A DNA stretch of 30,739 nucleotides from positions 1 through 30,739 of IMG/VR virus record IMGVR_UViG_3300010296_000047; one strand, given 5' to 3'. Positions 1-30,739 of this stretch are shown here, one piece after another. The position numbers and the translations under genes were made by a program. A model generated the notes under the pieces. The model searched no databases. It was not told the origin of the DNA and saw nothing but the letters and a program-made list of their open reading frames with translations. Numbering within the stretch: position 1 is the stretch's first letter; every line of letters starts with the position of its first letter. This DNA is from a virus.

Positions 1-3000
1 GACTCATCAGGCAAAGTAGGTATAGGTACTGATAGTCCTGATAGCAAATTAGATGTTGCGGGTGAAATTAGGGCTGATAATGTTATTAGGGTACAGGGCA
101 GTGGTGATGGGCGTGTAGAAGTTGGTGGTGCTACTGGCGGTTATGTTGACCTTAAAACACCAGATACCGATGACTACGACTTTAGATTAGCACACACTGC
201 AGCAAACGGCAGTAAACTCGTTTCACCTAATTCGGACATAAAAATATCTGTTGGAAACCAAGACAGACTTACAATTAAAACTGACGGCAAAGTAGGTATA
301 GGTACTGATAGCCCTGATGCGAAATTCCATGTGCAGGGCGGTGATATTAAAATCACTAGTGACTCAGACACTGAGGCTAACGAAGATGGATTACCGTCTA
401 TAGTATTTACTGAATTTAATGACGACCATTCTCAATATAGTGCTGATGCCGCACATGCAGTTATTGTATATAATGGTGGAGGTCAAACAGGAGATGACAA
501 CTACTTAGGCTTTGGCGTGTTTGACCAAACTGTTGGTACTGAAAACACTGTAGCCGAAGCAAAACTTCTTACTGATTTAAATATTACAAGAGATGGTTTC
601 ATAGGTATAGGTACTACAGAACCAAACGCTAAGCTACACTTAATGGCTCCTGATTGTGATATTGTTCAAGAAATGGCTTCAGACAGTACAGCACGACTAA
701 TAGAACATCGTTTCGCAGTTGATGGCGTAATGCAATCACAGCTCGGACATTACATGGGCATCGAAGCAAGCGAAGGAGTCGATGCTGTTGACCCTAGATT
801 TGAGTTTAGGTCTAAGCATGATTACTGGTTCATGGGTGGTCCTACAGGCTCTGCACCTAAAGTAGCTTTCACGAATGATGGTAAAGTAGGTATTGGTACT
901 ACTAGTCCTGCTGAAATACTAGATATTGAAAATACTGATTTAGCTAATTCTGTAACACTAAAAGTCAAAAATCTTGCTGAAGCAACAGATGACACTACTC
1001 TTCCTAGCTCTGAACTAAAAGTAGAGGCTGACGGAGTTACCGGTACAATAACTGTAGAGGGCGTAGGAAGCTCAGATAGCTCTCTTGGAAAAGTTTCAAT
1101 AAACGGTACAGTCGGTAAACCTTTAACATTTGGAACTGGTGTCAATGAACATGCTCGATTTGATAGTGGCCACTTCTTAATGGGACATGAAGCAATAGGT
1201 ACGGCTCAAACTGAACAAGGAATAGTACTCTCTTCCGGTGGTAAAGGATATTTTACCACAACATCAACTGCAGACGATGCCGTGCTGCAAGTAACCCGTT
1301 CTGATGTAGACTCAGGACAGGAGTATATTTCGTTCGACTATCAAGATACTACTAATAATCTGTCAGGCTCATTAGGTGCACTTCAGGTTTATGCTACTGA
1401 TGGTCTAGCGCTTAAAACACAGAACGAAGCGCGTTTAGCGTCTGCTACTTCTAGTGTATCCTTAAGTTCTAATGATGCAGAACTAATACTAAGCAATCAT
1501 TTCGTCCCCCACACTGGGGATGACGGAGCTATTAATTTAGGTTCAGATACAAACAGATTTAACGAGCTTCACCTCGCGGGAGACATCGACTTATCGAGCG
1601 ATAGTACAAGCGCTGATACCCAGTCTATTACATTTAAAAATGCTGATAGCAGAAAAGCCTACATACGTGCTGACTATAGCTCAGATGCGTCTGGTAATGG
1701 AACAGGCCTTACAATAGCTACAAATCCAAACAACGGCACAAGTGTCGAACGCTTAAAAATCTCTGAAGATGGTGATATTACTTTCTTTGCAGAAGACGGC
1801 ACAACTTCTGGTGTTTTCTGGGATGCAAGCGAAGAAACACTGGGCATAGGAGATTACACGCTTACAGGCACCGACGGTACAAGTGGCCAAGCTCTTATAA
1901 CAGACGGATCGGGCAATGTTGCTTTTGGTGATATTATATTAGACGTTTCAGGAAAAGCAGACTTAACAGGAGACACGTTTACTGGTGATGTATTATTTAA
2001 CGATGGTGTAAAAGCTAAGTTTGGCACGGACAGCGACTTAGCAATTTATCATACTGACGGTGGTAACTCGGTAATTGAAGAAACAGGGGAAGGAGCCTTA
2101 GTTTTACAAACAAACGGAAGTGCGTTTGCGGTTATATCAGATGACAATGAGTACATGATAAATGCAACAGTAGACGGTGGCGTTGCCTTATACAATGACG
2201 GTGAGACGCGATTAACTACAAGTTCAAACACTGTTCAAGTCGCATCTAGTATAAATTTCGTTGTAGATACTGATACGCTGTATGTTGATTCTACTAATGA
2301 TAGGGTAGGGATAAATGATCCAACGCCTTCTGAAGCCTTAGACGTTGATGGTAACATTAAGGCATCTGGAACACTAGCTACAGGAGGCTATACACTTTCA
2401 AGCACTGACGGTACAAGCGGTCAAGCCCTAGTGACTGATGGTAGCGGTAATGTTTCTTTTGTTACAGTAGACGTTTTAGGAAAAGCAGACTTATCAGGTG
2501 CGGACTTCACTGGCGACATAACAGTAGACACCGACACTCTAGCTGTAGATATTTCAGAAAATAAAGTAGGTATAAATACTGCTATTGCAGATCTTGAAAC
2601 TGAACTACACGTTACAGCTTCTCGAGATGGCCGCGTCCTTACTGGTGCCGGTGCTGTAGCGACTTATATGCTAAACACTAGCGCTCGACCCGGTTTAACG
2701 CTAGAAAACACTGTATCGGATATATCTCAAAATGAAGTAGGCTTAACACTTAAAAGAAGTGGCGGTACCGCGGCTGCTGTGGCCGGTATTTTCTTAGAAA
2801 AAAATACATCTGATTATACATCGGGAGGATCTTTAAATTTCTATCTTCCTAGATCAAATGTAGCTGACCATGTTATAACTATGTCAAGTCACGGACGTTT
2901 AGGAATAGGCGAAACAGATCCTCAATATCCGTTACATGTTAAAAATGTTTTACTTAATAACAGTGACGCAACTAAAATAGCTATTACGCCTAACAACAGC

Positions 3001-4623
3001 GCTACCCCTGAGTTAGGAATAATAGGTTTCGAAACTGCCGATTCAAATTTCAGTAACTTTAGAGCTGAAATTGTTGCGGAAACAGTTAACAGTGCTAATA
3101 CGGGAAAAAGCGCGTTTAAATTTAACGTAGCAACTACGACTAACCAAGCATCTCCGGCTACAGCCTTAACTATTAGCGACGATATAGAGCTTACACCTAC
3201 TAACGATGTAATACTGAGACCTGAAGACGGTATAGTTATGCGTCCTCAAGGTATCGAAGGTGTTGAAATGCATTGGTATCAGCAAACAGCAGGGACCACA
3301 GTAGCTGATGATGGCGAGCAAACTAAACGCTTCCATATCACTTCAAGAGGCATTCATGTTGGTGATGACGTAACTGGTACATATACTGCAGGTGACTTGC
3401 AAGACAACCAAGACATTGACTTTGGTATGCTAATCGGAAGAGACTCTGACAACCTCGGAAGCAACAATGTTGGTATTGGATATCAGCTCGATTTTGACAT
3501 AGACAGCGCTAGTAACTGGGCAACAGGAAGCCAAATTACTTTTACAGGCGATACAGCTAACAGTGTGGGTCACGGTGGTAATCTTGTTATTGGCCCTAAA
3601 TTTAACGATACAACAGACGAAGTAGGTGTAGAGCACACTTATGTTGGCGGATATTTAGTTTCAGCAAAGAACGACTACAGCTTTAACTGGGCTAAAGGTA
3701 ATTCAGACAATAACGGAGTATACCGAGCATCTAACGACGGCTACGGCTGTATTATGATGGGTGAAGAAATTCAAATCGCGAGTACCTGTTCGTGGAGTTT
3801 TGCAGGTGGGGGCATTGATTCAAATGGAGGCACTTATACAAAACTTGAACTAGACAATACTGATTATGGCTTTGTTTACGGGCGAGGACATGTTGTAAGC
3901 AACAGTGATTATGCAATGGTAGCCGGTCGCAGAAACGATCTAGGATACGCTGCTAGTTCTCTTGTAGCCGGTAGTAACCATAACGTAGGAGGACCTACTT
4001 TCGCAGATAACGCAGCCAATAGCTTTGTAACAGGTAGCAGTAACGATGTGAACGGTTCTTATGCCTTAGCTTGTGGCAAAAACAATACTATTAACAATAC
4101 CTATGGTGCAGCAATCGGTCAGTCCAATTTAGTAGAAGGCGACCACGCATTCACAGCCGGTAAAAGCAACAACCCACTAGGTAATGGTGCTGTGTGCTTG
4201 GGACAAGGATTGAAAACTCCTTTGTTCCAACAGCTTAACGCAGACAATAGCTTGTCTAGCAACTATCTTTGGGATAACTTTGTCACTACTGTAGGTGCAT
4301 ATAACGACGATGATAAAAAGTTCTTTACAGACTATCCTACTGATAGTTCTAACCCAACCTCGTGGGTAACTAATCACCGTTTTGTGGTTGGTACTGGTAC
4401 AATAGAAACGGTAAACAATGAAGAAGTAATTACTAAATCTACAGGGTTTGTAGTAGCTAACGAAGTAGTTGACGGCACTGACGGTTTCTGTGGTATAATC
4501 ATGCCAGCTTTAGCAAAAAGTAACTCTAACTACGCTACTGAACAAGCTGCAAAAGATGCGGGTGTTCCTGTTGGTGGTCTTTACCATACAAATGGCGTAA
4601 TAAAAATAGTACAAGAATCTTAA
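1..4623 (+). CDS. Tail fibre / receptor-binding adhesin, 5' end missing
   Basis: The frame is open from base 1, so the gene begins before the window and the ATG at 331 is only an internal methionine; 1540 codons are visible. The N-terminal two thirds hold many copies of a GIGT-x-P-x(3)-L-x-V motif (near 22-60, 292-330, 604-640, 886-930, 2308-2345, 2902-2940) common in phage tail fibres and other trimeric fibrous proteins. Around 3868-4212 the protein has short repeats such as YAMVAGRRND, SFVTGSSNDV and YALACGKNNT, resembling the left-handed beta-roll of YadA-type trimeric adhesin heads. The C-terminus ends with a GVPVGGLY motif that I associate with virion proteins of marine phages. Likely role: trimeric fibre or spike that contacts the host surface. 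No endosialidase-type chaperone domain is evident. The structural class is fairly certain; the exact position on the virion is inferred. Confidence 0.8.
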   Translation, partial: DSSGKVGIGTDSPDSKLDVAGEIRADNVIRVQGSGDGRVEVGGATGGYVDLKTPDTDDYDFRLAHTAANGSKLVSPNSDIKISVGNQDRLTIKTDGKVGIGTDSPDAKFHVQGGDIKITSDSDTEANEDGLPSIVFTEFNDDHSQYSADAAHAVIVYNGGGQTGDDNYLGFGVFDQTVGTENTVAEAKLLTDLNITRDGFIGIGTTEPNAKLHLMAPDCDIVQEMASDSTARLIEHRFAVDGVMQSQLGHYMGIEASEGVDAVDPRFEFRSKHDYWFMGGPTGSAPKVAFTNDGKVGIGTTSPAEILDIENTDLANSVTLKVKNLAEATDDTTLPSSELKVEADGVTGTITVEGVGSSDSSLGKVSINGTVGKPLTFGTGVNEHARFDSGHFLMGHEAIGTAQTEQGIVLSSGGKGYFTTTSTADDAVLQVTRSDVDSGQEYISFDYQDTTNNLSGSLGALQVYATDGLALKTQNEARLASATSSVSLSSNDAELILSNHFVPHTGDDGAINLGSDTNRFNELHLAGDIDLSSDSTSADTQSITFKNADSRKAYIRADYSSDASGNGTGLTIATNPNNGTSVERLKISEDGDITFFAEDGTTSGVFWDASEETLGIGDYTLTGTDGTSGQALITDGSGNVAFGDIILDVSGKADLTGDTFTGDVLFNDGVKAKFGTDSDLAIYHTDGGNSVIEETGEGALVLQTNGSAFAVISDDNEYMINATVDGGVALYNDGETRLTTSSNTVQVASSINFVVDTDTLYVDSTNDRVGINDPTPSEALDVDGNIKASGTLATGGYTLSSTDGTSGQALVTDGSGNVSFVTVDVLGKADLSGADFTGDITVDTDTLAVDISENKVGINTAIADLETELHVTASRDGRVLTGAGAVATYMLNTSARPGLTLENTVSDISQNEVGLTLKRSGGTAAAVAGIFLEKNTSDYTSGGSLNFYLPRSNVADHVITMSSHGRLGIGETDPQYPLHVKNVLLNNSDATKIAITPNNSATPELGIIGFETADSNFSNFRAEIVAETVNSANTGKSAFKFNVATTTNQASPATALTISDDIELTPTNDVILRPEDGIVMRPQGIEGVEMHWYQQTAGTTVADDGEQTKRFHITSRGIHVGDDVTGTYTAGDLQDNQDIDFGMLIGRDSDNLGSNNVGIGYQLDFDIDSASNWATGSQITFTGDTANSVGHGGNLVIGPKFNDTTDEVGVEHTYVGGYLVSAKNDYSFNWAKGNSDNNGVYRASNDGYGCIMMGEEIQIASTCSWSFAGGGIDSNGGTYTKLELDNTDYGFVYGRGHVVSNSDYAMVAGRRNDLGYAASSLVAGSNHNVGGPTFADNAANSFVTGSSNDVNGSYALACGKNNTINNTYGAAIGQSNLVEGDHAFTAGKSNNPLGNGAVCLGQGLKTPLFQQLNADNSLSSNYLWDNFVTTVGAYNDDDKKFFTDYPTDSSNPTSWVTNHRFVVGTGTIETVNNEEVITKSTGFVVANEVVDGTDGFCGIIMPALAKSNSNYATEQAAKDAGVPVGGLYHTNGVIKIVQES
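1849..1992 (+). repeat. Tail-fibre internal module, copy A
   Basis: It encodes a segment containing TDGTSGQALITDGSGNVAF followed by GKADLTGDTFTGDV. A near-identical segment recurs at 2383-2520, so a module of about 48 residues is duplicated with a start-to-start spacing of 534 bases (178 codons). The nucleotide copies differ at many third positions, so the duplication is old or has been held under protein-level selection. Confidence 0.75.
2383..2520 (+). repeat. Tail-fibre internal module, copy B
   Basis: It encodes TDGTSGQALVTDGSGNVSF followed by GKADLSGADFTGDI, the second copy of the module at 1849-1992. In both copies the module precedes a stretch rich in Asp/Gly/Thr that leads into the next set of beta-repeats. 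Confidence 0.75.
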
Positions 4624-4638
4624 AGGAGATTTTATAGA

Positions 4639-4869
4639 ATGGCAATTACAAAAACAACACAGCTTAAAGATGTCACTGTATTGGTTAGAGACACTACAGA
4701 TAGCTCTAAAACAGTTTTATGTTTAACTCTTATTGATACTTACGACGATCCAAACGACGATCAGCTTCCGTTGGTTAAAGCTCGTAAAGTAAACATTAAA
4801 AGCTCTGTAACCAACATTACAGATTATCCACAGCTCGTTCAAGACATTGCAGCAGTAGCTTGGAACTAA
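4639..4869 (+). CDS. Small conserved-looking phage protein, 76 aa, unknown function
   Basis: A 76-residue soluble protein with mixed beta-type composition (KDVTVLVRDTT, TVLCLTLIDTYDD). It has no signal peptide, membrane segment or catalytic motif that I can recognise. The start follows a strong Shine-Dalgarno (AAAGGAG at 4622-4628), and the gene begins 16 bases after the fibre stop. It sits between the fibre and the holin-like gene. A role as fibre accessory or assembly factor is suggested only by its position. Confidence 0.65.
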   Translation: MAITKTTQLKDVTVLVRDTTDSSKTVLCLTLIDTYDDPNDDQLPLVKARKVNIKSSVTNITDYPQLVQDIAAVAWN

Positions 4870-4885
4870 TTAAAAGGAGCCTCGC

Positions 4886-5056
4886 ATGATGACTGAAGAA
4901 ACTAAACAAGCTGTAGACGTAATGGCAGCATCAACCGGTGTAATGTCTCTAGCAGCATGGCTACCTCCAGTGGCGAGTCTTTTCACTATTGTGTGGTTAG
5001 GTATCCGTATTTACGAATCTACTACAGTTCAAAAAATTGTAAATAGGAATAAGTAA
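4886..5056 (+). CDS. Holin-like single-membrane-span protein, 56 aa
   Basis: Too short for ordinary ORF cut-offs but well supported. It has AAAAGGAG at 4872-4879, a tandem ATG ATG start (4886/4889), and a TAA stop sharing its last base with the ATG of the next gene at 5056. The product has a charged N-terminus (MMTEETKQAVD), a hydrophobic stretch at about residues 17-42 including SLAAWLPPVASLFTIVWLGI, then a basic tail (IVNRNK). This is the layout of small class II/III holins, and of the T7 gp17.5-type holin that lies next to the fibre gene. If it is a holin it would oligomerise in the inner membrane and release the endolysin. A second, clearer holin candidate lies at 18524-18928, so this one might be a pinholin, antiholin or a virion-associated membrane peptide. 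Confidence 0.7.
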   Translation: MMTEETKQAVDVMAASTGVMSLAAWLPPVASLFTIVWLGIRIYESTTVQKIVNRNK

Positions 5057-7758
5057 TGGAAGAAAAAAGAACTGGTAAAGTTCTGAGCGCTTTAAAGTCT
5101 TCACGGGCTAAGTTTCACGACGGTGGCCACGCAAGACATCCAAGACACAAAAACTGGATGCCTCATGCCCCTCATCCAAAGTTAAACGCTGCTCAACAAA
5201 AGTTTCTAAAAAAGGCCGGGGAATCTGATTCGGCTTTTTCTAAACGTACTGGTCTTCCTGCGCGTGGGCGAAAAGAGACGGTAGCACAATACGCAGCAAG
5301 GTTAGGGGTTACGGCACCTGCAGCACCCCTTAGAGGTCGCTCAACTCGCAAACAACAAGAAACCTATACACAAAACGTATACACAACAATTGCACGTAAG
5401 TTTGGAGCTGCTGCAGAGGGTAAAGATACTTCTAATCTTTTTAACATACCTAAATCTACTACACGTAGGAGAGGAAGACCCCCTAGCAGAAAAATGAGGG
5501 AACGAGCAGCTAGAAATGCGGCAGCCCAAAAAAAAGCTTTTCAGTCAGCTTTTAAAGCTACACAAAAAGTAACTGCACCGAAACCGAAACCTACACCTAC
5601 AGCAACATGGAATATTAAAGGAAATTCTTCAATGGCTAAATCAAAAGCACCTAAAGCTAAAACAACTGCACAGATTCAAGCGGAAGCAGACAAAGCGTTA
5701 GTAGCTGCAGACCCCAGAAAGAATGTAGCAAAAACACGCGAGAATTACGACACGCCTGATAAACTCATACAGCAGGTAGCGGCACCTACGGATGTTAAAG
5801 CTCAAACAGTTGACGCGCCCGATATGGCTCCTGCAGTTACTGTAGGTCAAACAGCAGTTACACAGGGAGTTCCGGGAGCAGAAGCTACAGAAATGACAGC
5901 AGCTAAGGTAGGCGGTATCGGCTCTACTAAAGCAGCTACCGGTACAGTATCTCAAATCGCTGAAGCAGATGCCCCTGAATTGAGCGAACGAGCTGAGACT
6001 GTAGCCAGAGACACTAGAGCTGAACAGGCCGCTAAAGCGCAAGTACAAGACTTTGAAATCTCTGACGGCTCCTACGTAGACAAAGTAACAGGCAAGGTCA
6101 CTCAGGTAGCGCCTACGCCTGAAGCAGAAGCACAACAGCGTGAAGCTATTTTAGGTACTCCTGCTCCTGAAGGCGAAGCAGCTCAAATTATGAGCATGTA
6201 TGAATACAATGAAATGCAGAATCGAGCAATTCAAGGAGCACAAGCTAAAGACAAAGCGATTAAAGAATTAAAACGCAAAGGCTTAAAAGACGATGAAATC
6301 GCTAAACAGCTTGCCGAAAACCCAGAATTAATTGCAGATCAAATAGAAGAACTTCCAGAAACTATCAAAACTACTTTATCTGGTTTGCCCAAAGAAGCTC
6401 TTGTAAGTGTCCAAATGGAATCTTTAATGGCGGGTATGGAAGAAGGCGAAGTACCTGCGTGGGCTAGACCTGCACTAGCTTCAGTAGAAAGAAAACTAGC
6501 TGCGCGGGGAATGTCTCGATCAACAGTAGGTAGGGATGCTTTATTTAACTCTATTATTCAAAGCGCTATTCCACTAGCTCAAAGCAATGCTCAAGCTATT
6601 CAAGAGGCAACTTCTCAAGATAAACAAATTGCTTCTAGCTTCTTAGCTAAAAATGCTGAGTTCCAACAACAGATGGACTTAGCAAATATGAGTAACGATC
6701 AGCAGATGCGTCTTGCTAATTTGTCAGCTTTAAACGCTGCAAGTGCAGATAACTTAAACGCAGCTCAGCAAACTGAACTAGCTAATCTTAATGCTAGAAT
6801 GCAAACAAACATTACTCAAGCTAACATTGCAGCTCAGATGGGCGTTGCACAATTAAATGTAGATCAACAACGCGCAGTTCAAAATGCTTCAATGGTTGCT
6901 AATGTTGACATGACTAAGTTTAATGCAGAACAACAAGTTGAGTTAGCTAACAGCAGATTTATGCAAACAATGGTACAAACAGAGTTTAACGCTGACCAAC
7001 AAACCATGCTGCAAAATGCAACTGCATTAGCCTCAATGGACTTAGCAACTGCTGACCAACAAACAAAGCTTGCGATTACAAACGCTCAAAACTTTTTACA
7101 GATGGACATGACAAACTTAAGCAACAAGCAACAGGCTATAATGTTTGACCAACAAAGCCGTCAACAAACGCTTCTCTCTAATCAGTCGGCAGAGAACGCG
7201 GCACGACAGTTTAATGCTGCAAGTCAAACAGATGTAGATAAGTTTATGTCCAATCTTTCGGCAACTGTTAAACAACAAAACGCAGCTCAGATAAACGCTA
7301 TGCGACAGTTTAATGTTACCGAAGTGAACAGACAAGAAGCCATTAAAGCCGGTAATCAACTAGAAGCTGAAAAGGCTACAGCGCAGCTTAAAGCTGATGT
7401 AGAGAAATTTAACGAGCAAGTAGATCTGCAAAGAGATCAGTGGAACGCAGCAAACGCACAAGCAGTTGAGCAATCTAATATTGCATGGCGTAGACAAGCC
7501 AACACTATAAACACTGCGGCACAGAATGCAGCAAACCAACAACACGCTCAGAATGTCTTTAACTTAAACAATATGGAATTAGCTCAGTTGTGGCAGCAAC
7601 TTAGAGACGAGTCTAGTTATTTAAATTCATCTTATGAAAATGAACAAAATAGAATAACTCAGTTATATGCTACAGCAATAGGCAACGAAGCCAGTGGCGC
7701 TTCGGGAAGAACAAATTTAAACACACTCATAACTAAGATCAACAGTATGTATAAGTAA
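5056..7758 (+). CDS. Internal virion / ejection protein with hendecad coiled coil, 900 aa
   Basis: A first part (residues 1-200) is strongly basic and low in complexity. It includes a His-rich patch (HDGGHARHPRHKNWMPHAPH) and an AT-hook-like RRRGRPP at 137-143. A middle Ala/Glu/Thr-rich region (200-420) follows, then a long alpha-helical Gln/Asn/Ala-rich region (about 500-870). The helical part repeats an N-A-[DE]-Q-Q motif; the first Gln is at residues 549, 571, 604, 626, 648, 668 and 692. Spacing is mostly 11-fold (22, 33, 22, 22), pointing to an 11-residue coiled-coil repeat. There are no membrane segments. Its place in a run of large helical proteins before the lysis genes matches the T7 gp14-gp16 internal-core region. 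An internal ATG at 5632 (residue 193) is preceded by AAAGGA and could be a second start. Confidence 0.6.
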   Translation: MEEKRTGKVLSALKSSRAKFHDGGHARHPRHKNWMPHAPHPKLNAAQQKFLKKAGESDSAFSKRTGLPARGRKETVAQYAARLGVTAPAAPLRGRSTRKQQETYTQNVYTTIARKFGAAAEGKDTSNLFNIPKSTTRRRGRPPSRKMRERAARNAAAQKKAFQSAFKATQKVTAPKPKPTPTATWNIKGNSSMAKSKAPKAKTTAQIQAEADKALVAADPRKNVAKTRENYDTPDKLIQQVAAPTDVKAQTVDAPDMAPAVTVGQTAVTQGVPGAEATEMTAAKVGGIGSTKAATGTVSQIAEADAPELSERAETVARDTRAEQAAKAQVQDFEISDGSYVDKVTGKVTQVAPTPEAEAQQREAILGTPAPEGEAAQIMSMYEYNEMQNRAIQGAQAKDKAIKELKRKGLKDDEIAKQLAENPELIADQIEELPETIKTTLSGLPKEALVSVQMESLMAGMEEGEVPAWARPALASVERKLAARGMSRSTVGRDALFNSIIQSAIPLAQSNAQAIQEATSQDKQIASSFLAKNAEFQQQMDLANMSNDQQMRLANLSALNAASADNLNAAQQTELANLNARMQTNITQANIAAQMGVAQLNVDQQRAVQNASMVANVDMTKFNAEQQVELANSRFMQTMVQTEFNADQQTMLQNATALASMDLATADQQTKLAITNAQNFLQMDMTNLSNKQQAIMFDQQSRQQTLLSNQSAENAARQFNAASQTDVDKFMSNLSATVKQQNAAQINAMRQFNVTEVNRQEAIKAGNQLEAEKATAQLKADVEKFNEQVDLQRDQWNAANAQAVEQSNIAWRRQANTINTAAQNAANQQHAQNVFNLNNMELAQLWQQLRDESSYLNSSYENEQNRITQLYATAIGNEASGASGRTNLNTLITKINSMYK
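6691..7128 (+). repeat. 11/22-residue helical repeat region
   Basis: Codons for N-A-[DE]-Q-Q-x-x-[LV]-x-N recur with the first Gln at residues 549, 571, 604, 626, 648, 668 and 692 of the 900-aa protein. Gaps are 22, 33, 22, 22, 20 and 24. The pattern is protein-level; the DNA copies are diverged. Confidence 0.7.
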
Positions 7759-7771
7759 GCGGAGAATATAG

Positions 7772-8857
7772 ATGGGATTATTTTCAGGTATAAAGAAAGC
7801 CTTTAAAAAAGTAGTAAAGGGCGTTAAAAAAGTAGTAAAGAAAGTTGCCAAAGGTGTAAAAAAAGTAGTTAAAAAGGTTGGCAAGTTTGTAGGAAAGCTA
7901 GGCGTTGTAGGTCAGATAGGCTTGAGTTTACTACTGCCCGGGGTGGGGTCGATGCTCGGAAGCTCGGCAGGTTGGTTAATGAAAGCAAGCAGCCCGTTGC
8001 TCCGAGGTGCAGGTAAGTTTCTAAACGCTGCGATTAATGTAGGAACAAAAGCAGGTAATGTGTTTAAAACTATTACGGGTGGTGTAACTAAAGTCGTAGG
8101 ACATGTAGTAGGCTCGGCAGCTAATGCACTAGGTCTAGATGTACCGTTTAAAACGTTCACCTCTAAACTAGGAATGGGCGTTGATGGTAAAGGCATCGAC
8201 ATCAGTGGTAAAAACTTTAAAGATACTTTTAAAGTAGTAGGCGAACAAGCTTCTAAACTTGCAGAGTCGGGTAAAGATTTATTTTCTATGGATACACTAA
8301 CTGGAGAAAGCACATACACTAAAGCATATTTAGATAGACAGGATGCAAAGTTTAGTAAGTTCGGACCTAAAGCAGTATCAGACCAACTTGATGTAAATAT
8401 AGATCTAGAAACCGGTAAGCCAATTGTAAAGAAAATAGAGATGCCTACGACTGCAGATGCTGAAACAAGTCTTTTAAGTAACGAAGTTCCTAAGAAAACC
8501 TTTAAAGAAGCAATTACAGAGCTTCCGGGAAAATTTAAAGATAAAGCAATTGAAGGACTTGAAGCAGCTCCCGGTGCAATTGTACAGTCTGTGTTAGATG
8601 CTCCAAAAGAATATATAGAAACTTATGTTGAAGGTAAAGCTATGGACGATGCGGGTGCTATCCCAGATCAAAATTCTTTTGCAGCTAGTGTCCCAACAAT
8701 CAACACCATGACCGCTGATATCGGTACAGGTGGCTATGAAACAGGCTTTAACCCTAACATGTACACAAGCAATACAAACTTTATTGCTCAAAATCCAATT
8801 GGACAAACTGCTACGCTACATAATGCGTATCAAAGATTTATGCAAGGAGCCGTATAA
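7772..8857 (+). CDS. Internal virion protein with amphipathic Lys/Val N-terminus, 361 aa
   Basis: The N-terminus (residues 7-43) is built from repeats of the type KKVVKGV / KKVVKKV, which form an extended cationic amphipathic helix. A glycine-rich hydrophobic stretch follows (about 44-75, with GQIGLSLLLPGVGSMLG), then a second Ala/Gly/Val-rich section to about 125. The remainder is soluble and mixed. This combination suggests a membrane-interacting or membrane-inserting virion protein, such as one released with the DNA to help cross the cell envelope; that role is inferred. It starts after GCGGAGAAT (7759-7767), 13 bases after the 900-aa gene. Its stop overlaps the next start (TAATG). I do not recognise a named family. 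Confidence 0.6.
   Translation: MGLFSGIKKAFKKVVKGVKKVVKKVAKGVKKVVKKVGKFVGKLGVVGQIGLSLLLPGVGSMLGSSAGWLMKASSPLLRGAGKFLNAAINVGTKAGNVFKTITGGVTKVVGHVVGSAANALGLDVPFKTFTSKLGMGVDGKGIDISGKNFKDTFKVVGEQASKLAESGKDLFSMDTLTGESTYTKAYLDRQDAKFSKFGPKAVSDQLDVNIDLETGKPIVKKIEMPTTADAETSLLSNEVPKKTFKEAITELPGKFKDKAIEGLEAAPGAIVQSVLDAPKEYIETYVEGKAMDDAGAIPDQNSFAASVPTINTMTADIGTGGYETGFNPNMYTSNTNFIAQNPIGQTATLHNAYQRFMQGAV
7790..7900 (+). repeat. Tandem Lys-Lys-Val-Val coding repeat
   Basis: The DNA repeats AAAAAAGTAGT(A/T)AA-type units separated by GG(C/T)GTTAAA or GTT-type linkers, encoding four degenerate heptads KKVVK(G/K)V. The units are similar enough at DNA level to suggest recent expansion by slippage or unequal recombination. 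Confidence 0.7.
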
Positions 8858-9474
8858 TGCAAGAAAATGAGTTAATGGAATTATATGCTAAAATGGACCG
8901 CCCTGTTCCGGGACAGTCTTTAACTAACGATCCAAAAAACCCGCAGCCTTTTGAGCGTAAGCCTGAGTTTACTAGCATTCATTCGGCTTCTGAGTATATT
9001 TTTGGACTTATTATTGATGAGGAAAACTATGTTCCGTTTATGCAAGCTGTAGCGGGTGGGGAACCTTTAAGCGAATTAACTCAAGTGTTATTGTTTCAAG
9101 GTTTCCAAGATGGTAAGTGGAACCCAGATTTAATGCTACTGTTGATTGAACCTGTTATCTATATGTTCTTAGCATTAGCTGAAAAGATAGATGTAGACCC
9201 TGTAATTTATAGAGACGAAGATCTTGATGAAATAGATGAAGAAGAAAGTTCTGGAACTAAGTTTGAAGAAAAAGCTTTAGAAAAAATCAAAGATATTGAA
9301 ACTACTACAACACCTCCTCCCGGTGTTTTGAGTAGCAACATTACAAAAAAAATAGACGAGCTTCCAGAAATTCCAAAAGAAAGTTTATTGGCTTCTCCAA
9401 AGAAAACAGAGGAAGAGCAGGAAGAAGAAGAAAAAGAAAGTTTATTAGCTCCACCTGAAAATAAAAAGGAATAA
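8857..9474 (+). CDS. Acidic hypothetical virion-associated protein, 205 aa
   Basis: The N-terminal 120 residues look folded (a Pro-rich start, then helices with SASEYIFGLIIDEENY and LLIEPVIYMFLALAEKI). The C-terminal 85 residues are disordered and strongly acidic, with ESLLASP and ESLLAPP on either side of EEEQEEEEK. It starts by TAATG overlap with the 361-aa gene, after AAGGAG at 8845-8850. It lies within the internal-virion-protein run and is followed only 2 bases later by the next gene. No family recognised; it could be a structural protein or an assembly chaperone for its basic neighbours. Confidence 0.55.
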   Translation: MQENELMELYAKMDRPVPGQSLTNDPKNPQPFERKPEFTSIHSASEYIFGLIIDEENYVPFMQAVAGGEPLSELTQVLLFQGFQDGKWNPDLMLLLIEPVIYMFLALAEKIDVDPVIYRDEDLDEIDEEESSGTKFEEKALEKIKDIETTTTPPPGVLSSNITKKIDELPEIPKESLLASPKKTEEEQEEEEKESLLAPPENKKE

Positions 9475-9476
9475 TA

Positions 9477-10730
9477 ATGGGTATTGAAAAATTTGGTGAA
9501 TCATTACTATCAGACATTCGGCAACGTAACGACAGGATAGCATCGGAAGCCCGGAAAAGAGAGCGCAAAGAAGCGTTAATCCTATTCGGCTCAAAAGCTT
9601 TAATGTCTATCGGAAACTCAATGCTAAGAAACAAAGCCGAAAGGTTTGCGGAAAACCAAGACATATTAGCTTCACAGGCTTTATTCAAAGACGCTACCGC
9701 TGCTGCTTCGTCTGTTATGGACGAACATAATGCTATGATGAAAAGTGACAAAGGTAGGGTTAACCCTGTTGAATATGAAAAAGATATTTTAAGATCAACT
9801 TTTGAAGCGCAGTTTAAACTAAATGCTGATCCAAATGAGGTGGGAACTACTGCCTATCAACAGCTAGTTGAAAGCGAGCTGACAAAATTGGCGCAGAGTC
9901 GTGTAGATAAAAGAAAAGAACTTATAGATGCAGCTAAAAAACTTAAAACTAAAGACCAGTTTGATTTAGATGCTGCTAAGGCTATACGATCTGCAAAGGG
10001 TTTAACTATTGGAGATTCAATTACAAACGCTATTACAGGTTTATTTGAAGGGACAAGTAGGGCTGACAGAGAACAGTTAGCTATTAAAGCTATCCAACAA
10101 AACGATCCTAATAGGAAGCGTGTTCTTGCCTTAATGGAAGAGTACAACAAAACTAAAAACTTAGTTACTGCCTATGACTATGCAAATGTAGTAGTTCCTA
10201 AAACTCCTAAAGAAGAACGCTTCCGGGATGAAAGTACCTATCAAGTTAAAACATCAGGCTCTACTTTATATATTATTAAGCAAAAAATAATTAAAGACAA
10301 ATTCGGCATCCTCCCAGACAAACAAGAAAAACCTGTAGTAGAAGTTGCCGATAAAGATCAAGTTGATAGCATTACTTTAAAATCTATGCAGAGTAACTTT
10401 AACTTTGCAACTCAAGCTAAAACTATTTTAAATACTGAGCATCTTGAAGATTTTGTACGCGAAGTCGGTAAACAAAACATACAGCTTACAAATATTAAAA
10501 GTGGTCAAGAATATGCAAAAGTCTCAGACATCTTTCAAAATGTAATGGAAAGAGACGGAGCTTTACAAGATAAATACAATGACGAATTATCTAAAACTCT
10601 TTTAAACGGGCTAGTATCTAATAATACTGATATTGTAGTTAAGCTAAGTACCGGAGATCAAGAAGCGGCTTTTGACATATTACAGCAGATAGCAGACTTA
10701 GCCGAACAATTCAGAAACAGACAACGATAA
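9477..10730 (+). CDS. Putative internal virion protein, 417 aa, mostly helical
   Basis: A charged, helix-rich protein with a basic N-terminal helix (RQRNDRIASEARKRERKEA), several long helices (about 60-230) and a few beta-like sections (STYQVKTSGSTLYIIKQKII). There is no signal peptide or membrane segment. It starts after AAAAGGAA (9465-9472) two bases downstream of the previous stop. The next gene, the giant 1852-aa protein, starts 13 bases later. By position and composition it could be the counterpart of the mid-size core protein (T7 gp15 position) of the ejection apparatus. Sequence similarity to gp15 is not visible by eye. Confidence 0.5.
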   Translation: MGIEKFGESLLSDIRQRNDRIASEARKRERKEALILFGSKALMSIGNSMLRNKAERFAENQDILASQALFKDATAAASSVMDEHNAMMKSDKGRVNPVEYEKDILRSTFEAQFKLNADPNEVGTTAYQQLVESELTKLAQSRVDKRKELIDAAKKLKTKDQFDLDAAKAIRSAKGLTIGDSITNAITGLFEGTSRADREQLAIKAIQQNDPNRKRVLALMEEYNKTKNLVTAYDYANVVVPKTPKEERFRDESTYQVKTSGSTLYIIKQKIIKDKFGILPDKQEKPVVEVADKDQVDSITLKSMQSNFNFATQAKTILNTEHLEDFVREVGKQNIQLTNIKSGQEYAKVSDIFQNVMERDGALQDKYNDELSKTLLNGLVSNNTDIVVKLSTGDQEAAFDILQQIADLAEQFRNRQR

Positions 10731-10743
10731 AGGAATACTAAGT

Positions 10744-13700
10744 ATGGCGATACCTAGTCCCAGTCTTCTTGCTAAACTAGAAGAAGAAGAAAGAAAAAAA
10801 GAAAAGCTAAATGAAACTGAAACCAAGCAAGAAACTACAGAGAAAAAAAGTATTCTTGCGGACTTAGCTCGTGTTGGAATAGATACCTTAGAGCAAGTTC
10901 CTAATATTGGTATTGATTTATTAACTCTCGGTGGTCAACCTCCGCACTACGTAGTAGGTGAAAGTAAGGCTCCAACTGAAGAAAGCAAAGAAAATCTTAA
11001 ACAAGATAGTCAAAAAGCTAAGAAAGCTGTAAGAAATTTTATGGTTGATTCTTTGGTTGAGCCGTTCCGTATGTCTGGTTTTACTGAAACTGCGGACAGA
11101 ATAAAAGAATCTATTATTGATAAAGAAGGAAAAATAAAAAAGACTGAAACCGTAACAGGCACTGCTGCTTCTCTAGTTCCGTATATTATGGGCGGTACAA
11201 AGATATATAGTAAGCTAAGTGAAGAAGGCGGTAAAATCCTACGCGGTGCAAAGGCGGGTGCGATCACTGACCAACTACTAGCTGACACTCAAGAAGGCGA
11301 AGGGAATTTATTCAATGTAATTGCAGAAGTCCTGCCGGAAAACGGAGCAAAAACCGTTGCTGAGTATATTGCTTCTGACGAAGAAGACAGTCAAGTTGTT
11401 GAAAGAATTAAGCTTCTAGGAGAAGGGACAGCAATAGGTGGGCTTGTTGATATACTGGGCGGCACAGTTAAAGCAGGTCAAATAGCATATAAAAACTTTA
11501 AGAAAAAATTCCCAGACTTAACCGATGAAGAAAGAGGCGAAGCCTTATATTTATATTTAAAAGATGCCAAAGAAACAACTGATTTAAGAGCCCCTGAAGA
11601 TCAAGTAGTATTTACAGAAACTCCAAAAGGCGCTGCACAGGTTCAGCTACAAGCAAATAGCAAGATAAATAGATTTATAAATCGTTTTTTAACGACTAGA
11701 GGTTTCTTTACTCCAAAGGCTTACAATGCCTTTGAAGACTCCCAGTATGCTCAGCGACAGGTTATTGCAAAGGCAGAACACATTGCTAATAGACTTCAAG
11801 ATGCTTTAAATAATATATCGGAAACTAAAGAAGGTCCAGAAATATTTAAATCTGTTAATGATGCTCTTACTGCAGATCTTAAATTTGTTCGTGGTTTAGA
11901 GCTTAAAGATAAAATAAGTGATATTGCAAATGAATTTAACCTGCCTAAAGATGTTGCTGAAGAAGTTCTCAATGCTCGTGAATTAATTGATGACATGTCA
12001 AGACAGCTTGTTGGGTCTAGCGCGGTAAAAGACTCATTGAAAGAAATAATCGTAGAGAACTCTGGTCACTATATGCGACGTTCTTATCGTTTGTTCGAAG
12101 ATTCTGGATATTCGCCAGACGAAAAAGTTCGTTTAGACGCAGAAGATTACTTAACTAATTTAAACCTTAACCGTGACCCAAACTTATCTGAGACTTTTGC
12201 ACGACAGCAAGCAAAAGATCAAATAGATGAAATATTAAGTTCAGGAAGTGCTTCTGAGTTTTCGGATTACTTTAGTGCTGTACGTAAAGTAAATAAAAAT
12301 ATTTTAAAACAAAGAGAAGATATCCCAGACCCTATTAGAGCTTTGATGGGCGAAGTAAAAGAGCCTAGCGAAAATGTAATTCTTACTGTTAGTAAAATGG
12401 TTAACCTATTAGAAACTAATAAGTTCTATCAAAACTTAAATAAGTTAGGAGAGTCGGGCGGCTATATATTTAAAGAAGGTCAGCCTAGAGACAATAAAAT
12501 TTTTAGTGCTAAAATTACCGGCACTAATTCTGTGTTAGACGGTAAGTACACTACACCTGAAATATTGTCTGAAATACAAAACAATACTTCTAGATTCTTC
12601 AAAGGTGACAAGCTTGGTTGGTATAAAAACTTCTTAACACTTAAAGGAACATCTCAGAAACTAAAGACTGTATTTAGTCATGTTACACATATTCGTAACT
12701 TTACGGGTGGTGCTCAGTTTGGCGCAGCTAATGGCGTAAATCCTTTTGGTGGCGAAGCTCGTCAAACTTTTAAAACTTTGCGAAACTCTGTTCTTCAAGG
12801 CGGTAACAAAGAGCTTGATGCTTTATATGAAAAGTATTTAAGACTGGGTATTATTAACACAAACGTAAGAGTTAATGAATTTAGAGATCTTTTAAACGTA
12901 GGCTATGAATCAGGTGTAGATACTTTAGGAGACAATATATCTAAAAAACTACAAAGCTATGGTATTTCTAAAAACAAACAGCAGCTTGTAGATAATATCT
13001 ATGTAGCTACAGATGATTTTTACAAAATTAACTACTACAACCAAGAGCTTGCAACTTTAAGAAAACACATGCCTGAAGCCCCTATTGAGGTTTTAGAAGA
13101 ACGGGCTGCCGATATAGTACGTAATACTATGCCTAATTATGATCGAGTTCCTAAAGGCATTAAAGCTTTGAAAGAGCTTCCTGTAGGTAGTTTCTTTTCA
13201 TTCCCCGCTGAAATTATAAGAACTAGTAAAAACATTGTTAAACAGTCGGCCAAAGAAATGCTTTCAGGTGTTGAAGGTATACGAGGCAGAGGCGCTAGAA
13301 GACTTGCAGGATTTACTGCTACCACTTCAGGGTGGTCCGGTTTAGCTGCAACTACTGCCCATCTTGCAGGTTTTGGCGAAGAAGAACAGAAAGCAATTGC
13401 AATTCTAAGCGAGACTCCGTGGTCTAAAGATTCGCCTCGTAACGTACTTCGTGTTGAAGATAAAATATATACAAACGATACACAGTTTGTAGACAGCTAC
13501 AGCGTTATTAAAGAACCGTTTAGATCTGCGGCTAGGGCTTATGCAAACGGAGAAATTAACGAAGAAGATTTTGATAAGAAGATACTGGATTCGACAGGCG
13601 CGTTTGCCTTTAATTTATTTAGACCTTATATAGACGAAGCTATTCTAACTGATGCTTTAACTGATGTAATGTTTGCAGCTATAAGCTCTGATGGAAGAAC

Positions 13701-16302
13701 TTCAAAGGGTAAAGAAATATTTACTCCGGGCCTAACTACATCGGAAAAAACAGGGAATCTCATTACGCATTTGGGACAGACGTTGCTCCCCGGAAGTGCT
13801 TTAAGTATTAAATCTTTAATAGATGCCGCATTTGAGCAACCTAATAAGAACACAGGAAAAGTTAAAAATGTTAACGCTGAGTTAGCTGCAAACTTAACAG
13901 GATTTAAATTTCAAGAGTTAGACGTAGAAAATATTTTACGTTTTGGTGTTTCAGATTTTAAAAGGGCTTCTCAAGACATAATCAACGTCGGTGTTAATTA
14001 TAAAAGATCTGGACAGGATTTGGTAGCTCGTTACAAACAACGACAAGAAGCAAAACTAAAGCTATCTCAAGATCTTTATAGAAAAATAAACGCTTCTGAA
14101 GTTTTAGTAGGCAGGAACGACACATATAGATATTTAATTTTAAACGGTTTAAGCAAAAAAGAGGCGGCCTTTTTTATGGCGGGTCAGTTTAAACCTGACA
14201 GACCTGACAAGTCTTTATTGTTGTTGATGAACGATAAAACAACATTTAAATCAGACGAGACACTCGGTGAAACGTATAAGCAAATGATGACCCTTTACGG
14301 TGATTTTATGCGGACTGAGTTAATAGCTCCTATTGAGCTAAAGGAAGAAGACGAGTCTGTACAAAGAACTAAAAAGGTTGAGGGAGGCTTAGTAAGCGAG
14401 TTAGTTCCTAATGCACCTAAAAACCCTTCTGCGCGTATTAACAAGCAAACCGGCATACCTTACGCAGAGGAAGCCGGTCCTGCGTTTATGGATGAGCTAA
14501 ACCCTATACGTAATCTTAAAATGGCTCATGGTGGTAAAGTACGTAGCCGCAGATACTCAGGAGGTCTTATAGCTAAAACTTTAGGTATTAAAGGTGCAGA
14601 TCTAGAATGGGCTAAAAGCCAACGCAAACGATATTCAAAAGAAGAAGCTTATGATGGTAAAGGTGATGCCGCAGCTCACTTAGCTTTAGGGTTTATCACG
14701 CAAAGATCTAAAAACCCTAAAGCAGCTTTAACGGCTGCAAACATTCGGGAATACGTGACAATGGATACTGTCGGTAGACCTATGGACATTCATAACAATA
14801 ACTTAGGAGCTAAGATTAAAGCTAAGACTTTAAAGGAAGCAGAAAAAGAAATTGATCGTTTGATTAATGAAAACGAAGCTAAGTTTATGACACCTTCTGA
14901 AAGCAAAGAAAGACGTAAGTATAGTAAAGGTCAGCTCGTTGGAAAAGTTATAAGGTACTTTGCTGATAAAAAAGAATCAGGTTTATTTAGTAAGGCAGAA
15001 AAAGAAGCCGGAAACTTGGATCAAAAAGAAGGTACAGGCGATGTAATGCTTAAAAGGCTTCGAGATAAAGGCGTTACTGACGAAGAGCTAGAATGGACTG
15101 GAGCGAAAGATAAGTTTGCTGCTAAACCATCTGTAACTAAAGAAGAGCTTCAACAGCACTTTAAAGAGACTGACTTTGATGTTGAGACCAAGAAAGGTAC
15201 TGTAGGAGCCCACGATACTGATGCACCTTCTTTTGAAGATATTGCAGATCTGTTTGAGGAAGACCCTGAATTTGCAACGATACAATGGCTTCGAAACAAC
15301 TCCCCCGGAGAGCTTGAAGGTATAGACGATCTAAGCGATGATGCTTATGAAGCGTTAGTGGAATCAGTCTTTAAACGGATAGAGGAACAGGAAACAGGGA
15401 AGGGAATCGGTGGCGGTTTTGACTTTACAGCTAACAGACAGCATCTAGACTATGCTTTTGAGGGCAGTAACACTAAAAATTATAGAGAAATAACAGTGGC
15501 TCTTCCTGAAAGATTTAAAAAAATTGATGAAGATTTCACGCACTCACATTTCCCTACTCTTAAAAACTTTGTGGCTCACCTACGTTTAGCGGACGTTAAA
15601 CCTAAAGACGGAGACAGTAAGGTTCTTTTAATTGATGAGATTCAAAGTGATGCTCACCAGAAAGCTAAGGGTTCCTACATTACTAAAGAAAATGTAGGCA
15701 CAAATAAACTCACATCTGAAGAAGTTACTGAGTTAAAAGATAAAAAGAAAGAGCTTGTTGAGCAGTTACAGAAAATAGACAGCTATTATGAAGATGGCAT
15801 TTTAAACAAGGCTGAACATGTAGATAATAAAAAACGTGTCAGGGCTGAGATAAGTACCATTAACGCTTCTCTACCTCCAGAAGTTCCAGATCTTCCGTTT
15901 AAGAACGAAAAGAAATGGGCACTACTCGGCTTAAGAAAAGCAATGATTGAAGCAGCTGAGGGTGGATATGACGAGGTGGCACTAACTACTGGTCGTCTGC
16001 AAGCACAAAGAAACCAACAGCTTGAAGTCGTTGATGGTGTAGAAACTGGTGGAGAAAAGATGAAGCAGTTCTATGATAAAACTCTTATTAAACTTTTAGA
16101 TAGTAACTTTGCTAAAAAGTATGGTGTTAAAATTGAACTAAAAGAAATAATGCAGAACGGTGAACCAATTAAACTACCAGTAATGCAGGTAACAGATAAG
16201 ATGCGTAAAGACATACTAAAAGGTTTACCTATGTTTGCAGAAGGTGGCTTAGTAGCTTCAGAGGTATTAACAAATAAACTAAGGAGTAACAATGGAGTTT
16301 AA
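10744..16302 (+). CDS. Giant ejected internal virion protein with polyvalent-protein-like C-terminal modules, 1852 aa
   Basis: By position and size it is the counterpart of the largest podovirus internal core protein (T7 gp16). The N-terminal 130 residues are charged. Short hydrophobic stretches near 138-155 and 228-245, and a block around 800-870 (GSFFSFPAEIIRTSKNI, then WSGLAATTAHLAGFG), suggest membrane interaction. After a linker with MAHGGKVRSRRYSGGLI, residues 1283-1390 carry DAAAH (1308-1312) and MDIHNNNLG (1347-1355), a DUF6973-like pattern. Residues about 1560-1840 carry NYREI, HLRLADV, LLIDEIQSDAHQ (1628-1639), a GGYDEVALTTG motif and MRKDILKGLPMF. This matches the IQSD-type domain of large polyvalent proteins in phages and mobile elements, which are thought to enter the cell with DNA. 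There is no visible lytic transglycosylase domain as in gp16. The start follows AAAGGAA; the 3' end overlaps the endolysin by 11 bases. Confidence 0.65.
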   Translation: MAIPSPSLLAKLEEEERKKEKLNETETKQETTEKKSILADLARVGIDTLEQVPNIGIDLLTLGGQPPHYVVGESKAPTEESKENLKQDSQKAKKAVRNFMVDSLVEPFRMSGFTETADRIKESIIDKEGKIKKTETVTGTAASLVPYIMGGTKIYSKLSEEGGKILRGAKAGAITDQLLADTQEGEGNLFNVIAEVLPENGAKTVAEYIASDEEDSQVVERIKLLGEGTAIGGLVDILGGTVKAGQIAYKNFKKKFPDLTDEERGEALYLYLKDAKETTDLRAPEDQVVFTETPKGAAQVQLQANSKINRFINRFLTTRGFFTPKAYNAFEDSQYAQRQVIAKAEHIANRLQDALNNISETKEGPEIFKSVNDALTADLKFVRGLELKDKISDIANEFNLPKDVAEEVLNARELIDDMSRQLVGSSAVKDSLKEIIVENSGHYMRRSYRLFEDSGYSPDEKVRLDAEDYLTNLNLNRDPNLSETFARQQAKDQIDEILSSGSASEFSDYFSAVRKVNKNILKQREDIPDPIRALMGEVKEPSENVILTVSKMVNLLETNKFYQNLNKLGESGGYIFKEGQPRDNKIFSAKITGTNSVLDGKYTTPEILSEIQNNTSRFFKGDKLGWYKNFLTLKGTSQKLKTVFSHVTHIRNFTGGAQFGAANGVNPFGGEARQTFKTLRNSVLQGGNKELDALYEKYLRLGIINTNVRVNEFRDLLNVGYESGVDTLGDNISKKLQSYGISKNKQQLVDNIYVATDDFYKINYYNQELATLRKHMPEAPIEVLEERAADIVRNTMPNYDRVPKGIKALKELPVGSFFSFPAEIIRTSKNIVKQSAKEMLSGVEGIRGRGARRLAGFTATTSGWSGLAATTAHLAGFGEEEQKAIAILSETPWSKDSPRNVLRVEDKIYTNDTQFVDSYSVIKEPFRSAARAYANGEINEEDFDKKILDSTGAFAFNLFRPYIDEAILTDALTDVMFAAISSDGRTSKGKEIFTPGLTTSEKTGNLITHLGQTLLPGSALSIKSLIDAAFEQPNKNTGKVKNVNAELAANLTGFKFQELDVENILRFGVSDFKRASQDIINVGVNYKRSGQDLVARYKQRQEAKLKLSQDLYRKINASEVLVGRNDTYRYLILNGLSKKEAAFFMAGQFKPDRPDKSLLLLMNDKTTFKSDETLGETYKQMMTLYGDFMRTELIAPIELKEEDESVQRTKKVEGGLVSELVPNAPKNPSARINKQTGIPYAEEAGPAFMDELNPIRNLKMAHGGKVRSRRYSGGLIAKTLGIKGADLEWAKSQRKRYSKEEAYDGKGDAAAHLALGFITQRSKNPKAALTAANIREYVTMDTVGRPMDIHNNNLGAKIKAKTLKEAEKEIDRLINENEAKFMTPSESKERRKYSKGQLVGKVIRYFADKKESGLFSKAEKEAGNLDQKEGTGDVMLKRLRDKGVTDEELEWTGAKDKFAAKPSVTKEELQQHFKETDFDVETKKGTVGAHDTDAPSFEDIADLFEEDPEFATIQWLRNNSPGELEGIDDLSDDAYEALVESVFKRIEEQETGKGIGGGFDFTANRQHLDYAFEGSNTKNYREITVALPERFKKIDEDFTHSHFPTLKNFVAHLRLADVKPKDGDSKVLLIDEIQSDAHQKAKGSYITKENVGTNKLTSEEVTELKDKKKELVEQLQKIDSYYEDGILNKAEHVDNKKRVRAEISTINASLPPEVPDLPFKNEKKWALLGLRKAMIEAAEGGYDEVALTTGRLQAQRNQQLEVVDGVETGGEKMKQFYDKTLIKLLDSNFAKKYGVKIELKEIMQNGEPIKLPVMQVTDKMRKDILKGLPMFAEGGLVASEVLTNKLRSNNGV

Positions 16303-16639
16303 ATATTTTAAACTGTCAGACTTTAACTGTCAAGAGACTGGCGAAAATGAAATGGATATCGAGTTTATTAGAAAGCTAGATCAGCTTCGAGAAAACTGTG
16401 GGTTTCCGTTTATTATAACTAGCGGATATAGAAGTAAAAATCACAGCATAGAGGCGCGAAAAAGTGTTCCGGGCACACACGCCCGTGGGATTGCCGCAGA
16501 CATCAAAGTCTCTGGAGGCTCTCAAAGATATCAAATAGTTAAGAACGCACTTGCTATGGGCTTTACAGGCATTGGAGTAGCTAAGACTTTTATACACGTA
16601 GATACTAGAGATAGCTATCCAGTAATGTGGAAATACTAA
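16292..16639 (+). CDS. M15 family peptidoglycan peptidase (endolysin), 115 aa
   Basis: A compact zinc D-Ala-D-Ala / L-Ala-D-Glu-type peptidase expected to cut peptidoglycan cross-links or stems. The Peptidase_M15_3-type signature is complete: SGYRS at 44-48, H63-A-R-G-I-A-A-D70 (zinc ligands His and Asp), and I-H102-V-D104 (third zinc ligand and acidic residue). The length fits the single-domain family, with no cell-wall-binding domain and no signal peptide, so it needs a holin for export. It starts 11 bases inside the giant virion gene with AAGGAG at 16281-16286. Its stop overlaps the next start (TAATG). The signal-peptide and holin genes downstream fit a lysis block. Confidence 0.88.
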   Translation: MEFKYFKLSDFNCQETGENEMDIEFIRKLDQLRENCGFPFIITSGYRSKNHSIEARKSVPGTHARGIAADIKVSGGSQRYQIVKNALAMGFTGIGVAKTFIHVDTRDSYPVMWKY

Positions 16640-17265
16640 TGTTTCGTATTTTGTTTTTGTTATCTATGTCTGTGGCTGTATTAGCGGACAACGCTCAGGA
16701 AGGTAGTTTAAATACTTTTCACGGAAACAATAGCACGACTAATAGTAACAATACAACTACAGATACATCTACTAGCAACACATACAATGGGGCAGGGAGC
16801 AGCTCTGAAATTCCAGTAGGGTCTGCGATCTCCCCAAGCTACATGTCTAACGGTCAAGACACTTGCTTAAAAGGCGAAGGCGGTTCATTACAGACAGTAG
16901 GTGTAGGCATCTCTAGCGGTGCATACGAGGTTGACCCTAACTGTGATAGACGTAGAGATGCTAAGCTGTTGTCAGACTTAGGTATGAAAGTTGCAGCAGT
17001 ATCGAGAATGTGTGAGTCTTTAGAGGTTTGGAAAGCTATGTTAATGTCAGGTACGCCCTGTCCAATACTGCAAAACTCTAGACTAGTAGCAGGAAAGCGA
17101 GCGTATTTAGCTCTTAAAATGCAGCCTGAGATTTACATCCCAGACTATAACCGCAAAACTAAAGAATGGTACGACACTATTCTAAACATTGGAGAAACTG
17201 TAAATGAAGAACAAGCTGAAGATATTATCTCTGTTAGCGCTAAGTTCCGTAGCAGCAGCAAGTGA
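16639..17265 (+). CDS. Exported phage protein with signal peptide and four Cys, 208 aa
   Basis: I chose the ATG at 16639, which overlaps the endolysin stop (TAATG), over the in-frame GTG at 16627. From there the protein begins MFRILFLLSMSVAVLADN, a normal signal peptide with likely cleavage after VLA (residue 16). A Ser/Thr/Asn-rich linker (27-57) follows, then a folded part with Cys at 76, 102, 125 and 141 and the pattern AKLLSDLGMKVAAVSRMC. Cysteines plus export suggest a periplasmic, disulfide-bonded protein. No lipobox is seen, so it is not an obvious outer-membrane spanin. Similar Cys-patterned proteins occur, in my memory, in other marine phages without known function. Its 3' end overlaps the next gene by 62 bases. 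Confidence 0.6.
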   Translation: MFRILFLLSMSVAVLADNAQEGSLNTFHGNNSTTNSNNTTTDTSTSNTYNGAGSSSEIPVGSAISPSYMSNGQDTCLKGEGGSLQTVGVGISSGAYEVDPNCDRRRDAKLLSDLGMKVAAVSRMCESLEVWKAMLMSGTPCPILQNSRLVAGKRAYLALKMQPEIYIPDYNRKTKEWYDTILNIGETVNEEQAEDIISVSAKFRSSSK

Positions 17266-18043
17266 GTTAGATAACTTACTAAGCACTTCTACTGCTATTG
17301 TAAATCAAATTGATACAGGTACTACACTTGTAGGTGCAGCTACAGAATATGCACATCATGGTGATGCACTAAGTGATGGAAGTTTATCATCTACAGCACA
17401 TATCAGCACCGAACAGCTTGATGCTTATAACGCTGCCTTAACTGATTTTGCTACTAACTATCAGCCCTATGGAGACCTTACGGCTGTATTAGAATCAAAA
17501 GCAGCGACTGAAATAAGTCTAATGAATAGTGCCGTAGATACATTTGCTGAGGTTGTGGTTGAAATGGTTCAAGTAGTAGAGCTGACAGAAAAAATTGATG
17601 CGGCTCTTACACCTGCAAACGAAGAAGAAGTTCAAACATTTGTATCTGACAATATAGAAGTCTTACAAATAGAACAAGAAACTGTTGATACCTACAACCA
17701 GTCTGTAGATGATATTGAAACCCACGCTAACAACGCTTCAGCTTATTTAGCTGTGGCAAACTCCGAAGATGCAGTGGCTTTTTTAGAGCAAAGTATTGAA
17801 ACCGCTAACACTACAGCAGAGCAAACTAGTATTATGTATGATGCGAATCAACAGTGGGTGACGATGGGATACAACACTACACGAAACTTAACAGCAGTTT
17901 ATTTAAACGGTGTAGATGATATAGGTATAGATTTGTATGTAACTGAAGCAGACATATTAGCGGTAGGTAGCGACTCGGAGTTTTATCTTACTGGTCCTAC
18001 AGCTTTAGGATATAAATGCTTTATGACAGGAGAATGTGAATGA
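17204..18043 (+). CDS. Exported helical protein with signal peptide, 279 aa
   Basis: The N-terminus MKNKLKILSLLALSSVAAA is a clear signal peptide with likely cleavage after AAA (residue 19). The mature part is acidic and predicted helical (long Glu/Ala/Thr-rich segments such as VVEMVQVVELTEKIDAAL), with few aromatic residues. It ends in a small Cys pair (KCFMTGEC). The start codon lies 62 bases inside the previous gene, with GGAG at 17191-17194. The signal peptide is therefore encoded in a region that also encodes the tail of the 208-aa protein. Its stop overlaps the next start (ATGA). It may act in the periplasm during lysis, or modify the envelope; the function is unknown. Confidence 0.6.
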   Translation: MKNKLKILSLLALSSVAAASELDNLLSTSTAIVNQIDTGTTLVGAATEYAHHGDALSDGSLSSTAHISTEQLDAYNAALTDFATNYQPYGDLTAVLESKAATEISLMNSAVDTFAEVVVEMVQVVELTEKIDAALTPANEEEVQTFVSDNIEVLQIEQETVDTYNQSVDDIETHANNASAYLAVANSEDAVAFLEQSIETANTTAEQTSIMYDANQQWVTMGYNTTRNLTAVYLNGVDDIGIDLYVTEADILAVGSDSEFYLTGPTALGYKCFMTGECE

Positions 18044-18516
18044 GTTTAGCTGATGCAGAACTAACGATTGGTGGCGTTAAACTAAAAGGGATTTACATAG
18101 CTATTGTATTCTCTTTAGCCACTACTATAGGCGGTGGTGTTTGGACAGCATCTAGTTTATATTCGAGACTAGAGGGCGTTGAAAGTTTATTTATACCTGA
18201 CCTAAAGCCCCTTGAAGAAAAGGTTTCTTTGATTGAACAAGAGCTAGAAGCTAACGATGTTTCGCAGCTTCAAGGCAAACTAGCTGAGCTTGGTGTTAAC
18301 CTTAAAACAATAGCGGAGCAACAAGCTAAACTATTGTTGGTTGACGATAAGGTAAATCAATTAGAAAAAGACATAGAGACTATGAAGGCTACAGTAACTA
18401 AAGCGGAACTGCTTACTGCTGAGGCTGAGAAGCTAGACTCTAAACTTAAAACAATTAATAGGGAAATACAGGATTTGTGGGATGGTATGGACTATCTTTC
18501 AAACCCTTTGAAGTGA
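18040..18516 (+). CDS. Inner-membrane-anchored coiled-coil protein (i-spanin-like), 158 aa
   Basis: One N-terminal membrane span (about residues 17-41: GIYIAIVFSLATTIGGGVW) is followed by a long, charged coiled coil (about 50-145: QLEKDIETMKATVTKAELL, EAEKLDSKLKTINREIQDL). This is the architecture of inner-membrane spanin subunits, which span the periplasm and act in the last lysis step. Coupling to the previous gene (ATGA), AGGAG at 18030-18034 and the adjacent holin support a lysis role. No lipoprotein partner is evident nearby, so spanin identity is an inference. Other phage membrane coiled-coil proteins have the same layout. Confidence 0.55.
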   Translation: MSLADAELTIGGVKLKGIYIAIVFSLATTIGGGVWTASSLYSRLEGVESLFIPDLKPLEEKVSLIEQELEANDVSQLQGKLAELGVNLKTIAEQQAKLLLVDDKVNQLEKDIETMKATVTKAELLTAEAEKLDSKLKTINREIQDLWDGMDYLSNPLK

Positions 18517-18523
18517 GGATACT

Positions 18524-18928
18524 ATGTTAAATTTAAATTCATTAGTGGGACCTGTTACAGGATTATTAGACAAATTTATAGAGGATAAAGACAAGAAGAA
18601 TGCGATTGCGTTTGAACTATCGACAATGGCTGAAAGACACGCGCAGGAACTTGCGAAAGCGCAAATTGAAGTTAATAAGACAGAAGCGGCACACAAGAGT
18701 TTATTTGTGTCGGGTTGGAGACCGGCTGTTGGTTGGACTTGTTGTCTTGGACTTGCGAGTAACTACCTTCTTATCCCGATGGCAAATTTTGCGCTTGCTC
18801 TTGCCGATTCTGCCATTACGGTCCCTATATTAGATATATCAACAATGATGCCAGTGCTTATGGGTATGCTTGGATTAGGTGCTATGAGAACTGTTGAAAA
18901 AGCAAAAGGCGTAAGCCGAAACCAATAA
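18524..18928 (+). CDS. Three-transmembrane-helix holin (Holin_3TMs type), 134 aa
   Basis: A hydrophilic N-terminal helix (residues 1-63, with ERHAQELAKAQIEVNKTEA) leads into SLFVSGWRPAVGW (64-76), then hydrophobic segments through about 70-122 and a final GMLGLGAMRTVEKAKG. The SLFVxGWRP entry and the LGMRTxEK-like exit are the hallmarks I know from the Holin_3TMs family of phages and prophages. It would make holes in the inner membrane to release the M15 endolysin. It has GAGGAT at 18515-18520, and lies 7 bases after the coiled-coil gene and 18 bases before the first of the basic proteins. Confidence 0.82.
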   Translation: MLNLNSLVGPVTGLLDKFIEDKDKKNAIAFELSTMAERHAQELAKAQIEVNKTEAAHKSLFVSGWRPAVGWTCCLGLASNYLLIPMANFALALADSAITVPILDISTMMPVLMGMLGLGAMRTVEKAKGVSRNQ

Positions 18929-18946
18929 AACTCAGGAGAGATTATT

Positions 18947-20428
18947 ATGCCATATAAAAAGAAAGCCCCTGCCAAGAAGCGTACCAAAAAGGCTGTGGGC
19001 GGTGCTCTAAGTGCAGCACAGAAACGACTACTAGGTCAAGCTCAAGCCGGTGCAGTTAAGAAAGGCGCAGGAGCTATTACAAAACAAATTGTAAACTATA
19101 CCCGTAAACACGGAGACCAACGAAAAGCTGCAGCAGCACCTGCAAAACGTAAAGCCCCTGCAAAACGTCCGAACCTCGGTCGTATTAAAGTCCCTGCGGG
19201 TACTAAAGCTCCACTAAGTCGTGGAACTAAGGGACCGGCAAAACGTGGCGGCATTGCAATGTCTAAAACAGCTAGACAAACTCTTGCACAAAGAGCCGCA
19301 GCTAAGAGACGTAGCCAGTCTAAAGCTAGAGCAGGTCTTGGTCGAGATCAGAAGAGACTATTAAGTGCAGCTCAAAAGTTTGCAATTAAACGAGGTAAAG
19401 GCACTAAGGCAATTAACAACTACACTAAGAAGTACGGTCTAACTAAAGCGGCTAAACAAGCTGCAATGAATAAACTACGTAAGCGTGTAGGGCTTAAGCC
19501 TAGAACAACTACAGGTCGTCCGACTACTGGTTCACTCAAGCAGCGTATAACTAGTCGTAGTGGAACAGCGGCTCAACGCAGAGCGCGAGCGTTAGCAGCA
19601 CGTAGACGAGCAGCAATGGCAGCACGTAGAAAAAGACCAAGTAGAGGTGGCCCAACATATACTCGTATGCCGGTTAAGCGTAGACCTGCGGTTGGTTCAG
19701 GCGGTAGTCGTATGACACCTGCTCAAAAAAGACGAGCAGCAATGCGTAGAGCTATGATGTTAGCACGTAAGCGTAGAGCACCTTCGCGTAGACGAGGACC
19801 TACACGTAGAATACCTACAACACGTAGAGCGCCTACAAGACGTAGAGCACCTACTCGTAGTTTAAGAGAGCGAAGAGCTATGGCAGCAGCACGTAGACGT
19901 AGACAAGCTTCTGGAACAGCTGTAGCGGGTAGAGGCAGACAGCAGCGCTTTATCGGTGGTCTACTCAAGAAGTTTATTGCAAAAGGCGGGGTGAAAAGAA
20001 CAAACACAAACCCAATGAGAGCTAAACTCACAGGAGGCCGCTTAAAGAAACGAGGAATCTTAGGTAAGACTCGCACAGGTATTGGTCGTAAGAGAAGAGT
20101 AGGCATGGCTCCTCGTAAGAGCGCTTACAAGTCTCGCGGATTGTTTGGGCGCATTAAAGCAATGTCTAAGAGAACATCTGGCAGCCGCACCGGTAGCGGT
20201 ATTTTTAGTCGTATGAGAGCTAGGAGCGCACCAAAACCTATGACTTCTCCTAAGGTTCGGGCTATGACTTCTCCAAAAGCTCGTCGAGCGATGACTAAAC
20301 CTAAAGACCCATACGCTACAACAAGACGTTCAGACCCTTACGGTAGAAAAACGACACGTACTCGACATCGTAGAAGTGCGGGTATGAAGAGTTATATGAA
20401 CGTTATGAATAAAGCAATGAAAATGTGA
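18947..20428 (+). CDS. Extremely basic H1/protamine-like protein, 493 aa
   Basis: By my count the protein has only five acidic residues, no Cys and no Trp, with long runs of Arg/Lys/Ala/Pro/Thr. N-terminal APAKK / KAPAKR motifs resemble histone H1 tails, and the 270-330 region has RRAPSRRRGPTRR and TRRAPTRRRAPTR, protamine-like. A motif of about 35 residues is duplicated: residues 21-57 and 131-165 both read (S/D)xxQKRLL...AQ...A.K.G.G...I.NYT.K.G. This suggests two small folded units within disordered basic tails. It would be expected to bind and neutralise DNA or RNA; whether it is packaged in the virion, binds host DNA or acts otherwise is unknown. It starts after AGGAGA at 18933-18938 and is followed by three more basic genes. 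Confidence 0.7.
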   Translation: MPYKKKAPAKKRTKKAVGGALSAAQKRLLGQAQAGAVKKGAGAITKQIVNYTRKHGDQRKAAAAPAKRKAPAKRPNLGRIKVPAGTKAPLSRGTKGPAKRGGIAMSKTARQTLAQRAAAKRRSQSKARAGLGRDQKRLLSAAQKFAIKRGKGTKAINNYTKKYGLTKAAKQAAMNKLRKRVGLKPRTTTGRPTTGSLKQRITSRSGTAAQRRARALAARRRAAMAARRKRPSRGGPTYTRMPVKRRPAVGSGGSRMTPAQKRRAAMRRAMMLARKRRAPSRRRGPTRRIPTTRRAPTRRRAPTRSLRERRAMAAARRRRQASGTAVAGRGRQQRFIGGLLKKFIAKGGVKRTNTNPMRAKLTGGRLKKRGILGKTRTGIGRKRRVGMAPRKSAYKSRGLFGRIKAMSKRTSGSRTGSGIFSRMRARSAPKPMTSPKVRAMTSPKARRAMTKPKDPYATTRRSDPYGRKTTRTRHRRSAGMKSYMNVMNKAMKM

Positions 20429-20438
20429 GGTAACGTTT

Positions 20439-20621
20439 ATGCCCACCAAGAAAAAATCTACAGTTAATAAGGCAGGAAACTATACTAAACCCGCAATGCG
20501 TAAGAGACTGTTTAATAAAATTAAAGCAGGAACTAAAGGCGGCAGAGCAGGTCAGTGGTCAGCTAGGAAGGCTCAGATGTTGGCTAGAGAATATAAGAAA
20601 GCAGGTGGAGGTTACAAGTAA
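20439..20621 (+). CDS. Small basic phage protein with GQWSARKAQML motif, 60 aa
   Basis: The sequence contains AGNYTKPAMRKRLFNKIK and GGRAGQWSARKAQMLAREYK, a motif pair I recognise from many phage and some cellular small proteins (a DUF5872-like family, from memory). Function is unknown. It is highly basic, with one acidic residue. It starts after GTGAGGT (20426-20432), 10 bases after the large basic protein, and overlaps the next gene by one base (TAATG). In the family this segment is commonly found beside or joined to the type of sequence encoded by the following gene. Confidence 0.7.
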   Translation: MPTKKKSTVNKAGNYTKPAMRKRLFNKIKAGTKGGRAGQWSARKAQMLAREYKKAGGGYK

Positions 20622-20869
20622 TGGCAACAACACTACGTAAACCACAAAGATCTTTGAAGCGGTGGACAGCTCAGAAGTGGACTACGGCAAGCGGCAAGAA
20701 GTCTTCAAAAACTGGTGAAGTATATGCACCTAAAAAGACTATTGCTAAGCTGAAGTCCACTGCTGCGGGTAGAAAGAAACTGGCAGCAGCTAATAAAAAG
20801 AAACGACAAGCCACCAGAAAGGGTAAGCAACACGCCCGACATGGCTTACATAAGGGGAAGAAACGATGA
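20621..20869 (+). CDS. Small basic phage protein with SLKRWTAQKW motif, 82 aa
   Basis: The N-terminal half has SLKRWTAQKWTTASGKKSS and the middle GEVYAPKKTIAKLKSTAAGR. This W-x2-[KQ]-x-W-x4-GK pattern is one I associate with the same small-protein group as the preceding gene. The C-terminal third is an almost pure Lys/Arg/His tail. The start overlaps the previous stop (TAATG) and follows GGTGGAGG (20604-20611); the stop overlaps the next start (ATGA). A nucleic-acid-binding role is likely from charge alone; the actual function is unknown. Confidence 0.68.
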   Translation: MATTLRKPQRSLKRWTAQKWTTASGKKSSKTGEVYAPKKTIAKLKSTAAGRKKLAAANKKKRQATRKGKQHARHGLHKGKKR

Positions 20870-21150
20870 AAAAGAAAGACCCGCGATTAGCTAGAGCAGG
20901 TGTATCTGGGTTTAATAAACCTAAGCGTACACCTAACCATCCTAAGAAGTCTCATGTGGTTGTCGCCAAAGTAGGCGATAAAATTAAAACGATTCGATTT
21001 GGTCAGCAAGGAGTTAAGGGAGCAGGAAAGAATCCCAAGACTGCTAAAGATAAAGCCAGAAAGAAGAGTTATTATGCAAGACATAACGCACAAGATAGCA
21101 AGCCTTCTAAGTTATCTGCGCGTTACTGGTCGCATAAAGTTAAATGGTAA
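20866..21150 (+). CDS. Small basic conserved phage protein, 94 aa
   Basis: It begins KKKDPRLARAGVSGFNKPKR, continues with TPNHPKKSHVVVAKVGDKIK and TIRFGQQGVKGAG, and ends with SYYARHNA and ARYWSHKVKW. This order of motifs is one I recognise from marine phages (a DUF6321-like protein, from memory), of unknown function. The [KR]SxxARH...ARYWS tail may be a small metal- or nucleic-acid-binding unit. It is the last plus-strand gene, coupled to its upstream neighbour by ATGA overlap, and ends directly before the convergent junction. Confidence 0.72.
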   Translation: MKKKDPRLARAGVSGFNKPKRTPNHPKKSHVVVAKVGDKIKTIRFGQQGVKGAGKNPKTAKDKARKKSYYARHNAQDSKPSKLSARYWSHKVKW

Positions 21151-21151
21151 G

Positions 21152-21187
21152 TTGTATTATTTAATACAAAAAAAGAAAAATGTATTA
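21152..21187. repeat. Inverted-repeat cluster at the convergent gene junction
   Basis: TTGTATTA (21152-21159) and TAATACAA (21162-21169) form a perfect 8-bp inverted repeat around a 2-base loop. A third copy, TGTATTA, lies at 21181-21187 and can pair instead with 21162-21168 across an A-rich loop. The last copy overlaps the stop codon of the minus-strand gene. No U-tract follows the hairpin on either strand, so this is not a standard rho-independent terminator. It sits exactly where the late (+) and replication (-) transcripts meet and may mark a transcript end or processing site. Confidence 0.6.
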
Positions 21188-21400
21188 AATGGTAGGAAAA
21201 ATAAAGATCGGGGTGGTCTCGCCCATATAGCTCGATAGAATGTTATATTCAAAGTGTTCCCACGCATCGTCTATTGCCATCCCATCTTTTCTTACTATTA
21301 TTTCAATAATCTTATCTACATTATAAGCAAGTATATCGGGACTACCACATCTTGAGGCGGTCCCGATTATTGCTTCATCAAATCCATCAACCTTTAGCAT
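21185..21400 (-). CDS. Small conserved phage protein (DGFDEAIIG motif), 71 aa
   Basis: The sequence runs DGFDEAIIGTASRCGSPDIL, then AYNVDKIIEIIVRKDGM, IDDAWEHFEYNI and GETTPIFIF. I recognise this motif order from many phage genomes (DGFD..ixG...R.G....vYd...i....-DGM...eA.e.feyNv.gayvGe.TPif). Its function is unknown. It is a compact alpha/beta protein with no membrane segment. The start overlaps the upstream gene by 14 bases, and it is the last gene of the minus-strand operon, ending in the inverted-repeat junction. Confidence 0.78.
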   Translation of the reverse strand: MLKVDGFDEAIIGTASRCGSPDILAYNVDKIIEIIVRKDGMAIDDAWEHFEYNILSSYMGETTPIFIFPTI

Positions 21401-21635
21401 GGTTCAAAGCGCACAGTTCGTCTTCTAAGAACTTATGCATCTCCTGTAGTTTAGGCTTAGCTAGGCGTATAATGGATCGCATGATTTCTAGTTCTTCCCC
21501 CTTAAAAGCTTTGTGTAAATCCTGCTCAGGGATGCCTGACATTTCTGTCACGACATTCCCCTCGCTGTTTATTAACACTTGAAAGCCTACAACAGTAGCT
21601 TCCTTTTTCTTTTTAAACAATCTCACAAGCGCCAC
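21387..21635 (-). CDS. Hypothetical small protein downstream of the reductase, 82 aa
   Basis: There is no ATG start. The frame opens with GTG at 21635, or with a second GTG at 21626 (79 aa, beginning with RLFKKKKEATVVGF), which is preceded by GGTGG at good spacing; the latter would give a 14-base overlap with the reductase stop. The product has a basic N-terminus, a short beta section (VVGFQVLINSEGNVV) and a helical C-terminal half. No family recognised. The overlaps on both sides support it as a translated operon member. Confidence 0.6.
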   Translation of the reverse strand: MALVRLFKKKKEATVVGFQVLINSEGNVVTEMSGIPEQDLHKAFKGEELEIMRSIIRLAKPKLQEMHKFLEDELCALNHAKG

Positions 21636-23490
21636 CAGTACACGCTAACTCTTGCGAGCCTGTGGTATTGTCATCTTTCTCAAAGTTTTCAAGATCAGTC
21701 CAGTCAATATCTTTAGGCATTGCCTTGACAAGCTCGTTGTATTTCTCTTTGTCTATAGCCTCATACGGTGCTTGTTGATACACATGATCGCTGACAGGAA
21801 GTAAACTAATACCGGACACTGTATCGAAGTTATCCCATATCCACTGAGCAACTTGTAAGAACTCATCGTCAGTGTAATACACAGTAATACTAGGCTTATG
21901 CTCACACCAAAAGTCTTGATACTTCTTCCATAGCTTAAGCTGCTCCATCGCTCCTACGTCCTTAACTACTACGCTTTTAGCGGGTGCTTTAACAGGGAAG
22001 CTAAACACTAAGCTAGACTTATTCATTACGTCTGGTTCAACAGGGAAGCCTACCGTTTCCATATATTGAGCAAGTGGGTCCTTTTTGTCAGAACGGACTC
22101 TGCGAATATAATGATTGCTAAAGCGGGGATGGATACCACTAGCGCTATCAACAAGTTGAGAAACAGTGCCGCTAGGCTTAACACAAGTAATAGCTGCAGA
22201 CTGGTTAATGCCAAGCTTCGCAGCCCACTTTTTATTTGTTTTAACAGCAACATCTTTCATCTCCGTTAGCCATTTTTCTAGTTGAGGTGAATCAGAACTT
22301 AACACATGATGATCGCAAATACCTGTCAGGCTTACACCCAACAGTGCTTCTTCTTCTGTGTTTCGTTTCCAAACATTTCTAAGATATCTAAAGTCTGTAA
22401 GAGTAGCCTGAAGAGTACCAATAATCGAGGCAACCTCTGTTTTTCTTTTAAGACTTTTAAGATCATCGTCGTGGCGAATAACTATCTCAGACAGATTACA
22501 GAACTGATTGCTTCGCAGGATAATCTCAGAGCATGGGTTAGTTCCAAAGTCCTGCTCAGGGTCTCTACGTCCGTTCCTAGCCGCTACTTTCTGAGCAGCC
22601 ACCCTGCTAAAGATACCGCGCTCTCCTGCCTTGCTGTCGTACATGGTGTGCATCTCAGACAAGTAAGATTCAAAGTCAGGCTTCTCTGTGTACGATACAC
22701 TGTTGTTAGCCAATGCTCTTTGTCCTTCATCCATCCACCAGTTACCTGATTTAGCTTTAGCCATACGAGGATCTGATAGATTAGAAAGAGAGATAAGGGC
22801 TGATCGTCTTACACCGCCTACAACTACAATCTCTGCAATCTTACACACTACATCGTGGCATTCAATGCTTGTTAGCTTACGACCTGCTGCTTTCTGGAAG
22901 ATGCCAACACAGAAGTTAAATAAATCTTCAAGAGGCTCAGGACCACTAGCACGACCGCCAAAGGTCTTAAGTCTTTCACCTGATGGGCGTACTTTGTGCA
23001 TATCCCATTTAGGTATCTTACCTGCGTACAGAAGACTTATAAGCTCTTTGAAGGCTGAAGCCCATCCAATCTTACTGTCGGCAACCACAATCACGGTGTC
23101 CGTTGGATGAAACTCTTCTGCAACTTCAGGTAGTTTGTTGATGAATGCTCGCTCTACACTGAAGCCCACTCCTGTACCGCACATAAGAACGTACATAAGT
23201 TCATCAAAGCTTCTTGGAGAATCAATATGCAAGTAGCTGCAGTTGAATCCCGCCACATTATCTTTATCTAATGCCTCACCCGCTGTCATAAGACAACGCA
23301 TAGATGGCATTACTTCTAAATTAAAGATAGCGTTAAACAGTTTAAGGGCTGTCTTCTCATCTATCTGCCCACGATCTTTCCAGAAGTCAACATATCTGTT
23401 GACCGTTTCGTCCCATCGCTCTCGTCTGCCCTCTTCAGGAAGCCAACGAGCATATCGGGACTTATGTATGAATTGTTGATATTGGTCCAT
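21613..23490 (-). CDS. nrdJ: Adenosylcobalamin-dependent class II ribonucleoside-triphosphate reductase, 625 aa
   Basis: It converts ribonucleotides to deoxyribonucleotides for phage DNA synthesis, using a B12-derived radical. Motifs match the monomeric Lactobacillus leichmannii RTPR type. PSMRCLMTAG (62-71) precedes FNCSY with C84 of the active-site disulfide. N318-P-C320-S-E322 carries the thiyl-radical Cys and catalytic Glu, and C331 is the disulfide partner, with the same 11-residue spacing as 408/419 in RTPR. The C-terminus has the redox shuttle pair C617-x4-C622. At 625 residues it is shorter than the about 740-residue reference, with about 50 residues fewer between C84 and C320. It starts after AAAGGAATTTTAA. 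No second subunit (nrdB) is present, as expected for class II. Confidence 0.93.
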   Translation of the reverse strand: MDQYQQFIHKSRYARWLPEEGRRERWDETVNRYVDFWKDRGQIDEKTALKLFNAIFNLEVMPSMRCLMTAGEALDKDNVAGFNCSYLHIDSPRSFDELMYVLMCGTGVGFSVERAFINKLPEVAEEFHPTDTVIVVADSKIGWASAFKELISLLYAGKIPKWDMHKVRPSGERLKTFGGRASGPEPLEDLFNFCVGIFQKAAGRKLTSIECHDVVCKIAEIVVVGGVRRSALISLSNLSDPRMAKAKSGNWWMDEGQRALANNSVSYTEKPDFESYLSEMHTMYDSKAGERGIFSRVAAQKVAARNGRRDPEQDFGTNPCSEIILRSNQFCNLSEIVIRHDDDLKSLKRKTEVASIIGTLQATLTDFRYLRNVWKRNTEEEALLGVSLTGICDHHVLSSDSPQLEKWLTEMKDVAVKTNKKWAAKLGINQSAAITCVKPSGTVSQLVDSASGIHPRFSNHYIRRVRSDKKDPLAQYMETVGFPVEPDVMNKSSLVFSFPVKAPAKSVVVKDVGAMEQLKLWKKYQDFWCEHKPSITVYYTDDEFLQVAQWIWDNFDTVSGISLLPVSDHVYQQAPYEAIDKEKYNELVKAMPKDIDWTDLENFEKDDNTTGSQELACTGGACEIV

Positions 23491-23631
23491 TTAAAATTCC
23501 TTTACTGTTTGTTTTGTTTTAAGTTCAGCTTTCTTAACTCTTTTAAGTTTATGTGAAGAAGAAACATTCTTAAACTTTTTCTTTCTTAAAAATTGATTTC
23601 TTCTTTCGTCTTTCCTGCTGTAATCGTTCAT
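23491..23631 (-). CDS. Small basic peptide, 46 aa, coupled to upstream and downstream genes
   Basis: The frame runs from an ATG at 23631, which overlaps the stop of the DUF3310 gene as ATGA, to a TAA one base short of the reductase start. The product begins MNDYSRKDERRNQFLRKKKF and is very rich in Lys and Arg, with no membrane segment. Coupling on one side and tight packing on the other, with no other use for the 134 bases, argue that it is translated. No family recognised; RNA or DNA binding would fit its charge but is only a guess. Confidence 0.55.
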   Translation of the reverse strand: MNDYSRKDERRNQFLRKKKFKNVSSSHKLKRVKKAELKTKQTVKEF

Positions 23632-23933
23632 TGCTTTGCACTTATTTTCTCTATAAGTTTATTTAAATACCATTGAGCTTTACGTAGGTCTTGTTCTGCT
23701 TTGTGCTTACGTTCGTACCGCCAAAGATATTTCAGGCAGTTTCCTTTTAGATAACCCTTAAATGATTCAGGTGTCATGCTTTCTTCAATAGCTTCAATGC
23801 ATTCTATTTTACCATAGTTATAATGGCTTGGGTGATTAACTACATCTTCTTTGGCTTCTTCTTTTGCCATTTTCCAATAGGGACTTCTAAGTTTATCCCA
23901 ATCTTCTGCGGTGGTTTGCTTCTCAACACTCAT
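23628..23933 (-). CDS. DUF3310 family protein, 101 aa
   Basis: The core reads NHPSHYNYGKIECIEAIEES (33-52), then KGYLKGNCLKYLWRYERKH and DLRKAQWYLNKLI. HPSHY...IECI-AI and GN-KYLWRY are the family signature. From memory this domain also occurs in T7 gp1.7, reported as a nucleotide kinase, but most members are uncharacterised, so a nucleotide-metabolism role is only suggested. The start lies 11 bases inside the resolvase gene, with GAGAGGAC upstream. Its stop is coupled to the 46-residue peptide. Confidence 0.85.
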   Translation of the reverse strand: MSVEKQTTAEDWDKLRSPYWKMAKEEAKEDVVNHPSHYNYGKIECIEAIEESMTPESFKGYLKGNCLKYLWRYERKHKAEQDLRKAQWYLNKLIEKISAKQ

Positions 23934-24399
23934 CGTTAAAGTCCTCTCTTTTCTTAGCGTTTATCCATGAATCCGGGATACTGTCTTCACTAAACCAACG
24001 AAAGTTATTAGCACTAGCCCACTCACCGTGGCTTCTTTTAGTGCCGTCTTTTCTACGTTTAGCTTGAGGCATTGGAGCATTAGGGTTTGCAAAAAGAAAC
24101 ACAAGCTCCGTATCATCAGGAAGAATCTTTTGTATCCAAATATATTTACTGTACTCAGCATAGTCCCAGAACCTGCCTTTAGCTTCAAGCAGAATCTTCT
24201 TACCGTTTACATCTTTAATAAAGTCTGGGCTGTAGGTGTGTTCAACCACATAAGGAACTTTGTCCGTGTGGAAATCCCAGTTATCTAGGATGCCCTGATG
24301 CAGCTCATACTCCCAGTTAGAATCGTACCCCTGCGGTACATCTTTCTCGACTGGTCTTTTTACCCTCTGTTTTCTGAATCCTTTCCTGACATTTTTCAA
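23923..24399 (-). CDS. T7 endonuclease I (gp3)-like Holliday-junction resolvase, 158 aa, TTG start
   Basis: The catalytic signature of phage endonuclease I is present: E30 in YDSNWEYEL, D59 in YSPDF, and E72-A-K74-G. HGEWASANNFRWF and IPDSWI resemble the end of T7 gp3. It would cleave branched DNA during replication and packaging and could help degrade host DNA. There is no ATG near the N-terminus: an in-frame stop lies just upstream, and the only suitable start is TTG at 24399-24397, which overlaps the TGA of the preceding 56-residue gene (TTGA). That points to translational coupling and perhaps low expression. Confidence 0.88.
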   Translation of the reverse strand: MKNVRKGFRKQRVKRPVEKDVPQGYDSNWEYELHQGILDNWDFHTDKVPYVVEHTYSPDFIKDVNGKKILLEAKGRFWDYAEYSKYIWIQKILPDDTELVFLFANPNAPMPQAKRRKDGTKRSHGEWASANNFRWFSEDSIPDSWINAKKREDFNDEC

Positions 24400-24566
24400 T
24401 GTAGTCTAGCCTCCCTCTTTTCAAGTTCTGCTATTAGAAGCACTTTTAAATCCTCTAAGAACTGAGGATCAATATCACAGATACTGCACTGAGAATTATA
24501 CAAAAGACTTCCAACAGCTATAATCATATCCTCTAGTTCTACCCCTGAGATCTGTTCACTTTCCAT
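24396..24566 (-). CDS. Small acidic protein, 56 aa, overlapping both neighbours
   Basis: It runs from ATG at 24566, preceded by GGAGC at 8-base spacing, to a TGA that overlaps the TTG start of the resolvase. The product begins MESEQISGVELEDMIIAVGS and ends in a charged helix (LIAELEKREARLH). It has two Cys at 27 and 30 (CSIC) but no second pair, and no membrane segment. It overlaps the end of the 97-aa gene by 28 bases. The stop/start coupling makes it a likely real gene, possibly serving to load ribosomes onto the resolvase. Confidence 0.6.
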   Translation of the reverse strand: MESEQISGVELEDMIIAVGSLLYNSQCSICDIDPQFLEDLKVLLIAELEKREARLH

Positions 24567-24832
24567 TGTATAAGCTCCAAGTTAACGTCTTCTATCTTTA
24601 GCTTGGGATAGATAGAGGTTAGCTGATTTATTTTCTTAACGATCCACTTGGGGTGATAGGCGTTCAACAAAAACTTATCCTGAACATAAGCATGTGTTTG
24701 CTCAGGCATTATCTGCTTATAGTTCTTGATGTTTACTTGCTCTGCTTCTTCTTCGCTCAATAAGCTTTTTAGCCAAGACACAAGAAGCACCCGAGAGTGC
24801 CTCCGTATTCTTTTTGCTTTCTTTCCATTCAT
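24539..24832 (-). CDS. Hypothetical basic protein, 97 aa
   Basis: A basic N-terminus (KKAKRIRRHSRVLLVSWLKS) is followed by a folded-looking part with PEQTHAYVQDKFLLNAYHPK and IVKKINQLTSIYPKLKIEDV. No recognised enzyme motif; I have the impression of similar proteins in marine phage replication regions but cannot name one. It starts by ATGA overlap with the nuclease gene after GAGGAAT. Its position between two nucleases suggests a DNA-metabolism accessory role. Confidence 0.6.
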   Translation of the reverse strand: MNGKKAKRIRRHSRVLLVSWLKSLLSEEEAEQVNIKNYKQIMPEQTHAYVQDKFLLNAYHPKWIVKKINQLTSIYPKLKIEDVNLELIQWKVNRSQG

Positions 24833-25686
24833 AGATATTCCTCAACCTTTGGTTCAACTACGACCTTAGTAAAATATGTAAGACCTTTAGAGTATTTAAA
24901 GGCTCTAAGACCCTCGCCATCATTTGCATCTTTGTGGCATTCATATTTATATTTACACCACGAGCATCCTTTAGCAAGTTTCATGTTACCTTTCTTACCA
25001 TCTGGTATAGGAGGGTAGCAAATTTCAGGTGGTGTGTCAATGTCTAAGGCAGGTATGAGGTTGTTGATCTTAGATTCTATATTAGGTTTATCTAGATCTT
25101 CAGGTATGTGCAAACAAAGCTCACCGCTTTCTTTATTAATAACCAAGAAGCCACCGTCGGACGTGCCCTCTGCTTTCTCGTACCCTGCAAGCTGCCCTAG
25201 ATATCCAAAGGGATCGTCTTGTGCTAAGCGACCATCACGGAACTTATTGAAAGCAAACTTAGATGCAGTCTTTACATCAACCACCTCACCATTTATCTTG
25301 CTGTCCATGTGACCCATGATACCATTAACAGATACTTCTTTCTGCTCGTCTGTCACTTCATGTCCCGCCATTCGTACCAACATCAGTGCAATCTCTTCCA
25401 GAATATGTCCGTATAGAAACTTAATCTGTGTTGGACCGTCTATGTTTGAGGATGTATCAGTATCTCTTTTCTCAAACCATAGTTGTCTATCGGGCTTGCC
25501 GATGTTGGACATACGAACCGTAAAGTTCTGATTGCGCTTTGACGGATTAGCCCAAGAAATAATAGACTCTTTCATACTGGCTAAAACTTTATCTATCTCT
25601 TCTTCAGTTAGTGGCAACGGTGTACCACGCGAAAGATCTTCTAGTAGCGCATATATATCTGGTACTACATTCTCTAGCTTTTTCAT
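24829..25686 (-). CDS. PD-(D/E)XK nuclease, Cas4/RecB-like exonuclease, 285 aa
   Basis: The RecB/Cas4-type nuclease core is visible: GHILEE (H94, E97), D128 in GHMDSK, V136-D137-V-K139-T and Q165-LAGY. A C-terminal cluster C241-x2-C244-x5-C250, with C223 as a possible fourth ligand, looks like the iron-sulfur-binding region of Cas4-type nucleases, although the usual N-terminal Cys is not at the normal place. It would act as a 5' or 3' exonuclease in recombination or host DNA breakdown, filling the position of T7 gp6. It starts after AAGGAAAATT with an ATGA overlap with the upstream endonuclease. Confidence 0.82.
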   Translation of the reverse strand: MKKLENVVPDIYALLEDLSRGTPLPLTEEEIDKVLASMKESIISWANPSKRNQNFTVRMSNIGKPDRQLWFEKRDTDTSSNIDGPTQIKFLYGHILEEIALMLVRMAGHEVTDEQKEVSVNGIMGHMDSKINGEVVDVKTASKFAFNKFRDGRLAQDDPFGYLGQLAGYEKAEGTSDGGFLVINKESGELCLHIPEDLDKPNIESKINNLIPALDIDTPPEICYPPIPDGKKGNMKLAKGCSWCKYKYECHKDANDGEGLRAFKYSKGLTYFTKVVVEPKVEEYL

Positions 25687-26117
25687 TTTAATTTTCCTTG
25701 TAAATATTTTATGGCGTTTTGCAGTAGAGATACGTCATCGTTAAAGCCACCCAAAGCTCTATTACATTTGTGACATAACCAACCTCTAAAACTATCGGTG
25801 TCGTGACAGTGGTCTAAAACCCAAGACCCATTGCGGGTGTTTCCTTTACCCTTCACGCCCTCCTCGTCTCCTTTGCAGATGGGACAACAGTATCCCTCTG
25901 ACGGCATACCGTGCTTCTGTCTAAGCTCAGTCCTAACTCTAGTTAGTTCCTGATTGCAGGACTTACACTCTGGTCTTAGATAGTTGGCACCGCTGTGTGC
26001 GCTGAAGGCGGTTAGCGGAAGAAGCTGATTACACTTGTTGCAAAACTTACCGTCTTCTGAGCCCAGTTCGCCATCATCTATAAAGGCTTCAAACTCTAAT
26101 TGATTAGTGTGTTTCAT
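25683..26117 (-). CDS. Recombination endonuclease VII-like HNH-type nuclease, 144 aa
   Basis: The C-terminal half carries C78-P-I-C81, then L-D102-H103-C-H105-D and L-C115-H-K-C118-N119. This matches the zinc and catalytic residues of T4 endonuclease VII (gp49: two CxxC pairs, DH-x-H and the Asn after the last Cys). An additional N-terminal zinc ribbon (C26-x2-C29 and C51-x2-C54) may recognise DNA. I chose ATG 26117, which overlaps the polymerase stop by 14 bases and follows GGGAG; an in-frame ATG at 26150 would add 11 residues. Likely role: cleaving branched DNA or nicking. A gp3-like resolvase is encoded in the same operon. Confidence 0.85.
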   Translation of the reverse strand: MKHTNQLEFEAFIDDGELGSEDGKFCNKCNQLLPLTAFSAHSGANYLRPECKSCNQELTRVRTELRQKHGMPSEGYCCPICKGDEEGVKGKGNTRNGSWVLDHCHDTDSFRGWLCHKCNRALGGFNDDVSLLQNAIKYLQGKLK

Positions 26118-27867
26118 GCCAAGCACTCCCAACCTTATAGTCTCCATCAAGGGGACATTTAAGATTTAAGTTTTTACCTGCTTGGATAATAGCCTCTATT
26201 CCTAACTCTCCAACTTTATCTGCATCATCGTTAGAGCATTCAATCTGCCATTCATCATGTACGTTAGCTACAAACTTGGCGTTAAGTCTATGGTCTTTGA
26301 TCTTCTTGTCCAAAACAACGAGAGCCTCCTTCATCACAATCGCTCCTGCTGATTGCAGTAAAGTATTTAAAGCTGCGTGTTCAGACCTTACAGTTATCAT
26401 GCGACCATCTAGCCCTTTGATGAATCCGTACTTAGCTTCTCGCTGTACTCTCGACGTAAGAGTTTTAAATGATGGGAGATTATCAAAGAATGATTGTCTA
26501 AGTTCTTTACCTGCTGCTCTATTTCTTCCAACCACTGTTCCAAGCTTTGCATCTCCTGCCCCGTATAGTAGCGCATAGATGAATGTTTTTGCCTGATTTC
26601 TTGATTTAAGACCTGCAAGTTTTTGGTTAGCTGTGTGAATGTCTCCGTTGAGAATTTCATTTGTATAGTCCTCGTCTTCAAGGTAATGTGCAAGCATCCG
26701 TAGTTCTAACCCTGATGCATCAATACCTACTAGTTTGTGATCCTCTGGTACAGTCCAACAGGCACGACAGTCCTCACCGTAGGGAGAGCTACAGCTAGGT
26801 ATCTGAGCCATGTTCGGATGTGAGTGTGTCATTCTTGATGTCACGGCACCGTTAGGATTAACATAGCCATGTATTCTACCTGTGTCTGGGTTTAGTTCTT
26901 TAATCCAACTGTTCACCTGAGCCAAGCGCTTTTGCAGCATAAGAAAATTTGCAATCATCTGTGCTTGAGGAATGTCAGTAACTTTCTTCAGAGTTCCCTC
27001 ATCCACGATGGGCTGACCAGTAGGTGTGTAGTTCTTAGGCTTCCAACCAAACTCGATTAGATACTCTCCTATCTGTTTGCGAGAGCCTAGATTAAACTCT
27101 GTGCTTGTCTCACGCTTGATAGGCTGTTTAGTTTCATTCATGGTCTCCCACTCTTCATCGGTGAGTCGGACACCATTACCATAAAAGTCTTCAGACAGTT
27201 TAGATAGAACACCGGCTTTGGTGTACTTGGGATAAAGCTCGGTAACAGTTACGCGAGGCTTAAACTCTTTGTGTACTTCGCGCTTCACCTCTTCAATCTT
27301 GTCGGTGAGTTCTGCAACAAGCAGCATAGCTTTCTGGACATCTAAAACGAAACCATTGTCGCGCTGTTGATTTACAATAGTAGCTACTGCGTGTTCTAGT
27401 CTAACTGATTGCGGTGTGAAGCCACGACTTTCTAGCTTAAGACAGTCGTATACTTTAGCGTTTAGAAGTACATCACGCTCACAGTATTCTAGCATCTCAG
27501 GACAGTAAGCCTCCCAAGCTTCATCGCTCTCACCGTAGTCACCTTTCATGTAGTTAAGTCTATAGCCCCATGACTCCAGACCATGACCGCCTTCACGAGT
27601 CGGCTTGAATAATCTAGATAGCACTAGGGTGTCTACAATCTTTTTGTCTGATAGATCTATACCTGCAATCTTCTTAATAACAGGTAGGTCATAGCATAGG
27701 ATATTATGACCAATTAGTTTGTTGGCAGAAGATAGAAGTCTATAACCATCTTCCAAGTTATCTACATCGTACTTGTAAGTTGCACGAGTATCTACATCGT
27801 ATGCGACCATGCAGAATATTTTATCTGGCTCTAAGCCGTTTGCTTCAATGTCAAATACTAGGTTCAT
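26104..27867 (-). CDS. T7 gp5-like family A DNA polymerase, 587 aa
   Basis: It combines an N-terminal DEDDy-type 3'-5' exonuclease (D6-x-E8 in FDIEANGLE, D60 in CYDLPVI, Y128-x3-D132) with a Pol I-type polymerase. Motif A is GIDASGLELR with D383, motif B RNQAKTFIYALLYGAG with K427 and Y431, and motif C VHDEW with D538. T7 residues D475, K522, Y526 and D654 correspond. Tyr431 is at the position of E. coli Phe762. Between about 203 and 262 there is a thumb insertion somewhat shorter than the thioredoxin-binding loop of T7, so use of a processivity factor is uncertain. It starts after GGAGA by ATGA overlap with the helicase gene. No DNA-polymerase-splitting element or intein is seen. Confidence 0.95.
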   Translation of the reverse strand: MNLVFDIEANGLEPDKIFCMVAYDVDTRATYKYDVDNLEDGYRLLSSANKLIGHNILCYDLPVIKKIAGIDLSDKKIVDTLVLSRLFKPTREGGHGLESWGYRLNYMKGDYGESDEAWEAYCPEMLEYCERDVLLNAKVYDCLKLESRGFTPQSVRLEHAVATIVNQQRDNGFVLDVQKAMLLVAELTDKIEEVKREVHKEFKPRVTVTELYPKYTKAGVLSKLSEDFYGNGVRLTDEEWETMNETKQPIKRETSTEFNLGSRKQIGEYLIEFGWKPKNYTPTGQPIVDEGTLKKVTDIPQAQMIANFLMLQKRLAQVNSWIKELNPDTGRIHGYVNPNGAVTSRMTHSHPNMAQIPSCSSPYGEDCRACWTVPEDHKLVGIDASGLELRMLAHYLEDEDYTNEILNGDIHTANQKLAGLKSRNQAKTFIYALLYGAGDAKLGTVVGRNRAAGKELRQSFFDNLPSFKTLTSRVQREAKYGFIKGLDGRMITVRSEHAALNTLLQSAGAIVMKEALVVLDKKIKDHRLNAKFVANVHDEWQIECSNDDADKVGELGIEAIIQAGKNLNLKCPLDGDYKVGSAWHETH

Positions 27868-29537
27868 AGTTCGTCTCCAATTAAATCTTCTGCTGTTTGA
27901 TGATCTATCTCTGATAATCGACCAGTCTTCTGATCGTACAGTAGGTGTGTAGCAACGCCCACATCACCAGTATATCTAGACTTAAGAACTCTTACACGAG
28001 TTGTAGAAGCCTCGATCTCATCATCGCTTTGTTGATTTCGCTCAAGGGATATAACACAGTCCGATAGCTGAGCAATAGACTGACTACCACGCAAGTGTGA
28101 TAGACCTGTCTCGATGCCGTTCTCGTGACCACGATTACCGTCAACTCGTCTGAGGTGTGACACTAGTACCATGCCACAACCAGTCTCTTCTACAAGGGTT
28201 CTGAGTCGATGCATAATGCTGTCAATAGCTTTACGCTCATCGCTCTCGAGTGTAGATAGAACCAACATGTGCAGGTGATCTACTACAACCCACTTGCAGT
28301 CAAGACCCATAATCATGTATCTGAGTTTGCTGAAGATATCGTCAATGTTATTTACGCCATGATGGGCATGAATCCAAACACGACCCTCGTTCTCACCGCC
28401 AAAGACTTTCTGATAGCACTCGTCAAGCTCGTGATCCATGAAAGAGTTTTTAACGCTGTCGAGGTGTAGTCGGGCATTGGCTTCAATAGCCATGATGCCC
28501 TCTGCGGTACGACTCCAGTTTTCTTCCAGAGCTACCACGCCTACATTGTCTGAAGTCTTGTTGATGAGCCAGTGTTCCAGTTCCCGAGTGACACTAGACT
28601 TACCTAAGCCTGTGCCGCCTGTTAGCGTTACTAGTTCACCTGCTCGAAGACCCTCAAGCTTTTTGTTGAGACCTACCCACGGAAACGGTATAGCTTCCTT
28701 TCTCTCCGTACGTAGTTTACGATACGCATCTAGCTGTTCTGAAAGGTTGAGAACGCCAGACGGTGTATAGACTTTAGCATCCCAGAAAGCCTGAACATAA
28801 GCTGAGTGCTTGTTGTTCACGAGCATATCGTTAGCATCTTTGTAATCTGATGGCAACGACATGATCTTAGCTTTTCCGGGAGTAAATAGTTTGGCAATAG
28901 CTTTGACAGCTTCTTTGCCGACTTTATCGTTGTCAAAGTTTAAGACAATGGCATCAAAGGATTCTAAGAACTCTAGATTATCTTTGATGTCACGAACGCC
29001 TCCATGCGCTCCCGACTTGATAGATACTACAGGCCACTTGCTACCCATGAGTTCGTATGCTGCCATAGCATCACACTCGCCCTCGGTAACAGTGATGAAC
29101 TTACCACCCGCTTTGAATAACTGTTCGCCAAATAGACCGCTGTCCTTAGCATTCCCTGTCCACGCAAAGTCCTTGTTCGGCTTACGGATTTTAGTTCCCG
29201 CAAAATCATTTCCACTGTAGTATGGATAATGGTGGCTAGTAATCTGACCACCAACAGTTGTTGTAGATTTAACCCCATATTTCTTAGCAGTCGCTAGACT
29301 TATCCCTCTATCCGTAAGGGCATTGAATGTGGGGCTTGCACCTGTCAACGTGTTTACATTTTTCTTTGGTTGATACGTATCAAATTCCGTTGTCGTATCG
29401 CTAGGCACTTCCGATGTGCTGTAATTTTTAAAATAAGTACTGCAACTAAAACACCAAGCAGACCCATCTTCGTTCATAGAAACTGGGTCGCTTCCCCCGC
29501 ACTCTGGGCAGGGGAGTTTGAATTTTACGAAAGGCAT
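27864..29537 (-). CDS. T7 gp4-like DNA primase-helicase, 557 aa
   Basis: It opens with a zinc ribbon for template recognition (C10, C13, C29, C32). A TOPRIM primase core follows: TEGE with E152, SIKSGAHGG, and NFDND with D202 and D204. The C-terminal RecA-like hexameric helicase has Walker A GGTGLGKSS (307-315), a catalytic Glu in VVALEEN (336-340), Walker B WVVVD420, a VLVSHLRR sensor with H461, and an arginine finger near R521 in KSRYTGD. Full-length for the family. It unwinds the fork and makes primers for the adjacent polymerase. The start has GAGGAGTAAGG, and the stop overlaps the polymerase start by 4 bases. Confidence 0.95.
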   Translation of the reverse strand: MPFVKFKLPCPECGGSDPVSMNEDGSAWCFSCSTYFKNYSTSEVPSDTTTEFDTYQPKKNVNTLTGASPTFNALTDRGISLATAKKYGVKSTTTVGGQITSHHYPYYSGNDFAGTKIRKPNKDFAWTGNAKDSGLFGEQLFKAGGKFITVTEGECDAMAAYELMGSKWPVVSIKSGAHGGVRDIKDNLEFLESFDAIVLNFDNDKVGKEAVKAIAKLFTPGKAKIMSLPSDYKDANDMLVNNKHSAYVQAFWDAKVYTPSGVLNLSEQLDAYRKLRTERKEAIPFPWVGLNKKLEGLRAGELVTLTGGTGLGKSSVTRELEHWLINKTSDNVGVVALEENWSRTAEGIMAIEANARLHLDSVKNSFMDHELDECYQKVFGGENEGRVWIHAHHGVNNIDDIFSKLRYMIMGLDCKWVVVDHLHMLVLSTLESDERKAIDSIMHRLRTLVEETGCGMVLVSHLRRVDGNRGHENGIETGLSHLRGSQSIAQLSDCVISLERNQQSDDEIEASTTRVRVLKSRYTGDVGVATHLLYDQKTGRLSEIDHQTAEDLIGDEL

Positions 29538-29542
29538 TGACC

Positions 29543-29785
29543 TTACTCCTCATCGGTGGTTTCGTCATCCTTTTCTTCGATTAAAGCTTCATCCGTGAGA
29601 GCTTCTTGTAGTTTATTGTTGATAGCAATAACAGATGCTTGGGCGATTCCCAAGTTCTGACCTGCCTCAGTAACTCTGTTGTTGGCGATAGCCAGAAGCT
29701 TAAAAAGCTCCTGACCTTCGCTGTCCAATAAAGTTACATCGTAAGTTTTACCATCTACGACATAAGTATATTGCGCTTCACTCAT
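29543..29785 (-). CDS. Small acidic phage protein (DUF6447-like), 80 aa
   Basis: It begins MSEAQYTYVVDGKTYDVTLL and continues with helices containing LGIAQASVIAINNKLQEAL, then a very acidic tail (EEKDDETTDEE). The VDGK-Y-...L..eg..L...A...lgiaqas pattern recalls small phage proteins labelled DUF6447 (from memory); the function is unknown. It starts by ATGA overlap with the ssDNA-binding gene and ends 5 bases before the primase-helicase, so it belongs to the core replication block. Confidence 0.65.
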   Translation of the reverse strand: MSEAQYTYVVDGKTYDVTLLDSEGQELFKLLAIANNRVTEAGQNLGIAQASVIAINNKLQEALTDEALIEEKDDETTDEE

Positions 29786-30210
29786 AGTTCATTCTCCATA
29801 TCTGAGTCGATTACATCAAATTCTGAGCCGTCAGGCGACCCAACTTCTACTAAATCTATTACTTGCATTGCTTGAAAGTCTAAGCCTTTAAAGGTGCGAC
29901 CTTTCCAAACAGACTCCCATTCTTTGTACTGAACTCGAACATTAGAGCCGTTACCTACACGAGCATCCAATGGATTCTTATTCTTGTCAATAAGCTTTGG
30001 AGCTTGGCGAACCATTCCATTTGGTCCATTGACTTTACGCTTGATAACTATTGCAGGACCTTCGTCCATTTGCTTGACAGCGAATCCACGACTTTCAAAA
30101 TCTTTAGCCGTAGCTTCGTCTACTACTAGGTTTACTGAATACACAGGCTCATAAGTTGTATTCGGTGTTGTTACAGAAGCCCAATATGCTTCGCCTTGTA
30201 AAATTGCCAT
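29782..30210 (-). CDS. Single-stranded DNA-binding protein, T7 gp2.5-like, 142 aa
   Basis: An OB-fold-type protein: EAYWASVTTPNTTYEPVYSV opens it, VGNGSNVRVQYKEW (86-99) is the conserved mid-strand and QVIDLVEV the last strand. It ends in a flexible acidic tail (DVIDSDMENEL), as in T7 gp2.5, where the tail contacts polymerase and helicase. Position at the head of the replication operon, directly before the helicase and polymerase, agrees. Length is shorter than gp2.5 (about 230 residues). The start has GAGGT about 8 bases upstream, within the transcript from the promoter at 30244-30272. Confidence 0.8.
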   Translation of the reverse strand: MAILQGEAYWASVTTPNTTYEPVYSVNLVVDEATAKDFESRGFAVKQMDEGPAIVIKRKVNGPNGMVRQAPKLIDKNKNPLDARVGNGSNVRVQYKEWESVWKGRTFKGLDFQAMQVIDLVEVGSPDGSEFDVIDSDMENEL

Positions 30211-30243
30211 AAAGTTTTACCTCATTGGTTGATTGAAAATATA

Positions 30244-30272
30244 ATTTTACTTTAGTTTATTCGATACGTCAA
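30244..30272 (-). promoter_or_regulatory. Sigma70-type promoter for the replication operon
   Basis: On the minus strand TTGACG (30272-30267) and TAAAAT (30249-30244) are separated by exactly 17 bases, a near-consensus -35/-10 pair. It lies in the only clear non-coding gap of the operon, 34 bases upstream of the ssDNA-binding start, and would begin transcription near 30237. It implies that host RNA polymerase can transcribe the replication genes. Confidence 0.7.
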
Positions 30273-30274
30273 GA

Positions 30275-30403
30275 CTAAAATAGCCATAGCAGTGTGACAG
30301 CTACCATGTACAAACACACGGCAAACACAACAACTTTAGAAACATAGATATATTCTTCAGCCTTGTCGGCTATCCAGTGTCTTAGTTTGTTTACTAGCTT
30401 CAT
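30275..30403 (-). CDS. Small membrane protein, 42 aa
   Basis: The frame has a strong Shine-Dalgarno (AGGAGA, about 6 bases before ATG 30403) and ends with a TAG just before the -35 box of the promoter. The product starts MKLVNKLRHWIADKAEEYIY (an amphipathic cationic helix), then has one strong membrane span (about residues 22-42: VSKVVVFAVCLYMVAVTLLW). It overlaps the 3' end of the upstream gene by 47 bases. Small early-phage membrane peptides of this kind often target host functions, but nothing here shows which. Confidence 0.6.
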   Translation of the reverse strand: MKLVNKLRHWIADKAEEYIYVSKVVVFAVCLYMVAVTLLWLF

Positions 30404-30530
30404 CTTTTTTCTCCTGTTTAGTTTTGTTAAAGATTCTGTCGAAGTTTTCATCGAACTTCTTTTTGTTTACTTTTCTTAAGCGGTCTCCTTTTCCGCAACC
30501 CTCAGTCCATCTACCTGCACTACTGCTCAT
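30357..30530 (-). CDS. Small conserved phage protein (RWTEGCGKGDRLR motif), 57 aa
   Basis: It begins MSSSAGRWTEGCGKGDRLRK and continues with KKKFDENFDRIF. This WT-x-G-x-GKGD-x2-R...KK-x-DENF-x-x-IF pattern is one I know as a short conserved protein in many phages, of unknown function. I chose ATG 30530 (GGAAG upstream); another ATG at 30545 would add 5 residues. It overlaps the next gene upstream by 11 bases. Confidence 0.75.
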   Translation of the reverse strand: MSSSAGRWTEGCGKGDRLRKVNKKKFDENFDRIFNKTKQEKKDEASKQTKTLDSRQG

Positions 30531-30720
30531 CGTAACACTTCCCATAAGATATTATAAAAAACGGCAACAGTACCACTGTGCCCTCGAATGAACACGCTTT
30601 AAGACCTTCGAAGTCTTTAGATGTCACCCACATGGGTCTTGAGTGAGTGAACTCTAAATCCAAACCGACTCCATTCCTGATACCAAAAGTTAGATATCTT
30701 CCAAATAATCTATATGTCAT
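30520..30720 (-). CDS. Hypothetical small protein, 66 aa
   Basis: It begins MTYRLFGRYLTFGIRNGVGL, with FTHSRPMWVTSKDFEGLKAC in the middle and a hydrophobic stretch near the end (GTVVLLPFFIISYGKC). It is preceded by GAGGGT at the window edge and overlaps the next gene by 11 bases, as expected for this operon. No family recognised. It is the most upstream minus-strand gene visible, and the operon may continue to the right of the window. Confidence 0.6.
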   Translation of the reverse strand: MTYRLFGRYLTFGIRNGVGLDLEFTHSRPMWVTSKDFEGLKACSFEGTVVLLPFFIISYGKCYDEQ

Positions 30721-30739
30721 ATTATGCGACCCTCATAAA

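Follow-up and report, generated by a model that had tools for sequence, protein, structure and literature searches.

A recurring B-C(-D) gene module and a lineage-restricted polycation at the end of a phage late operon

The late operon of the marine phage contig analyzed here ends with four genes, A, B, C and D, which encode extremely basic proteins. B and C go closely together as one unit, which D accompanies often but less strictly, and the B-C(-D) combination recurs in phages as a module. A is a lineage-restricted, fast-changing and indel-rich polycation, and it is conserved chiefly in its N-terminus and its charge. The explanation that we favour, at about an even chance, is that B, C and D are capsid-interior, DNA-associated proteins to which A was added as a lineage-specific polycation; presence in the virion, DNA binding and the role of A are the inferred parts of this explanation.

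Layout and charge of the gene cluster

The window, by which the whole analyzed stretch is meant, comprises 30,739 bases of a virus record and is a partial contig, in which no TerL, portal or MCP gene was found. Its plus-strand late block encodes large structural-type proteins, an M15 endolysin and a holin, and its minus-strand replication block encodes a ribonucleotide reductase, endonuclease I, endonuclease VII, a family A DNA polymerase and a primase-helicase. The nearest relatives of the polymerase are those of pelagiphages HTVC115P, HTVC103P and HTVC104P (44-47% identity). The two blocks meet convergently, and A, B, C and D close the late block. The features are as follows:

16292..16639, plus strand: M15-type endolysin in the same operon as A-D (PF08291, 3.6e-13; phrog_894 endolysin, 2.8e-33)
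18524..18928, plus strand: holin GTA_holin_3TM, immediately 5' of A (Pfam PF11351, 3.1e-19)
18947..20428, plus strand: A, 493 aa, open reading frame confirmed
20439..20621, plus strand: B, 60 aa (phrog_17747, 1.1e-36)
20621..20869, plus strand: C, 82 aa (phrog_14910, 2.2e-15)
20866..21150, plus strand: D, 94 aa (phrog_7595, 5.9e-34)
21613-23490, minus strand: ribonucleotide reductase, convergent with D (near-threshold match to the B12-dependent, class II, insertion domain)

An earlier note on this DNA had described four tightly packed reading frames of 493, 60, 82 and 94 residues at the end of the late operon, and their coordinates, spacing and overlaps bear this out. A and B are separated by 10 nt, B and C overlap by one base (TAATG), and C and D overlap by 4 nt (ATGA). 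Ribosome-binding-like sequences precede A and B. A scan for promoters and terminators gave no convincing operon-end signal, and a terminator-like site directly past D is absent. The gene after D is r82, which lies convergently on the minus strand and is followed by the ribonucleotide reductase gene.

The extreme Lys/Arg content that had been reported for these proteins was confirmed by composition. A contains 62 Lys and 91 Arg, only five acidic residues (four Asp and one Glu) and no Cys or Trp, which corresponds to 31% K+R, 1% D+E, a net charge of +148 and a pI of 12.0. The net charges of B, C and D are +17, +27 and +24, respectively, and those of the remaining checked window genes range from -120 to +14. 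Of the 3,428 other called genes of the fetched loci, only approximately 1% reach 0.30 or more in net charge per residue; this control overstates the background because these loci were chosen for these very genes and are themselves rich in basic genes. The charge cluster at the end of the late operon is real.

Two consecutive proteins with signal-like N-termini (positions 16627-18043), of 212 aa and 279 aa (net charge of the latter -37), lie between the endolysin and a 158-aa coiled-coil-like protein. Both are strongly acidic, unlike the basic cluster downstream, and they are possibly spanin-like or secreted lysis components. Further upstream (10744-16302), a protein of 1852 aa matches internal virion and virion structural protein families in its N-terminal part and has a sub-threshold match to DUF6973.

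Protein A as a lineage-restricted polycation

The duplication of a motif of about 35 residues in A (residues ~21-57 and 131-165), which had been proposed earlier, is real: when residues 1-110 were aligned locally with the remainder of A, the top score was 116, compared with a mean of 62, an SD of 8.3 and a maximum of 92 in 500 shuffles. The middle of A is rich in Arg. Searches with A gave no match in Pfam, PHROG or phage records, so its relatives are limited to three viral contigs, L007, L008 and L009, and the L008 protein is identical to that of L007. The duplication is present in the window and in L007/L008, and it is not clear in the shorter relative from L009. In every relative, A is located between the holin gene and B. 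The proteins of the window and the relatives are 300, 457 and 493 aa long, with net charges of +89, +133 and +148, respectively. They have the N-terminal ~75 residues in common, and most of the remainder keeps its charge and composition, not its sequence. The dN/dS of A against L007 and L009 is 0.44-0.74; indels are numerous, and the alignment is uncertain.

It is a real possibility, although short of an even chance, that A is functionally unconnected to its neighbours and is a lineage-specific, low-constraint basic reading frame inserted between the holin and B-C-D. This would concern A only and is compatible with any reading of B, C and D. The restriction of A to the relatives in L007, L008 and L009, its dN/dS and indels, and related phages in which the holin is followed by B or D with A absent all fit such an insertion. 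Nevertheless, A has stayed intact at 300 to 493 aa, always in the same slot and with its charge and N-terminus kept, and Synechococcus phage S-CRES1 has, at the corresponding position, a basic gene unrelated to A. Under the favoured explanation, A would be a probably disordered polycation added to B, C and D in one lineage, and it could locally neutralize the DNA inside the head, or take effect in the first few minutes once the DNA has been ejected.

Large cationic virion proteins associated with DNA are known from eukaryotic viruses, namely ascovirus P64 (PMC6163548) and chlorovirus A278L and A282L (PMC3281028). Like A, they are large (about 50-70 kDa), rich in Arg and Lys and of very high pI, and P64 also has repeated motifs. 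With its few acidic residues, A fits a P64- or protamine-like polycation by composition, and by composition only. These are proteins of eukaryotic viruses for which no sequence relation to A has been shown, and the DNA binding and condensation of P64 are experimental findings, whereas those of A would be predictions.

B and C as one unit and the recurrence of the module

The small proteins had been described as members of recurring phage families, which agrees with the matches of B, C and D to phrog_17747, phrog_14910 and phrog_7595. B has an invariant core (GxW-S-x-RKAQ...YKxxGGGY). A scan with B alone found 80 loci, of which 48 have enough flank for a neighbour count. In these viral loci, C was located within 1.5 kb of B in 48 of 48 cases, and D was also near in 24. 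Among the 16 distinct isolate phages with B, C was found in 15 and D in 7. Isolates that carry genes of this module include HMO-2011, CRP-603 and S-CRES1, as well as HTVC115P with B and C and P12053L with D only. Moreover, 55 reading frames are B-C fusions, in which B is the N-terminal half and C is the C-terminal half. The idea of one four-gene system therefore holds in part: B and C keep a fixed order and are often fused, and D is often near, but A occurs in only three contigs and D often occurs without B and C, so the four genes are not a conserved set. Under the favoured explanation, B and C would be the two halves of a DUF5872-like protein and would act together.

Pfam DUF5872 (PF19197) was matched by 23 of the 45 fusions scanned (best 4.2e-8), a count that is not split by the curated cut-off of 27.5 bits. 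The fusion in L094 aligns over both halves, along nearly the whole profile (positions 2-110 of 116, E 0.014), and the L095-type protein passes the cut-off with 27.6 bits. Window B alone and C alone gave no DUF5872 match in Pfam scans. The window thus has the two DUF5872-like halves in the order of the fusions, yet as two overlapping genes. Because the fusions in relatives match DUF5872 while B and C singly do not, the window most likely carries a split form of a DUF5872-like protein, as judged from sequence. Purifying selection on B, C and D is strong, with dN/dS values of 0.04-0.12 against L007 and L009 (B alone 0.05-0.12). PDB sequence searches with the profiles of B, C and D found no match, and a PDB fold search with the B-C model gave nothing significant. 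A weak Pfam match of C relatives to CAP-ZIP_m was set aside as chance or sub-threshold.

The layout of the window is repeated, but in a cyanophage, by S-CRES1, in which a lysozyme gene is followed by genes for a 107-aa basic protein (+29), a B-C fusion (+33) and D (+21). The 107-aa protein, gp96 (L328:17631-17954), is unrelated to A and fills the A-like slot between lysozyme and fusion. In Vibrio phage D274 and Celeribacter phage P12053L, D is the last gene of its block and convergent genes come next. The position beside lysis genes, which had been read as fitting virion loading, is found in the window, with the holin and endolysin upstream, but elsewhere it is one of several: the genes occur at the end of the late operon, after the portal gene, after the MCP gene and near TerL.

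Protein D and the head-assembly genes

The late character claimed for the genes is borne out, and D repeatedly lies beside head-assembly genes or is fused to their products. D directly follows the portal gene in 72 loci, 50 of which have TerL two genes upstream and in which MCP most commonly lies seven genes downstream, and it directly follows MCP in 9; these counts are not independent because many loci are close relatives from one query, and most of the portal-type loci belong to a single related group. When the scan was made with D alone and loci with 2 kb on both sides were kept (n = 43), a recognized head gene was found within 2.5 kb in 16, a B/C or DUF5872-like gene in 25 and another strongly basic gene on the same strand in 30. 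A clustering control with random small genes of the same loci was rejected as invalid, as the loci had been selected by these very genes. Non-redundant neighbour families include TerL, portal, head-tail adaptor, MCP and endolysin. In L095, the order is portal, D, a basic gene, a DUF5872-like gene and, further on, scaffold and MCP. More broadly, marine phages of L095 and L250-L327 have portal, D, at least one basic gene, a DUF5872-like protein, scaffold and MCP in this order.

A fusion links D to a predicted prohead protease. ICP1 ORF125 (Gp125), which was named a presumed scaffold protease (PMC9040626), adjoins the scaffold gene and has a Peptidase_S78_2/XkdF domain (6.6e-10), and a D domain makes up its C-terminal ~80 residues (hhalign 97.5%, E 5.6e-12); D itself lacks the protease domain. 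In addition, a match to phrog_220 ('minor head protein and DNA pilot') was found for 18 of the 22 D members (best 9e-20), although D covers only positions 534-604 of its 1338. We take SPP1 gp7 to be the best-studied protein of this name, and phrog_220 would then be of the SPP1 gp7 type, going by the family name. SPP1 gp7 is bound to the portal, is carried by it into the procapsid interior, binds DNA and supports infection (PMC6316719). Either gene can follow the portal gene; however, D is without the rest of the protein, and portal binding is known for gp7, not for D.

The model of D is confident (pLDDT 87.8) and has a helix, a beta hairpin and two helices. A PDB fold search with it found nothing significant. 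Among BFVD folds, it matched phage proteins, including one named XkdF, one ChaB and ICP1 ORF125, as well as Tunisvirus V9SE36 (prob 1.00, TM 0.58, E 0.012) and, more weakly, CeV A0A0N9R3E1 (prob 0.89), the last two being compared by fold. In sequence, D resembles Tlr6F/DUF5754 (PF19058) at a sub-threshold level: the weak similarity covers residues 21-73 and stays below the cut-off (14.1-15.6 versus 27.4 bits; E 0.0016 for the one record at 14.1 bits, and 15.6 bits in the Pfam scan), and 7 of 22 D members show it (best 4e-4). Weak Pfam matches of D to DUF6321 and 'Phage_tail_tube_init' were set aside as chance or sub-threshold. Tlr6F, a family without known function, has been described as conserved across nearly all of the polinton-like viruses, and also in several virophages, in many giant viruses and in some phages (PMC4642659). 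DUF5872 likewise has no known function. D differs in that it is linked here to the head genes of tailed phages.

According to the favoured explanation, B, C and D would act at the head-assembly stage, as small folded proteins that are expressed late and bind nucleic acids, with the Tlr6F-like domain of D as a procapsid-interior module. They could enter with the scaffold, the portal or the DNA and end up inside the capsid alongside the genome. There they could contribute to its packaging or arrangement, or accompany it on delivery. This reading is based on the adjacency of D to portal and MCP, its fusion to the prohead protease and its match to phrog_220, together with the pairing and fusion of B and C, the head-gene neighbours, the S-CRES1 layout and the purifying selection on B, C and D. 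Several points count against it. No PDB match gives D or B-C a DNA-binding fold, D also occurs in non-head neighbourhoods, as in HTVC008M, and the window genes follow lysis genes, far from any recognized head gene. Furthermore, one paper (PMC3281028) reports no evidence in tailed phages that basic proteins neutralize much of the phage DNA. A literature search of openly readable main texts for virion proteomics of phages with these genes found none, and complete proteomics of ICP1 virions had not yet been made at the time of PMC9040626.

The proteins could instead serve a late takeover of the host, in which all four, unpackaged, cover or condense the nucleoid of the host or associate with its RNA or ribosomes. 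Their high charge, the late operon, the neighbouring holin and endolysin of the window and gene positions that are not tied to the head module in all phages would suit this role. We consider it rather unlikely, since the portal- and MCP-adjacent D, the D-prohead protease fusion and the place of D in a minor-head-protein profile point to head assembly. Alternatively, D, and perhaps B-C, could act only in the procapsid, for example by binding the core or scaffold, and leave or be degraded before maturation, with A being separate. The C-terminal D domain of the ICP1 scaffold protease and D genes beside scaffold and MCP genes are in line with this, but D also stands alone without a protease domain, and its strongly basic charge fits nucleic acid better than scaffold binding; we judge a purely assembly-stage role to be unlikely.

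The new element in these results is a pointer to the head interior for proteins of the Tlr6F-like and DUF5872-like kinds; it is not a phage protamine. A concrete and testable lead to a head-interior role for Tlr6F comes from D, which is fused to the prohead protease in ICP1 and neighbours portal and capsid genes in other phages. If B, C and D coat packaged DNA, they would challenge the view of tailed-phage heads as lacking basic DNA-binding proteins (PMC3281028). The listed proteins of the algal giant virus Chrysochromulina parva virus BQ1 include both DUF5872 and DUF5754 members (PMC12085832). It is conceivable, though we think it doubtful, that tailed marine phages possess nucleoproteins of the capsid interior, a set made up of a split DUF5872 protein, a Tlr6F-like domain and sometimes a large polycation, as part of a genome-packing or delivery toolkit common to giant and polinton-like viruses, across viral realms. 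If true, such a set would exist in a group thought to do without basic proteins on its DNA. As a minor observation, relatives of D are annotated as 'HVA1 family protein' in the Roseobacter phages CRP-901 and CRP-902 (OQ401623.1, OQ401624.1), whereas the D of the window gave no match of this kind.
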